In this document: one piece after another, positions 1 to 64,000 of the stretch
How the letters are laid out: every line of letters starts with the position of its first letter
Position numbering within the stretch: position 1 is the first letter of the stretch
Assembly: GCF_017308985.1 (NCBI RefSeq)
Contig: NZ_JADWPE010000002.1
Location: forward strand, 248,001-312,000
Reading direction: 5' to 3'
Origin: Lysobacter changpingensis
GTDB taxonomy: Bacteria; Pseudomonadota; Gammaproteobacteria; Xanthomonadales; Xanthomonadaceae
DNA: 64,000 nucleotides
Translations under genes and position numbers: made by a program
The notes under the pieces: model-generated
What the model saw: the letters and a program-made list of their open reading frames with translations, nothing else
Told to the model about the DNA's origin: nothing
Database searches by the model: none

Positions 1-284
1 TGATCGCGCTTCCCGCCGAGCTTCGCCGCCGCTACGTGCACGAGCTCTACGCCCGCCTGCCCTCGCACAGCCGTGGCCTGCTGATCACACTGGAATACCC
101 GCAGCATGAGAAGGCCGGCCCGCCTTTCAGCGTGGTCGAGGACGAAGTGCGCGTGCTCTACGGGCGCGACTGGAACGTCGAAACGCTGGAACGCCGCGAC
201 ATCCTCGAATCGCAGCCGAGGTTCGTCGAGGAAGGCGTGACCGCGCTGCATACCTCGGTGTATCGGCTGGACCGGAAGCGCTGA
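1..284 (+). CDS. tpm: Thiopurine S-methyltransferase, C-terminal fragment
   Basis: Only the last ~94 codons lie in the window; the frame is open from base 3 to the TGA at 282-284. The piece resembles the C-terminal third of bacterial thiopurine/tellurite methyltransferases, which use S-adenosylmethionine. Visible family features are an ALP-x-E-x-R-x-x-Y helix, then a GLLITLEY strand and the GPPFSV segment that shapes the substrate pocket. The first available ATG (position 36) is internal, so the real start lies outside the window. It is convergent with the bacterioferritin gene, with a REP-like element between the two. The family match is good, but substrate specificity cannot be judged from this fragment. 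Confidence 0.8.
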   Translation, partial: IALPAELRRRYVHELYARLPSHSRGLLITLEYPQHEKAGPPFSVVEDEVRVLYGRDWNVETLERRDILESQPRFVEEGVTALHTSVYRLDRKR

Positions 285-332
285 CCTTCAAGCGAGGAAC
301 GGGAAAGAGTCGGGAACGAGAAACGAGCTTCT

Positions 333-477
333 GTAGCCCGGGTAAGCGAAGCGCACCGCCCCCCCCCGGGTAATTCAGTCATGTCGACGATGACCGCGCC
401 GCAGCGCGTTACATCGTTCAAGCAGCCGTTCTTTGGATCTGCGCGATCCCCGGGTGCGCTCCGCTTACCCGGGCTAC
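333..477. repeat. REP-like composite repeat, copy 1
   Basis: A forward unit (GTAGCCCGGGTAAGCGAAGC, 333-352, continuing to 357) is followed about 95 bases later by its inverted counterpart (451-477, ending GGGCTAC). The spacer holds a segment around 395-424 that recurs in copy 2 (about 6757-6792). It lies between the convergent tpm and bfr genes. No protein frame is supported here. Confidence 0.85.
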
Positions 478-487
478 AGGAGCGTCG

Positions 488-976
488 TCACTCCGCGGAC
501 GCGGACTTCTGCGCCAGCCGCGCCGTGAGGTAGTTCTGGATGCCCAGGCGGCGGATCAGCCCAAGCTGCTGCTCCAGCCAGTGCGCATGATCTTCCTCGG
601 TGTCCTGCAGCTGCACGCGCAGGATTTCGCGGCTGACGAAATCGCCCTGCTGCTCGCACAGCGCCATGCCCTGCGCGAGCGCGGCGCGCACGCGATACTC
701 GACGTCGAGGTCGCGCTGCAGCATTTCCTCCACCGTATGACCGGCGACGAACGGTTCCGGACGCATGTCCGGATCGCCTTCCAGGAACAGGATGCGCCGC
801 AGCAACGCGTCGGCGTGCTCGGTTTCTTCCTGCATCTCGTGGTCGATGCGCTCGTACAGCGACTGCAGGCCCATGTCCTCGTAACGACGGGAATGGATGA
901 AGTACTGGTCGCGCGCGGCCAGTTCGCCGCGCAGCAGCATCTTCAGGTAATCGACGACTTCGGGATGGCCTTTCAT
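488..976 (-). CDS. bfr: Bacterioferritin-type ferritin
   Basis: A 162-residue cytoplasmic iron-storage protein; the family forms 24-subunit shells that oxidise and store iron. The start at 976 (MKGHPEVV) is chosen over the upstream ATG at 1024 because it matches the family N-terminus and is preceded by AAGGAGAG. Di-iron ferroxidase ligands are present in register with E. coli Bfr: Glu18, Glu51, His54, Glu127 and His130, with Glu at 93/94. The residue aligned with the haem-ligating Met52 of E. coli Bfr is Thr, within QEETEHAD. This may therefore be a haem-poor or haem-free bacterioferritin subunit. No bacterioferritin-associated ferredoxin gene is adjacent. Confidence 0.9.
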
Positions 977-1072
977 GGGGGGACTCTCCTTGCCAGGCGC
1001 ATAGGGTGCCCGATCGGAAAGCACCGCGTCCGAATCGGAATCACTCGCAGTCGCATGCGCGCGGGCCGCGCA

Positions 1073-2242
1073 TCAGGCCTTCACGGCCGCCATCAGCGCC
1101 TGGGCGATGGTATCCGGCGCCGCGCGCAGCACGCTCGGGTTCACCTGCATGGCGAACTCGCCCGTGTCCGGATCCGGACGTGGCAGCCACACGCCGCGCT
1201 GGCGCGTGCGCGTCCGGAATGCCGTCGCATCCACGCCCGTGACCGACAGGAAGAACCGGCTCGTGCCCATCGGTACCCTGCGGACCTTGAAACGCCGCTC
1301 CGGTTTGAGCAGCGCGAGCACCCGGTCCGTCGCCTCCCACGCACGCGCATAGTCCGCCTCGTAGGATTCGACGAACTGCGTCGCCACCGCCGCCACCGGC
1401 CACGCCTGCGGCAACGAACCGCCGAACATCCGCCGCATGTGGTACAGCCCCTCGATGAACGACGAATCGCCCGCAAGGATGGCGCCCGACGCCGCATTGA
1501 AGTGCTTCCACAGCGACACGAACACCGTGTCGAACAGCGCGGCGTACTCCTGCACGCCGCGCCCGGAGTGGTACGGCAGGTTGAACAGGCGCGCGCCGTC
1601 CAGGTGCAGGCGGATGCCCTGCTCGCGCGCGTACCGGGACACGCGCTGGAGTTCGTCGAAATCGACCATCGCGTGATCGCAGCGACGCACCGGCGATTCG
1701 ATCGACAGCACGCCGACCCTCATCGGCACGCGCCCGCTCGCCGAGAGCCCGACCCAGCGCTTCACCTCATCCAGCGCGAGCGTGCTTTGCCCTTGTGCGA
1801 GCGGGATCAGGTTGAGGCCGCTCAGCACGTCGCCGGCATCGCCGCTGTCGGCGTAGAAATGGCTCTCGGCCTGCACCAGCACGCGGCGGTTCTCGCCGGC
1901 GAGCTTGCGCAACGCGATGTGGTTGGCGAGCGTGCCGGTCGGCACGAACATCGCCGCCTGCTTGCCGAGCTTCTTCGCGAAGGCGGTTTCCAGTTCCTCC
2001 ACGACACCGCCGTTGGAGTAGTTGTCCGCGGGCAGGTCGCGCTTCGATGCCGCCTCGTCCAGCAACGTCGCGTATTCGCGCGGCGACAGGCCGAGTCCGT
2101 CGTGGACGAAGTTCACCTCGCGGAACAACGCCGGGTCCGCAGCGAGGCCACCGCCGGTGGCCTGCGCGGCCGGCGCGGGCGATGCAACGGCCAGGCCGCC
2201 CGCGACCAGACCACCCGTGGCTAGGAACCGGCGACGATCCAT
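1073..2242 (-). CDS. Tat-exported threonine-aldolase/beta-eliminating-lyase family protein
   Basis: A 389-residue PLP-dependent fold-type I enzyme. The N-terminus MDRRRFLATGG is a twin-arginine signal followed by a hydrophobic stretch and an Ala-rich cleavage region near residue 26, so export to the periplasm is predicted. This is unusual for threonine aldolases, which are cytoplasmic. Family features include the PTGTLANHIAL segment near 101, the cofactor-binding Asp in HLDGAR (Asp215), and the likely Schiff-base lysine in SLWKHFN (Lys246). The reaction is probably cleavage of a beta-hydroxy amino acid or beta-elimination, but the substrate is unknown. It is transcribed away from the asnB region and appears monocistronic. 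Confidence 0.8.
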   Translation of the reverse strand: MDRRRFLATGGLVAGGLAVASPAPAAQATGGGLAADPALFREVNFVHDGLGLSPREYATLLDEAASKRDLPADNYSNGGVVEELETAFAKKLGKQAAMFVPTGTLANHIALRKLAGENRRVLVQAESHFYADSGDAGDVLSGLNLIPLAQGQSTLALDEVKRWVGLSASGRVPMRVGVLSIESPVRRCDHAMVDFDELQRVSRYAREQGIRLHLDGARLFNLPYHSGRGVQEYAALFDTVFVSLWKHFNAASGAILAGDSSFIEGLYHMRRMFGGSLPQAWPVAAVATQFVESYEADYARAWEATDRVLALLKPERRFKVRRVPMGTSRFFLSVTGVDATAFRTRTRQRGVWLPRPDPDTGEFAMQVNPSVLRAAPDTIAQALMAAVKA

Positions 2243-2309
2243 CGGCGCACCTCATCGGTTGGAGAGCGCCCAAGGTATCCGTTGCCGCGCGCGCGTGCAC
2301 GGCGTCGCG

Positions 2310-4001
2310 TCACGCGTTCGCCGCCTCGTGGACGTCCGCCACCGCCCGCCCGGACGGGTCGGCCATCTTCGCGAAGGCCGCGTCCCACGCGATCGCCACC
2401 GGCGACGAGCACGCGATCGACTTCCCGCCCGGCACCGTCTGCGCGCAGGCCACGCCCGGGAAGAACTGCTCGAAGATGTGGCGGTAGAGGTATGCCTCCT
2501 TCGTCTGCGGCGGGTTCACCGGGAAGCGGCTGGCCGCCGCCGCGAACACGCGGTCGCTCACCTGCGCTTCCGCATGCGCCTTCAGCCCGTCGATCCAGCC
2601 ATAGCCGACGCCATCGCTGAATTGCTCCTTCTGCCGCCACAGGATCGAATCCGGCAGGTAGCCCTCGAACGCCTCGCGCAGGATCGCCTTCTCGATCGAG
2701 CGGCCGTTCGGCCCCTTGCGCACCATCTTGTGCGCCGCGTCCATGCGCATGGCGACGTTGAGGAATTCGACGTCGAGGAACGGCACGCGCGGCTCCACGC
2801 CCCACGCCATCATCGACTTGTTCGCACGCAGGCAGTCGTAGTTGTGCAGCGCGTCGAGCTTGCGCACGGTTTCCTCGTGGAATTCGCGGGCGTCCGGCGC
2901 CTTGTGGAAGTAGAGGTAACCGCCGAACACCTCGTCGCTGCCCTCGCCCGAGAGCACCATCTTCACGCCCATCGCCTTGATGCGTCGCGCGAGCAGGAAC
3001 ATCGGCGTGGACGCGCGGATCGTCGTGACGTCGAAGGTTTCGATGTGGCGGATCACCTCCGGCAACGCATCGAGGCCTTCCTCGAAGGTGTAGGTGAAGC
3101 CGTGATGCACGGTGCCCAGCGCCTTCGCCGCGATTTCGGCGGCGGCCAGGTCGGGCGAACCCTCCAGCCCGATCGCGAAGGAATGCAGGCGCGGCCACCA
3201 CGCTTCGGTAGTGTCGTCGTCCTCCACGCGCTTGCGGGCGAAGCGCGCGGCCACCGCGGCGACAAGCGAGGAATCCAGGCCGCCGGAGAGCAGCACGCCA
3301 TACGGCACGTCGCTCATCAGCTGGCGATGCACGGCGCGTTCGAAGGCTTCACGCAGCTCCTGCTTCGACACCTCCACGCCTTCGGTCGCCGCGTGGTCGC
3401 GCCAGGGGCGCTGGTAATAGCGCACGGGTTCGCCGCGTTCGCTGTCGTAGTAATGCCCGGGCGGGAACTGCGCGACGTCGGCGCAGGTGTCGGCCAGCGC
3501 CTTCATCTCGGAGGCGACGCACAGGCGGCCGTCGCGATCGTGGCCCCAGTACAGCGGGCACACGCCGATGGGATCGCGTGCGATGAGGACCCGTCCGCGC
3601 GCGCGGTCCCACAGCGCGAAGGCGAAGATGCCGTTCAATTCGCCGAGCCACTCGCCGACGTCCTCGCGCTGGCGGTACAGGGCGTTGATGACCTCGCAGT
3701 CCGAACCGGTCTGGAACGCGTACGGCTGCGCCAGCGCCTGCTCCAGTTCGCGGTGGTTGTAGATCTCGCCGTTGACCGCCAGCGCGAGTTCGCCGTCGGC
3801 CGAGCGCAGCGGCTGCGAACCACCGGCGGGATCGACGATGGCCAGCCGCTCGTGCACCAGGATCGCGCCGTCGTCGAGGTGGACGCCGCTCCAGTCAGGG
3901 CCGCGATGGCGCTGGCGTTGCGAGAGTTCCAGCGCACGGCGGCGCAGGGCCTGCACGTCGTCGCCGGGTTGGAGGCCGAAGATGCCGAGGATGGAACACA
4001 T
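2310..4001 (-). CDS. asnB: Asparagine synthetase B (glutamine-hydrolysing)
   Basis: A 563-residue cytoplasmic enzyme making asparagine from aspartate, ATP and glutamine. The N-terminus MCSILGIFG gives the Cys2 nucleophile of the class II glutaminase domain (about residues 2-190). The synthetase domain follows with the PP-loop SGGLDSS near residue 240. The length matches E. coli AsnB (554). The start at 4001 has AGGAG eight bases upstream. Between this start and the divergent acylase gene lie a predicted Asn-rich leader peptide and a Rho-independent terminator. Transcription is therefore predicted to be attenuated when charged tRNA-Asn is plentiful (see the attenuator entries). Confidence 0.96.
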   Translation of the reverse strand: MCSILGIFGLQPGDDVQALRRRALELSQRQRHRGPDWSGVHLDDGAILVHERLAIVDPAGGSQPLRSADGELALAVNGEIYNHRELEQALAQPYAFQTGSDCEVINALYRQREDVGEWLGELNGIFAFALWDRARGRVLIARDPIGVCPLYWGHDRDGRLCVASEMKALADTCADVAQFPPGHYYDSERGEPVRYYQRPWRDHAATEGVEVSKQELREAFERAVHRQLMSDVPYGVLLSGGLDSSLVAAVAARFARKRVEDDDTTEAWWPRLHSFAIGLEGSPDLAAAEIAAKALGTVHHGFTYTFEEGLDALPEVIRHIETFDVTTIRASTPMFLLARRIKAMGVKMVLSGEGSDEVFGGYLYFHKAPDAREFHEETVRKLDALHNYDCLRANKSMMAWGVEPRVPFLDVEFLNVAMRMDAAHKMVRKGPNGRSIEKAILREAFEGYLPDSILWRQKEQFSDGVGYGWIDGLKAHAEAQVSDRVFAAAASRFPVNPPQTKEAYLYRHIFEQFFPGVACAQTVPGGKSIACSSPVAIAWDAAFAKMADPSGRAVADVHEAANA

Positions 4002-4043
4002 GACGATGACTCCTGGGGTCGGGGGTGGGGTTTTCGGGAGGAC

Positions 4044-4075
4044 AAAAACAAAAAACCCGCGCTTTGCGGCGCGGG
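4044..4075 (-). terminator. Intrinsic terminator in the asnB leader (attenuator)
   Basis: On the minus strand GCCCGCGC, a CGCAAA loop and GCGCGGG form a 7-bp GC stem (4069-4075 with 4056-4062). It is followed directly by TTTTTTGTTTTT (4055-4044). It lies between the leader-peptide stop and the asnB start, so it would end transcription before asnB unless an alternative fold forms. Confidence 0.9.
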
Positions 4076-4170
4076 CTTCGTGGGTGCTCAGTGCGGTTAC
4101 AACGCGCTAATCACCGGCCCGCGGGAGGCTGGCGTTATTGCGGTTGTTGTTGTTCAGGCCCTGCGCGGGC
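4056..4170 (-). promoter_or_regulatory. Predicted four-segment Asn attenuator of asnB
   Basis: Four short minus-strand segments can pair alternatively. Segment 1 (4170-4164) and segment 3 (4076-4070) both read GCCCGCG. Segment 2 (4123-4117) reads CGCGGGC and can pair with either. Segment 4 (4062-4056) completes the terminator with segment 3. The Asn codons (4154-4134) lie between segments 1 and 2, and segment 2 ends eight bases before the leader stop codon. A ribosome stalled on Asn codons would cover segment 1 and free segment 2 to sequester segment 3 (read-through). A ribosome at the stop would cover segment 2 and allow the terminator. The pairing is seen in the sequence; the mechanism is inferred from trp/his-type attenuators. 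Confidence 0.75.
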
Positions 4171-4226
4171 GCGCCGCCGCGCAGGGCGGCAGTGGCGGCG
4201 TAGGCGGTGGCCTGGACGAAGGTCAT
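4107..4226 (-). CDS. Asn-rich leader peptide upstream of asnB
   Basis: A 39-codon frame from ATG (4226) to TAG (4107). Residues 25-31 read NNNNRNN, six asparagines in seven codons, five AAC and one AAT. Such a run is very improbable in this GC-rich genome unless selected. It lies 105 bases upstream of asnB on the same strand, with a terminator in between, the layout of amino-acid-operon leader peptides. There is no convincing Shine-Dalgarno. A weak -10-like CACGAT ends six bases before the ATG with TTGCAA 17 bases further up, so leaderless translation is possible. The rest of the peptide is Ala/Gly-rich and probably has no function of its own. Confidence 0.75.
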   Translation of the reverse strand: MTFVQATAYAATAALRGGAPAQGLNNNNRNNASLPRAGD

Positions 4227-4232
4227 GGCTCG

Positions 4233-4261
4233 ATCGTGCAAGAGGTCGGGCCCGCTTGCAA
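4233..4261 (-). promoter_or_regulatory. Candidate sigma70 promoter for the asn leader and asnB
   Basis: TTGCAA (4261-4256) and CACGAT (4238-4233) are separated by 17 bases on the minus strand. The -10 is poor (three of six consensus bases). If used, transcription would begin at or next to the leader-peptide ATG. Confidence 0.35.
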
Positions 4262-4333
4262 GGGGACATCCGCCCGCCGGCGCCGCCGTTCATCGGATAA
4301 GCTCGGCGCGGGGACACCACAGGCGACAGGCCC

Positions 4334-6682
4334 ATGACGAAGTGGATCAGGCGCGTGCTCGTCGCGCTGGTACTGGTACTGCTGGCGGCGGTGCTCGCCG
4401 GCTGGTGGCTGATGCGCGGCAGCCTGCCGCGGCTCGACGGCGAACTCGCCCTGCCCGGCCTGTCGGCCCCGGTGACGGTCCAGCGCGATGCGAACGGCGT
4501 GGTCACGGTCGATGCGGCCAACGAGAACGACGCCATGCGCGCGCTCGGCTACGTGCACGCGCAGGAACGCTATTTCGAGATGGACCTGCTGCGGCGCACG
4601 GCCGCGGGCGAACTGGCCGCGCTGTTCGGGCCCGTCGCCATCGACACGGACAAGCGGCACCGCGTGCACCGCATGCGCGCGCGCGTGATGCAGCACATGG
4701 ACGCGATCCTGGGCGACAAGCGCGGGATGGCCCAGGCGTACGTCGATGGCGTCAACGCCGGACGCGCCGCGCTGAAGGTGCGGCCGTGGCCCTACCTGCT
4801 TCTGCGCACGCAGCCCGAGCCTTGGACGCTGGCCGACTCGGCGCTGACCGGCTACGCGATGTATTTCGACCTGCAGGACGCGCAGAACGAGCGCGAACTG
4901 GCGATGTGGCGCCTTCGTCCGCATCTGCCGCCGGCGCTGTTCGCGCTGCTCGCGCACGACGGCACGAGCTGGGATGCGCCACTCGCCGGCCGCCCGCGCG
5001 GCGACGCGACGCTGCCCGACGCCTCGACCGTCGACCTGCGCACGCTGCCGATGCGGGAAGGGTCGCGCCCGGCCGACGTACCCGAACGTTCCGATGTCGG
5101 CAGCAACAATTTCGCCGTGTCCGGCCAGCTCACCGCCGACGGCCGCGCGATCGTCGCCGACGACATGCACCTGGGCCTGCGCGCACCGAACATCTGGTTC
5201 CGCGCGCGATTGCGTTATCCCGATCCGCGCGCCGACGGCGGTCGCGTCGATGCGAACGGCTTCACCCTGCCCGGCCTGCCGGCGCTGGTGGTCGGCAGCA
5301 ACGGGCACGTCGCGTGGGGTTTCACCAACAGCTACGGCGACTGGCTCGACTGGAAGCGCGTGGCCGATTGCGGCGAGAAGACCTGCGCGGGCGCGACGCG
5401 CAACATCGAGATCATTCGCGTGGCGGGAAGCGACGACGTCGAGTTCCCGGTGGACGAAACCGCGTGGGGCCCGATCCTGCACCGCGAACGCGACGGCAGC
5501 GGCCTCGCGCTGCGCTGGATCGCCCACCGGCCCGGCTCGATGAACCTCGGCCTTTCCGAATTCCTGCACGCGCGCTCGCTCGACGACGCGCTCGCGATGG
5601 CCGATCGCACGGCGATTCCCGCGCAGAACCTCGCCATCGGCGACTCGCAGGGGCGCATCACCTGGCGCCTGCTCGGCCCGATGCCGCAGCGTGGGGCCGG
5701 TTGCGATGCGACGCAGGTCGTCGAACCCGACGCCTGCGCGCCGTGGCCGATCACCACCGCGCACGGCACCGCGCTGCCGATCGGCACGGTGCAGCGCCTG
5801 TGGACGGCGAATTCGCGCGTGGTCGATGGAACGCTGCTGTCGCGCGTGGGCGATGGCGGTTACGCCAACGGCGCGCGCGCGAAGCAGATCCGCGACGGCC
5901 TGTTCGCGAAGGATCGTTTCGCCGAACGCGACCTGCTCGCGATCCAGCTCGACGATCGCGCCCTGTTCCTGCAGCGGTGGTGGACGTTGCTGCGCGAACG
6001 CGATGGCGTTGCGAACACGCCCGCGCTACACGAGCTCGCGGTCGCCGCATCCACGTGGCAGGGTCGCGCGAGTGCGGACTCGACGAGTTACCGCATCGTG
6101 CGCGCGTGGCGTCTCGCGGTGCACGACCGCCTGCTCGACGGCCTGACCGCGCCCGCGCATGCCGCGCTGGGTGAGGCGTTCGAAATGCCGAACCTTTCGC
6201 ATTTCGAAGGCGTTGCGTGGCCGCTGGTCACGCAGCGTCCGGCGAACCTGCTGCCGCGCCGGTTCGCGTCGTGGGACGCGTTGTTCGAGGACGCCGCACG
6301 CGAAGTGCGCGACGAACTGGCGAAGAGCGGCCCGATCGCGCAGCGCACCTGGGGCGAGCGCAACACCGCGCGCATCTGCCATCCGCTGTGGCGTGCGTTG
6401 CCCGGTTTCCTCGAGCCGCAGCTGTGCATGCCCGCCGACGAACTGCCCGGCGACAGCGCCATGCCGCGCGTGCAGGGACCGGAGTTCGGCGCCTCCGAGC
6501 GCATGGTCGTGGCGCCGGGCCACGAGGCCGACGGAATCATCCACATGCCGGGCGGACAGAGCGGGCATCCGATGTCGCCGTTCTGGGGCGCGGGGCACGA
6601 GGATTGGGTGCAGGGACGGCCGACGCCGTTCCTGCCGGGCGAGACGCGTTACACGATGAAGCTGGTGCCGGGGAACGGCTGA
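4334..6682 (+). CDS. Penicillin acylase family N-terminal-nucleophile hydrolase
   Basis: A 782-residue amidase precursor of the penicillin G acylase/acyl-homoserine-lactone acylase superfamily. It would be processed into small and large chains. An N-terminal hydrophobic segment (about residues 7-27) indicates export or anchoring to the periplasmic side. The alpha-chain part contains LGYVHAQERYFEMDLLRR (from about 71). The predicted autocatalytic site is Gly256-Ser257-Asn-Asn, giving an N-terminal Ser nucleophile for the beta chain, followed by DDMHLGLRAPNIW. Later segments GHVAWGFTNS and TANSR are typical of the fold. The substrate cannot be deduced; beta-lactams, acyl-homoserine lactones or other amides are possible. 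It is divergent from the asnB leader. Confidence 0.88.
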   Translation: MTKWIRRVLVALVLVLLAAVLAGWWLMRGSLPRLDGELALPGLSAPVTVQRDANGVVTVDAANENDAMRALGYVHAQERYFEMDLLRRTAAGELAALFGPVAIDTDKRHRVHRMRARVMQHMDAILGDKRGMAQAYVDGVNAGRAALKVRPWPYLLLRTQPEPWTLADSALTGYAMYFDLQDAQNERELAMWRLRPHLPPALFALLAHDGTSWDAPLAGRPRGDATLPDASTVDLRTLPMREGSRPADVPERSDVGSNNFAVSGQLTADGRAIVADDMHLGLRAPNIWFRARLRYPDPRADGGRVDANGFTLPGLPALVVGSNGHVAWGFTNSYGDWLDWKRVADCGEKTCAGATRNIEIIRVAGSDDVEFPVDETAWGPILHRERDGSGLALRWIAHRPGSMNLGLSEFLHARSLDDALAMADRTAIPAQNLAIGDSQGRITWRLLGPMPQRGAGCDATQVVEPDACAPWPITTAHGTALPIGTVQRLWTANSRVVDGTLLSRVGDGGYANGARAKQIRDGLFAKDRFAERDLLAIQLDDRALFLQRWWTLLRERDGVANTPALHELAVAASTWQGRASADSTSYRIVRAWRLAVHDRLLDGLTAPAHAALGEAFEMPNLSHFEGVAWPLVTQRPANLLPRRFASWDALFEDAAREVRDELAKSGPIAQRTWGERNTARICHPLWRALPGFLEPQLCMPADELPGDSAMPRVQGPEFGASERMVVAPGHEADGIIHMPGGQSGHPMSPFWGAGHEDWVQGRPTPFLPGETRYTMKLVPGNG

Positions 6683-6702
6683 CGTTCCCGCAACGTGCTT
6701 TT

Positions 6703-6874
6703 GTAGCCCGGGTAAGCGAAGCGCACCGCGCCCCCGGGCAATACGGTCGTGTCAACGATGACCGCGCCGCGACGCGTTATATCGTTCGAGCAGTTTTCTG
6801 TAGCCCGGGTAAGCGAAGCGCCCCCGGGTTCAGACGCGACAGCTCCCCGGGTGCGCTTCGCTTGCCCGGGCTAT
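6703..6874. repeat. REP-like composite repeat, copy 2 (three units)
   Basis: Two forward units (6703-6727 and 6800-6820) and one inverted unit (6847-6874) of the same element as copy 1. The segment between the first two units matches the spacer of copy 1 (GACCGCGCCGC, then CGCGTTA and ATCGTTC). It fills the gap between the convergent acylase and dapE genes. Confidence 0.85.
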
Positions 6875-6891
6875 CACCGCTATCGCGATAC

Positions 6892-8040
6892 TCAGTCGAG
6901 CAGCATCCGCTCGATCAACTCCCGATACAGTTCCGGCAACCGCTGCAGATCGGAGACGGACACGTTTTCGTCCACCTTGTGGATGCTCGCGTTCACCGGT
7001 CCGATCTCGATGCACTGTGCGCCAAGCGGCGCGATGAAACGCGCATCCGACGTGCCGCCGCCGGTGCTCTCCTCCGGCGCGCGGCCGCAATAACGGCCGA
7101 GCACCGAACGCGCCGCCGCGCGCAGCGGGCCTTCCGGCGTGTAGAACGGTTCGCCGCCGCGATGCCAGCGGATCGTGTAGTCCAGGCCGTGACGACGCAG
7201 CACGTCCTCGCACTCGCGTTCGAGCTGCTCGGCGCGCCAGTTCGGATTGAAGCGCAGGTTGAACAGCGCCTGCAGTTCGCCCGGAATCACGTTGTTCGCG
7301 CCGGTGCCCGAGTGGATGTTGCTGATCTGCAGGCTCGTCGGTGGAAAGGTTTCGAAGCCGTCGTCCCAACGCCGCGCGGCGAGCTCGCTCAGCGCCGGCA
7401 TCGCGAGATGGATCGGGTTGCGCGCCTTTTCCGGATACGCCACGTGGCCCTGCACGCCGATCACGTTGAGCGTCGCCGACAGTGTGCCGCGACGTCCCAC
7501 GCGCAGCAGGTCGCCCAGCGTCGCCTTCGACGACGGCTCCCCGGTAATGCACCAGTCGATGCGCTCGCCGCGCTTGCGGAAGACCTCGGCGACCTGGCGC
7601 ACGCCGTCGACCGCATCGCCTTCCTCGTCGGACGTGACCAGCAGCGCGACGCGGCCCGGATGGTCCGGATGCGCGGCGACGAAACGCTCCAGCGCGACGA
7701 CGAACGCCGCCACGCTGCCCTTCATGTCGGCCGCGCCGCGCCCGTAGAGCACGCCGTTGCGGATCTCCGGCACGAACGGATCGCTGCTCCACGCCTCGCG
7801 CGGCCCCGGCGGCACGACGTCGGTGTGACCCAGCAGCACCAGCGTCGGGCCTTCGCTGCCGTGCACTGCCCAGAGGTTGTCGACGTCGCCGAAGCGCAGC
7901 GATTCGCAGCGGAAACCCGCGGCCGCCAGGCGACGCGAGATCGACGCCTGGCAGCCGGCGTCGTCGGGCGTGACCGATGGACGCGCGATCAGGTCCAGCG
8001 CCAGCGCCAGCACCTCGTCGGCAGCGGATGCATCAGCCAA
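6892..8040 (-). CDS. dapE: Succinyl-diaminopimelate desuccinylase
   Basis: A 382-residue M20-family zinc hydrolase that removes succinate from N-succinyl-LL-diaminopimelate in the lysine and peptidoglycan-precursor pathway. Metal and catalytic motifs are visible: GHTDVVPPG (His72), GRGAADMKG (Asp105) and SDEEGDA (Glu139/140), with the dimerisation domain in the middle. The start is TTG at 8040, and the first eight bases overlap the stop of the upstream Spx/ArsC-like gene, so translational coupling is likely. No in-frame ATG precedes the conserved region. Together with dapD just upstream it supplies two of the succinylase-branch steps. Confidence 0.95.
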
Positions 8041-8398
8041 GGGTGCCCACTCCGAAGCGCTTCTTGAAGCCGTTGTCGCTGAAGCCCTGCGCGATCGCGC
8101 CGTCCCCGGTGATCACCACCGGGCGGCGGATCAGCTGCGGATACTCCTTCAGCAGCAGCTTCCATTCCGCGTCAGAGCCCGGCGTCTTGCGGTTGTCTGG
8201 CAGGGTGCGCCAGGTCGTAGACGACTTGTTGATCATCGCGTCCCAGCCGCCGAGCCGGTCCTTCCACTCCACCAGCGTGTCCGGCGCCTGGCGCTGGTCG
8301 CGGTAATCGACGAAGGAATGCGCGACGCCGAAGCGATCCAGCCACTTGCGGGCCTTCTTGCAGGTGTCGCAGTTGTTGAGTCCGTAGAGCGTTGTCAT
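8033..8398 (-). CDS. Spx/ArsC-family (YffB-like) thioredoxin-fold protein
   Basis: A 121-residue protein with the arsenate-reductase/Spx fold: [18 protein letters not shown] at the N-terminus, with a CxxC (Cys10, Cys13), and RRPVVI near the C-terminus, where ArsC-type proteins bind substrate. It matches the YffB/MgsA-like branch, whose biochemical role is unsettled. True arsenate reduction is not implied, because no ars genes are nearby. It sits between dapD and dapE on the same strand and overlaps dapE by eight bases. The dapD-side gap is 98 bases and carries an inverted repeat. Confidence 0.88.
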
Positions 8399-8411
8399 GG
8401 GAGTAAGACTC

Positions 8412-8481
8412 GAGAGTGAGAAGTGGGCGCAGGATGCAGTGTGATATCGGAAGGCGGAGCGAACTCACTCCTCACTTCCTC
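8412..8481. repeat. Inverted repeat with purine-word arms (dapD to Spx-like gap)
   Basis: The left arm (8412-8425) contains GAGTGAG and GAAGTG. The right arm (8463-8481) contains CTCACTC and CACTTCC. The arms are complementary over seven bases and repeat the same short words. Layout resembles the elements at 26137-26231 and 43660-43757. Confidence 0.5.
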
Positions 8482-8496
8482 AACCCCGCTCCCGCG

Positions 8497-9393
8497 TCAC
8501 TCCGCCAACCCGCGCAACAGATCATTGATGCTCGTCTTGCTGCGCGTCTTCGCATCCACCTGCTTCACGATCACCGCGCAATACAGCGAATGCGAGCCGT
8601 CCTTCGCCGGCAGCTGGCCGGAGACGACGACGCTGTACGGCGGCACGAAACCGTAGGAGATCTCGCCCGTCGCGCGGTTGTAGATGCGCGTGCTCTGGCC
8701 GAGGAACACGCCCATGCCGATCACGCTGTGGTGGCCCACGACCACGCCTTCGACGACTTCCGAACGCGCGCCGATGAAGCAGTGGTCCTCGATGATCGTC
8801 GGGCTCGCCTGCAGCGGCTCCAGCACGCCGCCGATGCCCGCGCCGCCGGAAAGATGGCAGTGCTTGCCGACCTGCGCGCACGAACCGACCGTCGCCCACG
8901 TGTCGACCATCGTGCCCTCGCCCACGTGCGCGCCGATGTTGACGAAGCTCGGCATCAGCACGACGTCCTTGCCGATGTGCGCGCCGCGACGCGCGACGGC
9001 GCCCGGCACGACGCGCGCGCCCAGCTTGCGGAAGTCCGACTCGCCATAGCCGGCGAAACGTGCCGGCACCTTGTCCCAGTACGGCGCGGGATACCCGTCG
9101 ACGACCTGCATGTCGTTCACGCGGAAGTACAGCAACACCGCCTTCTTCAGCCATTCGTTGACCGTCCAGCCGCCCTTGCCGTCCGGCTCGGCGACGCGGA
9201 ATTCGCCGGTCTCCAGGCCGGAAATCACGCGTTCCACCGTCGGGCGCGTGGAGCCTTCGATCTCGTCCAGCGTCAGCATCGCGCGGCGCTCGAAGGCGCT
9301 GTCGATCATGAACTTCAGCTCGTCCACGCCCGGCCCGGCGGGCACGGCCTTCTTGCGCGCGGTCTTGCGGGCGGTCTTCTTCTGCAGGGCCAT
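8497..9393 (-). CDS. dapD: Tetrahydrodipicolinate N-succinyltransferase
   Basis: A 298-residue cytoplasmic left-handed beta-helix acyltransferase of lysine/diaminopimelate synthesis that uses succinyl-CoA. The hexapeptide region is clear ([45 protein letters not shown]) and the C-terminus [13 protein letters not shown] is typical. E. coli DapD has 274 residues. The extra length is a Lys/Arg/Ala-rich N-terminal tail (about residues 1-24) before the conserved [15 protein letters not shown]. The ATG at 9393 abuts the TGA of glnD, which points to coupled translation. Confidence 0.95.
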
Positions 9394-12030
9394 TCAACAG
9401 TCTCCTTCGAGGCAGGCGAGCAAGGCTTCGCGCAGCGCCTGCCGCCTTGTTTCATCGAGCGCGCCGTCGCGCCCGTCGTGATGGGGATGGGTGATCTGGA
9501 ACACGTCCTCGGCGCGTTCGCCGAAGGTCGCGATGCGCGCATCGTGCACGCGCAGGCCCTGGCTGCGGATCGCGTGCGTCACGTCCGCAAGCAGGCCGGG
9601 GCGGTCGGTGCACACCAGGCTGAGCATCGTGCGCGTGCCGGCGTCGCTTTCCAGCGTGTCGAAACCGATCTGCGGCGCGATGCGGAAATGCCTGAGATGA
9701 CGCGGCTGCGCGCGACGCGCCGGCCGGATGCGATCCAGGTCGCCGGCGAGCGCGGCGCCCAGGCGCTGTTCGACCTCTTCGCTCGTCGGCGGGCAACGCG
9801 GATCGATCGGCACGACTTCGAAGCTGTCGAACACCATGCCGTTCGGGCCGTCGAGCACCCGCGCCTGCTGGATTGCCAGGCCCAGGCGGTCGAGCGTGGC
9901 GACGATCGCGGCGAACAGGCCGTCGCGATCGGGCGAATGGATGAAGACTTCCAGCGCACCGGCATGCTCGCCTAGCGCACGAGCGCGAACGCGCGTCTGC
10001 CCCGGTTCGACGCCGCGCAGCGAAGCGGCCTGCCACGCGATCTGGTCGGGACGTCCGCGCTCGAAACCGATCTGCGGCATGCGCGCGTACAGCGCATCGA
10101 CCTGTTCGTCGCCGATGCCCATCGTGGCGAGCATCGCGCGCGCGGCGTCGCGCGTTTCGTTCGCGCGTTCGTCGCCGGCGACGGGATGTTCGAGCCCGCG
10201 TCGCAGCGCCAGGCGCGTGGCGGTGTAGAGATCGGCGAGCAGCCGGTCCTTCCACGCGTTCCACAACTTGGGCGACGTGCCGGCGATGTCGGCGCAGGTC
10301 AGCAGGTAGAGATGATCGAGGCGTTCGCGATCGGCGACCTTGCCGGCGAAACGGTGGATGACTTCGGGATCGGCGATGTCCTGCTTCTGCGCGGTCACCG
10401 ACATCAGCAGGTGCTGGCGGACGAGCCATTCCACCAGCGCACCGTCGGCCTGCGACAGGCCCATGGTGCTGCAGAAGATGCGTGCATCCTCGGCGCCGAG
10501 TTCGGAGTGATCGCCGCCGCGTCCCTTGCCGATGTCGTGGAAAAGCCCGGCGAGCAGCAGCAGTTCCGGCTTGCGCAGGCGCGGCCAGACCTCGTGCGCG
10601 ATGCTGAAGCGCTCGTCGGCGATACCCGATGCGAAGCGCGCGAGATTGCGCAGGACCGCAAGCGTGTGCTGATCGACCGTGAATACGTGGAACAGGTCGA
10701 ACTGCATGCGGCCGGAGACTTTCGCGAACGCCGGGATCCAGCGTCCGAGCACGCCCAGGCGCGCCATGCGTTCGAGCGCGTGCACCGGATGCGGGCCGCG
10801 CAGCAGCGCCATGAAACGCTCGCGCAAGGCCGGTTCGGCCTGCTGGAACGCCGGCACGCGCGACAGCGATTCGGCCAGCGCGCGCGCCGTGCGCGAATGC
10901 AGTCCGCGGACGGCATCGTGCGAAGCCCACACCGCGAACAGCGCGAAGACGTCGTAGGCGTCGCGCGGCCAGTGCGGATCGCGTGCGCACAGGTAATCGC
11001 GGCGCAGCTCGAACGCGTGGTCGATCGCGACCGGCGTGCTTTCGCCTTCGATCTGTTCCTCGAAACGCTGCAGCAGCCGCTCGCCGATGCGCAGCACCAG
11101 CGCGGCGCTGCGATAGAACCCCTGCATCATCTGCTCGACGGCGAGGTTGTCGGCGTTGTCGACGTGGCCCAGGCGCTCGGCCAGCACTTTCTGGTAATCG
11201 AAACGCAGCCGTTCCTCGCGCTTGCCGGCGACCAGGTGCAGGCCGAAGCGCAGGCGCGACAGCGCGCGGCGTTCGCGTTCGAGCGTGGCGAGTTCGTCCG
11301 CGCCGAACTGGCCGATGGCGACCAGCGACTCCAGATCGCCCGTGCCGACGATGCGCAGCGCCATCCAGCGCAGCGTCTGCACGTCGCGCAGTCCGCCGGG
11401 GCCTTCCTTCAGGTTGGGCTCGAGGTTGTCGGCGGTGTCTTCGTAGCGCGCGTGGCGCAGGCGCAGTTCCTCGCGCTTGGCGGCGAAGAACTCGCGCGCC
11501 GGCCACACCAGGCTGGGCGCGATCGCCGCCTGCAATGCGTGCAGGTGTTCGACCTGCGCGACCAGCGGACGCGCTTCCAGCATCGCGGTGAGCACGGTGA
11601 TGTCGGCCGCCGCTTCCGTGCACTGCACCGGCGAGCGCACCGCATGGCCGACCGGCACGCCGCCGTCCCACAGCAGCGCGACGAAACGCGACAGCGCTTC
11701 GGCGTGCGCGGCCTGCGCGTCGGGTTCGGCGAGCACGAGCAGGTCGACGTCGGATTGCGGGAACAGTTCGGCGCGGCCGTAGCCGCCGACGGCGAACAAC
11801 GCCAGCGGGGCGTCGTCCGGAAGGCACGCCTTCCACGCGGCGCGCACCTGCGCATCCATCGCGCCTGCACGCGCGGCGAGCAGGCGGTCGATGTCGGCGT
11901 TGGGGTCCCCGTCGAAGGCCTTGGCGAGGCCGGCGTCCACCGTGGCGAGGGCCGCGCGGATCGCCGCGGCCGGGTCGGCACTGCCCTGCGCCGCCGAAGG
12001 CTCATCGACGGCGGCGGAGCGGTCGCTCAT
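9394..12030 (-). CDS. glnD: PII uridylyltransferase/uridylyl-removing enzyme
   Basis: An 878-residue bifunctional nitrogen sensor that uridylylates PII under nitrogen limitation and removes UMP when glutamine is high. The N-terminal nucleotidyltransferase motif GGYGRAELFPQSDVDLL is near residue 82. The HD domain motif HDIGKGRGGDHSELG (near 510) gives the uridylyl-removing activity. Two C-terminal ACT regions for glutamine sensing follow (from about 690 and 800). The length matches the family. The start overlaps the map stop as ATGA, and the stop abuts dapD. The PII target gene itself is not in the window. Confidence 0.96.
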   Translation of the reverse strand: MSDRSAAVDEPSAAQGSADPAAAIRAALATVDAGLAKAFDGDPNADIDRLLAARAGAMDAQVRAAWKACLPDDAPLALFAVGGYGRAELFPQSDVDLLVLAEPDAQAAHAEALSRFVALLWDGGVPVGHAVRSPVQCTEAAADITVLTAMLEARPLVAQVEHLHALQAAIAPSLVWPAREFFAAKREELRLRHARYEDTADNLEPNLKEGPGGLRDVQTLRWMALRIVGTGDLESLVAIGQFGADELATLERERRALSRLRFGLHLVAGKREERLRFDYQKVLAERLGHVDNADNLAVEQMMQGFYRSAALVLRIGERLLQRFEEQIEGESTPVAIDHAFELRRDYLCARDPHWPRDAYDVFALFAVWASHDAVRGLHSRTARALAESLSRVPAFQQAEPALRERFMALLRGPHPVHALERMARLGVLGRWIPAFAKVSGRMQFDLFHVFTVDQHTLAVLRNLARFASGIADERFSIAHEVWPRLRKPELLLLAGLFHDIGKGRGGDHSELGAEDARIFCSTMGLSQADGALVEWLVRQHLLMSVTAQKQDIADPEVIHRFAGKVADRERLDHLYLLTCADIAGTSPKLWNAWKDRLLADLYTATRLALRRGLEHPVAGDERANETRDAARAMLATMGIGDEQVDALYARMPQIGFERGRPDQIAWQAASLRGVEPGQTRVRARALGEHAGALEVFIHSPDRDGLFAAIVATLDRLGLAIQQARVLDGPNGMVFDSFEVVPIDPRCPPTSEEVEQRLGAALAGDLDRIRPARRAQPRHLRHFRIAPQIGFDTLESDAGTRTMLSLVCTDRPGLLADVTHAIRSQGLRVHDARIATFGERAEDVFQITHPHHDGRDGALDETRRQALREALLACLEGDC

Positions 12031-12803
12031 AGGTCGTTGTCGTCACCCGGCACGCGGGTGAGGATCTCCACGCCGTTCTCGGTCACCGCGACGGTGTGCT
12101 CCCACTGCGCGGACAACTTGCGGTCCTTGGTGACCACGGTCCAGCCGTCGGGCAGCAGCTTGGTGTAGCGCGTGCCCTCGTTGATCATCGGCTCGATGGT
12201 GAAAGTCATGCCCGGCTTGAGCACGAGCCCTTCGCCGTTGCGGCCGTAATGCAGGACCTGCGGATCCTCGTGGTAGATCCGCCCGATGCCATGGCCGCAG
12301 TATTCGCGCACCACGCTGAAGCGCTCGGCTTCGGCGTACTGCTGGATCGCCGCGCCGATGTCGCCCAGGGTCGCGCCCGGCTTCACCGTGCGGATGCCTC
12401 GGAACATCGCCTCGCGGGTCACGTCGACCAGGCGCTTCGCCATGACCGACGGCGTGCCGACGACGTACATGCGGCTGGTGTCGCCGTGCCAGCCGTCCTT
12501 GATGACGGTGACGTCGATGTTGACGATGTCGCCGTCCTTCAGGACCTTGGCCTCGCTCGGGATGCCGTGGCAGATGACATTGTTGACCGAGGTGCAGACG
12601 GTCTTGGGGAATCCCTTGTAGCCGACGTTGGCCGGGATCGCCTTCTGCACGTTGACGATGTGATCGTGGCAGATGCGGTCCAGTTCCTCGGTGGTCACGC
12701 CCGCCTTGACGTGCGGGGCGACGACCTGGAGCACCTCGGCGGCCAGGCGGCCGGCGACGCGCATCTTCTCGATCTCTTCGGGGGTCTTGATGGTGATGGG
12801 CAT
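12027..12803 (-). CDS. map: Methionine aminopeptidase, type I
   Basis: A 258-residue M24 metallopeptidase that removes the initiator methionine from new proteins. Metal-ligand segments are visible: [30 protein letters not shown] and FTIEPMIN, ending with [15 protein letters not shown]. The start at 12803 ([14 protein letters not shown]) fits the family better than the ATG six codons upstream. Neither has a Shine-Dalgarno. A -10-like CATAAT lies exactly six bases before this ATG, so a leaderless transcript is plausible. It is divergent from rpsB, a common arrangement in bacteria, and heads the map-glnD-dapD group. Confidence 0.95.
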
Positions 12804-12809
12804 GGCGGC

Positions 12810-12815
12810 ATTATG
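12810..12815 (-). promoter_or_regulatory. Candidate -10 element of a leaderless map promoter
   Basis: CATAAT on the minus strand is followed by six bases and then the map ATG. Transcription from here would start at or within a base of the start codon. No good -35 was seen. Confidence 0.35.
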
Positions 12816-12855
12816 GCCCATCCGCGGTCCGTTCAGGCTTTCCCGACGCCCGAAG

Positions 12856-12885
12856 TTGCCCGTAACGCACTGTTACGGCTACAAT
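12856..12885 (+). promoter_or_regulatory. Sigma70-type promoter of rpsB-tsf
   Basis: TTGCCC (12856-12861) and TACAAT (12880-12885) are separated by 18 bases. The spacer contains an inverted repeat, GTAAC-GCACT-GTTAC (12862-12876), that could be a protein-binding site. Transcription would begin near 12892. Confidence 0.6.
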
Positions 12886-12891
12886 CCCGCG

Positions 12892-13155
12892 GCTCAGCGA
12901 CCGGCTCCGTCCGATCCTGACCGCCCACGCCAGGGCGAGAGCGCACCGGCCCCGTCCGGAACGCAGGCGAATACACACCCGCAGCCACACGTCGTGCCGG
13001 GGTGCCGGACGTCCACCAGGACGTCTGGTTCGGCCACGAACGCTGCGGGGAGGCCCAACCCCGGAACCCCTGCCCCCGGCCCTGCCGGCGGCACCGCCCT
13101 TCACACCGTGCTTTGTTCACGCGGGCGGCCGGTTCCACTGCCTGGAGTCAAAGCA
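12892..13155 (+). promoter_or_regulatory. Long structured 5' leader of rpsB
   Basis: About 265 bases separate the predicted transcription start from the rpsB ATG, with no supported gene. A strong hairpin lies at 13004-13029: GACGTCC, loop ACCA, GGACGTC (13008-13025), with wobble and GC pairs extending it outward. In E. coli, rpsB-tsf is autoregulated by S2 through its leader. That the same applies here is inference from gene identity and leader length. Confidence 0.5.
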
Positions 13156-13962
<807 letters not shown>

Positions 13963-13974
13963 GGACCGCGTCAT

Positions 13975-14076
13975 GTGGCCGCGCCAAGCTGCGCGGCCAC
14001 GTCCGAAGTTTCTGCGTCGCGCGGGCCAGGTCCCGCCGCGATGTCCGGAATCGCAAAAGGCGGGTCGCGACCCGCC
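13975..14076 (+). repeat. Two palindromes between rpsB and tsf
   Basis: A 9-bp stem GTGGCCGCG/CGCGGCCAC with an 8-base loop spans 13975-14000. An 18-base perfect palindrome, GGCGGGTCGCGACCCGCC, spans 14059-14076. Neither has a T run. The first may act as a partial transcription stop or RNA-stability structure. The second looks like a separate REP-like unit. Confidence 0.6.
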
Positions 14077-14097
14077 CTACACCATAGAGGTACCCCC

Positions 14098-14979
<882 letters not shown>

Positions 14980-15003
14980 AGCCTCCGGTCCCTTCGGACA
15001 GAG

Positions 15004-15031
15004 AAAAGGCCGCGAGCGATCGCGGCCTTTT
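15004..15031 (+). terminator. Intrinsic terminator after tsf
   Basis: AAAAGGCCGCG, loop AGCGAT, CGCGGCCTTTT: an 11-bp stem with flanking A and T runs, continuing TCCTTTTCT. It could also act for minus-strand transcripts. Confidence 0.92.
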
Positions 15032-15036
15032 CCTTT

Positions 15037-15449
15037 TCTGCGGCGCGAGGGGAGAGAGGAGCGCGCCGCGGGGGAAGGTCTGGAGAAGCCGTCCGGGGCT
15101 TCTCCAGAAGGGATCTCCGCGGCAGGGTCCGCTTCGATCCGCAGGCGAGTCCCGTGGTTCCCGCCAGGTACGCACCCTCCTGGTACGCATGAAACGTGGC
15201 TGCCCGGATGGACCGCCGAAAAAGTGCGCCATCCATGGCGCGGAGACATCCGTATCCGTCGTCCTGATCCCGTTACGACCTCCATAACGGGGCCGGGGCG
15301 CCTCCCCCCTACCCCCGGCGGACATATTTTTTCGGGGCTCGTCATGGGCGGGCTTCCCAAGCCCTTCTCCCATCGGCGACCGGAGGGAGTGCGGAGGGGT
15401 TGGGGCAGCGGAGGGTCAGCGCGCGAGAAAGCCGAAGCGCCCAGCTGTT
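15037..15449. other. Non-coding gap rich in inverted repeats
   Basis: No protein frame here has support. Visible structures are a 12-bp perfect stem TCTGGAGAAGCC/GGCTTCTCCAGA with loop GTCCGG (15079-15108), a GGTACGC direct repeat near 15160-15180, GCGCCAT/ATGGCGC (15226-15241), CCCGTTA/TAACGGG (15269-15291), and a locally AT-rich ATATTTTTT near 15325. It could hold an RNA gene or a decayed mobile element; I cannot assign it. Confidence 0.4.
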
Positions 15450-15482
15450 GCAGTCCGGGCAAGCGAAGCGCACCCGGGCTAC
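15450..15482. repeat. REP-like repeat, copy 3 (single short palindrome)
   Basis: A compact unit, CAGTCCGGGCAAGCGAAGCG followed by CACCCGGGCTAC. It lies between tsf and the convergent TonB receptor gene. Confidence 0.75.
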
Positions 15483-15555
15483 AAGAGCTACAAGCGCTTG
15501 GCCCCGCGCCGGCGGGGAATGACGAATGGAACGGCGAGCGACGTACGTCCCCGCC

Positions 15556-18396
15556 TCAGAACCGGTACGTCGCACTCACCAGGTAATAGCGCCCGCGCGG
15601 GTCGTCGTAGGCGATGTCGTAGCCGCCCTTCAACGGGTCGTAGTTGCGCGGTTCGCGGTCGGTGACGTTGTCGATGTTCAGCGACAGGCGCCAGTGTTCG
15701 AAACCGACGTACGCCAGGTACACATCCGCCGTCGTCGAAGCCGGGGTACGGCATTTCCCCGCCTCCGCGTTCGGGGCCGGACAGGGGCGGCCGGGCGATG
15801 CGATCTCCACCGGGCCGAGCTGGTGCACGTTGAGCGTGGAGATCCAGTCGCCGTACAGCCATTCGATCCCCGCCAGCACCGAGCGTTTCGGCGAGCCGTG
15901 GCCGGCGTAATCGAGCACCGGCGCATCCGGACTCGCCTGCCGCTCCAGCGACGACAGATAGCTCGCGGCGAGGCGGAAGGTGAAACGTCCGGCGCCGGCA
16001 GTGTCGAGGCGGTACTCGGACTGCAGTTCCCAGCCTTCGGCCTGCGTGCGACCGACGTTGGTGAAGTAGTCGTTGATCGCGATCAGCCCACCCTGGGCGT
16101 CGCGTTGCCAGGACAGCGGGAATGACTCCGGATCGGACAACGCATCGGTGGTGACGATCTCGTTGCGGCGGCGGATGCGGAAGCGGTCGAGGCTGACGTC
16201 GAACGACGCCGTCGGCGCCCACACCAGTCCCAGCGTCTGGCTGCGCGAGGTTTCCGGCTGCACGTCGGGATTCTCGATCGCGCCATGCGTGACGAGGCAG
16301 TAATCCACGCCCATGAAACTGACCGGCACGGCGCAGGGCGCCAGCGCAGGCGTGGCTTCGACCACCTCGAACGTGCCGCCGCCGATGCTCGGGCGGCGCA
16401 GTTCGAACAGCGACGGAGCGCGATAACCGGTCGCCGAGGTCGCACGCACCGTCAACGTATCCAGCGGCATCCACTTCAGGCCGAACATCGGCGAGGTTTC
16501 GCTGCCATATCCCTGCCGATGATCGATGCGCCACGCGGCATCGGCATGCAGCCAGGTCGTGATGGGCAGGCTCATCTCGGCATAGAACGCCGAGCTGGTC
16601 CGATGATCGTCGAGCCGGCTCTTCTGCGCGCCCAGTGCCACGTCGCCGTCGAGCATGCGCTGGTCCGGCGCGTTGCGCAGCGCATCGCGCGACCACTCCA
16701 CGCCCAGCGCGACCTGCGCCTGCCCGCCCGGCAGCGTGAACCACGCGCCGTTGGTGGCGAAGGTGACCTGGTCGAAACGCGCGTCGCCCTCCACTTCTAT
16801 CCGGGGCGACATCGCGCGGATCACCTCGGGCGGATTGTCCGGCGAGTTGAAGCGATAGCTGAAATCCGCCAGCGCCTGCGACAACGCCGCGGTGCTGATG
16901 AGGCCGTCGATCTGGTTGTCGACGCGGTTGCGATGATGCGACGCGCCCGCGCGCCATTCCCAGTCGCCCCACAGGCCGGACAGGCCGAGGTCGAGGTCGG
17001 CGCTTTGCGAACTGCTGCGGCTGCGGATCGGCCCGACGTCGAAGAACGCGTAGTCCAGCTGCACCGGCGTCTCGGGCGGAAACGGATTGTCCGGATGCAC
17101 CGCCGGCAACCGGATCGATCCGTACAGCGGCGCGCCCTGCAGCCGCTGCTGCACCTGGCCCAGGCGCAACGAGCCATCGAACTCCAGCGTGCCGCCCAAC
17201 GGCTGGCGCAGGCGCGCGTAGACCGCGCCGCTTTCCATTTCAGGTTGCAGCGTGAGGTACTGCGGCACGTCGAGGAAGCACCCGCCTTCGGCATCGCGCA
17301 CCGCATCCGGGCAGGCCGGCTGCACGATCGTCAGGTCGATCAGGCTGAAGTACCCCAGCGGGATGCGGCGATCGGTCAACCCCATGCGGCTCTGGTCCGC
17401 GGTGCGCCAGTCGCGCGCGTCGCCCTGCAGCGCGTCGCGATGGAAATAGTCGGCGCCGAGGAAGAAATTGCCGTCGTTCCTGGTCGCCTGGCCGTAGCTG
17501 AGCGACAGCCGGCGCTGCTCCGCATCGCCCTGCTCCGACAGCCCGTAGCGCGCGGTCACCTCGGCGCCCTGCTGTTCCTTGCGCAGGATGATGTTGATGA
17601 CGCCGGCCATCGCATCGGCGCCGTAGATGGCCGACGCACCGCCGCGCATCACTTCGATGCGGTCGACCATCGTCAGCGGAATGCCGTTGAGATCGGTGAG
17701 TCCGCCCAGGTCCGCCGACGCGAGGCCGTAGTTCGCCACGCGCCGGCCGTCGATCAGGATCAGCGTCGCGCGCGGACCCAGTCCGTACAGGCTGGTCGTC
17801 GCCGCGGCGGCGAACGGCTGCTGCGAGTTGAAGCCGCCATCGGTCGCCACGTCCACCGGGTGGTGGCTGATCATGCCGGGCTGGTAGCTCAGCAGTTCGA
17901 ACACCGTCTGGTAGCCGCTGGCCTCGATCTGCGCACGGCTGATGCGCGTGAGCGGCGCCGGCGTCACCACGTCGATGGACGCGCGCGGGATGTGCGTGCC
18001 GGTGACTTCCACCGTCGCCAGTTCGACCGGCTCGCGCGAAACCACGGGCGTGGGCGGCGCGATGTCGGGCGTGGGCGCGCGTTCGATCAGGAACGTGTTG
18101 GGCGTGACCTGCACCGCCTGCAGGCCGCTGTCGCGCAGCAGTATTTCGAGCGCGCGCGCGGGCGGCAGGTCCGCCTGCATGCCGGACGAACGCCGCTGTG
18201 CGACGAGACCCGGCGCATACATCAGCTGCACGCGGCCCTGCGTGGCGAGCGTCTGCAATGCGTGGTCGAGCGTGCCCGCCGGGATGACGAAGCGCACGGC
18301 CGATGAAGCGGATTCGGCGGCGAGCGCCGGTGCGGCGGCGCAGGCGAGCGAAAGCGCACCGGCAATGGCGAGGGCGAGTCGGAACTTCCTGGCCAT
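15556..18396 (-). CDS. TonB-dependent receptor with STN signalling domain
   Basis: A 946-residue outer-membrane receptor. A signal peptide ends near residue 26 (PALAAES). Residues about 34-105 form a secretin/TonB short N-terminal (STN) domain (VRFVIPAGTLDHALQTLA...QVTPNTFLIER). This domain lets receptors of the FecA type signal to an inner-membrane anti-sigma factor. The plug domain follows (ATVEVTGTHIPR; RVANYGL; VDRIEVMRGGASAIYGADAM), then a beta-barrel ending RYYLVSATYRF with the terminal Phe. It is the third gene of a sigma-FecR-receptor set on the minus strand, 144 bases after the fecR-like stop. The ligand is unknown; polypeptide, polysaccharide and siderophore substrates are all possible. 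Confidence 0.92.
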   Translation of the reverse strand: MARKFRLALAIAGALSLACAAAPALAAESASSAVRFVIPAGTLDHALQTLATQGRVQLMYAPGLVAQRRSSGMQADLPPARALEILLRDSGLQAVQVTPNTFLIERAPTPDIAPPTPVVSREPVELATVEVTGTHIPRASIDVVTPAPLTRISRAQIEASGYQTVFELLSYQPGMISHHPVDVATDGGFNSQQPFAAAATTSLYGLGPRATLILIDGRRVANYGLASADLGGLTDLNGIPLTMVDRIEVMRGGASAIYGADAMAGVINIILRKEQQGAEVTARYGLSEQGDAEQRRLSLSYGQATRNDGNFFLGADYFHRDALQGDARDWRTADQSRMGLTDRRIPLGYFSLIDLTIVQPACPDAVRDAEGGCFLDVPQYLTLQPEMESGAVYARLRQPLGGTLEFDGSLRLGQVQQRLQGAPLYGSIRLPAVHPDNPFPPETPVQLDYAFFDVGPIRSRSSSQSADLDLGLSGLWGDWEWRAGASHHRNRVDNQIDGLISTAALSQALADFSYRFNSPDNPPEVIRAMSPRIEVEGDARFDQVTFATNGAWFTLPGGQAQVALGVEWSRDALRNAPDQRMLDGDVALGAQKSRLDDHRTSSAFYAEMSLPITTWLHADAAWRIDHRQGYGSETSPMFGLKWMPLDTLTVRATSATGYRAPSLFELRRPSIGGGTFEVVEATPALAPCAVPVSFMGVDYCLVTHGAIENPDVQPETSRSQTLGLVWAPTASFDVSLDRFRIRRRNEIVTTDALSDPESFPLSWQRDAQGGLIAINDYFTNVGRTQAEGWELQSEYRLDTAGAGRFTFRLAASYLSSLERQASPDAPVLDYAGHGSPKRSVLAGIEWLYGDWISTLNVHQLGPVEIASPGRPCPAPNAEAGKCRTPASTTADVYLAYVGFEHWRLSLNIDNVTDREPRNYDPLKGGYDIAYDDPRGRYYLVSATYRF

Positions 18397-18540
18397 TGTT
18401 GCTTGCGCGAGTCAACGTGAAAGTTGCTCACACGATACGAGAGCGCGGCTCCGCCACGCAACGTTTGCTTAACGATCCGGCGCCATACCTTGCCGGATCT
18501 GTGGTTTCGCGCGGGAAAGATGCGACGCGCGGCCGACCGC

Positions 18541-19518
18541 TCAGCGATCGCGCCGATGCAGCACGATCTCGTCCGCGCCGCGACGTTCCGCGCGCAGCGA
18601 CCAGCCTCGTTCGAGCACCGCGACCAGCGCGTCCTGGTCGCCGGCGTGGAACACGCCGCTGACCACCAGACCGCCCAGAGCGGGATCGGCCAGGCGCACC
18701 TGCTGCTTCGAATAGCGGTTCATTTCGATCAGCAACTCGTCGAGACGACGCTCCCTGAACACCAGGTCGCCCTGCGGCCAGGCGCGCGCGCCCGTCACGT
18801 CGAGCGGCGCCTTCGGGCCGATGCGGCCGTTGGCGTCCACGCGCACCTGCTCGCCCGGCGAGAGCGTGGCGACGTTGCGATCGCCCTTCGCGCTCACGTC
18901 GACGCGGCCTTCGAGCAGGCCCACGTCCACCGCGCCGTCGCGGTGCGCGACCTGGAACGTCGTGCCGATGTCGCGCACGGTGCTCGGCCCGGCCTTCACC
19001 CGGAACGGCCGCTGCTCGTCGTGCCCGACGACGAACTGCGCGCGGCCCTTCGCCAGTTCGACGAGACGTTCGCGCGAATCGAACATCGCGGTGAGCTGCG
19101 TGCCGGTATCGAGCAGCACGACGGTGCCGTCGGCCAGCGTGACTTCGCTCTGCTCGCCCATCGCGGTGGCGTAATGCTGCGGAACCACGGTGGATTCAGG
19201 CTCGTAGCGCCACCAGATCGCGGCCACGGCGACGACCAGCATCGCGGCGGCGGCGGCCGGGATCCACGCGCGCCGTGCGGTGATCGCCGGCGCGCGGCGC
19301 ACCGCACGGGCGGCGGCGCGGACCATCTCGTCCGACTGCAGCTGCGCCGACAGCGCCTGCACGCGTTCGACCTCCAGCCAGGCCTCGATGTGCCGCGGCG
19401 ATTGCGCCAGCCAGTCCTCGAAGGCCGCGCGGTCGGCCGGCGTGCAGTCGGGCGCCATCAGGCGCGCCATCCATGCTTCGGCCTGGCCGTCGGCGGGTTG
19501 CGACGTCCGTGTGTTCAT
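18541..19518 (-). CDS. FecR-family anti-sigma factor
   Basis: A 325-residue inner-membrane signal transducer. The cytoplasmic N-terminal DUF4880-like region (AEAWMARLMAPDCTPADRAAFEDWL) should bind the sigma factor. One transmembrane segment follows at about residues 84-102. The periplasmic FecR domain has DGTVVLLDTGTQLTA and VKAGPSTVRDIGTTFQV, and the C-terminal part would contact the receptor STN domain. The start at 19518 overlaps the sigma-factor stop as ATGA, showing a coupled pair. The receptor gene follows on the same strand. Confidence 0.92.
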   Translation of the reverse strand: MNTRTSQPADGQAEAWMARLMAPDCTPADRAAFEDWLAQSPRHIEAWLEVERVQALSAQLQSDEMVRAAARAVRRAPAITARRAWIPAAAAAMLVVAVAAIWWRYEPESTVVPQHYATAMGEQSEVTLADGTVVLLDTGTQLTAMFDSRERLVELAKGRAQFVVGHDEQRPFRVKAGPSTVRDIGTTFQVAHRDGAVDVGLLEGRVDVSAKGDRNVATLSPGEQVRVDANGRIGPKAPLDVTGARAWPQGDLVFRERRLDELLIEMNRYSKQQVRLADPALGGLVVSGVFHAGDQDALVAVLERGWSLRAERRGADEIVLHRRDR

Positions 19519-20105
19519 GTGCGTTCCTCGCGATCGGCGCCCTCGTCGCGGAGCTTCGAACGAAGCAGCGACAGCGCCTTTCCGATGTGCTTTTCGACGG
19601 CCTTCACCGAGATCCCGCAGTGCTGCGCGATCTGGCTGTAACTCAGGCCCTCGATGCGGTTGAGCAGGTACACCTGGCGGCAGCGGTCGGGCAGCTGCAG
19701 GATCGTCGCGCGCACCAGCGCCAGCTCCTGTTCGTGCCCGATGCGCGTCTCGTGGCTGGGCTCCAGCGACGGCAGGCCGACGAAATCCTGGTCGAGGCTG
19801 ACGTGCGCGAACACCTGCCGCGTCGAATCGCGCCGGCCGCGATCGTGGATCACGTTGATGGCGATGCGGTACATCAGCGGGCGCAGCTGTTCGACCGGCT
19901 GCTCGCGGTAGCGCATCAGGCGCACGAGCGCTTCCTGCGCCACGTCCTGCGCGTCGTCCTCGCCGATGCGTCGACTGAGCCAGGCGACGAGCATCGGCCG
20001 GTGCTCGCGCAGGAACCGGTCGAAGCCGTCCGCGCCCTCGCCCACGGCGGGCGGCACGTCCTCGTCCGGCGGGCTGGCGTGGGTCGTCGCGCCCGAGGGG
20101 GTCAT
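19515..20105 (-). CDS. ECF sigma factor (FecI-like)
   Basis: With the start at 20105 the protein has 196 residues, a usual size for an extracytoplasmic-function sigma factor. Region 2 includes VAQEALVRLMRYREQPVEQLRPLMYRIA. Region 4 includes LPDRCRQVYLLNRIEGLSYSQIAQHCGISVKAVEKHIGKA, a clear helix-turn-helix. GAGGCG lies upstream of this ATG. The frame stays open another 93 codons to an ATG at 20384, but that part has no sigma-factor features. It overlaps the anti-sigma gene by four bases and is predicted to switch on its own operon when the receptor binds ligand. Confidence 0.9.
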   Translation of the reverse strand: MTPSGATTHASPPDEDVPPAVGEGADGFDRFLREHRPMLVAWLSRRIGEDDAQDVAQEALVRLMRYREQPVEQLRPLMYRIAINVIHDRGRRDSTRQVFAHVSLDQDFVGLPSLEPSHETRIGHEQELALVRATILQLPDRCRQVYLLNRIEGLSYSQIAQHCGISVKAVEKHIGKALSLLRSKLRDEGADREERT

Positions 20106-20438
20106 GCCGATCGCCTCGCCCGTGGGCAGGGCCAGCCCGAAGGCCGAAAACGATTCGAACGCATGGTAGGGACCGGGGGCTCCTGCGGGGGCGGCATCGA
20201 GCTCGACGCGGTCCGGATCGCCCCACTCCAGGCCGGTTTCGTCCTCCGAAACCGAGCCGCAAACACCGGACTGCGCTTGCTGCAATGCGAATTTGTAGCA
20301 CGCGCGCACGGCCCATGCGGAGCCCTCGCCGGCCAAGGGGCCGACGGCATCCGTCGCGAGCGCGTGGTACGAGCGTCCGTCCATGCCTCATCAACGCAGG
20401 CGGCCGGCCCTACCCCACCCGGCGCGGCCGGCGTCCGT
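20106..20438 (-). other. Upstream region of the sigma factor gene; open but unassigned frame
   Basis: About 330 bases between the chosen sigma start and the upstream sulfotransferase stop. It probably holds the sigma-operon promoter, though I could not pick one. The in-frame extension to 20384 would add 93 residues of no recognisable family. Near 20400-20440 repeated GGCCGGC words could form a stem after the sulfotransferase gene, without a T run. Confidence 0.35.
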
Positions 20439-21986
20439 TCAGGACTGCAACGCGGTTCGCAGCGGCTCCAGCCAGGACGCGTACCGGCGCCACTTGGGCT
20501 CGGCGCGGGCGCGCACGCCTTCACGGACCTGAACCGCGCTCGCCGTCGCGACGCCGCGATCCCGCCCGCGCGGGTCCAGCATCGCCGGCGTGAACTCCAG
20601 CTCGCAGAACGCCGCGACCCGGCGCATTTCGACATCCGGGTGCGTGGTGAGCCCGGCGTAGTCCACGTCGAGCACGCGGCCCGGGAACCGCGCGTGCCAG
20701 TGCGCCATCAGCCGCCGGTACTGCGCGTGGTAATCGCCCAGTTCGTGCTGCCCGTAGGAATGCGGATTCGCGTCGGAGAACAGCTCGCGCAGGTTGGAGA
20801 AGCACGTCTCCATCGGGTCGCGCCGCATGTGCAGGATCTTCGCGTGCGGCAGCGCGCGGCAGATGTGTCCAACGTGGAAGAAATTGGTGGGCAGCTTGTC
20901 GGTGAAGGCGGTTGCGCCCTCCAGCCGCCACGCGACGCCGTCGAGATAACCGCGCCCGACCTGCGCGAAATCGACCGCTCCCGCGCGCACGACGACGGTC
21001 GTGTCGATCACGCCGCGACAGTGGCGATCGGTCGCCTCGCGCATGCGCGAGGTGAAGTCGTACAGCTCGCCCAGCGCGGCGACGCCGGGATGTCCGGCGA
21101 GCAGTTGCTCCAGCAGCGTGGTGCCGGAGCGATGCATGCCGACGATGAAGATCGGCGTGGGGCCTTCGGCATCGCGTTCCGCGACGGCGGGCGTCGGCGC
21201 TGCGAACAGCGCGTCGACCACCGCACGCGTTTCGGACGCCGCGTAACGCAGCGTCGACCGCTTCGCACGGCAGCCCAGCTCCAGCGCCTGCCACGCGGCC
21301 GGCACGTCGCCGAGGTCGTCGAATTCCTTGTGCAGCGCGAAGGCGAGCAGCGCGACATCTTCCGCGCGGCGGCCCGGTCGCGAAAGCTGCGTGCGGATCG
21401 CATCGACGTGGTTGGACTCCGGCGTCTGCCTGCGCAGGCGCGACAGCGACCACCATGCCGAGGCCAGTTCCGGCGCGCGCCGCACGCAGCGCATGAGGTC
21501 CGCTTCGGCCTCGTCGAACCGTCCGAGATACGTGAGCACCTGGCCGCGCGAGGCCAGCGTCGGCGGGTAATCGGGATCGCCTCGATACGCCTCGTCGAGC
21601 AGCGCCAGCGCTTCTTCCTGGCGATTGAGGTAGCTCAGCTGCGCGGCGAAGGTCAGCAGCAGCGGGATGCTCACTTCACGCAACGGCGGAAGACGCTGCA
21701 TGCATTCGCGAAGCGCGCCGGCTTCGTTGAACGTGCGCAGCCGGCGCACGAGTTCCTGCACGACGGCGTCGCCGCGCGGGCGCAGCGCATGCGCGCGGAG
21801 CGCGGCCTCGCGCGCGGCGCGGTATCGGCCATCCAGCGATTCGACATAGGACAACTGCAACGGCGCCCGCGCATCGTCCGGCGCGAGCGTTTCGGCGGCC
21901 TGCAACGCCTGCCGGGCGTGGGCGAAATCGCGCGTGGCGGCGAGGCCTTCGGCGCGTTCCAGCAACGAATCTATGTTCTGGTCCAT
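20439..21986 (-). CDS. TPR-repeat sulfotransferase-family protein
   Basis: A 515-residue protein. Residues about 5-250 are helical tetratricopeptide-like repeats (APLQLSYVESLDGRYRAARE; PPTLASRGQVLTYLGRFDEAEADL). Residues about 278-500 are a sulfotransferase domain with the 5'-phosphosulfate-binding loop IFIVGMHRSGTTLLEQLL (from 279) and the downstream MRRDPMETCFSN typical of 3'-phosphate binding. It would transfer sulfate from PAPS to an unknown acceptor, perhaps a peptide or small molecule held by the TPR part. No signal peptide is seen. It follows the Oar-like receptor gene by 64 bases on the same strand, so the two are probably one operon. Confidence 0.87.
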   Translation of the reverse strand: MDQNIDSLLERAEGLAATRDFAHARQALQAAETLAPDDARAPLQLSYVESLDGRYRAAREAALRAHALRPRGDAVVQELVRRLRTFNEAGALRECMQRLPPLREVSIPLLLTFAAQLSYLNRQEEALALLDEAYRGDPDYPPTLASRGQVLTYLGRFDEAEADLMRCVRRAPELASAWWSLSRLRRQTPESNHVDAIRTQLSRPGRRAEDVALLAFALHKEFDDLGDVPAAWQALELGCRAKRSTLRYAASETRAVVDALFAAPTPAVAERDAEGPTPIFIVGMHRSGTTLLEQLLAGHPGVAALGELYDFTSRMREATDRHCRGVIDTTVVVRAGAVDFAQVGRGYLDGVAWRLEGATAFTDKLPTNFFHVGHICRALPHAKILHMRRDPMETCFSNLRELFSDANPHSYGQHELGDYHAQYRRLMAHWHARFPGRVLDVDYAGLTTHPDVEMRRVAAFCELEFTPAMLDPRGRDRGVATASAVQVREGVRARAEPKWRRYASWLEPLRTALQS

Positions 21987-22009
21987 TTCATCCGGAAGGC
22001 CGCGACCGC

Positions 22010-22027
22010 CCCGTGCTTCCGCACGGG
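22010..22027 (-). other. Hairpin between the TonB receptor and sulfotransferase genes
   Basis: CCCGTGC, loop TTCC, GCACGGG: a 7-bp GC stem in the 64-base gap. There is no T run, so it is more likely a transcript-stability or expression-balancing structure than a full terminator. Confidence 0.45.
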
Positions 22028-22050
22028 ACGGCCACGGCGTGCTGCGGTTG

Positions 22051-25000
22051 TCACCAGTCGTACTGCACCATGAAACGCACCGCGCGCGGCGCCTGGTACA
22101 CGGTCGGCGTCAGGTAGGTGATGCCGAACAGCGGATTGCCCGTGCTGTCCTCGCCGAACTCGTCCACCGCCAGCGCCTTCTGCCGGTTGAACACGTTGAA
22201 CACGTCCATCTTGAACGCCAGGCGGCCCTCGGCGAACGACGGCCGGTAGGCCACGTTCAGGTCGACGTTCCAGATGTCCGGCGTGCGGCCGGCCGAGCCG
22301 CGGCGCACGATCGTCGTGCCGTTGCTGCCCGTCTCCGGATCCACCGGGCCGGTATCGCAAGAGAAGTAGCTCGCGCCATAGCCGGTGGGATCATCGGCGT
22401 ACACGCCGAAGCAGTTGATCGGGCGACCGCTCTGGAACAGGAAGTTCGCACCCATCGACCACTGGTCGCTGAACTCGTAGTTGCCGAACAGCTTCAGCGT
22501 GTGGCGGCGGTCGTTCGGCAGGTAGCCGTCGGCGCCGACCATCAGCTCGGGGTAGTCGAAGTCCTGGGTGACGCCGGTGTCATCCTGGCCGATGTCGGAC
22601 TTCACGCCGCCTTCCGCGTTGCCCTTGTTCTTCGACCAGGTGTAGGAACCCTGCAGGAAGAACTTGTCGGTCAGCTGGCCCTCGGCGAACAGTTCCACCG
22701 CCGTGTAGGTGCGCTTGGCCTTCGGGCCGAGCTTGTCGGCGGGGATCACCACGTGCTCCAGCGTGCCGTCGGCGTCGATGTCGATCTGCACGTCCAGGTC
22801 GCTGCCCGGGTTGTAGATGTGGCAGTAGGTGAACGCCGGGTTGTAGGAGTCGATCGCGTAGCCGTTGTCGGACGCCCACTCCTCGAACACGCGGTAATCG
22901 CAGTGGTCGTCGATGCCGCGCTTGAGCTCGCGGTAGATCGCGCGCACGCCGCCGGAGAAGTTGTCGGTCAGCGCCTTCTGGAAACCCAGGATGTATTCGT
23001 CCTGGTACTGCGGGTCCAGGTTGTTGGACGCGATCGTGCGCGGGTCCTTCGCGGTGCCGAACTCGTTGTTGAGGTACGACAGTTCGTCGCGCGCGTCGCC
23101 CGTGGCGGTCGGGTTGATCGGTGCGCCGGTCACCGGATCGACGCCGTCGTAGTGCAGGTATTCCTGGCTGTACAGCGACGGGCTGGAGCCGCGCACCGCC
23201 ACGTTGGCGGCGATCGGCAGCGCGTAGCGGCCGGCGTTACCGAAGATCTTCAGCGACGAATCGCCGTTGACGTCCCACGAGAAACCCAGGCGCGGGCCGA
23301 ACTGGTCGTCCTGCTTGACGTAGGTCTGGCCCTCGCCGTTCTTGTTCTCGAAGCTGTCCCAGCGCAGGCCGACGTAGGCGATGAAGTTGTCGGTGATGCT
23401 CCAGCTGTCCTCGATGTAGAACGCCTCGGATTCGACCTCGACGTCCGCACCGGTCTGGAACACGCGGCGACGCACCATGTCCTCGCCGCGACGGGTGACG
23501 TAGCGCCACGCGACGCCGCCCTCGCTCGCCTCGCCGTCGCGCGACTTGAACGTGTCGGTGTCGTAGCCGAAGCGCAGCAGATGCGAGCCCAACTGCCATT
23601 CGGCGTCGATGCGGAACTGCTCGCGCTTGTCGCGCGCGTCGGCCAGGCCGAGGTTGCGCGCGGTGTCGGACGAACCGGTGAGGAAGGCGCACGAACTCGT
23701 GTACGCCGGGATCAGGCCGGCGACCGCGTCCGGACGGCCGTCGGTCACCACCGGGCAGCCTGCGGCGCCGATGATGCCGGTGGCGTTGTCCGGGCTCACC
23801 TGGCCGTCGTACACCAGGCGCTGGCCGTCGGCGTTCACCGCGTAGTTGTTGCGCTTGTATTCGCCCATGCCGTACAGCGCGCTGAGCGTGAAGGTATCGG
23901 TGAGATAGCCGGTGTACTTCAGGACGTAGTTGTCGCCGCCGGTCTCGTCGTGGACGGTGCCCAGGAAGTTCTGGCGCTCGCTCACGCCCTGCGGGTTGGC
24001 GTAGACGTCGCGCTCGGATTCCTCCTTGTCGGAGAACGCGGTGAATTCGAGCAGGTTGAAGTCGTTGATGTTCCAGTCCAGCTTGACCAGCCAGTTCGGG
24101 TTCTTGGAGGTCGTGCTGTCGTTGGCGACGCTGAGGTTGTTGCCGAAGCTGCGCTGGCCGCTCTCGCGGCCGTACTGCACCAGCGCGTAGCCGAACAGCG
24201 TGTCCTTCACCAGTGCGCCGCTGGCCCACGCGGAGACGATGGTCTCGGTCGGGTCGCGGTCGCGCGAGTTGTCGGAGATCAGCTGGCCGTCGGGCGAATA
24301 GATGTCGCGCCCGGTCGCACGCAGGCTGCTGGCGGTGTAGAAGATGTTGCCGCCGGCGTGGAACTCGTTGGTGCCGCGCTTGGTGATCAGGTTGACCACG
24401 CCGCCCAGTGCGCGGCCGAACTCGGCGCCGTAGCCGCCGGTCTTGATCTGCTGCTCGCCGATCGCCTCGAAGGGGATCGTGGCGAAGTTCAGGCCCTTGA
24501 ACGAGTTGGTGATGTTGAAGCCGTTGACGAAGTAGGCGTTCTCGGCCACCGACGCGCCGCCGAACGACGCCAGGTTGCCGAAGGCCGCATCGCCCTTCAC
24601 CGTGCCCGGCGCCAGCAGCGCGACGCTGGTGACGTCGCGCGGCACCGGGATCTTGGCGATCTGCTCGGCCGTCAGGATCGTGGTGGACTCCACCGAGGAC
24701 ACGTCGATCGGGTTCACCATCGCCGCGGCGGTGACCTGCACCGCGTCCAGCGTGGTCGCCCCCGCGGCGGCCGCCGCGAAGTTCACCGAGGTGCCGGTGC
24801 CGACGTTGACGGTGACGTTCTCGCGTACCGAGGTCGTGCCGTCGGCACGCTGCAGGGTGACGCGGTAGCTGCCGGTCGGCAGTGCGGAAGCGCGATACGA
24901 GCCGTCGTTGCCGACGCGGATCTCGCGTTTGAAGCCGGTCGAAGGACTCTCGACCACCACGGTGTCGCCGGCCGCTGCCTGGCCGAACACGGCACCGGCC

Positions 25001-25098
25001 GTGTTCGACTGGGCGTGAACATTCGTCGCAAAACAAAGGCCAAGCGCTACCGTCAGCGCGCTGCGTCGCAGCGCACGATTCATCGTTGTTCTTGCCAC
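22051..25098 (-). CDS. Oar-like TonB-dependent receptor with carboxypeptidase-regulatory-like domain
   Basis: A 1015-residue outer-membrane protein. A signal peptide (SALTVALGLCFATNVHAQ) is followed by a small beta-sandwich of the carboxypeptidase-regulatory type (about 30-105; VVVESPSTGFKREIRVGNDG). The plug has VESTTILTAEQIAKIPVPRD and YGAEFGRALGGVVNLITKRG. A large barrel follows and ends VQYDW, Trp rather than the usual Phe. The start used is GTG at 25098, nine bases after AGGGG. An ATG five codons later (25083) is the alternative. It lacks an STN domain, so it is not a surface-signalling receptor. It is probably co-transcribed with the downstream sulfotransferase gene. Confidence 0.9.
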   Translation of the reverse strand: MARTTMNRALRRSALTVALGLCFATNVHAQSNTAGAVFGQAAAGDTVVVESPSTGFKREIRVGNDGSYRASALPTGSYRVTLQRADGTTSVRENVTVNVGTGTSVNFAAAAAGATTLDAVQVTAAAMVNPIDVSSVESTTILTAEQIAKIPVPRDVTSVALLAPGTVKGDAAFGNLASFGGASVAENAYFVNGFNITNSFKGLNFATIPFEAIGEQQIKTGGYGAEFGRALGGVVNLITKRGTNEFHAGGNIFYTASSLRATGRDIYSPDGQLISDNSRDRDPTETIVSAWASGALVKDTLFGYALVQYGRESGQRSFGNNLSVANDSTTSKNPNWLVKLDWNINDFNLLEFTAFSDKEESERDVYANPQGVSERQNFLGTVHDETGGDNYVLKYTGYLTDTFTLSALYGMGEYKRNNYAVNADGQRLVYDGQVSPDNATGIIGAAGCPVVTDGRPDAVAGLIPAYTSSCAFLTGSSDTARNLGLADARDKREQFRIDAEWQLGSHLLRFGYDTDTFKSRDGEASEGGVAWRYVTRRGEDMVRRRVFQTGADVEVESEAFYIEDSWSITDNFIAYVGLRWDSFENKNGEGQTYVKQDDQFGPRLGFSWDVNGDSSLKIFGNAGRYALPIAANVAVRGSSPSLYSQEYLHYDGVDPVTGAPINPTATGDARDELSYLNNEFGTAKDPRTIASNNLDPQYQDEYILGFQKALTDNFSGGVRAIYRELKRGIDDHCDYRVFEEWASDNGYAIDSYNPAFTYCHIYNPGSDLDVQIDIDADGTLEHVVIPADKLGPKAKRTYTAVELFAEGQLTDKFFLQGSYTWSKNKGNAEGGVKSDIGQDDTGVTQDFDYPELMVGADGYLPNDRRHTLKLFGNYEFSDQWSMGANFLFQSGRPINCFGVYADDPTGYGASYFSCDTGPVDPETGSNGTTIVRRGSAGRTPDIWNVDLNVAYRPSFAEGRLAFKMDVFNVFNRQKALAVDEFGEDSTGNPLFGITYLTPTVYQAPRAVRFMVQYDW

Positions 25099-25412
25099 GT
25101 TTTGGATCCCCTAATGGAGTTGGGTGCCTTCCCCCCGAAGGCGAGCCGAATATGACTTTCGGCATCCCGCCCGTTCAATCCACGCGACGTGAAATTGTCT
25201 TAATCGAGCCATAACCGGCGGATCTGGAAAGATCTGAAGGCAAAGTCAGCAAAGTTCACAATGGCCATCCGGTCAAAAACGCACTTGCCCGTACGTTGCG
25301 ATTGCATTACCGCCTCTCGATCGGGTCCGGGCGCGTCCCGTCGCCGCGCCTGCGGGCCTCACCCCCGATCCCGTACAATTCCGCCGTTTGCCCACTCTCT
25401 TCCGAGGCCCCC
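25099..25412. other. Divergent control region between the Oar-like receptor and pyrH
   Basis: No supported gene. The stretch is less GC-rich than its surroundings (25185-25225 contains GAAATTGTCTTAATCGAGCC). It has small hairpins CCGAA/TTCGG (25146-25162) and GATCT/AGATC (25221-25234). Promoters for the receptor (leftward) and pyrH (rightward) must lie here. Confidence 0.5.
25374..25379 (+). promoter_or_regulatory. Candidate -10 element of pyrH
   Basis: TACAAT, 33 bases upstream of the pyrH ATG; no good -35 was identified. It supports independent transcription of pyrH, which is separated from tsf by the accessory block. Confidence 0.4.
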
Positions 25413-26138
25413 ATGTCCCAGCTCGCCTATCGCCGTGTCCTGCTCAAACTTTCCGGCGAGGCGCTCATGGGGGACGAGGATTACGGGATCGACCCGAAGA
25501 TGATCGGCCGCCTCGCCCGCGAGGTGATCGAGGCGCAGCAGGCCGGGGCCGAGGTCGCCCTGGTGATCGGCGGCGGCAACATCTTCCGCGGCGCCGGCCT
25601 GGCCGCCGGCGGCATGGACCGGGTGACCGGCGACCAGATGGGCATGCTCGCCACGGTCATCAACGCGCTCGCCATGCAGGACGCGCTGGAGAAGCTCGGC
25701 GCCAAGTGCCGGGTGATGAGCGCGATCAAGATCAACGACGTGTGCGAGGACTACATCCGCCGCCGCGCCATCCGACACCTGGAAAAGGGCCGCATCGCGA
25801 TCTTCGCCGCCGGCACGGGCAACCCGTTCTTCACCACCGATTCGGGCGCGGCGCTGCGTGCGATCGAGATCGGCGCGGACCTGCTGCTGAAGGCGACCAA
25901 GGTCGACGGCGTGTACGACAAGGACCCGAAGAAGCACGCCGATGCGGTGCGTTTCGAGAAGCTCAGCTACGACGAGGTCATCGCCCGCGACCTGCAGGTG
26001 ATGGACACCGCCGCCTTCGCCCTGTGCCGCGACAGCGACCTGCCGCTGCGCATCTTCGACATGGGCCAGCCGGGCCAGTTGCTGAAGATCCTGCGCGGCG
26101 AGCACATCGGAACGCTGGTGCAAGGACGTAACGGCTGA
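25413..26138 (+). CDS. pyrH: Uridylate kinase
   Basis: A 241-residue cytoplasmic amino-acid-kinase-fold enzyme that phosphorylates UMP to UDP. The start at 25413 ([20 protein letters not shown]) has GAGG upstream. Conserved segments are [29 protein letters not shown] and [12 protein letters not shown]. In many Gammaproteobacteria it directly follows tsf and precedes frr. Here tsf is 10 kb away and a metal transporter gene separates it from frr. An inverted repeat begins at its stop codon. Confidence 0.98.
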
Positions 26139-26231
26139 GGAACGAGGGAAAAGGAACGAAAGAACGGGGGGTCAGGCCCGCTCCAGGCCGGCGTGTCCCA
26201 CTGTTTTCCCGTTCCTCGCCACTCGTTCCTC
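26137..26231. repeat. Inverted repeat with purine-word arms after pyrH
   Basis: GAGGAACGAG (26137-26146) is matched by CTCGTTCCTC (26222-26231). The left side repeats GGAACGA-type words and the right side repeats GTTCCTCG. It may end pyrH transcription, though no T run follows. Confidence 0.55.
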
Positions 26232-26279
26232 GCTTTGCGTAATAGCGTCCGCCACAACGCCCATGCCACCATCCGCCGC

Positions 26280-27239
26280 ATGGGCCACGGACATCACCAC
26301 CACCACGCCAGCAGCACGCGCGCCTTCGCCGCGGTCACGCTGATCAATCTCGCCTACACCGCGCTCGAAGCGGGCTACGGCTTCGCGACCAATTCGCTGG
26401 CGCTGCTGTCCGATGCGCTGCACAACCTCGGCGACGTGCTCGGCCTTGGCCTGGCCTGGGGCGCGGCGGTGCTCGCCCGGCGCGCGCCGACCGATCGCCA
26501 CACCTACGGCTGGCGCCGCGCGACGCTGCTTTCGCCGCTCGCCAACGCGCTGCTGCTGGTGGGCTTCTCCGGCGCGCTGATGTGGGAAGCGGTGCGCCGT
26601 TTCGATGCGCCGCCGGAAATCCCCGCGCTGCCGGTGATGGTCGTCGCGGCCGTCGGCATCGTCGTGAACCTCGGCGCGGCCTGGCTGGTGCGCGAGGGCC
26701 ATGAGCACGACCTCAACCGGCGCGGCGCGTTCCTGCACCTGATCGCCGACGCCGCCGTCTCGCTGGCCGCGGTGCTCGCCGGCATGGGCATGTGGTGGCT
26801 GGGGTGGGAATGGCTGGATCCGGCGATCGCGCTGCTGATCAGCGTGGTGGTCGCGGTCGGCGCCTTCGGCCTGCTGCGCGATGCGTTCAATGCCGCCATG
26901 GACGCCGTGCCGCCGAGCATCCGCCAGGCCGACGTGCAGGCTTTCCTCGCGTCCCAGCCCGGCGTGCAGGCCGTGCATCACCTGCATATCTGGTCGCTGG
27001 GCGCGGGCGAGATCGCCATGACCGCGCACCTCGTGCGTCCGACCACGGCGTCCGACGGCGGCGACCACGACGCCTTCATCGACCGGCTGAACCGCGAGCT
27101 CGACCAGCGTTTCGGCATCAACCATCCGACCCTGCAGGTCGAACTGGGCCGCGCCTGCGAACACGATCGCCACGATCGCGCGCCGCACGGCGGCCACGAC
27201 CACGATCATGACCACGACGGCCACCGTCACGCCCACTAG
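26280..27239 (+). CDS. Cation diffusion facilitator (CDF) metal efflux transporter
   Basis: A 319-residue inner-membrane proton-coupled exporter of divalent metals such as zinc, cobalt or cadmium. The start at 26280 (MGHGHHHHHAS) begins with a His-rich metal-binding tail. Six membrane helices are predicted. Metal-site motifs are SDALHNLGDVLG in helix 2 and HLIADAAVSL in helix 5. The cytoplasmic C-terminal domain (VHHLHIWSLGAGEIAMTAHLV) ends in a second His-rich run (HDHDHDHDGHRHAH). It matches CzcD/ZitB-type proteins. It is inserted between pyrH and frr; no regulator is adjacent. Confidence 0.93.
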   Translation: MGHGHHHHHASSTRAFAAVTLINLAYTALEAGYGFATNSLALLSDALHNLGDVLGLGLAWGAAVLARRAPTDRHTYGWRRATLLSPLANALLLVGFSGALMWEAVRRFDAPPEIPALPVMVVAAVGIVVNLGAAWLVREGHEHDLNRRGAFLHLIADAAVSLAAVLAGMGMWWLGWEWLDPAIALLISVVVAVGAFGLLRDAFNAAMDAVPPSIRQADVQAFLASQPGVQAVHHLHIWSLGAGEIAMTAHLVRPTTASDGGDHDAFIDRLNRELDQRFGINHPTLQVELGRACEHDRHDRAPHGGHDHDHDHDGHRHAH

Positions 27240-27305
27240 GCGGGTCTGAACGCTACGCTCCCGGCGCCCGGCCCCCGCCCCGGGCGGGGACGCGCGCCCT
27301 GCCTA

Positions 27306-27311
27306 TATAAT
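27306..27311 (+). promoter_or_regulatory. Candidate -10 element of frr
   Basis: TATAAT in a very GC-rich context, 33 bases before the frr ATG. It would start a transcript for frr-uppS-cdsA and perhaps the genes beyond. The -35 is unclear. Confidence 0.5.
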
Positions 27312-27344
27312 CCCGCGATTACCGCAACAGGACCGGAGCCGGCG

Positions 27345-27902
27345 ATGCTCAACGACATCAAGAAAGACGCACAGACCCGCATGGCCAAGAGCGTCGAAGC
27401 GTTTCGCCACGATCTGATCAAGATCCGCACCGGGCGCGCTTCCACCGCGCTGGTCGACCACCTCAAGGTGAACTACTACGGTTCCGACATGCCGCTCTCG
27501 CAGGTCGCCACGGTCGCCGTCTCCGACGCGCGCTCGCTGACCATCACCCCGTGGGAGAAGCAGATGGTCGGCGCGGTCGAGAAGGCGATCCTCGCCTCCG
27601 ACCTGGGCCTGACCCCGAACACCGCCGGCACCGTCATCCGCCTCAACCTGCCCGCGCTGACCGAAGAGCGCCGCAAGGAACTGTCCAAGCTCGTGCACTC
27701 GGAAAGCGAGAACGCCAAGGTGGCGATCCGCAACATCCGTCGCGACGCGAACCACCAGGTCAAGGAACTGCTGAAGGAAAAGCAGGTGACCGAGGACGAC
27801 GTCGCCCGCGCCGAGACCGAGATCCAGAAGATCACCGACGCGGCGATCAAGGACGTCGACGAAGTGGTCAAGGCCAAAGAGCAGGAACTCATGGCCGTCT
27901 GA
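27345..27902 (+). CDS. frr: Ribosome recycling factor
   Basis: A 185-residue factor that, with EF-G, splits post-termination ribosomes. The family signature runs from MLNDIKKDAQTRMAKSVEAF through KIRTGRAS and LVDHLKVNYYGS to the C-terminal VDEVVKAKEQELMAV. The length is identical to E. coli RRF. The ATG at 27345 has GGAG upstream. The gene precedes uppS by 21 bases and likely heads the envelope-biosynthesis operon. Confidence 0.98.
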   Translation: MLNDIKKDAQTRMAKSVEAFRHDLIKIRTGRASTALVDHLKVNYYGSDMPLSQVATVAVSDARSLTITPWEKQMVGAVEKAILASDLGLTPNTAGTVIRLNLPALTEERRKELSKLVHSESENAKVAIRNIRRDANHQVKELLKEKQVTEDDVARAETEIQKITDAAIKDVDEVVKAKEQELMAV

Positions 27903-27923
27903 CGGGTCAGACCCCGTCGCGCC

Positions 27924-28691
27924 ATGTCATCCGAACCCGCCACCGCAGACGCACGCGTCCCGCGCCACCTCGCCGTCATCATGGACGGCAATGGCCGCTG
28001 GGCGGAGCGTCGTCGTCGCCCGCGCGCGATCGGCCACCGCGCCGGCGCGCGCGCGGTCAACGTGTGCATCGACTTCTGCCTCGAACGCGGCATCGAGGCG
28101 CTCACCCTGTTCGCGTTCTCCAGCGAGAACTGGGGCCGCCCCGAGGATGAGGTCGGCGCGTTGATGAAGCTGTTCCTCGGCGCGCTGGAGCGCGAGGTCG
28201 ACGAACTCGACCGTCGCGGCGTGCGCGTGCGCTTCATCGGCGAACGCGAACGCTTCAGCGAAGCGATCCGCAACCAGATGGGCGCCGCCGAGGACCGCAC
28301 GCGCGCCAACACTCGCCTGCACCTGACCATCGCCGCCAGCTACGGCGGTCGCTGGGACATCGCACAGGCCGCGCGCTCGCTCGCGCGCGACGTCGCCGCC
28401 GGCCACCTGGATCCGGACGAGATCGACGAACGCGCGCTCGCCTCGCGCATGTCGCTGGCCGAACTCCCGCCGCCGGATCTGTTCATCCGCACCGGCGGCG
28501 AGACGCGCGTCAGCAACTTCCTGCTCTGGCAGCTGGCATACACCGAGCTGTGGTTCACGGACCTGTTGTGGCCCGAATTGGATGCGGCCACACTGCAACG
28601 CGCCCTGGACGACTATTCCGGCCGCCAGCGCCGCTTCGGCCTCACTGGCGCGCAGGTCGCGCCGGCCCCGACCAACGAGATTTCCGAATGA
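27924..28691 (+). CDS. uppS: Undecaprenyl diphosphate synthase
   Basis: A 255-residue cis-prenyltransferase that extends farnesyl diphosphate with isopentenyl units to give the C55 lipid carrier for peptidoglycan and O-antigen. The catalytic Asp21 lies in HLAVIMDGNGRWAERR. Other motifs are FAFSSENWGRP, RLHLTIAASYGGRWDI, and PDLFIRTGGETRVSNFLLWQ near the C-terminus. The stop overlaps the cdsA start as ATGA. The substrate-supplying ispA is also in the window (54.1 kb). Confidence 0.97.
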   Translation: MSSEPATADARVPRHLAVIMDGNGRWAERRRRPRAIGHRAGARAVNVCIDFCLERGIEALTLFAFSSENWGRPEDEVGALMKLFLGALEREVDELDRRGVRVRFIGERERFSEAIRNQMGAAEDRTRANTRLHLTIAASYGGRWDIAQAARSLARDVAAGHLDPDEIDERALASRMSLAELPPPDLFIRTGGETRVSNFLLWQLAYTELWFTDLLWPELDAATLQRALDDYSGRQRRFGLTGAQVAPAPTNEISE

Positions 28692-29539
28692 CCCGAACCC
28701 GCCTGCTCGCCGCACTGGTGATGGCGCCGGTCGCGATCGCCGCGATCCTGCTGCTGCCCACCCCCTGGATGGTCGCGGTGGCGGCGGTGCTGTTCCTGGC
28801 CGGACTGTGGGAGTGGTTCGACCTGGCCGAGATCGACGACACCCTCGCCCGCACCGTGCTGCTGGTGGCCAACCTGGCGGTGATGGTCGCCATCGTGTGG
28901 GCGTCGCGTTCGAGCACCGGCTACAGCATGGTGCTGTTCCAGCTCGCCTGCGTGATCGGCGTGGTGTGGTGGCTCCTCGCGCTCGCGTGGCTGGGGCGGT
29001 ACGGGTTCGCCAGCGACCACGACACCTACGCGCGTGTCTTCAAGCTCGCCGCCGGCGCGCTGAGCGTGATTCCCGCGTGGTGCGCGCTGGCCTGGATCCA
29101 CGCCAGCGAACCCGCCGGCCACCGCTGGCTGCTCACCGCGCTGGCGATCGTCTGGGCCGCCGACAGCGGCGCCTACTTCGCCGGCCGCAAGCTCGGCGGC
29201 AAGCTGTTCGGCGACCGCAAACTCGCGCCGCGGATCAGCCCGAACAAGACACTGGAAGGACTGCTCGGCGGCGTGGTCGCCGGCATCGCGGTGGGCATCG
29301 CGTTCGCGCTGATCGCCGGCGCTTCGCCGAACCAGCTGCCAGCCGTCGCGCTGGTGGCGCTGGTGGCGGTGCTGTTCTCGGTGATCGGCGACCTGTTCGA
29401 GAGCCTGCTCAAGCGGCACGCCGGCGTGAAGGACTCGGGCAACCTGATCCCCGGCCACGGCGGCATCCTGGACCGCATCGACGGCGTGCTCGCGGCGTTG
29501 CCGGTGTTCGCCGTGGGCAAGGCCATGTTCGGTTTCTGA
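28688..29539 (+). CDS. cdsA: Phosphatidate cytidylyltransferase
   Basis: A 283-residue integral membrane enzyme making CDP-diacylglycerol, the precursor of membrane phospholipids. The start at 28688 (MTRTRLLAALVM) overlaps uppS by four bases. Several hydrophobic helices precede the CDS signature near the C-terminus (KRHAGVKDSGNLIPGHGG, then LDRID). The cytosolic segment AGRKLGGKLFGDRKLAPRISP contains the conserved catalytic region. The length agrees with E. coli CdsA (285). Confidence 0.96.
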   Translation: MTRTRLLAALVMAPVAIAAILLLPTPWMVAVAAVLFLAGLWEWFDLAEIDDTLARTVLLVANLAVMVAIVWASRSSTGYSMVLFQLACVIGVVWWLLALAWLGRYGFASDHDTYARVFKLAAGALSVIPAWCALAWIHASEPAGHRWLLTALAIVWAADSGAYFAGRKLGGKLFGDRKLAPRISPNKTLEGLLGGVVAGIAVGIAFALIAGASPNQLPAVALVALVAVLFSVIGDLFESLLKRHAGVKDSGNLIPGHGGILDRIDGVLAALPVFAVGKAMFGF

Positions 29540-29586
29540 TGATCGGCCTGCGATGAAACGTGCCCTGCACATGAGCGTGAACTGAC

Positions 29587-30753
29587 ATGCGTCGCGTCGC
29601 CGTCCTTGGAGCCACCGGCTCGATCGGCACGTCCGCGCTGGACGTGATCGCGCGCCATCCGCAGCGCCTGCGCGCCACGGTGCTGGCCGCCGGCAGCAAT
29701 GCAGGCGCGCTGGTCGAACTGTGCCGCCGCCATCGTCCCGAGCACGCCGTGATCGCCGACGAGGCCTGCTTCGCCGCGCTGCGCGACGGCCTGCGCGATG
29801 CGGAACTGCCGACGCAGCCGCATTGCGGCGACGACGTGCTGCAGCAGCTCGTCGCCGGGGATGCCTGCGACATCGTGGTCGCGGCCATCGTCGGCGCGGC
29901 CGGGCTGCCGTCCACGCTCGCGGCCGCGCGCGCGGGCAAGCGCATCCTGCTGGCGAACAAGGAATCCCTCGTGCTCGCCGGCGAACTGCTGATGCAGGCC
30001 GCGCACGCCGGCGGCGCGACCATCGTGCCGGTGGACAGCGAGCACAACGCGATCTTCCAGTGCCTGCCCGACGCGCACGCGCACGCGGGCCTGCGACGCA
30101 TCCTGCTCACCGCTTCGGGCGGGCCGTTCCGCGGTCGCCGTCGCGAGACGCTGGGCGATGTGACGCCCGAGCAGGCCGTCGCCCATCCGAAGTGGTCGAT
30201 GGGGCCGAAGATCTCGGTCGATTCGGCCACGCTGATGAACAAGGGCCTGGAGGTCATCGAGGCGCACCACCTGTTCGGCGTCGACGGCGGCCGCATCCAG
30301 GTGCTGGTGCATCCGCAGAGTCTGGTGCATTCGCTGGTGGAATTCGTCGACGGTTCCACCCTCGCCCAGCTCGGCCTGCCGGACATGCGCACGGCGATCG
30401 CCGTGGGCTTCGGCTGGCCCGAACGCATCGAGTCCGGCGTGTCCGGGCTGGACATGCTGGCGCACGGCCGGCTCGATTTCGAACCGCCGGACCTGGACGC
30501 CTTCCCCTGCCTTCGCCTGGCGTTCGAGGCGTTGTCGGCGGGCGGCACCGCGCCGGCCGTCCTGAACGCCGCCAACGAAGTCGCGGTTTCAGCGTTTCTT
30601 CAGCGCCGCATCGGTTTCCTAGCGATACCCGCGCTGGTCGAGGACACCCTCGCCGCGCTTCCTTCCACCCCGGCGACGTCGCTGGCGGCCCTGCGCGATG
30701 CCGATGCCCAGGCACGACGCCACGCCGCGCAGGCCGTCGCCGCCCGTGCATGA
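29587..30753 (+). CDS. dxr: 1-deoxy-D-xylulose-5-phosphate reductoisomerase
   Basis: A 388-residue NADPH enzyme of the MEP isoprenoid pathway that converts DXP to MEP. The NADPH-binding N-terminus [19 protein letters not shown], the metal and substrate region [14 protein letters not shown], the flexible-loop region [20 protein letters not shown], and [11 protein letters not shown] are all conserved. It follows cdsA by 47 bases and precedes rseP by 27, consistent with one transcript. Confidence 0.97.
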
Positions 30754-30780
30754 TCACCGCCCGCCTGAGCCCGCATCGTC

Positions 30781-32145
30781 ATGAGTGAGTTCCTCGGCTC
30801 CATCTGGTGGTTGATCGTCGCCCTCGGCGTGCTGGTCACGTTCCACGAGTTCGGCCATTACTGGGTGGCGCGCCGCTGCGGGGTCAAGGTGCTGCGCTTC
30901 TCGGTCGGCTTCGGCAAGCCGCTGTGGATGCGCCGCGGCAAGGACGGAACCGAGTACGTGATCGCCGCGATCCCGCTCGGCGGCTACGTCAAGATGCTCG
31001 ACGAGCGCGAGTCCACCGTGCCGGCCGCGCTGCTTGCGCAGGCGTTCAACCGGCAATCGGTGTGGAAGCGCATTGCGATCGTCATCGCCGGCCCGATCGC
31101 GAACCTGATCCTGTGCGTGGCGCTGTTCTGGGCGATGTTCGTGGTCGGCCGCGCCGACTACGCGCCGGTCGTCGGCCACGCCACGGGCATCGCCGCCTCC
31201 GCCGGCCTGCGCCAGGGCGACACGATCCTCGCCGTGGGCGAACGCGACACGCCGACCTGGAGCGAGGCGGTGCTGGCGCTGATCCCCGCCGCGCTCGACC
31301 ACGCCGACACGAAGGTCCGCGTGCGTACCGCCGCCGGCGACGAGGCCACGCGCCAGTTGCCCCTGTCCGACCTGCCCGCCACGTTCGACGAGCGGCGCGC
31401 GGTGGAGGTCATCGGCCTGACGCCGCGCCACATGCTGGTGCCGGCGCTCGTGGGACGCGTCGTGCCGCAGACGCCCGCCTGGGGCGTGCTCGCCGAAGGC
31501 GACCGCATCACCGCCATCGACGGCCAGCCGATCGCCGCGTGGGACGACATCGGCCCGCGCGTGCAGACGCTCGGCGCGCGCAACGGCCCGGCGATGATCG
31601 AGGTGGAGCGCAAGGGCGACCGCCTCGCGCTGGAGATCACCCCGCAGCGCATGAAGCAGCCGGAGACCGGGCAGGAATACTGGGGCCTCGGCGTGGGCGC
31701 GGCGCGCCCGCCGGAACCGGCCAAGGACGCGGTGCTGCGCTACGGCCCCGTCGCCGCGGTCCCGGCCGCGTTCCGCGAAAGTGTCCACCAGGCGCACGAA
31801 TTGTTCGCAATGATCGGCCGCGCCTTCACCGGCCGCGTGTCGGTGCAGAACACCGTCGCCGGCCCGATCACCATCGCGCGCGCAGCGAACATGTCGGCCC
31901 AGCACGGCACGGCGTGGTTCCTGCAGATGCTCGCGATGCTCTCGCTCAGCCTGGGCATCCTGAACCTGCTGCCGATCCCGATCTTGGACGGCGGTCACCT
32001 GCTGTATTACCTTATCGAGCTGGTCAAAGGCAGCCCGGTCAGCGAACGAGCGATGGCCGCCGGGCAGTACGTGGGCCTGGCGCTGATCGCCGGCCTGATG
32101 GGCCTGGCGTTCTACAACGACATCATGAACAACCTGGTGCGCTGA
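30781..32145 (+). CDS. rseP: Site-2 intramembrane zinc metalloprotease
   Basis: A 454-residue inner-membrane protease that cleaves anti-sigma factors such as RseA within the membrane during envelope stress. The zinc motif HEFGH (22-26) is in the first helix, and the third ligand lies in NLLPIPILDGGHLL near the C-terminus. Two PDZ domains lie between (LRQGDTILAVGERDTPTW; LAEGDRITAIDGQPIAAW). It could also act on the FecR-type anti-sigma factor encoded in this window; this is inferred from known RseP-family roles. Confidence 0.96.
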   Translation: MSEFLGSIWWLIVALGVLVTFHEFGHYWVARRCGVKVLRFSVGFGKPLWMRRGKDGTEYVIAAIPLGGYVKMLDERESTVPAALLAQAFNRQSVWKRIAIVIAGPIANLILCVALFWAMFVVGRADYAPVVGHATGIAASAGLRQGDTILAVGERDTPTWSEAVLALIPAALDHADTKVRVRTAAGDEATRQLPLSDLPATFDERRAVEVIGLTPRHMLVPALVGRVVPQTPAWGVLAEGDRITAIDGQPIAAWDDIGPRVQTLGARNGPAMIEVERKGDRLALEITPQRMKQPETGQEYWGLGVGAARPPEPAKDAVLRYGPVAAVPAAFRESVHQAHELFAMIGRAFTGRVSVQNTVAGPITIARAANMSAQHGTAWFLQMLAMLSLSLGILNLLPIPILDGGHLLYYLIELVKGSPVSERAMAAGQYVGLALIAGLMGLAFYNDIMNNLVR

Positions 32146-32231
32146 TGCCGGACACCTGCTTGCGCAGACTCGCTTCCGCCTCGACCCGACGCCCGGACCC
32201 GGGCCTCCACGACCCCCAACCGGACGTATCA

Positions 32232-34715
32232 ATGACGCCAACGCCGACCCGCCGCCTGCTCGCCCTCGCCCTGATCGCGGCGATGGGCACGACCGCCCTG
32301 CCCGCGCTGGCGCAGTCGGCCGATCCGTTCGCGCTCGCAGGCTCGCCGCAGACCACGGCGATCGGTTCCTTCACCGTTCGCGACATCCGCGTGGACGGCC
32401 TGCAGCGCATCGCCGCCGGTACGGTGTTCACCTACCTGCCGATCGAGCGCGGCGACACCATCGACGCCTCGCGCGTCGGCGATGCGATCCGCGCGTTGTA
32501 CCGGACGGGCTTCTTCGAGGACGTGAACATCGGCCGCCAGGACGACATCCTCGTCGTCACCGTCACCGAGCGTCCGGCGATCAACAAGCTCACCCTGACC
32601 GGCAACAAGGACATCAAGACCGAGGACCTGCTCAAGGGCCTCAAGGAAGCCGGCCTGTCCGAAGGCGACACCTTCGACCGCCTCGCGCTCGACCGCGTGA
32701 CGCAGGAACTGACGCGCCAGTACAACAACCGCGGCAAGTACAACGTCGAGATCAATCCGACGGTCTCGCGACTGGACCGCAACCGCGTCGACATCACCAT
32801 CGCGGTGAAGGAAGGCAAGGCGGCCAAGATCCGCCACGTCAACCTGATCGGCAACGAGAAGTTCGGCGACGAGGACATCCTCGACACCTGGGAGTCGAAG
32901 GAGCACAACTGGCTGAGCTGGTACCGCCGCGACGACCAGTACTCGCGCGAGAAGCTCTCCGGCGACCTGGAAAAGCTCAACTCCTGGTACCTGGACCGCG
33001 GCTACGTCGACTTCAGCGTGGACTCCACGCAGGTCGCGATCAGCCCGGACCGCCAGGACATGTTCATCACCGCCGGCGTGACCGAAGGCGAGCAGTACAA
33101 GATCGCCAGCGTGCAGGTCACCGGCGACACGGTCCTGCCGAAGGAGCAGATCGAGCGCCTGGTGCTGGTGAAGCCCGACCAGATCTTCTCGCGCCGCCTG
33201 CTGGAGATCAGCTCCGACGCGATCATCAACACGCTCAGCAACGTCGGTTACGCGTTCGCGCAGGTCAATCCGATCCCGGACGTCAACCGCGAGGACAAGA
33301 CCGTCGGCATCAACATGCAGGTCGTGCCGGGCCCGCGCGTCAACGTGCGCCGCATCACCTACAAGGGCAACAGCCGCACCAGCGATGAAGTGATCCGTCG
33401 CGAGATGCGCCAGTTCGAAGGTTCGTGGTACTCGCAGGCCGCGATCGACCGCTCGAAGATCCGCCTGCAGCAGCTGGGCTACTTCGAGACCGTCGACGTC
33501 GAGACCGTGCCGGTGCCGGGCACCAACGACCAGGTCGACGTGGTCTACAACCTCAAGGAAACCACCTCGGGCAGCTTCGTGTTCGGCCTGGGCTTCTCGC
33601 AGCTGTCGGGCCTCACCGCGCAGATCCAGCTGTCGCAGTCCAACTTCCTGGGCAGCGGCAACCAGGTGTCGGTGCAGGCGCAGCGCAACGACTACATGCA
33701 GCGCTACGACTTCTCGTTCCGCAATCCGTACTTCACGGACAACGGGCTGTCGCTGGGCTACAACCTGTGGTGGCGCGAACTCGACTACTCCGACTTCAAC
33801 ACCGCCCAGTACTCGACCAACAGCGGCGCCGCGCAGGCGGTGTTCGGCCTGCCGATCACCGAGACCGACACGGTCACCGCGATGCTCGGCATCGACACCA
33901 ACGAGATCCTGGTCTTCCCGGGATCCACGCCGCAGAGCATCGTCGACTACATCCTCGCGATGGACCAGCAGACCTTCCACGCCTGGCGCGCGGAAGTGGG
34001 CTGGGGCCGCAACTCGCTGGACAGCTACCTGACCCCGACGCGCGGCATGCAGCAGCGCGTGTGGCTGGAAACCACGCTGCCCGGCTCGACCGCCGAGTAC
34101 TACAAGCTCAACTACAACATCTCCAAGTTCTGGCCGCTGTCGCGCCACTTCGTGCTCAACACGCGCGCCGAACTGGGCTACGGCGACAGCTACGGCAACG
34201 ACAAGACCCGCAATCTCTGCAGGACGCCGGGCAACTACAGCTGCGTGGAAGGCGACGACGACTTCATCCGGACGATCACCGCGACGGGCCTGCCGTTCTT
34301 CGAGAACTTCTACGCCGGTGGCGTGCGCTCGGTGCGCGGCTTCACCGACAACACGCTGGGTCCGCGCGACTCGCCGGCCGGCAACCCGAACTACCAGCAG
34401 CCGATCGGCGGCGCGTTCAAGACCGTGGGCTCGCTGGAAATGTACTTCCCGACCCTGCTCGACACGCCGGCCGCGCGCGTCTCCGCGTTCTTCGACGTCG
34501 GCAACGTCTACAAGGACTACGACGCCTTCGACGCCGGGGAGCTGCGCATGTCGACGGGTATCGCGCTGATGTGGCGTTCGCCGATGGGACCGATCTCGAT
34601 CAGCTACGCGTTCCCGATCAAGAAGCAGGAGACCGAGTACGCCCCGAACGGCGCGTTGCTGCGCGAAGGCGACGAGCTGGAGCGCCTGCAGTTCACCTTC
34701 GGCGGTACGTTCTGA
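32232..34715 (+). CDS. bamA: Outer-membrane protein assembly factor BamA
   Basis: An 827-residue core of the BAM complex that inserts beta-barrel proteins into the outer membrane. A signal peptide ends at PALAQS (near residue 28). Five POTRA domains occupy roughly residues 47-450 (FTVRDIRVDGLQRI; HVNLIGNEKFGDEDIL; RRITYKGNSRTSDEVI). The C-terminal 16-strand barrel has the loop-6 motif VRGF (in GVRSVRGFTDNTLG) and ends LQFTFGGTF with the terminal Phe. The chaperone gene skp, next to bamA in E. coli, is absent; lpxD follows after 11 bases. Confidence 0.97.
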   Translation: MTPTPTRRLLALALIAAMGTTALPALAQSADPFALAGSPQTTAIGSFTVRDIRVDGLQRIAAGTVFTYLPIERGDTIDASRVGDAIRALYRTGFFEDVNIGRQDDILVVTVTERPAINKLTLTGNKDIKTEDLLKGLKEAGLSEGDTFDRLALDRVTQELTRQYNNRGKYNVEINPTVSRLDRNRVDITIAVKEGKAAKIRHVNLIGNEKFGDEDILDTWESKEHNWLSWYRRDDQYSREKLSGDLEKLNSWYLDRGYVDFSVDSTQVAISPDRQDMFITAGVTEGEQYKIASVQVTGDTVLPKEQIERLVLVKPDQIFSRRLLEISSDAIINTLSNVGYAFAQVNPIPDVNREDKTVGINMQVVPGPRVNVRRITYKGNSRTSDEVIRREMRQFEGSWYSQAAIDRSKIRLQQLGYFETVDVETVPVPGTNDQVDVVYNLKETTSGSFVFGLGFSQLSGLTAQIQLSQSNFLGSGNQVSVQAQRNDYMQRYDFSFRNPYFTDNGLSLGYNLWWRELDYSDFNTAQYSTNSGAAQAVFGLPITETDTVTAMLGIDTNEILVFPGSTPQSIVDYILAMDQQTFHAWRAEVGWGRNSLDSYLTPTRGMQQRVWLETTLPGSTAEYYKLNYNISKFWPLSRHFVLNTRAELGYGDSYGNDKTRNLCRTPGNYSCVEGDDDFIRTITATGLPFFENFYAGGVRSVRGFTDNTLGPRDSPAGNPNYQQPIGGAFKTVGSLEMYFPTLLDTPAARVSAFFDVGNVYKDYDAFDAGELRMSTGIALMWRSPMGPISISYAFPIKKQETEYAPNGALLREGDELERLQFTFGGTF

Positions 34716-34726
34716 CGGCGCCGCCG

Positions 34727-35743
34727 ATGGCGTCCGTCGCGTACACGGCAGACGAACTGGCGCAGCGCTTCGGCCTGCGCCTCCACGGCGATGGCGCGCG
34801 CCGCGTCGACGGTGTCGGCACGCTCGCGCGCGCCGGCGCCTCGCAGCTGGCGTTCCTCGCCAATCCGAAGTACCGCGGCCAGCTGGCGCAGAGCCAGGCC
34901 GGCGTCGTGGTCATGCGCGAGGACGACGCGGCCGGCCTTGATCGCACCGCGCTGATCGCGCGCGATCCCTACGCCGCGTTCGCGAAGATCTCCGCCCTGT
35001 TCGAAACGCGCCCGGTGCGCGACGCCGGCGTGCATCCGTCGGCCGTCATCGATGCCTCCGCGAGCGTCGATCCGTCCGCGCACGTGGGCCCCTTCGCCAG
35101 CATCGGCGCGCGCAGCCGCGTGGAGGCCGGCGCGATCGTCGGGCCCGGCAGCGTGATCGGCGAGGACTGCGTCGTCGGTGCCGGCAGCGAACTCATCGCA
35201 CGCGTCACGCTCGTCGCACGCGTGCGGCTGGGGAAGCGTGTGGTGATCCATCCCGGCGCGGTGCTCGGCGCCGCGGGCTTCGGCCTGGCGATGGAAGCCG
35301 GACGCTGGCTCAACGTGCCGCAGCTGGGCGGCGTGGTGATCGGCGACGACTGCGAGATCGGCGCCAACACCTGCATCGACCGCGGCGCGATCGAGGACAC
35401 CGTGCTCGAAGAGGACGTCCGCCTCGACAACCAGATCCAGATCGGCCACAACGTCTTCATCGGCGCGCACACGGCCATCGCCGGCTGCGCGGCCGTGGCC
35501 GGCAGCGCGCGCATCGGCCGCTACTGCCTCATCGGCGGCAGCGCCGGCGTGGTCGGCCACCTGGAAATCTGCGACAAGGTCGTCGTCACGGCGATGAGCC
35601 TGGTCACCAGTTCGATCCGCGAGCCGGGCGAATACTCCTCCGGCACGCCGCTGATGGACAACCGCAGCTGGCGCAAGAACGCCGCGCGCTTCAAGCAGCT
35701 CGACGCCCTCGCCCGCCGCGTCGGACGCGGCGGAACCGACTGA
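34727..35743 (+). CDS. lpxD: UDP-3-O-acylglucosamine N-acyltransferase
   Basis: A 338-residue left-handed beta-helix enzyme for the third lipid A step, adding a second hydroxyacyl chain from acyl-ACP. The N-terminal uridine-binding domain contains LAFLANPKYRGQL. Hexapeptide repeats follow with NTCIDRGAIEDTVLEEDVRL and DNQIQIGHNVFIGAHTAIAG, which carries the catalytic His. A C-terminal helix completes the protein. The start at 34727 (MASVAYTADELAQRFG) is 11 bases after bamA. Confidence 0.97.
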   Translation: MASVAYTADELAQRFGLRLHGDGARRVDGVGTLARAGASQLAFLANPKYRGQLAQSQAGVVVMREDDAAGLDRTALIARDPYAAFAKISALFETRPVRDAGVHPSAVIDASASVDPSAHVGPFASIGARSRVEAGAIVGPGSVIGEDCVVGAGSELIARVTLVARVRLGKRVVIHPGAVLGAAGFGLAMEAGRWLNVPQLGGVVIGDDCEIGANTCIDRGAIEDTVLEEDVRLDNQIQIGHNVFIGAHTAIAGCAAVAGSARIGRYCLIGGSAGVVGHLEICDKVVVTAMSLVTSSIREPGEYSSGTPLMDNRSWRKNAARFKQLDALARRVGRGGTD

Positions 35744-35881
35744 CCGTACCCGGCAGTCCGGGCGTCGGCGCACCAGTCGCGGTACGATTCGGTCTTCACG
35801 AAGGCCGGCCGACGCCGGCACCGGACACGCCGCGCACGAGGCGCGGCCCTTACGCGCGGGATGCGCTTGCCAGGATTTTCC

Positions 35882-36337
35882 ATGAGCCACAACGTGCAAC
35901 TCCCGCTCGACGTCACCGAGATCCAGAAGCTGCTGCCGCACCGCTATCCGTTCCTGCTGGTGGATCGCGTGGTCGAGTTCGAGCCGCACAAGCGCGTGCT
36001 GGCGTACAAGAACGTCACCTGCAACGAGCCCTTCTTCCAGGGCCATTTCCCCGGCCACCCGGTGATGCCGGGCGTGCTGGTGGTCGAGGCGCTCGCGCAG
36101 GCCGGCGGCGTGCTCACGCAGCTGTCGAACAACGCCACCGCCGATGGCCGGCTGTTCTACCTGGTGAAGATCGACAACGCGAAGTTCTCCAAGATGGTCG
36201 TGCCGGGCGATCGCCTCGACCTGGAAGTGTCGATCAAGCGCGTGATCCGCAACGTCGCCATCTACACCGGCATCGCGAGCGTCAACGGCGAGCAGGTCGC
36301 CTGCGCGGAAGTCGTCTGCGCCGAAGCGAAGGGCTGA
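35882..36337 (+). CDS. fabZ: 3-hydroxyacyl-ACP dehydratase FabZ
   Basis: A 151-residue hot-dog-fold dehydratase of fatty acid elongation. The start at 35882 ([20 protein letters not shown]) is chosen by family match. The catalytic His55 is in [11 protein letters not shown] and Glu69 in VLVVEALAQ. It follows lpxD after a 138-base gap and precedes lpxA by four bases. The same hydroxyacyl-ACP pool feeds both lipid A acyltransferases and fatty acid synthesis. Confidence 0.97.
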
Positions 36338-36341
36338 GGCC

Positions 36342-37127
36342 ATGACCGCGCCGCGCATCCATCCCAGCGCCGTCGTCGAAGCCGGTGCCCGCCTGGGCGA
36401 CGGCGTGGAAGTCGGCGCGTTCTGCTACATCGGCGCGGAGGTCGAGGTCGGCGACGGCACCACCTTCGGCCCGCATTGCAGCGTGCACGGCCCGACCCGC
36501 ATCGGCCGCGAGAACCGCTTCATCGGCCACTGCGCGATCGGCGGCGAGCCGCAGGACAAGAAATTCCGTGGCGAACGCGTGGAGCTGGAAATCGGCGACC
36601 GCAACCTGTTCCGCGAATTCACCACGATCAACCGCGGCACCGGCACCGGCGGCGGCGTCACGCGCATCGGCCACGAGAACTGGTTCCTCGCCTACACGCA
36701 CGTCGCGCACGACTGCATGGTCGGCAACCACTGCGTGTTCTCGAACAACGCCACGCTCGCCGGCCACGTCACCATCGGCGACCACGTGATCCTGTCCGGC
36801 TTCGCCGGCGTGCACCAGTTCTGCCGCATCGGCGCGCATGCGTTCGTCGGCATGGGCGCGCTGGTGAACGGCGACGTGCCGCCGTTCCTGATGGTCGCGC
36901 AGGACGGCTACGGCCGGCCGCGCGGCATCAACAGCGAAGGCCTGAAGCGTCGCGGTTTCGATGCCGACCGCATCAGCGCGATCAAGCGCGCGTACCGCGC
37001 CGTGTACATGTCCGGCGGTTCGCTGGACGACGCGCGGGCGAAGCTGGCGGAACTGGCGCAGGGCAGCGAGGACGCGCGGACGTTCCTGGCGTTCATCGAG
37101 GGCAGCGAGCGTCCGCTGTTGCGCTGA
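36342..37127 (+). CDS. lpxA: UDP-N-acetylglucosamine acyltransferase
   Basis: A 261-residue left-handed beta-helix enzyme catalysing the first lipid A step. The hexapeptide repeats are obvious, with [41 protein letters not shown] and the catalytic-His region [20 protein letters not shown]. The length matches the family (262 in E. coli). Four bases separate it from fabZ. A REP-like element lies between its stop and lpxB, so the lpxA-lpxB pair is more loosely linked than usual. Confidence 0.97.
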
Positions 37128-37135
37128 TCGGTTTC

Positions 37136-37211
37136 GTAGCCCGGATAAGCGAAGCGCATCCGGGTTGGAGGAGTGATCGTGTCCCGGGTGCGCTCCGCTT
37201 ACCCGGGCTAC
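37136..37211. repeat. REP-like repeat, copy 4 (between lpxA and lpxB)
   Basis: A forward unit (37136-37164) and an inverted unit (37183-37211) with an 18-base spacer. This is the only copy in the window between two genes on the same strand. Confidence 0.85.
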
Positions 37212-37314
37212 CGGGGCTGACTTCGTTCGCGACGCCGCTTCAGGCCAATCGCGCCCACAGCCGCTATCATCCCGACGTGATCGCGGCGCCGCCGCGCACC
37301 ATCGTCCGAACGCC

Positions 37315-38517
37315 TTGAACCGCTCCGAATCTCCCGCTCCCGTCGACCGCCCCGTCCGCATCGCCCTGTGCGCGGGCGAAGCGTCGGGCGATCTGCTCGG
37401 CGCGGGCCTGATCGCCGAACTGCGCGAGCGCTTCCCCGACGCCGAATTCGCGGGGATCGGCGGCGACCAGATGCGCGCGGCCGGATTCGACAGCTGGTTC
37501 GACGCCTCCGAACTGGCGGTGATGGGCCTGGCCGAAGTGCTGCGCCACCTGCCGCGCCTGCTGCGCCTGCGCCGCGAGTTCCGCGAACGCCTGCTGGCGT
37601 GGAAACCGGATGTGTTCATCGGCATCGACGCCCCCGACTTCAACCTTGGCGTCGAACGCTGGCTGCGCGAACGCGACCTGCGCACCGTGCATTACGTGAG
37701 TCCGTCGGTGTGGGCGTGGCGCGAGAAGCGTGCCGGGAAGATCGGCCGCTCCGCCGACCGCGTGCTGTGCCTGTTCCCGATGGAACCGGCGATCTACGCA
37801 CGCCACGGCGTGGACGCGCGTTTCGTCGGCCATCCGCTCGCCGACGAGATGCCGCTGGAACCCGACCGTGACGCCGCCCGCCATCGGCTCGGCCTCGATG
37901 CGGCACGCCCCTTGCTCGCGCTCCTGCCGGGTTCGCGGGTGGGCGAGATCGAGCGGCTCGGCCCCGATTTCCTTTCCGCCGCCTCGCAATTGCTCGCGCA
38001 GGATCCGGCGCTGCAGGTCGTGGTGCCGATGGCGAACGAGCATGCGCGCGCGGCCTTCCAGCGCGTGCTGGCGGCGCATCCGGACAGCCTCTCGCTGAGC
38101 GCATCGCTGCAGGTGCTGGACGGCCAGGCGCGCACGTTGATGATCGCCAGCGACGCGATCCTGCTCGCCTCCGGCACGGCCACGCTGGAAGCCATGCTCG
38201 CCAAGCGGCCGATGGTCGTCGCCTACAAGGTCGCGCCGCTGACCTATTCGCTGGTGAAGGGGCTCGGCCTGTTGAAGGTCGACCACTACTCGCTGCCGAA
38301 CGTGCTCGCGGGCGAGCCGCTCGTGCCCGAGCTGATGCAGCACGACTGCACGCCGGACAAGCTCGTCGCCGCGATCGCGCCGTTCCTGCGCGATCCCGCC
38401 GCCGGCGCCGCGCTCGAACCGCGTTTCCGCGAACTGCACGAACAACTGCGGCAGGACGCGTCCGCGCGCGCCGCCGATGCGGTCGCCGAACTGATCGGAG
38501 CGCGCCATGTCGCATGA
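37315..38517 (+). CDS. lpxB: Lipid A disaccharide synthase
   Basis: A 400-residue GT19 glycosyltransferase joining UDP-diacylglucosamine and lipid X. The start is TTG at 37315. No in-frame ATG occurs before the conserved [18 protein letters not shown], and no clear Shine-Dalgarno is seen. A -10-like TATCAT at 37264-37269 may give it its own promoter. Other conserved parts are [36 protein letters not shown] and the C-terminal [18 protein letters not shown]. It overlaps rnhB by 11 bases. Confidence 0.96.
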
Positions 38518-39196
38518 CGACGTCTCGCAGCCGGGTCCGCAGATGGCACTGGGACTCGCCGCACGCGACGGCGCGACGCTGCGCGTGGCGGGCGTGGACG
38601 AAGCCGGACGCGGCCCGCTCGCGGGGCCGGTGGTCGTGGCGGCGGTGGTCTTCGCGCCGGGACGCACGCCGATCAACGGGCTGGACGATTCCAAGCAACT
38701 CACCGCGCAGCGTCGCGAAGTGCTGTACGAGCGCATCATCGAGCGCGCGCTCGCCTGGCACATCGAGTTCGTCACGCATGAGGAAATCGACCGCCTCAAC
38801 ATCTACCACGCGACGATGGCCGGCATGAGCCGCTCCATCGCGTGCCTGCACCATCGCGTCGACGTCGTGCGCATCGACGGCAACGCGCTGCCGCGCGGCC
38901 TGCCGTGCGCCGCCGAGGCGTGGGTGAACGGCGACGCGCGCGATCGTTCGATCATGGCCGCGTCGATCCTCGCCAAGGTCGCGCGCGACCGCTACATGCA
39001 GTCGCTGCACGCGCGCTTCCCGCTGTACGGCTTCGACCAGCACAAGGGCTACAGCACGCCCGTGCACCTGTCGGCGCTGCGCGAGCACGGCCCCTGCCCG
39101 GAACACCGGCGCAGCTTCGCGCCGGTGCAGGCGGCCTGCCGCGGCGAGGCCGCGCCGCCGACCGTCGACGAACTGCCGCTGGCCGCGCTTACCTGA
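38507..39196 (+). CDS. rnhB: Ribonuclease HII
   Basis: A 229-residue nuclease that removes ribonucleotides from DNA and RNA primers. The catalytic acidic residues are in [15 protein letters not shown] (Asp31, Glu32), with further ones in [10 protein letters not shown] and [17 protein letters not shown]. The start overlaps lpxB. In relatives dnaE often follows; here rnhB ends seven bases from a convergent lipoprotein gene and dnaE lies 4.6 kb on. Confidence 0.97.
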
Positions 39197-39203
39197 CGCG
39201 CGG

Positions 39204-39665
39204 TTACTTGATGATCACGGCCGGATCGACGGTCTTGCCGTTGGCCTGGATGCCGTACTTGATCTCGTCGCCCGGATTGCCGGTGATCTCGCTGGAGAGC
39301 TTGTAGCGGGTGGTCGCCTTCGCCGACCTCAGGTTGGCGATCTTCCTTCCCGTTCTCCTCTCGCTGAAGACGAGATTGAACATCGTCGTCCGGTCCGGTG
39401 GATCGCGCCACACCACGATCGTGCCGCTGTCGATGAAGCACTTGTTCGGCTCGGCCGAAGGCGTGCCGTCGGCCGCGTATTTCACGTCGACGTAGACCGT
39501 CGGGCCGCCCTTGCCCTCTTTCTGGTCCGGACACAGCACGCCGTCGTCCGCGGGCAGCGCGGCGGGGCTGACGGACGCCTGCATGGCCGAGCTGGTGCTG
39601 CACCCTGCCGCGAACGTGAGCGCAGCGACGGCGGCGACCGCCAGCGCTGACGGGATCGTTTTCAT
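39204..39665 (-). CDS. Putative lipoprotein of unknown function
   Basis: A 153-residue exported protein. The N-terminal signal ends in a lipobox-like LTFAAGC, so lipid attachment at Cys22 is predicted. The mature part is beta-rich with FIDSGTIVVWRDPP and ITGNPGDEIKYGIQANG, and no family is recognised. It starts 55 bases after the stop of the winged-helix/TPR regulator on the same strand and may share its transcript. It ends seven bases from rnhB, tail to tail, with no room for a separate terminator. Confidence 0.75.
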   Translation of the reverse strand: MKTIPSALAVAAVAALTFAAGCSTSSAMQASVSPAALPADDGVLCPDQKEGKGGPTVYVDVKYAADGTPSAEPNKCFIDSGTIVVWRDPPDRTTMFNLVFSERRTGRKIANLRSAKATTRYKLSSEITGNPGDEIKYGIQANGKTVDPAVIIK

Positions 39666-39720
39666 TGTTCTTCTCCTTGGGGATGGCGCCCGGGGGGAAC
39701 GGGCGGGGATCGACGGACGG

Positions 39721-41946
39721 CTACCGCGCCGCGCCGGGTTCGCGTTCGGATGACGGCTCCACCGTCGCGGTCAGCGATCGCAGCAGCGGCAACGCCTCGA
39801 TGCGCTGCTGCGGAATGCCGTGCTTCCGTGCGAAATCGATGTGCCGGCGTGCGGCGGCCGGATCGCCCAAACGCGCCATCGTCTGCGCGCCGAGCAGCGC
39901 GACCTCGCCGCGTTCGGTTCCCAGCGATTCGGCCTTGCCCAGCAGCGCGCGCGCCTCGCCCGCGCGGTCGAGATTGGCCGCGTACCACGCCACCAGCGCC
40001 AGGCTCTGTGCGTCGTCGGACTTGAGTTCGAGATAGCGCCGGCCCAGCGTCGCGGCCTGCTCGTACTGCGCGCGCGTCTGCGCGGCCGTGCTGCCGCTGG
40101 CGGTCAGCGCATCGCCCAGATTGCCCCAGGTGCGGAAGTCGCCGGGATCGATCTCGCTCGCGTGGCGGAACAGCGCGGCGGCCTGCTCGTAGGCGCCCTG
40201 TTCGAACTTCAGCGAACCCAGGTTGTTCAGCGCCTCGTAGCTCGGTTTGATTTCCAGCGAACGTTCGTACGCCCGGCTCGCTTGCTGCGCCTCGCCGCTG
40301 ATCGCGTACAGGCCGCCCAGGCTCGACCACAGGTCCGGGTTGTCGGGCGCGTATTCCAGCGCTTCGCGATAGGACGCGATCGCGCCGGCCAGGTCGCCGT
40401 TGACCATCAGGTGGTAGCCGCGCTTCTGCGCGACCCTTGGATCGCGCGGCGCCCATTGGCGCGCGCGTTCGAAGTACGCCATCGCCTGCTTGCCGTGGCC
40501 CTGCGTGCTCGCGACCGCGGCCAGGCCCAGGTACGCGTGCACGCGCAGCGCCGGATCGGACACCGCGCGCTCGTAGTAGCCGATGGCTTCCTTCGCGTTG
40601 CCCTGCGTGCGGTAGAGGTCGCCCATCGCCAGGCTGACCTCGCGCAGCGAGGGGTCCATCTTCGACGCCTGCTCACACGCGGACTGCGCGCGCGCGAACG
40701 CGGCGCTGTCGCGCGCATCCTCGAACCGGGTGATTTCCGCCTGGCAGATGCCCGCCTGCGCGCGCGCGAAGCCCGGGTCGATCGCCAGCGCGCCGCGGTA
40801 GAAGTTGATCGCGCTGTCGGCGCCGCGCGCATCGCCGCCGGCCTGCTCGCGCATGCGCTGCTCGCCCTTGAGGTAGGCGTCGTAGGCGGCGACGTTGCGG
40901 GTCGGCGTCAAACGCCGTGCCAACGACTGGCGCGCGGCCTCGATCTCGCCCGCCGGCAGCACGCCGACTAGCGCCTGCACCACTTCGTTCGCGATGTCGC
41001 TCTGCAGTGCGAACACGTCGCCGGTTTCCCGATCGTAACTATGGGCCCACAACGTGAAACCCGTGCGCGCATCGGACAAACGCGCGCTGATCCGCACGCG
41101 CGAGCCCTCGCGGCGCACGCTGGCGCCCAGCACCGTCGCCACGCCGAGCTGCGCGCCGAGTCGCTTCACGTCGACCTCGCCCCGGCCGCCCGGACTCGGC
41201 GCGGCCACCACCTTCAGCCCCGGCACGCCGGCCAGGGCGTCGATCATCTCCACGCCCAGGCCCTCGGCGAAGTAGTCCCCGCCCTGCCGCTCGCCCAGGC
41301 TGGCGAACGGCAGCACCGCGACCGAAGCGGCGGAGGGCGCCAGCACGCCCGTATCGCGCTGGCCGAACCAGTAGCCGGCGGCGGCGATCGCGAGCAACGC
41401 GGCGACAGCCAGCCACCAGCGTCGCTGGTCGGAGGTCTTGCGGCGGGTGGTGAAGTCGGCGCCGGCGGTCGGAACGGGCGCGGCGAACGGCGCGATCGCT
41501 TCGTTGGCGGCGACGGCCGCCGCCTCGGGCATCGCGTGACGGAGCACGGCGACCTCCTCGTGCTCCTCCGGCTCGGCCGCTGGAACGGGCGCGACGGACT
41601 CGTGCAGGTCGCCGATGAAGCGGTAGCCCAGCGCGTGCTGGGTCTGGATGTAGCGCGGGTGCTGGGAGTCATCGCCCAGGGCGTGGCGCAGCTGCGCGAT
41701 CACCCGCGTCAGCACCCCCGGCGTGACGTGGCGATGGCCCCAGACCTGATCGAGCAGGTCGTCGCGGCCGACCAGTTCGCCGGCGTGGCGCAACAGGATC
41801 AGCAGCACCGAGAACGCCTTGGGTTCGACCGTCTGCGGCGCGCCGGCGCGGGACAGGGTGTGCGCGGCCGCATCGACGAGGATGTCGCCGAATCGATACC
41901 GTTCGCCGTTCGGCCCGCCGTGGCCTGCGTTCCCGTGGGGGGTCAT
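39721..41946 (-). CDS. Membrane-anchored winged-helix regulator with TPR sensor domain
   Basis: A 741-residue CadC/ToxR-like one-component regulator. Residues about 15-115 form an OmpR-type winged-helix DNA-binding domain (RYRFGDILVDAAAHTL; TRVIAQLRHALGDD; YIQTQHALGYRFIG). A linker rich in Ala, Pro and Glu follows, then one membrane span (WWLAVAALLAIAAAGYWFG, about 177-195). The periplasmic part begins with a TolB-like N-terminal region (VAVLPFASLGE...FAEGLGVEMIDAL) and continues as many TPR repeats to the C-terminus. The signal and targets are unknown. The divergent DUF1232 pair and the downstream lipoprotein are natural candidate targets. Confidence 0.87.
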   Translation of the reverse strand: MTPHGNAGHGGPNGERYRFGDILVDAAAHTLSRAGAPQTVEPKAFSVLLILLRHAGELVGRDDLLDQVWGHRHVTPGVLTRVIAQLRHALGDDSQHPRYIQTQHALGYRFIGDLHESVAPVPAAEPEEHEEVAVLRHAMPEAAAVAANEAIAPFAAPVPTAGADFTTRRKTSDQRRWWLAVAALLAIAAAGYWFGQRDTGVLAPSAASVAVLPFASLGERQGGDYFAEGLGVEMIDALAGVPGLKVVAAPSPGGRGEVDVKRLGAQLGVATVLGASVRREGSRVRISARLSDARTGFTLWAHSYDRETGDVFALQSDIANEVVQALVGVLPAGEIEAARQSLARRLTPTRNVAAYDAYLKGEQRMREQAGGDARGADSAINFYRGALAIDPGFARAQAGICQAEITRFEDARDSAAFARAQSACEQASKMDPSLREVSLAMGDLYRTQGNAKEAIGYYERAVSDPALRVHAYLGLAAVASTQGHGKQAMAYFERARQWAPRDPRVAQKRGYHLMVNGDLAGAIASYREALEYAPDNPDLWSSLGGLYAISGEAQQASRAYERSLEIKPSYEALNNLGSLKFEQGAYEQAAALFRHASEIDPGDFRTWGNLGDALTASGSTAAQTRAQYEQAATLGRRYLELKSDDAQSLALVAWYAANLDRAGEARALLGKAESLGTERGEVALLGAQTMARLGDPAAARRHIDFARKHGIPQQRIEALPLLRSLTATVEPSSEREPGAAR

Positions 41947-42021
41947 CGGGAAAACCTCATGGTTCCCTCATCATCCGGAGCGGACGATGCGCAAAGGCGT
42001 GCACGGCCATCATGACTCATG

Positions 42022-42078
42022 GGAGGCGGGGGTGGAACCTGACCCCGCACCGGAAAAAACGGTGCCACCCTCCCCCGG
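42022..42078. promoter_or_regulatory. Nested inverted repeat in the divergent regulator/DUF1232 gap
   Basis: The inner stem GCACCG/CGGTGC with a GAAAAAA loop (42049-42067) is flanked by partly complementary GGGTG/CACCC arms. It lies within the 141-base region that must hold both divergent promoters. It could be an operator or a transcript structure just ahead of the 42088 gene. Confidence 0.4.
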
Positions 42079-42087
42079 AGTCCCGCC

Positions 42088-42726
42088 ATGAACGCCCTGT
42101 TCTCCACCGCCAACCCGCTCCCGAAGATCCTGCTGACGCCGTTCGACGGCCCGACCCGCCGCCGCTCGATCAACGGTTTCCAGCTCAGCCCGGCCGAAGT
42201 GGATCGCTTCAACACCTTGCTGGCCCGCGTCGGTGGCCACGCGCTGGAGACCGACCAGCTCGCCTCCGCCGGTCGCGAACTGTCCCGCCCCGGCCGGACC
42301 GACGCGGCCCCGCCGTGCATCCGCCAGCGCCTGCGCTGGATCGCCGCGGTCGAGCAGCTCCTGGCCGATCGCCGCTGGCAGCCGGCGAACGATGCGGTCG
42401 ATACCGCCGCCGCCATCGTCGGCTACGCGCGCAGCCGCGACGACCTGATCCCCGACTGGCTGCCGCAGGTCGGCCGGCTGGACGACGCGATCGTGGTCGA
42501 GACGGCCTGGCCGAAGCTGGCCGCGGAAGTGGACGACTACCTCGACTACGTCCGCGTGCGCAGCCACCAGGCGCACCGGCGCGACCGCACGCCGTCGGCG
42601 TTCGCCTTCTCGCGCGCCGACTGGGAAGAGGTCCGCTATGAGGAAGCCGTGCTCGCCCAGTACGAGAAGCGCATCCGCGAAACCAGCTTCCTGCCGGTCG
42701 CGGCGCCGATCTTCCGGGTGCATTGA
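42088..42726 (+). CDS. DUF1232 (YkvA-like) protein, paralogue 1
   Basis: A 212-residue protein of unknown function. Residues 118-136 (DDLIPDWLPQVGRLDDAIV) match the DUF1232/YkvA motif, which has the form D-LIPD-(I/L)P-(V/L)G-LDD. The ~90 residues before it are helical and have no recognised family. GGAG lies 10 bases before the ATG. It is paralogous to the gene at 43025: both share the spacing of the N-terminal helices, the DUF1232 motif and a following AWPxxAxExxDYxD block. No signal peptide is seen. It is divergent from the winged-helix/TPR regulator. Confidence 0.75.
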   Translation: MNALFSTANPLPKILLTPFDGPTRRRSINGFQLSPAEVDRFNTLLARVGGHALETDQLASAGRELSRPGRTDAAPPCIRQRLRWIAAVEQLLADRRWQPANDAVDTAAAIVGYARSRDDLIPDWLPQVGRLDDAIVVETAWPKLAAEVDDYLDYVRVRSHQAHRRDRTPSAFAFSRADWEEVRYEEAVLAQYEKRIRETSFLPVAAPIFRVH

Positions 42727-43024
42727 GTGAAGCAGGTCGCCTGCGACGCACCGCCGCGTGACCCGCTGAACGCCCGGCCATGGATGGCCGGGCGGGGCTT
42801 TCCGAAGCCCACATCGTCGCGCCATGGATGGCAACCACTTGCGCACCACGCATCAGACGGATTCACCCGGATAAACACGCACATCAAGCGAAAACCACCG
42901 TTCCCCGCACCGCACCATCAGGCGCATCATTGCCCTGCATCCCGCCTTCCCTGCGGCGGGACGGCCCGCGCGACGTCGCCGGCCGCGGCGCGGGTCCGGC
43001 CCTGGCCGGCGAGCGAGGTGTGCC
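42727..43024. other. Spacer between the DUF1232 paralogues with palindromic repeats
   Basis: No supported gene. It contains GGCCATGGATGGCC (from about 42777), a second CCATGGATGG near 42822, GGGCTTTCCGAAGCCC near 42797, and CCGCCTTCCCTGCGGCGG near 42950. Similar words occur in the gap after tsf (15226-15241 and 15353-15366), suggesting another dispersed repeat family. Confidence 0.4.
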
Positions 43025-43657
43025 ATGCGCATGTTCCATCCCACTCCCACCGCGCAGCCGCTGCCCTTCGACCACATGTACAGCGGCATGGGCGCGCGCG
43101 AGAACGCCGGCGCGATTCCGCTTTCCGACGCCGCCGTCGTCCAGTTCGACCAGCTCCTGCACGAGATCCACGCCGACGCCCCGCGCGTGAACGCCGACCG
43201 TCTCCAGCAGCTCGCCGCCTGGCTGCTGAAGCTTCCGACCGAACAGGCGCGCGAGGTGATCGAAAGTCGCCTCCAGAGCGTGCAGGAACTGCGCGCCCTG
43301 CTCGAGGACGAGGACTGGGACGCCGACGAAGCCGCGCATGCGCGCATCGGCAAGCTGCTGGCGTACATCGACCGCGAGGACGACCTGATCGCCGACCGCA
43401 TCCCGGTGCTGGGCCAACTCGACGACGTGCTGCTGATCGAACTGGCCTGGCCGGCCTTCGCCGAGGAAGCCGAGGACTACCGCGACTTCACCGCCTACCG
43501 CTACGCCCACCACCCCGCCGGCCGCGCCGACGAACGCCGCGCCGCCTGGGTCCGCGAACGCCTGGACGAGGTCGCGCTGTGGCAGCACGCGATGTGGGTG
43601 CGCGAGCAGCATTACGCGCCGTGGAATCTGCCGCGGGGGTTGTTCAGGGTTTCATGA
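43025..43657 (+). CDS. DUF1232 (YkvA-like) protein, paralogue 2
   Basis: A 210-residue protein. Residues 119-137 (DDLIADRIPVLGQLDDVLL) carry the DUF1232 motif. The flanking segments align with the 42088 gene (IPLSDAAVVQFDQLL with FQLSPAEVDRFNTLL; LAWPAFAEEAEDYRDF with TAWPKLAAEVDDYLDY). The ATG has GAGG nine bases upstream. The function is unknown; some family members are membrane-associated, but no strong transmembrane helix is obvious here. It is followed by a large inverted repeat and then dnaE. Confidence 0.75.
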   Translation: MRMFHPTPTAQPLPFDHMYSGMGARENAGAIPLSDAAVVQFDQLLHEIHADAPRVNADRLQQLAAWLLKLPTEQAREVIESRLQSVQELRALLEDEDWDADEAAHARIGKLLAYIDREDDLIADRIPVLGQLDDVLLIELAWPAFAEEAEDYRDFTAYRYAHHPAGRADERRAAWVRERLDEVALWQHAMWVREQHYAPWNLPRGLFRVS

Positions 43658-43659
43658 AG

Positions 43660-43757
43660 CCGGACCGGGGACCGGGAACCCGGGACTCGTGGAAAGGCGA
43701 AAAGCGCGCGGCGCTCCTGATTGTTCCCGGTCCCCGTCCCGGGTCCCCGGTCCCGCG
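43660..43757. repeat. Large imperfect inverted repeat upstream of dnaE
   Basis: The left arm (43660-43687) is made of CCGGGGA/CCGGGAA-type words. The right arm (43723-43757) is its imperfect complement (TTCCCGGTCCCCGTCCCGGG and on). The loop contains GGCGAAAAGCGC. It could act as a terminator or RNA-processing site between the DUF1232 gene and dnaE. Confidence 0.6.
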
Positions 43758-43807
43758 CAAATGCAAGTCTGCGCAGCACGCGCCGGTGCTGATAACCTGC
43801 CGTCAGC

Positions 43808-46800
43808 ATGTCCGCAGTCCCCTTCGTCCACCTCCATCTCCACAGCGAATACTCGCTCGCCGACTCGACGATCCGGATCGGCGAGCTGGTGAAGCGCTGC
43901 GTCGCGCTTTCGCAGCCCGCGGTCGCGCTGACCGATCTCGACAACCTCTTCGCCGCGGTCAAGTTCTACAAGGCCGCCGAAGGCGCCGGCATCAAGCCGA
44001 TCATCGGCGCCGATGTCGGCCTCGCCGACGGCAACGAAGCCGCCTCGCGCATGACGCTGCTGTGCCGCGATCGCGCCGGCTACCTCACGCTCTCGCGCCT
44101 GCTGACGCGCGCGTGGATGGAGGGCCATCGCACCGATGGCGTCGCGCTTCGCCCGGAATGGCTGCGCGAGGACAACGGCGGCCTGTTCGCGCTGGCCGGA
44201 CGGCAGAGCCTTGCCGGACGCCTCGCGATCGGCAACCGCCACGAACTCGCCGAAGCCTGGCTGATGGACTGGCGCGGCGTGTTCGGCGAACGACTGCACC
44301 TGGAACTCACCCGCACCGGCCGCGATGGCGAGGACGCGTTCAACGCGTTCGCGCTGCACGCCGCCGTCGCGCGCTCGATGCCGGTCGTCGCCAGCAACGA
44401 TGTGCGCTTCATCGACGCCGAAGGCTTCGACGCGCACGAAGCGCGCGTGTGCATCGCGTCGGGCCGCGTGCTCGACGATCCCAAGCGGCCGAAGGACTAC
44501 AGCGCCGAGCAGTTCCTGAAGTCCTCGCAGGACATGCAGGCGCTCTTCCACGACGTGCCCGACGCGATCGACAACGCGTTCTCGCTGGCGATGCGCTGCA
44601 ACGTCGAGATGAAGCTCGGCGAATACGCGCTGCCCGCCTTCCCGGTGCCGAGCGAGCACACCATCGAGAGCTGGCTGCGTGGCAGCGCGCGCGACGGCCT
44701 CGCCCGGCGCCTGGAGAAGAACCCGCTCGCGCCCGGCAAGTCGCGCGAGGATTACGACGCGCGCCTGGAAATCGAGCTGGACGTCATCATCAAGATGGGG
44801 TTCCCCGGCTACTTCCTGATCGTGGCGGACTTCATCAACTGGGCGAAGGACCACGACATCCCGGTCGGTCCGGGCCGTGGTTCGGGTGCCGGTTCACTGG
44901 TCGCGTGGGCGCTGGGCATCACCGACCTGGACCCGCTGCCGTACGACCTGCTGTTCGAGCGGTTCCTCAACCCCGAACGCGTGTCGATGCCCGACTTCGA
45001 CATCGACTTCTGCATGGACCGGCGCGATGAAGTCATCGACTACGTCGCGCGCAAGTACGGGCGCGATCGCGTCTCGCAGATCATCACCTACGGCACCATG
45101 GCCGCGAAGGCGGTGGTGCGCGACTCCGGCCGCGTGCTCGGCCACCCGTACGGCTTCGTCGACGGCATCGCCAAGCTGATCCCGAACACGCTCGGCATTT
45201 CGCTCGACGACGCGCTGGGCGAATCGGATGCGGCGAAGTCCGACAACACGCTCGCTTCGGCCGACCTGATCCAGCGCTACCACGCCGAAGAAGACGTGCG
45301 CGACCTGTTGGACCTGGCACGCAGCCTGGAAGACCTCACGCGCAACGCCGGCAAGCACGCCGGCGGCGTGGTGATCGCGCCGAGCCCGTTGTCCGACTTC
45401 TGCCCGCTGTTCGCCGAACACGACGGCGAGGGCCGCGGTCGCAACCCGGTGACGCAGTTCGACAAGGACGACGTCGAAGCGGTCGGCCTGGTGAAGTTCG
45501 ACTTCCTCGGCCTGCGCACGCTGACGATCATCGACTGGGCGGTGAAGGCGATCAACAAGCGCCTGGCCGATGCCGCGGCGAAGGGCATCGACGCCGGCCC
45601 GGCGATGAACCACACGTTCAAGAACGTCGCCACGCCGCAGTTCGACATCACCGCGCTGCCGCTCGACGACAAGCTGAGCTACGAGCTGTTCGCGCGCGGC
45701 GACACGGTGGCGGTGTTCCAGTTCGAATCGCGCGGCATGCGCGAACTGCTCAAGCGCGCCAGGCCCGACACGTTCGAGGACATCATCGCGCTCGCCGCGC
45801 TCTTCCGCCCCGGCCCGCTGGGCTCGGGGATGGATCGCGAATGGGTCGATCGCAAGCACGGGCATACCGAGGTCACCTACCCGCATCCGTTGCTGGAACC
45901 GGTGCTGTCGCCGACCTACGGCGTCATCGTGTACCAGGAACAGGTGATGCAGATCGCGCAGGTGCTGGCGGGCTACACGCTCGGCGGCGCCGACATGCTG
46001 CGTCGCGCGATGGGCAAGAAGAAGCCCGAGGAGATGGCGAAGGAGCGCGCCAAGTTCGAGGCCGGCTGCAAGGAGCGCGGCATCGATCCGAAGACCTCCT
46101 CGCCGATCTTCGACCTGATGGAGAAGTTCGCCGAGTACGGCTTCAACAAGTCGCACTCGGCGGCGTACGCGCTGGTCGCCTACCAGACCGCATGGTTGAA
46201 GGTGCACTACCCGGCCGAATTCATGGCCGCGGTGCTGTCGTCCGACATGGACAACACCGAGAAGGTCACCAGCTTCCTCGACGAATGCCGCGTGATGGGC
46301 CTGAACGTGCTGCCGCCGGACGTGGACGCGTCGGCGTACATGTTCGAGGCGAAGGACGCCGCCACGATCCGCTACGGCCTGGGCGCGGTGAAGGGCGTCG
46401 GCCGCGGCGCGTGCGAGGCGATCGTCGAGGCGCGCCGCGCCGGCGAATTCGCCGACCTGCTGGATTTCTGCAAGCGCGTGGACAGCGGCAAGCTCAATCG
46501 TCGTGCGCTGGAAGCGCTGACGCAGGCGGGCGCGCTCGACAAGCTCGGCAAGAACCGCGCGAGCATCATGCTGCAGCTGCCGGAAGTGCTGAAGGCGACC
46601 GACCAACTCGCGAAGGAACGCGAAGCCGGACAGGTGTCGCTGTTCGGCGGTTTCGAAACCGCCGCGCCCGCGCTGCACCTGGACCTGCCCGAAACCGACG
46701 AGTGGCCGCTGACGCAGATCCTGCACGGCGAGCGCGAAACGCTCGGCCATTATCTCAGCGGCCATCCGTTCGACCCGTATCGCGAGGAAGTGCGCGGGCT

Positions 46801-47386
46801 GATCGGCAACGACCTGAGCGCACTGGAGAAGATCTGGGAAAACCGCCCCGAACAACGCGGCGGCTGGCGCCAGGAAGTCGAGACGATCGTCGCCGGACTC
46901 GTCGTCGGCCTGCGCAAGAAGGGCGACAGCCAGATGTTCGTGCAGATCGAGGACGGTCGCGGTCGTCTGGAATGCGCGTTCTTCAATGAAAGTTACAGCG
47001 AGTACGCTCAGCTGCTGGTGCGCGATCGCCTGCTGGTGATCCAGGGCGGCCTGCGCGAGGACAGCTTCAGCGGCGGCTTCGCACTGCGCGCGTCGCGTTG
47101 CTGGAGTTTCGAGCAGATCTGCGAGAAGCACGCGCAACGGCTGATGCTGCGCCTGGACCTGCGCGAACCGGGCACGATGCAGCGCGTGGACGCGCTGTTG
47201 TCGTCGTTCCGCCCGGGCTCGACGCCGATCCGGATGGATTTGCTGGTGCGCCGCGGCGCCGCCGGCTCGCTCGACCTCAACGGCACGCAGTCGATCCGCG
47301 CCGACGCGGAGTTACCCTCGCGCCTGCGCGCGACGCCGGGGGTGCGGGCGGTGAAGCTGGCGCTTTCCAAGCCTTGGGCGAATTGA
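43808..47386 (+). CDS. dnaE: DNA polymerase III alpha subunit
   Basis: The 1192-residue replicative polymerase. The PHP domain starts at once (FVHLHLHSEYSLADSTIRIG). The catalytic palm has GRGSGAGSLVAWALGITDLD and the metal-binding Asp residues in PDFDIDFCMDRRDEV (about 398-400). The fingers, tau-binding and helix-hairpin-helix regions follow (GLGAVKGVGRGACEAIV), then a C-terminal OB-fold (VAGLVVGLRKKGDSQMFVQI). The length is typical. In relatives it closes the lpxB-rnhB-dnaE group; here a 4.6-kb accessory block separates it from rnhB. Confidence 0.98.
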   Translation: MSAVPFVHLHLHSEYSLADSTIRIGELVKRCVALSQPAVALTDLDNLFAAVKFYKAAEGAGIKPIIGADVGLADGNEAASRMTLLCRDRAGYLTLSRLLTRAWMEGHRTDGVALRPEWLREDNGGLFALAGRQSLAGRLAIGNRHELAEAWLMDWRGVFGERLHLELTRTGRDGEDAFNAFALHAAVARSMPVVASNDVRFIDAEGFDAHEARVCIASGRVLDDPKRPKDYSAEQFLKSSQDMQALFHDVPDAIDNAFSLAMRCNVEMKLGEYALPAFPVPSEHTIESWLRGSARDGLARRLEKNPLAPGKSREDYDARLEIELDVIIKMGFPGYFLIVADFINWAKDHDIPVGPGRGSGAGSLVAWALGITDLDPLPYDLLFERFLNPERVSMPDFDIDFCMDRRDEVIDYVARKYGRDRVSQIITYGTMAAKAVVRDSGRVLGHPYGFVDGIAKLIPNTLGISLDDALGESDAAKSDNTLASADLIQRYHAEEDVRDLLDLARSLEDLTRNAGKHAGGVVIAPSPLSDFCPLFAEHDGEGRGRNPVTQFDKDDVEAVGLVKFDFLGLRTLTIIDWAVKAINKRLADAAAKGIDAGPAMNHTFKNVATPQFDITALPLDDKLSYELFARGDTVAVFQFESRGMRELLKRARPDTFEDIIALAALFRPGPLGSGMDREWVDRKHGHTEVTYPHPLLEPVLSPTYGVIVYQEQVMQIAQVLAGYTLGGADMLRRAMGKKKPEEMAKERAKFEAGCKERGIDPKTSSPIFDLMEKFAEYGFNKSHSAAYALVAYQTAWLKVHYPAEFMAAVLSSDMDNTEKVTSFLDECRVMGLNVLPPDVDASAYMFEAKDAATIRYGLGAVKGVGRGACEAIVEARRAGEFADLLDFCKRVDSGKLNRRALEALTQAGALDKLGKNRASIMLQLPEVLKATDQLAKEREAGQVSLFGGFETAAPALHLDLPETDEWPLTQILHGERETLGHYLSGHPFDPYREEVRGLIGNDLSALEKIWENRPEQRGGWRQEVETIVAGLVVGLRKKGDSQMFVQIEDGRGRLECAFFNESYSEYAQLLVRDRLLVIQGGLREDSFSGGFALRASRCWSFEQICEKHAQRLMLRLDLREPGTMQRVDALLSSFRPGSTPIRMDLLVRRGAAGSLDLNGTQSIRADAELPSRLRATPGVRAVKLALSKPWAN

Positions 47387-47438
47387 TCGCTAGCGGGAAC
47401 GCGTGGTTTTGCCGGAACGCTTGAGCACCCGATATTGA

Positions 47439-47460
47439 GCCCCTCTCCCTCGGGAGAGGG
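47439..47460. terminator. Bidirectional terminator-like palindrome between dnaE and the GH31 gene
   Basis: CCCCTCTCCC and GGGAGAGGGG are separated by two bases, a 10-bp GC stem followed by TTGGGGT. It lies in the gap between convergent genes. The same CTCTCCC/GGGAGAG palindrome is familiar as an intergenic repeat in many Proteobacteria. It lacks a long T run. Confidence 0.6.
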
Positions 47461-47556
47461 GTTGGGGTCGGGACACGCGATGCAACGATGTGGCCGCGTG
47501 CGCTCGATGAAGCTTCGCAGCTCGTGTACGTGGCCTTCGCCGGACGTCGCAACCGC

Positions 47557-50013
47557 TCAGCGCAGAACCTCGACCGTCCAATCGCGCACCCCACCCCGCA
47601 CTTCCAGCGTGACCGTCTTCGCCGACGCGTCGTGCTTCCACCCCGCGATCGCCCTCCCATCCACGCGCACGGCAGACGGCCGCTGCGGCACGCCGAACAT
47701 CGTCACGCGCGTCGCACTCCACCAGGGCGTGAATCCGTCATGCGCGACCTGCGCGCTCACCGACGCGACCGCCGCCTCGGCCGAGCACGCATAGGTCACG
47801 CGAAGGAACTTCCCGTCGCGATACCCGAACGTCTCGCCATCGTCCTGGTACAACGCGCCCCGGCACTCCTCCGAACCCGCCTCCGGCAGATACACCTGCA
47901 ATTCCAGCGGCCCCGCCGGCACCTCGCCCGTATGCTGCACCAGCGCCTGCATGGGCACGATCGCGCCGGCACGCGCATACAGTGGCGTGCGCGACGGGCG
48001 CGGATCGATCCTCACCGGCTCCTTCGAAGCGACGAATCGCTGCGAGGTTCCGAACGCATACCACGCACCCGGCGGCAACGACACCGCATGCGCATCCAGC
48101 CGTTCGTCCACCACCGGCGCGACGAACAGATCGCCGCCGAACAGGAAATCGCGATCGTTGCTGTAGAACGCCTCCGCCTGCGGATAACGCAGGAACACCG
48201 GCCGCATGATCGGCATGCCGGTGCGCGCGTTCTCCTCGGCCGCGGTGTAGAGATACGGCATCAGGCGGTAACGAAGCTCGATCGCCTCGCGCCTCAGCAC
48301 TTCGTGTTGCGGGCCGTCGACCCATGCTTCGTGCGGGCGCGTGTCGGTGGCGGCGTGATTCCGGAACACCGGGTTGAACGCGCCCAGCTGGAACCATCGC
48401 GTCAGCAGGTCCGGCGGCGGCGAGCCGATGAAGCCGCCGACGTCGTCGCCAGCCAGCGCCATGCCCGACAACCCCAGGCTCAGCAGGTTCGGCGTGCTCT
48501 GCGCGAGGTGGTGCCAGCTCGCGGTGTTGTCGCCGGTCCACGTCGCCGCGTAACGCTGCGCGCCCGCATAGGCCGCGCGCGTGAGCACGAACGGCCGCCG
48601 CGCCGGCTGCAGTTCCAGCAACCCTTCGTAGGTGGCACGCGCATTCAACATGCCGTAGACGTTGTGGATCTCGCGATGCTCGCGCGTCGTGCCGTCGTCC
48701 ATGCGATGCGGCGTATCCAGCGGCATCGTGCCGCCGGGACCGTCGAACACCGCCGGCTCGTTCATGTCGTTCCAGTAGCCGGCGGCGCCCATCGCCGCAA
48801 AATCGCGATACAGCCCGCCCCACCAGCCGCGCACGCGCGACAGCGTGAAGTCCGGGAACACCGCGTCGCCCGGCCACACTTCGCCGACGTACAGCGAGCC
48901 GTCGGGATTGCGGATGAACGCGTCCGCGCGCAGTCCCGAATCGAACGCCGCGTAGCCGTTGCCCGGATCGTGCTTGATGTGCAGGTCGGTGATGAGCACC
49001 GTGCGCAGCCCTTCGCCACGCAGGTCGGCGATCATCCGCTCGAACCCGGGGAACTGCGCGCGATCGACGGTGAACGGCGCGTAGCCTTTCTGGTAGTCGA
49101 TATCGAGGTAGATCGCGTCCGCCGGAATGCGATGTTCGCGCAACTGCTTCGCGATTTCGCGCACCTTCGCTTCCGGGTTGTAGCTGTAGCGCGACTGCTG
49201 GAACCCCAGCGACCACAACGGCGGCAACGGCGTGCGGCCGGTCAGCGCGGTGTAGCGTTCGATCACCTGCGCCGGCTGCGGGCCGGCGATGAAGTAGTAA
49301 TCGAGCGCACCGCCTTCCGCGCCGAAGGACAGCACGCCGTCGGATTCCGTGCCAAAATCGAAGCTGCTGCGATGCGTGTTGTCGAAGAACACGCCATACG
49401 CGATGCCGCCGCGCAGGCCGATGAAGAACGGGATCGATTTGTACAGCGGATCGGTATGGCCCTGCCACGAATACGCATCGCGATTCCACATCGCGAACGC
49501 GCGGCCGCGACGGTCGAGCGGCCCGGCCTTGTCGCCCAGGCCGTAGTAATGCTCGTCCTCCGGCATCGATTTCCACACGCGCACGCGCGTGCCGTGTTCG
49601 CCGGGCAGCCAGGCCAGCGGCAGCGACGCTTCGTCGGCGAGGAGAGTGCGGCCGTTGCCATCGACGAAATCCACCCGCAGCGGCGAACGCTGCACGATCG
49701 CGGCGACGCCATCGCCGACGACGCGGACGGCGGCGCGGGTTTCGTCGATCCGCACGCGCACGGGCTCGGCACCCTGCACGACGGCCCAGGAGGGATCGGC
49801 GTCGAACGTGCCGTCCGGGGCGAGGCGGACGCGGAACACGCCGCCGGCATGGACCCTCACCTCCAGCCGCGCGGTGCCGCTGTGGACGACGACGCCGTCG
49901 GGGCGGCGCTCGACCCTGTCGGCATCGCCCAGGTGGCGCCAGCCGGCGGCGGCGGCCGGCCCGGCGACCGCGAATAGCAGTGCGGCGACGAGCGCCCAAT
50001 GCGTGGCCTTCAT
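47557..50013 (-). CDS. Secreted GH31 alpha-glucosidase/alpha-xylosidase family enzyme
   Basis: An 818-residue glycoside hydrolase family 31 protein. The signal peptide ([19 protein letters not shown]) predicts export. The N-terminal beta-sandwich (to about 250) contains [15 protein letters not shown]. The catalytic barrel has [15 protein letters not shown], the nucleophile Asp416 in GYWNDMNEP, and the acid/base Asp495 in [11 protein letters not shown]-terminal beta-domain follows. It should release alpha-linked glucose (or xylose) from oligosaccharides in the periplasm or outside; the exact specificity is unknown. It is convergent with dnaE and divergent from accA. Confidence 0.92.
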
Positions 50014-50193
50014 CCCCTCTCCCCTCCGATGCCCAGCCCGGATTCAAGCACGCGGGTGGCGGGGCCGGTCCATGAAGTCGTTTTCAGTGGGCAGCGGTCG
50101 GCTTCTCCCGGAACTCCATACCAGCAACACACCTCTCGGTACGGTCACCCGGCCTCGGCTAGACTGTCCCACTTTCCGGCCACCGGCCCGAGC

Positions 50194-51153
<960 letters not shown>

Positions 51154-51167
51154 GGCTGGCTGTTGTG

Positions 51168-51240
51168 GTAGCCCGGGTAAGCGCAGCGCACCCGGGTTGG
51201 ACGTGACCGTCCCCGGGTGCGCTTCGCTTACCCGGGCTAC
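51168..51240. repeat. REP-like repeat, copy 5
   Basis: A forward unit (51168-51196) and an inverted unit (51212-51240) with a 15-base spacer, between the convergent accA and oxidoreductase genes. Confidence 0.88.
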
Positions 51241-51280
51241 GAAAGCAGCTTTCGGATCAAGCAAGCTGCCGGCGCGCGCT

Positions 51281-52342
51281 TCACCAGGCCCGCAAATACT
51301 GCTCCGGCCCATGCAGCTCGCCGGACAGCTCCTTCGCCGCACGCCGCGGGAAATACGGATCGCGCAAAAGCTCGCGTGCGATGAGCACGACGTCCGAGTC
51401 ACCTTCCTCGACGATCGCTTCGGCGTGATCCGACTTCGTGATCAACCCGACCGCCCCCGTCGCGATGCCCGCCTCACGCCGGATGCGCGACGCGAACGGC
51501 ACCTGGTAGCCCGGATGCAGCGGAATCTTCCCGCCCAGCGCGACGCCGCCGGTGGACACGTCGATCAGGTCGATGCCGCGCTGCTTCACGAGGCGCGCCA
51601 GTTCGACGCTTTCCTCGATATCCCAGCCGCCCTCGATCCAGTCCGTCGCCGACACGCGCAGCCACAGCGGCAGGCGCTCCGGCCACACCTTGCGCACGGC
51701 GTCGATCACTTCCAGCAGCAGGCGCGTGCGGTTCTCGAACGAACCGCCGTACTCGTCGGTGCGATGGTTCGACAACGGCGACAGGAACTGGTGCAGCAGA
51801 TAGCCGTGCGCCGCATGGATCTCGGCGATCTGGAATCCCGCTGCCTGCGCGCGCCACGCCGCACAGGCGAAATCGTCGACGACGTTGCGCAGCTCGCTGG
51901 TTTCCAGCGCGCGCGGATGCGGTGAGGTTTCGCTGAAGGCCACCGCGCTCGGCGCGACCGGCGTCCAGCCGCCGTCGTCCGGCGTGACCCCGATGCCGCC
52001 CAGCCACGGCGGCGCGACGCTTGCCTTGCGCCCGGCGTGCGCCAGCTGGATGCCCGGCACCGTGCCCTGGCACGCGACGAAGCGCGCGATGCGCGACCAG
52101 GCCTCGGCCTGGCGGTCGTTCCACAGGCCGGTGTCGGCCGGGGAAATGCGCCCTTCGGCCGAGACCGCGCTGGCCTCGGCGATGATCGCGCCCGCGCCGC
52201 CCACCGCGCGGCTGCCCAGGTGCACCAGGTGCCAGTCGTTGGGCACGCCGTCCACCGCGGAGTACTGGCACATCGGCGCCACCACCAGGCGATTGCGCAG
52301 GGTGAGCGAGCGCTGCTCGAACGGGGTGAAAAGCCGGGACAC
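51281..52342 (-). CDS. Old-yellow-enzyme family NADH:flavin oxidoreductase
   Basis: A 353-residue FMN-binding barrel enzyme that reduces activated C=C bonds (enones, possibly nitro compounds) with NAD(P)H. The start is GTG at 52342 (VSRLFTPFEQRSLTLRNRL), six bases after AGGAG; the frame is open upstream but non-coding. Motifs include NRLVVAPMCQYSAVDG, IQLAHAGRKAS, EIHAAHGYLLHQFLSP, NHRTDEYGGSFENRTR and the phosphate-binding region near DSDVVLIARELLRDPY. The sequence fits the YqjM-like (thermophilic-like) OYE branch. It is divergent from tilS. Confidence 0.93.
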   Translation of the reverse strand: MSRLFTPFEQRSLTLRNRLVVAPMCQYSAVDGVPNDWHLVHLGSRAVGGAGAIIAEASAVSAEGRISPADTGLWNDRQAEAWSRIARFVACQGTVPGIQLAHAGRKASVAPPWLGGIGVTPDDGGWTPVAPSAVAFSETSPHPRALETSELRNVVDDFACAAWRAQAAGFQIAEIHAAHGYLLHQFLSPLSNHRTDEYGGSFENRTRLLLEVIDAVRKVWPERLPLWLRVSATDWIEGGWDIEESVELARLVKQRGIDLIDVSTGGVALGGKIPLHPGYQVPFASRIRREAGIATGAVGLITKSDHAEAIVEEGDSDVVLIARELLRDPYFPRRAAKELSGELHGPEQYLRAW

Positions 52343-52457
52343 GGGCAACTCCTGTGAAGACCAATGCGGGGGATGGAGGAATGGTGCGTCCGCGACGCGG
52401 GCGATGCAGCCCCCATCGATGGGTTGCTGCATTCCACGACCGTGGCACCATCGCGCG

Positions 52458-53777
52458 ATGCCCGCCCCGCTCGCCACCGCCCTGCACGACCGCCCGGCGG
52501 CGCCCGTCTGCGTGGGTTACAGCGGCGGCCTCGATTCCACGGTGCTGCTGCATCTGCTGGCGGGCACCGGGGCGCTGGACCGGCTGCGCGCGATCCACGT
52601 CCACCACGGCCTGCACGCCGACGCCGACCGCTGGACCGCTCATTGCGAGCGCACCTGCGAAGCGCTTGGCGTTCGGCTCACGGTCATCCGCGTGAACGTC
52701 GCGATGCGCGGCGACGGCCCGGAAGCCGCCGCGCGCGCGGCGCGCCACGACGCGTTCGCACGCGCGCTCGCGCCGGGTGAAGTGCTGGTGCTGGCGCACC
52801 ATCGCGACGATCAGGCCGAAACCTTCCTGCTGCGCGCCCTTCGCGCGTCCGGGCCGGACGGGCTCGCGGCGATGCGACGCTGGCGTGCGTTCGGGCCCGG
52901 GCATCTGTGGCGACCACTGCTCGAGGTCGACCGCGACGCGCTGCTCGCGTACGCACGGGCGCATGCGCTCTCGTGGATCGACGATCCCAGCAACGCCGAC
53001 ACCGCGTTCGATCGCAATTTCCTGCGTCAACGGGTGATGCCCCTGCTGCGCGAACGCTGGCCGCACGCCTCCGATGCGCTGGCGCGTTCGGCGATGCTGT
53101 GCGGGCAGGCCGACGCGCTGCTCGACGACGGCGATGCGCAGGCGTTCGCCGACGCAGCCACCGCCGATCCGCACTGCCTCTCGCGCACGCGCCTGCTCGC
53201 GCTGCCACCGGCGCGGCGTGCGCGCGTGCTGCGTCGGTGGATCGACACGCTCGCCCTGCCTCCGTTGCCGGGCAACGGTATCGAACGCGTCGAACGCGAG
53301 ATCCTCGCCGCACGCGACGATGCCGATCCCGTCTTCCACTGGCATGGCGCCGTGCTGCGCGCGTGGCGCGACCTGCTGCATGCCGACGTGGCACGTCCGC
53401 CGCTGCCGGAGGAGTGGCAGATCGAATGGGACGGACGCGCGCCGCTCGCGCTTCCCGGCGGCGACGTGCTGATGCTGGAAGGGGCGACCGGATTCGACAC
53501 CCCGCTGCGGGTGCACACCCGCCAGGGCGGCGAACGGCTGGTGCGCCCCGGCCGCACGCATTCGCACGCGCTCAAGCACGTGCTGCAGGAGCTCGGCGTG
53601 CCGCCGTGGGAGCGGGAGCGCCTGCCGCTGCTGGGCGATCCGGACGGCGAACTGCTCGCCGCCGGCGACCTCGTCCATTCGGCCCGTTTCGACATCTGGC
53701 TGCGCGAACGCGGCGCGCGGCTCACCTGGCGCCGCGAAGACGCGACGCACGCCGCAACCGCCGTGGCCGGCAATTGA
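52458..53777 (+). CDS. tilS: tRNA(Ile)-lysidine synthetase
   Basis: A 439-residue enzyme that converts C34 of the CAU-anticodon tRNA-Ile to lysidine so that it reads AUA. The PP-loop SGGLDST (22-28) and downstream [32 protein letters not shown] and [19 protein letters not shown] are characteristic. The C-terminal TilS-type substrate-binding domain ([15 protein letters not shown]) is present. It starts 115 bases from the divergent oxidoreductase start and is followed by xseB after 31 bases. Confidence 0.96.
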
Positions 53778-53808
53778 CCCTCGCCGGGGCGGGTCGCACA
53801 CTTCCCGC

Positions 53809-54108
53809 ATGGCACGCACACCCGCCCAAGACGACACGCCGTCCACCTCGCCCGTCAGCGATTTCGAGCAGTCCCTGGACGCGCTCGAGCAGCTGGTCGA
53901 GAAGATGGAACACGGCGAGATGAGCCTGGAAGACTCGCTGGCCGCGTACGAACGCGGCGTCGGCCTGTACCGCCGCTGCCAGAGCGCGCTGGAGGAAGCC
54001 GAACTGCGCGTGCGCCTGCTCAGCGATCCGCAGAATCCGGCGTCCGGAGAACCGTTCTCCGCGCCCCCGCCGCAGGATGCCGGCTCGTCGAACCGCGGCG
54101 ATGTCTGA
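53809..54108 (+). CDS. xseB: Exodeoxyribonuclease VII small subunit
   Basis: A 99-residue partner of XseA in the single-strand exonuclease VII. The conserved helical hairpin is clear ([39 protein letters not shown]). The N- and C-terminal tails are Pro/Ser-rich and poorly conserved. The stop overlaps the ispA start by eight bases (ATGTCTGA), as in many Proteobacteria where xseB and ispA are coupled. The large-subunit gene is not in the window. Confidence 0.95.
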
Positions 54109-54976
54109 CCTCGCGCGCTGGCGCGAACGCGCCGACGCCGCGCTGCAACGCGCCCTCCCCGACCCGCATTCGCCGCCGCAACGCCTGCACGCGGCGATGC
54201 GGCATGCGGTGCTGCTCGGCGGCAAGCGCATGCGCCCGCTGCTGGTGTACGCGGCCGGTTCCGCACTCGGCGCGGACGCCGACGTGCTGGACGCGCCGGC
54301 GGTGGCGGTCGAGCTGATCCACGCCTATTCGCTGGTGCACGACGACCTGCCCGCGATGGACGACGACGCGCTGCGCCGCGGCCAGCCGACGGTGCACATC
54401 GCCTTCGACGAAGCCACGGCGGTGCTCGCCGGCGATGCGCTGCAATCGCTGGCCTTCGAAGTGCTCGCCGATGCGGACGTCGCCGCGACCACGCGCGTGG
54501 AACTGCTGCGCACGCTGGCGACGGCGTCCGGCGCTGCCGGCATGTGCGGCGGCCAGGCGCTGGATCTTGCCGCGACGGGGAACGGCGGTTCGCTGTCGGT
54601 GCAGGCGCTGGAGCGCCTGCATTCGCTCAAGACCGGTGCACTGATCCGCGCGGCGGTGCGCATGGGCGCGCTGTGCGGCGGCGCTCGCGCCGATGAACTC
54701 GATGCCCTCGACCGCTATGCGGCGGCGCTCGGCCTGGCCTTCCAGGTGCGCGATGACATCCTCGACATCGAAGGCGACAGCGCCACCCTTGGCAAGACCG
54801 CCGGCAAGGACGTCGCGCAGGACAAGGCGACGTTCCCGGCGCTGATCGGCCTGGACGCGTCGCGTGCGCGGCTGGAAGAGCTGCGTCGCGGGATGGATGA
54901 AGCGCTGTCTTCGTTCGGGGAACGCACGAATGCGCTGGCGGCGCTGGGGCGGATGGCGATCGAACGGGATCGTTGA
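54101..54976 (+). CDS. ispA: Farnesyl diphosphate synthase
   Basis: A 291-residue trans-prenyltransferase making farnesyl diphosphate from IPP and DMAPP. The start at 54101 ([15 protein letters not shown]) overlaps xseB. The first Asp-rich motif is in [12 protein letters not shown] and the second in [26 protein letters not shown] is the IPP-binding region. It provides substrate for UppS. In E. coli dxs follows; here a REP-like element and an unrelated convergent gene follow. Confidence 0.96.
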
Positions 54977-55051
54977 GGTCTGCTGCGCTTGCGTTGCGGC
55001 GGCAGCGATGGCGTCCGCGTTGGTGCTGCTGACGGCGTCGCCGTTGCTGTT

Positions 55052-55127
55052 GTAGGCCGGGTAAGCGAAGCGCACCCGGGGCGCGACCCCTTCTCCAAAC
55101 CCGGGTGCGCTTCGCTTACCCGGCCAC
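55052..55127. repeat. REP-like repeat, copy 6
   Basis: A forward unit (55052-55080) and an inverted unit (55099-55127). The outer ends read GTAGGCCGGG and CCCGGCCAC, a matched variant of the usual GTAGCCCGGG. It lies downstream of ispA in a convergent gap. Confidence 0.85.
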
Positions 55128-55344
55128 AAGAGCAAGCATCGCCTTCCGGAGAAGATCGTCATCCCGACGACGGGGATCCAGGCCACGTAACGCACGGGCA
55201 CTCCCGCATCGGTGAACCACGTTCACCGCCATCCCGTCGAAGGCCTGGATGACGGGCAACAGCAACAGCAAAATGGCTTCCGGCTTTCGCTGGAATGACG
55301 GTGAGCCGGGGAACCGTCAATGGAGTGCCCGTGGTTACCCAAGA
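55128..55344. other. Non-coding gap with a degenerate dispersed repeat
   Basis: No supported gene. Segments such as CGTCATCCCGACGACGGGGA (55159-55178) and GGCTTCCGGCTTTCGCTGGA followed by ATGACG (about 55276-55302) resemble the GTCATTCC...GGAATGAC class of intergenic repeats. GAACCACGTTCAC near 55214 is a small palindrome. Confidence 0.4.
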
Positions 55345-55371
55345 CAAAACGCCCGCTCAAAGAGCGGGCGT
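55345..55371 (-). terminator. Intrinsic terminator of the DUF4870 gene
   Basis: On the minus strand ACGCCCGCTC, loop TTT, GAGCGGGCGT form a 10-bp stem followed by TTTTGTC. It lies 30 bases past the stop at 55401. Confidence 0.88.
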
Positions 55372-55400
55372 CCTGCATCGCGAAGACCTCAAGGCGGGCG

Positions 55401-55841
55401 CTACTTCACCAGCCGCAGCGCGAACGGATACCGGTACGTCACCCCATCGTTCGCCTTGATCGCGGCGATGATCGTGAACACCAGCCACGCGATGCCGATG
55501 ACGAACCACGCCGGGATCGCGATCAGCAATCCGATGCCCAGCGTCACGAACACCAGCACCCACAGCGCGAAGAACACGATCGCCACGGTGATGTTGAAGT
55601 TCAGCGCTTCCTTCGCCTGATCGTCGACGAAGGGCATCGTGTCCTTCTTGACCAGCCAGATGATCAGCGGGCCGAGGAACGTGCCCCAGCCGCCGACGCC
55701 GGAGGTCAGGACCGCGCCGGCGATCGCCGACAGGTGCGCGAACATGGCCCACTGGCGCTGGTCGGCGGCCACGCCGCTCGGATGGCCCGGCGGCGGCGGG
55801 GGTGCGGAGGACTGGCTCGGGTCGATCGGGTTCTCGCTCAT
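55401..55841 (-). CDS. DUF4870 (Tic20-like) small membrane protein
   Basis: A 146-residue protein of unknown function. The start at 55841 (MSENPIDPSQSS) has GGGAG upstream; the longer frame is not supported. After a Pro/Ser-rich soluble head come a conserved WAMFAHLSAIAG helix, a GPLIIWLVKKD membrane segment, FVDDQAKEALNFNIT, and further hydrophobic helices. This pattern is typical of DUF4870. The gene stands alone, with its own terminator, and is preceded on the same strand by pmbA (94-base gap). Confidence 0.85.
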   Translation of the reverse strand: MSENPIDPSQSSAPPPPPGHPSGVAADQRQWAMFAHLSAIAGAVLTSGVGGWGTFLGPLIIWLVKKDTMPFVDDQAKEALNFNITVAIVFFALWVLVFVTLGIGLLIAIPAWFVIGIAWLVFTIIAAIKANDGVTYRYPFALRLVK

Positions 55842-55935
55842 GGCCTGGCTCCCAGGGGTTTCCTGAATGGACCAGGCCACTTTCCGCCGAGCCGTCGAGC
55901 AGGTCAAGCAAACCTGCGCAACAGCACCAAACCGA

Positions 55936-57330
55936 TCAATCGTCCGATTCGGACTCGCCCGCCACGGTCATGCGGCCGATCAGGATCGAGCCGGTACGCA
56001 CGTGCGAACGCGGGTCCACGTCGGTGCCGACCGCCTCGATCGCCGCGAACATCGACCGGAGATTGCCGGCGACGGTGATGCCGTCGACCGGGTACTGGAT
56101 CTGGCCGCCCTCGATCCAGAACCCCGCCGCGCCGCGCGAATAATCGCCGGTGACGTTGTTGACGCCCTGCCCCATCAGCTCGGTGACCAGCAGGCCGCGA
56201 CCCATGCCGCGCAGCATCGACTCGAAGTCGCCGGCGTTCGCGGCGACCTGCAGGTTGTGCACGCCGCCGGCGTTGGCGGTGGTCTGCAGTCCGAGCTTGC
56301 GCGCGGAATAGCTGCCCAGGATGTACCGCTGCAGCACGCCGTCCTTCACCAGCGGCGATTCGCGCGTGGCCACGCCTTCGGCGTCGAACGACGCGGAACG
56401 GAAGCCGCGCGGCAGGAACGGCAGTTCCTCGATGCCGAACCAGTCCGGGAACAGCGTCTGCCCGGCGCTGTCGACGAGGAAGCTCGCGCGGCGGTACAGC
56501 GCGCCGCCGGACACCGCGCCGAGCAGATGGCCGATCAGCGAACGCGCCATCTCGGCCGAATACAGCACCGGGTAGTCTCCGGTCGGAATCTGCCGCGGCG
56601 CCAGGCGCGAAGCCGCACGCGCGGCGGCCTTGCGGCCGATGCTCGCGGCCGGCTCCAGGTCGTCGGCCGACAGGCCGATGCTGTACCAGCCGTCGCGCTG
56701 CATCGCGTCGCCACGGCCGGCGATCAGCGCGCAGCCCAGGCTGTGCTGGGTGCTGCGCTCGCGGCCGATGAAACCGTGCGAATTGGCGTAGACGCTGATG
56801 CTTTCGCCGGTGCCGAGCGAGGCGCCGTCGGAGTTGCCGATGCGCGAATCCGAATCGCGGCCCGCCTGTTCGCAGGCCAGCGCGAGGTCCAGCGCACGGT
56901 CGGCGTCGATCGGCCACGGATGCCAGGAGTCGAATTCGCGCAGGTCCGTCGCCATCAGTGCGGCCTCGGCGAGACCGGCGGCGGCATCGTCCTCGGTGTG
57001 GCGGGCGATCGCGCAGGCCTGCTCGACCGTGGCGTCGAGGCTTTCCTCGCGCAGGTCGGCGGTGCTCGCGCTGCCCTTGCGCTGGCCGAAATAGACGGTG
57101 ACGGAGATGCCGCGGTCGCGAGTGGACTCGACGGTCTCCACCTCGCCCATGCGGACGTTGACGTTGAGGCCCGACTCCTCCGAGCACGACACCTCGGCCT
57201 GCGTGGCGCCGCGCGCGCGGGCGCGCTCGAGCAGGCGTTGCGAGAGGTCCGCCAGCGCGTCCAGGCGCGCGTGGCTGTCGCCAAGGGAGGCGGCGTAGGC
57301 GGGGAGGTTCGGGGCGGCGATCTGGCTCAC
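55936..57330 (-). CDS. pmbA: TldE/PmbA metalloprotease-family subunit
   Basis: A 464-residue partner of TldD. The TldD/TldE heterodimer trims modified peptides such as microcin precursors and the CcdA antitoxin in E. coli. The sequence has the PmbA pattern (LLERARARGATQAEVSCSEE; VTVYFGQRKGSASTADL; DYSRGAAGFWIEGGQIQYPV). It lacks the HExxxH zinc motif, as expected for TldE. The partner tldD is only about 0.9 kb away, on the same strand but beyond yjgA. In E. coli the two are far apart. Confidence 0.95.
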   Translation of the reverse strand: MSQIAAPNLPAYAASLGDSHARLDALADLSQRLLERARARGATQAEVSCSEESGLNVNVRMGEVETVESTRDRGISVTVYFGQRKGSASTADLREESLDATVEQACAIARHTEDDAAAGLAEAALMATDLREFDSWHPWPIDADRALDLALACEQAGRDSDSRIGNSDGASLGTGESISVYANSHGFIGRERSTQHSLGCALIAGRGDAMQRDGWYSIGLSADDLEPAASIGRKAAARAASRLAPRQIPTGDYPVLYSAEMARSLIGHLLGAVSGGALYRRASFLVDSAGQTLFPDWFGIEELPFLPRGFRSASFDAEGVATRESPLVKDGVLQRYILGSYSARKLGLQTTANAGGVHNLQVAANAGDFESMLRGMGRGLLVTELMGQGVNNVTGDYSRGAAGFWIEGGQIQYPVDGITVAGNLRSMFAAIEAVGTDVDPRSHVRTGSILIGRMTVAGESESDD

Positions 57331-57475
57331 TGTCGTTCCTTGGGAATGCTTTCTTGACGCGGATCCATACGGATGAATGCGGATAATGCGGGAGCGGGAT
57401 GGCGGTTCAAACGTGCTTTATGCGCGGGCATCCGCGAAAATCCGCGTCCGATCTTTTGTTTGCGGCAGGTGCGCC

Positions 57476-58051
57476 ATGCGCGGTAGAGACGAGGAAACCG
57501 GCGAGTTCTTCAGCCCCAGCCGGAGCCAGAACCGGCGCGACGCGCTGGAAGTGCTGGCGCTGGGCGAAAAGCTGGTCGCGTTGACCGAGGCGCAGCTGGC
57601 GAAACTGCCGGTGCCCGAATCGCTGCTGCCGCACATCCGCGAATGCAGGCGCATCACCTCGCACATCGCGCACAAGCGCCAGCTGGCGTACCTGGCCAAG
57701 CAGATGCGCCGCGAGGACGACGAGGTGCTCGAAGCGATCCGCGACGCGCTGGACGAAAGCGGCGAAGCGGCGCGGCGCGAAGTCGCGGCGATGCATCGCG
57801 TGGAAGCCTGGCGCGAGCGCCTGCTCGCCGATGGCGACGCGGCGCTGGCGCAGCTGCTCGACGAACATCCCACCGCCGATCGCCAGCACCTGCGCGCACT
57901 GGTGCGCAGCGCGCTGGACGAACGCCGGAAGAACAAGCCGCCGCGCGCGTTCCGAGAGCTGTACCGGGCGCTGCGCGAACTGATCGTGGGCGGCGCGTCG
58001 GGGGACGACGACCTCGAGGGTGCGGACGAGACGTTCGACGACGCGCGCTGA
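57476..58051 (+). CDS. yjgA: Ribosome-associated protein YjgA (DarP-like)
   Basis: A 191-residue charged helical protein of the DUF615 family, linked to late 50S subunit assembly in E. coli. The start at 57476 ([20 protein letters not shown]) is preferred to the upstream ATG at 57377 because it fits the family. Characteristic segments are [49 protein letters not shown] and the C-terminal [16 protein letters not shown]. It is divergent from pmbA, an arrangement also found in other Proteobacteria, and convergent with tldD. Confidence 0.93.
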
Positions 58052-58062
58052 GGCCTGCCCTT

Positions 58063-58162
58063 GCAGCCCGGATAAGCGCAGCGCATCCGGGGAACGCATT
58101 GCTCGAACGATGCACGGCGAGCGGCGGAAAGCACCCGGGTGCGCCGCGCTTACCCGGGCCAC
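58063..58162. repeat. REP-like repeat, copy 7
   Basis: A forward unit (from 58063) and an inverted unit (58132-58162). The spacer contains GCTCGAACGAT (58101-58111), the reverse complement of a word in the copy-2 spacer. It lies between the convergent yjgA and tldD genes. Confidence 0.82.
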
Positions 58163-58200
58163 AAACGCTCGGATATTCGACGCTCCCGGTGTCCGCAGGC

Positions 58201-59643
58201 TCACGCCTGCGTCCCGCCCACCGTCAACTGGTCGATCAGCAGCGACGGCTGGCCCACGCCGACCGGCACGCTCTGGCCGTCCTTGCCGCACACGCCGACG
58301 CCTTCGTCCAGCGCGAGGTCGTGGCCGATCATCTTCACGCGCTGCATGGTTTCCGGGCCGTTGCCGATCAGCGTGGCGCCCTTCACCGGCGCGGTGATCC
58401 TGCCGTCCTCGATCAGGTAGGCCTCGGTCGCCGAGAACACGTACTTGCCGTTGGTGATGTCGACCTGGCCGCCGCCGAAATTCACCGCGTACAGGCCCTT
58501 CTTCACCGAGCGGATCATGTCCTGCGGGTCGTCCTGCCCGGCGAGCATGTAGGTGTTGGTCATGCGCGGCATCGGCAAATGCGCGAACGATTCGCGACGA
58601 CCGTTGCCGGTGGGCGCCATGCCCATCAGGCGCGCGTTGAGCGTGTCCTGCATGTAACCCACGAGCACGCCGTCCTCGATCAGCGTGGTGCAGTTGGTCC
58701 GCGTGCCTTCGTCGTCGACGTTGAGCGAACCACGACGTCCCGGCAACGTGCCATCGTCGACGATGGTCACACCCGGCGATGCCACGCGCTGGCCGAGGCG
58801 GCCGGCGTAGGTCGAGGTGCCCTTTCGATTGAAGTCGCCTTCCAGGCCGTGGCCGACGGCTTCGTGCAGCAGCACGCCGGTCCAGCCGTTGCCGAGCACC
58901 ACCGGCATCACGCCGGCCGGCGCATCGATCGCCTCCAGGTTCACCAGCGCCTGGCGCAGCGCTTCGCGCGCGAGCGTTTCCGGCTTGTCGCCGTCGAGCA
59001 GTTCGGAATAGCTGTAACGCCCGCCGCCGCCGGCGTAGCCGCTTTCGCGACGGCCGTTGTGTTCGACGATCACCTGCACGTTCAGGCGCACCAGCGGGCG
59101 CACGTCGGCGGCGAGCACGCCGTCGCTGCGCGCGACCAGGATCGTGTCGACGCCGCCGGAGAGCGACACCATCACCTGCTTCACGCGCGGATCGGCGGCG
59201 CGCAGCATGCGGTCGACGCGACGCAGCGCTTCGACCTTGGCTTCGTTCGCGTAGCCGTCGATGGGGTCTTCCGGCACGTACAGCTCGCGACCGCCGCCGC
59301 GCACCAGCGAATGCGGCGCCTGCACCGAACCGTCGCGCGCGATGGCGCGCGCGGATTTCGCCGCGGTCAGCAGCGCCTGCGTGTTGATTTCGTCCGAATA
59401 CGCGAAGCCGGTCTTCTCGCCGCTGATCGCACGCACGCCGACGCCCTGCTCGATCGAATGCGCGCCGTCCTTGACGATGCCGTCCTCGACCGTCCAGCTC
59501 TCGCGGCGCGCGTGCTGGAAATACAGATCGCCGAAATCCACGCCCGGGCCGAGCAGCGTGCCGAAGGTGCGTTCGAGGCCGCCCGCATCGAGGCCGGCGG
59601 GCAACAACAGGCGGTTTTCGGCGATCTGGATGGGAAGGGTCAT
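58201..59643 (-). CDS. tldD: TldD zinc metalloprotease subunit
   Basis: A 480-residue protein with the zinc-binding [11 protein letters not shown] motif (His260, His265) that provides the active site of the TldD/TldE protease. The start at 59643 ([18 protein letters not shown]) matches the family; the open frame before it is non-coding. The N-terminal region ([20 protein letters not shown]) and C-terminal [15 protein letters not shown] are typical. It lies downstream of yhdP on the same strand after a 190-base gap with no recognised feature. The rng-yhdP-tldD order is also found in E. coli. Confidence 0.96.
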
Positions 59644-59833
59644 GCGGGCTCTCTGGAGTGGAACGCCGGCCGGCAGCGGGCATGCGGCCGGCAATGGCAC
59701 TGCGTATCCAGCCGGGGAAATCCCCGGCGGCGATGGGGGATGATCAGGAAGGAGATGGTGGCACAACGGGCGAACGCAACGGCTCGCGCGGCACGGCCGG
59801 GGCGGGATTCAGGCGAGTTCCGGCGGCCGGACC

Positions 59834-62800
59834 TCACGTTTCCGGCGGCGGTTCCTCGGCCTTCGCCTGGCCGGATTGCCCGCTCACCACCTCGACCTTC
59901 GGCTCCTTCCACGGCCCGGTCACGCGGTACGTGCGCGAGGCCATCTCGCCGATCGGCTTCTGCAGCACCGCATTCGCCGCCGCGCCGATCGCCGCGCCCA
60001 CCGGGCCAGCCGCCAGCGCGCCGGCGACGGTGAGCAGGTTCGCGGCCTTCGGGCGCACCTCGATGGTCTGGTCGAACGTCTGCGCGCGCAGGTTCGCGGT
60101 GCCGCGGATGCCGATGGACGCGGCCGGCCCGTCGATGGAGAGGTTGTCGCTGCGCGCCATGCCGCCGGCGAAGTTCACCTTGCCGCCGGCGCGGTTGAAG
60201 GCGAAGCCCTTGTTGAAGAAGTCGCGGAAATCCAGCATCAGCCGGCGCGGCAGCTGGGCGAGGCTGAGCAGGCCGAGCACGCGTCCGGCGCCGGGTTCGA
60301 CTTCGAGCAGGCGACCGTCGCGGATGTCGGCCTCCAGGCTGCCGTCGAGCGAGGCGACGTTGAACGCCGCCGGACTTCCCGCCCAGCCGGCGGCGAAATG
60401 CATCGTGCCGGTGCCGCCGCCAAGCTGCTGGCCCATGCCGAAGCCGGCGAGCAGGCTGCCCAGGTCCTGGCTGTCGATCTTCACGTCCAGCTGCGTGCGC
60501 GCGGACGCACCGCGGCCGTCCCAGTCGCCGCTCGCGTCGATGCGCTGCTTCTGCGCGCGCATCTGCACCTGTTCGATGCGCATGCCGGTCGCGGTCGGTC
60601 GGGTGCGCAGCTTCGCTTCGCCCAGGCGGGCGTCGGACACGTGCAGGTCGGCGATGTCGATGGTCAGCGGCGGGATCTTCGCCGGGTTGAACGCATCGTC
60701 CGCGGGCGCCGCGACGGGCGACGCCCGCGATGCGGCACCCGGCGTGGCCCGCTTCGGCGCGCGCCAGTACATGCGGTCGAAACGCCCGGCGATGGTCGCG
60801 CCCTCGCCCGCGGGAACCAGCACCGCGCCCTGCAACGCGGCGCCTTCGGCCTGCACGGCGGTGGCGCCGTTCGCGGCCGGCACGACGACCAGATGCGTGT
60901 CGGGAAACACGCCGCCGAGCAGGTTCAACTTCTGGGCGGTGACGTCGATGCGTTGCAGCGAGAGGCCGTCGCCGCCACTGCCGCCGCCTTCCAGCAGCGC
61001 GATCCAGTCGATCGCGTCCAGCTGCGCCGCGCGCCCGGTCGCGACCAGCCCGTGCGCGGGCGGCACGTCGTCGACGCGGTTGGTGCCGAGCGCGAGTCGC
61101 ACGCCGGTCTGGCTCTTGCCGGCCGCGTCGGTCGCCGTGCGCGCGCGCACCGCGATCACGTTGCCGAGGTTCACGCGGATGTCGCCGCTGCCCATCGGCA
61201 ACGGGGTTTCGACCGACGTCGCGAGCGATTCGCCGGCCGGCTTTTCCAGCGGCTCGGGCAGCGTGAGCGCGGTGCCGACCAGGTTGGACTGAAGTTGCAG
61301 AAGCGTCGGCGCGGTCCGGCCCGGCGCGGCTTTCGGGATCGCGATGCCGACCGTCCACGCCGAACGTCCGTCGACATGCGGCTTCAGCCATGCCATTTCC
61401 GGCGCGCGGTCGAGCAGTTCCTTCGCCGACATCTGCGCATCGAGCCCGGCTTCGAACACGTTGCCCTTGTCGCGCACGAACTCGTTGCCCGCGCGCAGCG
61501 ACAGCGCGCCGGGCTGGCCTTCGTGCAGCACCTTCAGGCCATCGGCGCGGAAGCCGCCGCGTGCGTATTCGGCCTTGCCGCTGACCTGTTCGAACGCGAG
61601 TTTCCAGCGCGGATCGGCGAGTTTCGCCCGGTCGAGCTGCACGGTGCCGGCGATCTTCGTGACCTGGTTCGGCCGCAGCGGCATCTCCATGTCGAAGCCG
61701 ACCTTGGCCGGCCCGCTGGCGACGACGTTCTTCAACGTGTCGGCATGTTCCTTCTGCAACGGGCTGTGTCGCAGCAGGTTCAGCAGCTGCGCCGCATCGG
61801 CATTGCCCTGCGCCTGCACGGTCAGCGCGCCGCCCTTGTAGTGGTCGATGCCCGCGCGGATCTGCGGGATCGCGACGCCCGCAAGACGCCCCTGCCCCTG
61901 CACGGTGAAGCCGTCGGCGACGAAGGCGACATCGGCGTTCAAGCCTTCCACTGCCGGCCAGTCGGGCTGGAACTTGATGACGGCGCCGTCGAGTTTCGCG
62001 CTCGCTTCGAAAAGACCGTTGCGGTCGCGGAAGGGCCAGTCATCCAGATCGCCCGACACCACCGCGCGGCCGTCGTGCAGGCGCCCGCCGAGCAGCGCGT
62101 TGTCGAGCCATGCCACGACTTTCGGCGCCATCACGTGGCGGATCCAGAAGCCCTTCGCGACCGGCACCTGCGCTTCGTCGATGTCGGCGGCCAGGTCGAT
62201 GCGCGGACGCGAGCCGTCGCCCTGCCACCACAGCCCGCCGCGCGCGTGCACGCCGAAGCCCTGGCCCTTCACCGCCAGCGAGGACGTGCCGATGCGCCAG
62301 CCCTCTCCTTCGCGCCAGCCGCCGACCGAACCCTGCAGCGTCACCGCATGCGACATGCCGAAACCGCGCGGCCAGTCGAAGCGCATCGGCGAGGCGGGAT
62401 CGAACTGGAGCGCGAAGCCGTCCGCATCGCCGAGGAATTGCCCGGCCAGTCCGTTCAGGCCGGGCGAATTGCCGACCGCATCGAAACCGAACGCATCGAT
62501 GTGTGCCTGCGCGCGCAGCGCACCGCCGCGCACGCCGGTGACTTCGACCTCCCGCAGCGAAGCGCGCGGACGGGTGTTGTGCAGCCACACGCGCAGGCCC
62601 GGCGCGAGACGGTCGCTGAGCGAGGCGGCGGTGAGCAGCGGGCCGGCGTCGATGCGGTCGGCCAGCAGCGCGTAGCGCGTGCCGCCGGCAACGACGAGGC
62701 CGTCGAGCTTCTGCGCGTCCTTGCCGGTTTCGATGCGCAGGGTCTTCGCGTCCACGCGCCAGCCGCCGTCGATCGTGCGCCAGCGCGCGAGCGCCGCTAC

Positions 62801-63694
62801 GCGCGCGAACTGCACGCGCGGGACCGCGCCGCCGGCGAGCGGCGCGCCGCGCAGGCCGACGCGATCGAGCGCGACGTCGGCGATCACCTGCGTGATGCGG
62901 TGGTCGCGCAGGTCGGCCCAGGCTTCGGCGCGGCCTTCGCCGGATTCGCTGCCGACGCCGGCGATCTGCAGCAGCGGCGCCCACGCGGCCAGATCCGCGC
63001 GGCGTGCGCCGATATAGGCGCGGCCGTCGCCCTTCACGCGATCGAAGTCGAGCACCGTGTCCAGCGGCGAGGACGCGGCGCCGGGCACGTTCACGCTCGG
63101 CCACGCACGCACGCCGGCACGCACGCGCGGACCGTCCACGCGCAGGCGCAGGTTGATGCGCGGCACGTGCGCGTCGATGCCCAGGCTCGGCGCGATCACG
63201 GTGATCTTGCCGTCGATGACCTGCAGTTCGCCCAGCCCTTCCAGCGCGGCGAACGGATCGGCCTGCTGCGGCTGCGCCTGTCCGGGCAGGCCGCGCACCT
63301 GCCAGCGACCGTCGCCGGCGCGTTCGAGGGTCAGGTCGAGCCCGCGCAGGCGCAGTTCGGAAAACGCATGCCCCGGCAGCAGGCCGGCGTAGACGGACAC
63401 GAGCATTTCCGTGTCGCCGATCGTGAAGGCCCGATCCCCGGCGCCCACGCGCAGGTTGTCCAGGCGCAACAGCGGGCCGCGACGGGTCCAGGCGGTTTCC
63501 ACGCGATCGAACGCGACCGGTCGCCCGGCGCGCTCGCTCAGCCAGGCGGCGACGCGCTGCGGATTGCTCTCGGCCAGCGGCAACACCTGGCTGGCCACGG
63601 CCAGCACCAGCGCGATGAGCACCAGCGACAGCGCGACCAGATAGCCCAGTCCACGACGGGCCATGCGCATGCGGCGACGCAGCGGGGTGGGCAT
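59834..63694 (-). CDS. yhdP: AsmA-like envelope lipid-transport protein YhdP
   Basis: A 1286-residue protein of the DUF3971/AsmA-like group. In E. coli, YhdP forms a long bridge between membranes and helps carry phospholipids to the outer membrane. The start at 63694 (MPTPLRRRMRMARRGLGY) is followed by one N-terminal membrane anchor (about 15-40). The rest is a repetitive beta-strand-rich periplasmic part, with the AsmA-like C-terminal block (about 1130-1250: LLEVEPGAGRVLGLLSL; GKVNFAGGMARSDNLSIDG). An alternative start 46 codons upstream is less likely. It is followed by tldD and preceded by rng. Confidence 0.92.
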   Translation of the reverse strand: MPTPLRRRMRMARRGLGYLVALSLVLIALVLAVASQVLPLAESNPQRVAAWLSERAGRPVAFDRVETAWTRRGPLLRLDNLRVGAGDRAFTIGDTEMLVSVYAGLLPGHAFSELRLRGLDLTLERAGDGRWQVRGLPGQAQPQQADPFAALEGLGELQVIDGKITVIAPSLGIDAHVPRINLRLRVDGPRVRAGVRAWPSVNVPGAASSPLDTVLDFDRVKGDGRAYIGARRADLAAWAPLLQIAGVGSESGEGRAEAWADLRDHRITQVIADVALDRVGLRGAPLAGGAVPRVQFARVAALARWRTIDGGWRVDAKTLRIETGKDAQKLDGLVVAGGTRYALLADRIDAGPLLTAASLSDRLAPGLRVWLHNTRPRASLREVEVTGVRGGALRAQAHIDAFGFDAVGNSPGLNGLAGQFLGDADGFALQFDPASPMRFDWPRGFGMSHAVTLQGSVGGWREGEGWRIGTSSLAVKGQGFGVHARGGLWWQGDGSRPRIDLAADIDEAQVPVAKGFWIRHVMAPKVVAWLDNALLGGRLHDGRAVVSGDLDDWPFRDRNGLFEASAKLDGAVIKFQPDWPAVEGLNADVAFVADGFTVQGQGRLAGVAIPQIRAGIDHYKGGALTVQAQGNADAAQLLNLLRHSPLQKEHADTLKNVVASGPAKVGFDMEMPLRPNQVTKIAGTVQLDRAKLADPRWKLAFEQVSGKAEYARGGFRADGLKVLHEGQPGALSLRAGNEFVRDKGNVFEAGLDAQMSAKELLDRAPEMAWLKPHVDGRSAWTVGIAIPKAAPGRTAPTLLQLQSNLVGTALTLPEPLEKPAGESLATSVETPLPMGSGDIRVNLGNVIAVRARTATDAAGKSQTGVRLALGTNRVDDVPPAHGLVATGRAAQLDAIDWIALLEGGGSGGDGLSLQRIDVTAQKLNLLGGVFPDTHLVVVPAANGATAVQAEGAALQGAVLVPAGEGATIAGRFDRMYWRAPKRATPGAASRASPVAAPADDAFNPAKIPPLTIDIADLHVSDARLGEAKLRTRPTATGMRIEQVQMRAQKQRIDASGDWDGRGASARTQLDVKIDSQDLGSLLAGFGMGQQLGGGTGTMHFAAGWAGSPAAFNVASLDGSLEADIRDGRLLEVEPGAGRVLGLLSLAQLPRRLMLDFRDFFNKGFAFNRAGGKVNFAGGMARSDNLSIDGPAASIGIRGTANLRAQTFDQTIEVRPKAANLLTVAGALAAGPVGAAIGAAANAVLQKPIGEMASRTYRVTGPWKEPKVEVVSGQSGQAKAEEPPPET

Positions 63695-63900
63695 GGGATC
63701 AGCGGCTTTCCAGATGGCGCGGGATGCGGGTGCGAGGGCGGGAACCGGGGAACGCCCCGGCCGCGCGATCCGGCGATGCGGACGCGCACGGGCGGCGGGA
63801 CATCGCACGGCGGGACGGATGGCGCCCGCCATTGTCCGACCGGCCGCGCCAACGCAGCGTTACTGGACCGTCCTCTCCCGCCTCGCCGTTACCGTTCCGC

Positions 63901-64000
63901 TCAGAGCAGCACGACATCGAACTGCTCCTGCGCGTACTGGTCGTCCGCCTGGAAGCGGATCGACTTGCCCAGGAATTCCTCCAGCTCGGCCACCGCCGCC
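63901..64000 (-). CDS. rng: Ribonuclease G, C-terminal fragment
   Basis: Only the last 32 codons are inside the window, ending at the TGA at 63901. The peptide (VAELEEFLGKSIRFQAD, then YAQEQFDVVLL) closely follows the C-terminal pattern of RNase G (GK-x(3)-Q...EQFDVV). Its position upstream of yhdP on the same strand matches the usual rng-yhdP-tldD order. RNase G matures the 5' end of 16S rRNA and degrades some mRNAs. Confidence 0.85.
   Translation of the reverse strand, partial: AAVAELEEFLGKSIRFQADDQYAQEQFDVVLL

Follow-up and report, generated by a model that had tools for sequence, protein, structure and literature searches.

The leader of asnB in Lysobacter changpingensis is in all probability a ribosome-mediated transcription attenuator that would sense asparagine through Asn-tRNA(Asn), a reading which, from sequence and comparison, we hold at a probability of about 0.9. 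The asnB leaders compared here, including that of the window (the whole 64,000-nucleotide stretch of DNA that was analyzed), show an Asn-codon frame, an antiterminator pairing (2:3) that co-varies between genomes, an intrinsic terminator, a fixed spacing between the leader stop and that terminator, and a promoter in a characteristic position. The elements in the window are as follows.

4261-4256, minus: predicted -35 element TTGCAA, the top-scoring sigma70-like site upstream of the leader
4238-4233, minus: predicted -10 element CACGAT, after a 17-nt spacer, its end 6 nt 5' of the leader ATG
4226-4107, minus: leader peptide frame, 39 codons plus TAG stop, peptide MTFVQATAYAATAALRGGAPAQGLNNNNRNNASLPRAGD; frame conserved
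4170-4164, minus: segment 1, GCCCGCG, a possible partner of segment 2, without general conservation
4154-4134, minus: putative regulatory Asn codons AAC AAC AAC AAC CGC AAT AAC (NNNNRNN, residues 25-31)
4123-4117, minus: segment 2 core, CGCGGGC, antiterminator 5' arm, within the final leader codons
4079-4052, minus: intrinsic terminator hairpin, then TTGTTTTTGT
4076-4070, minus: segment 3 core, GCCCGCG, common to antiterminator and terminator
4062-4056, minus: segment 4 core, GCGCGGG, terminator 3' arm
4014-4010, minus: Shine-Dalgarno-like AGGAG of asnB
4001-2310, minus: asnB, glutamine-hydrolysing asparagine synthase B (NF006949 and PF00733), the gene proposed to be controlled

An earlier note on this DNA had recorded the frame, its NNNNRNN run and the four 7-mers, each of which was confirmed at its position in the sequence, and the GC terminator with a T run that it described is a stem of 11 pairs, 7 of them G-C, with a T-rich tail. 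The hairpin alone would be weak evidence, because shuffled versions of the 1.5 kb scanned average 0.6 such sites. The gene upstream (4334-6682, penicillin amidase family) runs divergently from asnB; consequently, the terminator serves no other gene on the asnB strand, and we rejected its assignment to a neighboring gene. In a profile search, the asnB product scored 861.5 bits against NF006949 (cut-off 499) and also matched PF00733, and the leader peptide had no Pfam or NCBIfam family match at E 0.001. Downstream of asnB on the minus strand lie a PLP enzyme (Beta_elim_lyase, threonine-aldolase-like; 1073-2242) and a bacterioferritin (488-1024).

In the proposed mechanism, transcription would start at or beside the leader ATG and the leader peptide would be read from a leaderless message. 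At low levels of Asn-tRNA, the ribosome would stall at the Asn codons and leave segment 2 free to pair with segment 3 once the latter is made, and RNA polymerase would then continue into asnB. When Asn-tRNA is plentiful, the ribosome would reach the TAG and cover segment 2, in which case the 3:4 terminator would form and transcription would stop. The arrangement of these elements is our basis for inferring ribosome stalling, antitermination, a response to asparagine, and the precise point of transcription start.

The comparison covered 190 upstream regions in total, among them 80 asnB loci of named genomes, which were the best 80 of at least 590 relatives, and 80 further upstream stretches from a search of 200 genomes of the order, 160 of which had a match. 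Raw counts include duplicates for genomes present in both collections (e.g., L007 and L098), and a non-redundant set of 61 representative loci was defined by shared 6-mers. Five loci (L014, L027, L044, L047, and L049) were excluded from the 105 Lysobacterales-type loci and counted among the 85 others. We scanned the 300 nt immediately 5' of asnB for short frames in which a span of 8 residues holds at least 4, 5, or 6 Asn. Such frames were found at 95, 79, and 37 of the 105 Lysobacterales-type loci, respectively, against 0, 0, and 0 on the antisense strand of the same regions and 3, 0, and 0 in the other 85 asnB regions. Runs of four AAY codons are also rare, with two in the 4.06-Mb genome, one of them in this leader. 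These counts and the genome-wide rarity led us to reject a chance Asn run. The second run lies at G000:C6:107126-107137 (L265), where a scan found no short Asn frame.

By a more lenient rule (at least 3 Asn in 8), an Asn frame precedes asnB in 33/34 genomes of the window's family, 28/29 of a second, and 3/3 of a third, which bears out the expectation in the earlier note that an Asn-run frame would be conserved upstream of this gene. The first two families are presumably Xanthomonadaceae and Rhodanobacteraceae. A predicted frame carrying codons for the product amino acid, as belongs to a ribosome-mediated attenuator, is thus present and conserved in three families. Two other families of the order gave 1/14 (the family of G082) and 0/27, the latter becoming 1/27 under the bare rule, as L166 (3 of 8 Asn, without a terminator) was set negative by hand; the frame was absent from all three single-genome families (0/3). 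Across 30 loci of G082's family, 4 of 8 Asn is reached in G082 alone, with 3 of 8 in L223. Leader-bearing named loci include Xanthomonas, Stenotrophomonas, Pseudoxanthomonas, Lysobacter, Luteimonas, Thermomonas, and Arenimonas, as well as Dyella, Rhodanobacter, Fulvimonas, and Frateuria.

At five loci (L014, L027, L044, L153, and L154), asnB has no leader. The AsnB proteins of the first three, whose records are labeled Holophagales, Rhodococcus, and Deltaproteobacteria, are 76-86% identical to that of the window, and these loci represent either gene transfer or mislabeled contigs. Among 114 genomes of the class, sampled mostly at one per family, only two, both from the window's family, had a full-length close AsnB, and this sampling therefore does not extend the distribution. 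The genome's own asnB-like paralogues, asnS, and hisG (L002, L004, L085, and L266) were scanned for short frames in which Asn (or His in the case of hisG) makes up at least 4 of 8 residues, and none was found.

To evaluate the 2:3 pairing, we computed the best duplex of the terminator 5' arm with the leader region that begins at the first Asn codon and runs slightly beyond the leader stop. Over the 105 loci, the mean energy was -22.3 kcal/mol for the loci's own sequences versus -12.7 kcal/mol for shuffled ones; no more than 2/50 shuffles were as good at 86/105 loci (1/50 in the window), and the remaining 19/105 were not clearly better than shuffles (more than 2/50 as good). Exchanging partners among the 61 non-redundant loci gave -21.74 kcal/mol for own pairs against -18.86 (sd 0.42) for permuted ones, with 0/10,000 permutations as good, and the same exchange had no effect on mock regions taken before the Asn codons or after the terminator. 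The covariation of this pairing, which the earlier note had proposed to look for, was therefore recovered. An anchored test on nine columns flanking the conserved core, run on 58/61 loci (L009, L017, and L024 are without the core), found 242/522 own cells paired, whereas 2,000 permutations averaged 196 and never exceeded 220; four of the nine columns (offsets -1, 5, 7, and 8) were individually significant and five were not. At L018 and L115, GCAGGCC near the leader stop is matched in the terminator arm by a perfect reverse complement, GGCCTGC, the usual form elsewhere being GCGGGC with GCCCGC; the lowest-energy duplex of these two loci uses another register. The 3' end of the segment-2 side and the stop codon that follows it are separated by a median of 4 nt, which amounts to a terminator-excluding antiterminator that a ribosome at the stop could cover, as in a ribosome-mediated attenuator.

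In the window itself, predicted folding forms the CGCGGGC:GCCCGCG helix before segment 4 is made and the terminator afterwards. The antiterminator stretch scores modestly there (z -1.3, with 20/200 shuffles as good), and the fold of the whole leader has z -2.1. Two known attenuators of Escherichia coli were put through the duplex test as well: thrL gave a result similar to that of the asnB leaders (0/200 shuffles as good), and hisL, a positive control, scored weakly (31/200), perhaps due to a tested stretch that holds only part of its antiterminator.

A terminator with a T tail follows the frame at 105/110 loci with at least 3 Asn in 8; it is absent from L028, L030, L068, L078, and L166, and of these, L068 and L078 are loci that satisfy the lenient 3-of-8 rule. 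An intrinsic terminator thus stands between the leader frame and the first gene, the position it takes in ribosome-mediated attenuators. Each of the 12 stem positions counted is filled by several kinds of base pair. The distance from the leader stop to the terminator is 19-36 nt (median 25), and that from the stop to asnB varies from 78 to 280. At L028 and L030, an Asn frame precedes asnB and the GC hairpin has no T run by the criterion used; a different terminator may be in use at these loci.

These features bear on the possibility that the Asn-rich frame encodes a functional small protein lying near a terminator, with any effect of its translation on asnB being incidental. The frame and its start are conserved, as such a protein would require, and the accessible text of PMC7298713 reports that the trpL peptide of Sinorhizobium meliloti acts in trans. 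However, outside the Asn cluster the peptide differs by clade, with endings such as ASLPRAGD, LRANNRARPMRDCD, and ANRWRARA; the DNA encoding these variable endings contains the pairing partner of the terminator arm, and the stop-to-terminator distance is confined. A small protein as the whole explanation is consequently very unlikely.

Simple folding of the 61 loci clarifies how attenuation would depend on timing. When a ribosome occupies the first Asn codon before segment 4 has been transcribed, segment 3 finds an upstream partner in 61/61, and with the ribosome at the stop, the 3:4 terminator forms in 61/61. In the finished RNA, the terminator is the lowest-energy fold despite a stalled ribosome in 47/61, the window included, so that antitermination must depend on the order of folding. 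The 1:2 helix behaves differently from the other two pairings: own partners average -20.14 versus -19.53 kcal/mol for permuted ones, 182/10,000 permutations are as good, and only 6/61 loci clearly beat shuffles. A protector helix as a conserved element is therefore not supported, and segment 1 does not appear to be a general feature. Thus, of the alternative pairings proposed at the outset, 2:3 and the 3:4 terminator are conserved, and 1:2 is weakly supported. With the conserved Asn frame and the 2:3 covariation, the two conserved pairings favor the attenuator reading first suggested for this stretch.

The position of the promoter is a further feature of these leaders, and one that the earlier note missed. 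In 89/102 leaders (L185, L063, and L048 were left out, the last being kept in the 61-locus set), the best sigma70-like promoter, usually of the form TTGCNN with a spacer of 17 or 18 nt, ends 6-7 nt before the in-frame leader start codon, as compared with 1.2 on average and at most 3 of 102 in shuffled upstream regions. Since a start 6-7 nt after the -10 element is the first base of the leader frame, the leader mRNA is predicted to be leaderless, and in the window, transcription would start at or next to the A of the leader ATG. A strict consensus scan of 3500-5000 returned no promoter-like site and missed the leader promoter too; its elements are weak by consensus, and the case for it in the window consequently rests on the conserved position. 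A Shine-Dalgarno-like tetramer occurs upstream of the leader start in 11/50 representatives with the 6-7 nt spacing, where AGGA can belong to the -10 element, and before asnB in 56/60 representatives.

A promoter upstream of a terminator could also make a separate small RNA, with the hairpin as its ordinary terminator and asnB transcribed from its own promoter downstream. The terminator does lie between the predicted promoter and asnB, and the strict scan speaks neither way on this point because it missed the leader promoter as well, but such an arrangement leaves unexplained both the Asn codons and the antiterminator arm that co-evolves with the terminator; we regard it as slightly less probable still than a functional small protein.

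Attenuation by the asnB leader, our preferred reading, also fits the asparagine physiology of the organism. The genome, estimated to be 100% complete, encodes an AsnRS above the curated cut-off and has no match to GatB or AsnA. Because AsnRS is present and the other two were not found, Asn-tRNA should be made from free asparagine and should report it. AsnB is the likely asparagine synthase of the genome, in which more distant AsnB-like genes are also present, and an Asn-codon sensor on asnB makes sense in this setting.

The Asn codons of the leaders at 103 loci comprise 318 AAC and 313 AAT (631 in total), and such similar usage with Asn retained is as expected if selection acts on the amino acid. 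The AAT share (313/631) exceeds that in 69 asnB bodies (73/608; Fisher odds ratio, 7.2), and this excess may delay translation or prevent the run from folding. Leaders so rich in AAT could slow reading while asparagine is not limiting, and leaderless initiation may be sensitive to ribosome state, PMC7298713 in its accessible part citing preferential translation under stress. Attenuation might accordingly be real and yet answer to general slow translation or another stress in place of Asn-tRNA charging, or the control might be partly one of asnB translation. Against this, the conserved codons specify the amino acid that the controlled gene produces, AsnRS provides the only path to Asn-tRNA found in the genome, and the hairpin, with its T tail, is located 5' of the asnB Shine-Dalgarno sequence. 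A signal other than asparagine, or partly translational control, is as improbable as the separate small RNA.

As an asparagine attenuator, the leader resembles thrL of E. coli and attenuators of the trp and his type, with codons for the product amino acid, an antiterminator arm near the leader stop, and a GC-rich terminator with a T run; it differs from them in being asparagine specific and in having a promoter that adjoins the leader start codon. In Firmicutes, T-box riboswitches sense the charging of tRNA(Asn) at asparagine genes, and the RNA binds the tRNA directly, without a leader peptide. The signal and the genes are therefore alike in the two cases, whereas the asnB leader has a leader peptide. 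No Rfam family, T-box covariance models included, reached its cut-off in the window, and in the seven leader loci searched, Rfam leader families gave no more than sub-threshold matches. Against a cut-off of 55 bits, Thr_leader scored 30.9 at L119 and 28.9 at L120, and Trp_leader, with a cut-off of 41, scored 30.6 at L210, values that are resemblance and not membership.

Closer in its start is trpL of S. meliloti, where the 5' end of the attenuator RNA is the ATG of the leader frame according to the accessible text of PMC7298713. That case concerns tryptophan, a 14-aa leader, and an alphaproteobacterium, and the start is stated there but predicted here. The ilvBNC attenuator of Corynebacterium (PMC10272879) likewise has a leader frame, an antiterminator, and a terminator, unlike the asnB leader in that it concerns branched-chain amino acids and Actinobacteria, and a work cited there announces in its title the formation of a leader peptide in the absence of a ribosome binding site. 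The available parts of PMC2965389, PMC3771888, PMC7298713, PMC1262725, PMC1183508, and PMC10272879 describe no Asn attenuator. Neither an Asn attenuator nor an asnB leader peptide was named in the titles and abstracts of the literature searched, in keeping with the earlier guess that an Asn version may be undescribed, and the surveys of Vitreschak 2004 and Lopatovskaya 2010, known by title, could contain one. The asnB leader appears to extend an established mechanism to a new amino acid and is conserved in at least three families.

Outside the main clade, there are instances that the first examination missed. Loci with an Asn leader and a terminator are G082 (= L185/L210), L199 (= L063), L233-L236, and L243. 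A Rubrivirga MAG (Rhodothermota) and five genomes of its order have short Asn-rich frames (e.g., LTNANRNP and LNVNNVNPNP) with a GC-rich terminator 22-25 nt downstream, before asnB. At the six Rhodothermota loci, 2:3 co-evolution was not detected (own -18.1 versus swapped -19.4 kcal/mol; 12 to 157 of 200 shuffles as good); since the pairing is not better than chance there, we claim only the Asn frame and the terminator. Eight other AsnB-type loci of the same order (L237-L242, L244, and L245) have no Asn leader near asnB. Asn-rich short frames lie far upstream at two of them, L240 (about -342) and L244 (about -369 from asnB). In G082 (L185), from another family of the window's order, a short Asn frame and a terminator occur with a 2:3 pairing matched by 2/50 shuffles.

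A quick tree built from 61 AsnB proteins puts the rows with a leader at three distinct positions and shows six label changes, some of which are the leader absences of L014, L027, and L044. By eye, the -10 element ends 17-27 nt before the start codon in L236, L243, and L185, unlike in Lysobacterales. An independent origin of the outside leaders is the simplest reading, transfer being the alternative. We give even odds to a broader proposal, namely that Asn attenuation of asnB arose at least three times (in Lysobacterales, in a Rhodothermota clade near Rubrivirga, and in one genome of another family of the order) and that the Lysobacterales leader frame became fused to its promoter, such that RNA polymerase would start on the leader AUG and the sensing ribosome would load on a leaderless 5' end without a Shine-Dalgarno step.

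If this broader proposal is true, there would be an order-wide class of leaderless attenuators, to which the Rhodothermota cases would add a phylum, and the separate lineages with Asn leaders would make attenuator evolution testable. The predicted leaderless start would offer a natural test of ribosome-polymerase coordination without a Shine-Dalgarno site. Attenuation by the asnB leader, if true, would extend the range of leader-peptide sensing to asparagine, in bacteria among which are Xanthomonas, Stenotrophomonas, Lysobacter, and Rhodanobacter, and it would explain how asparagine synthesis is coupled to Asn-tRNA charging in the Xanthomonas/Lysobacter group.
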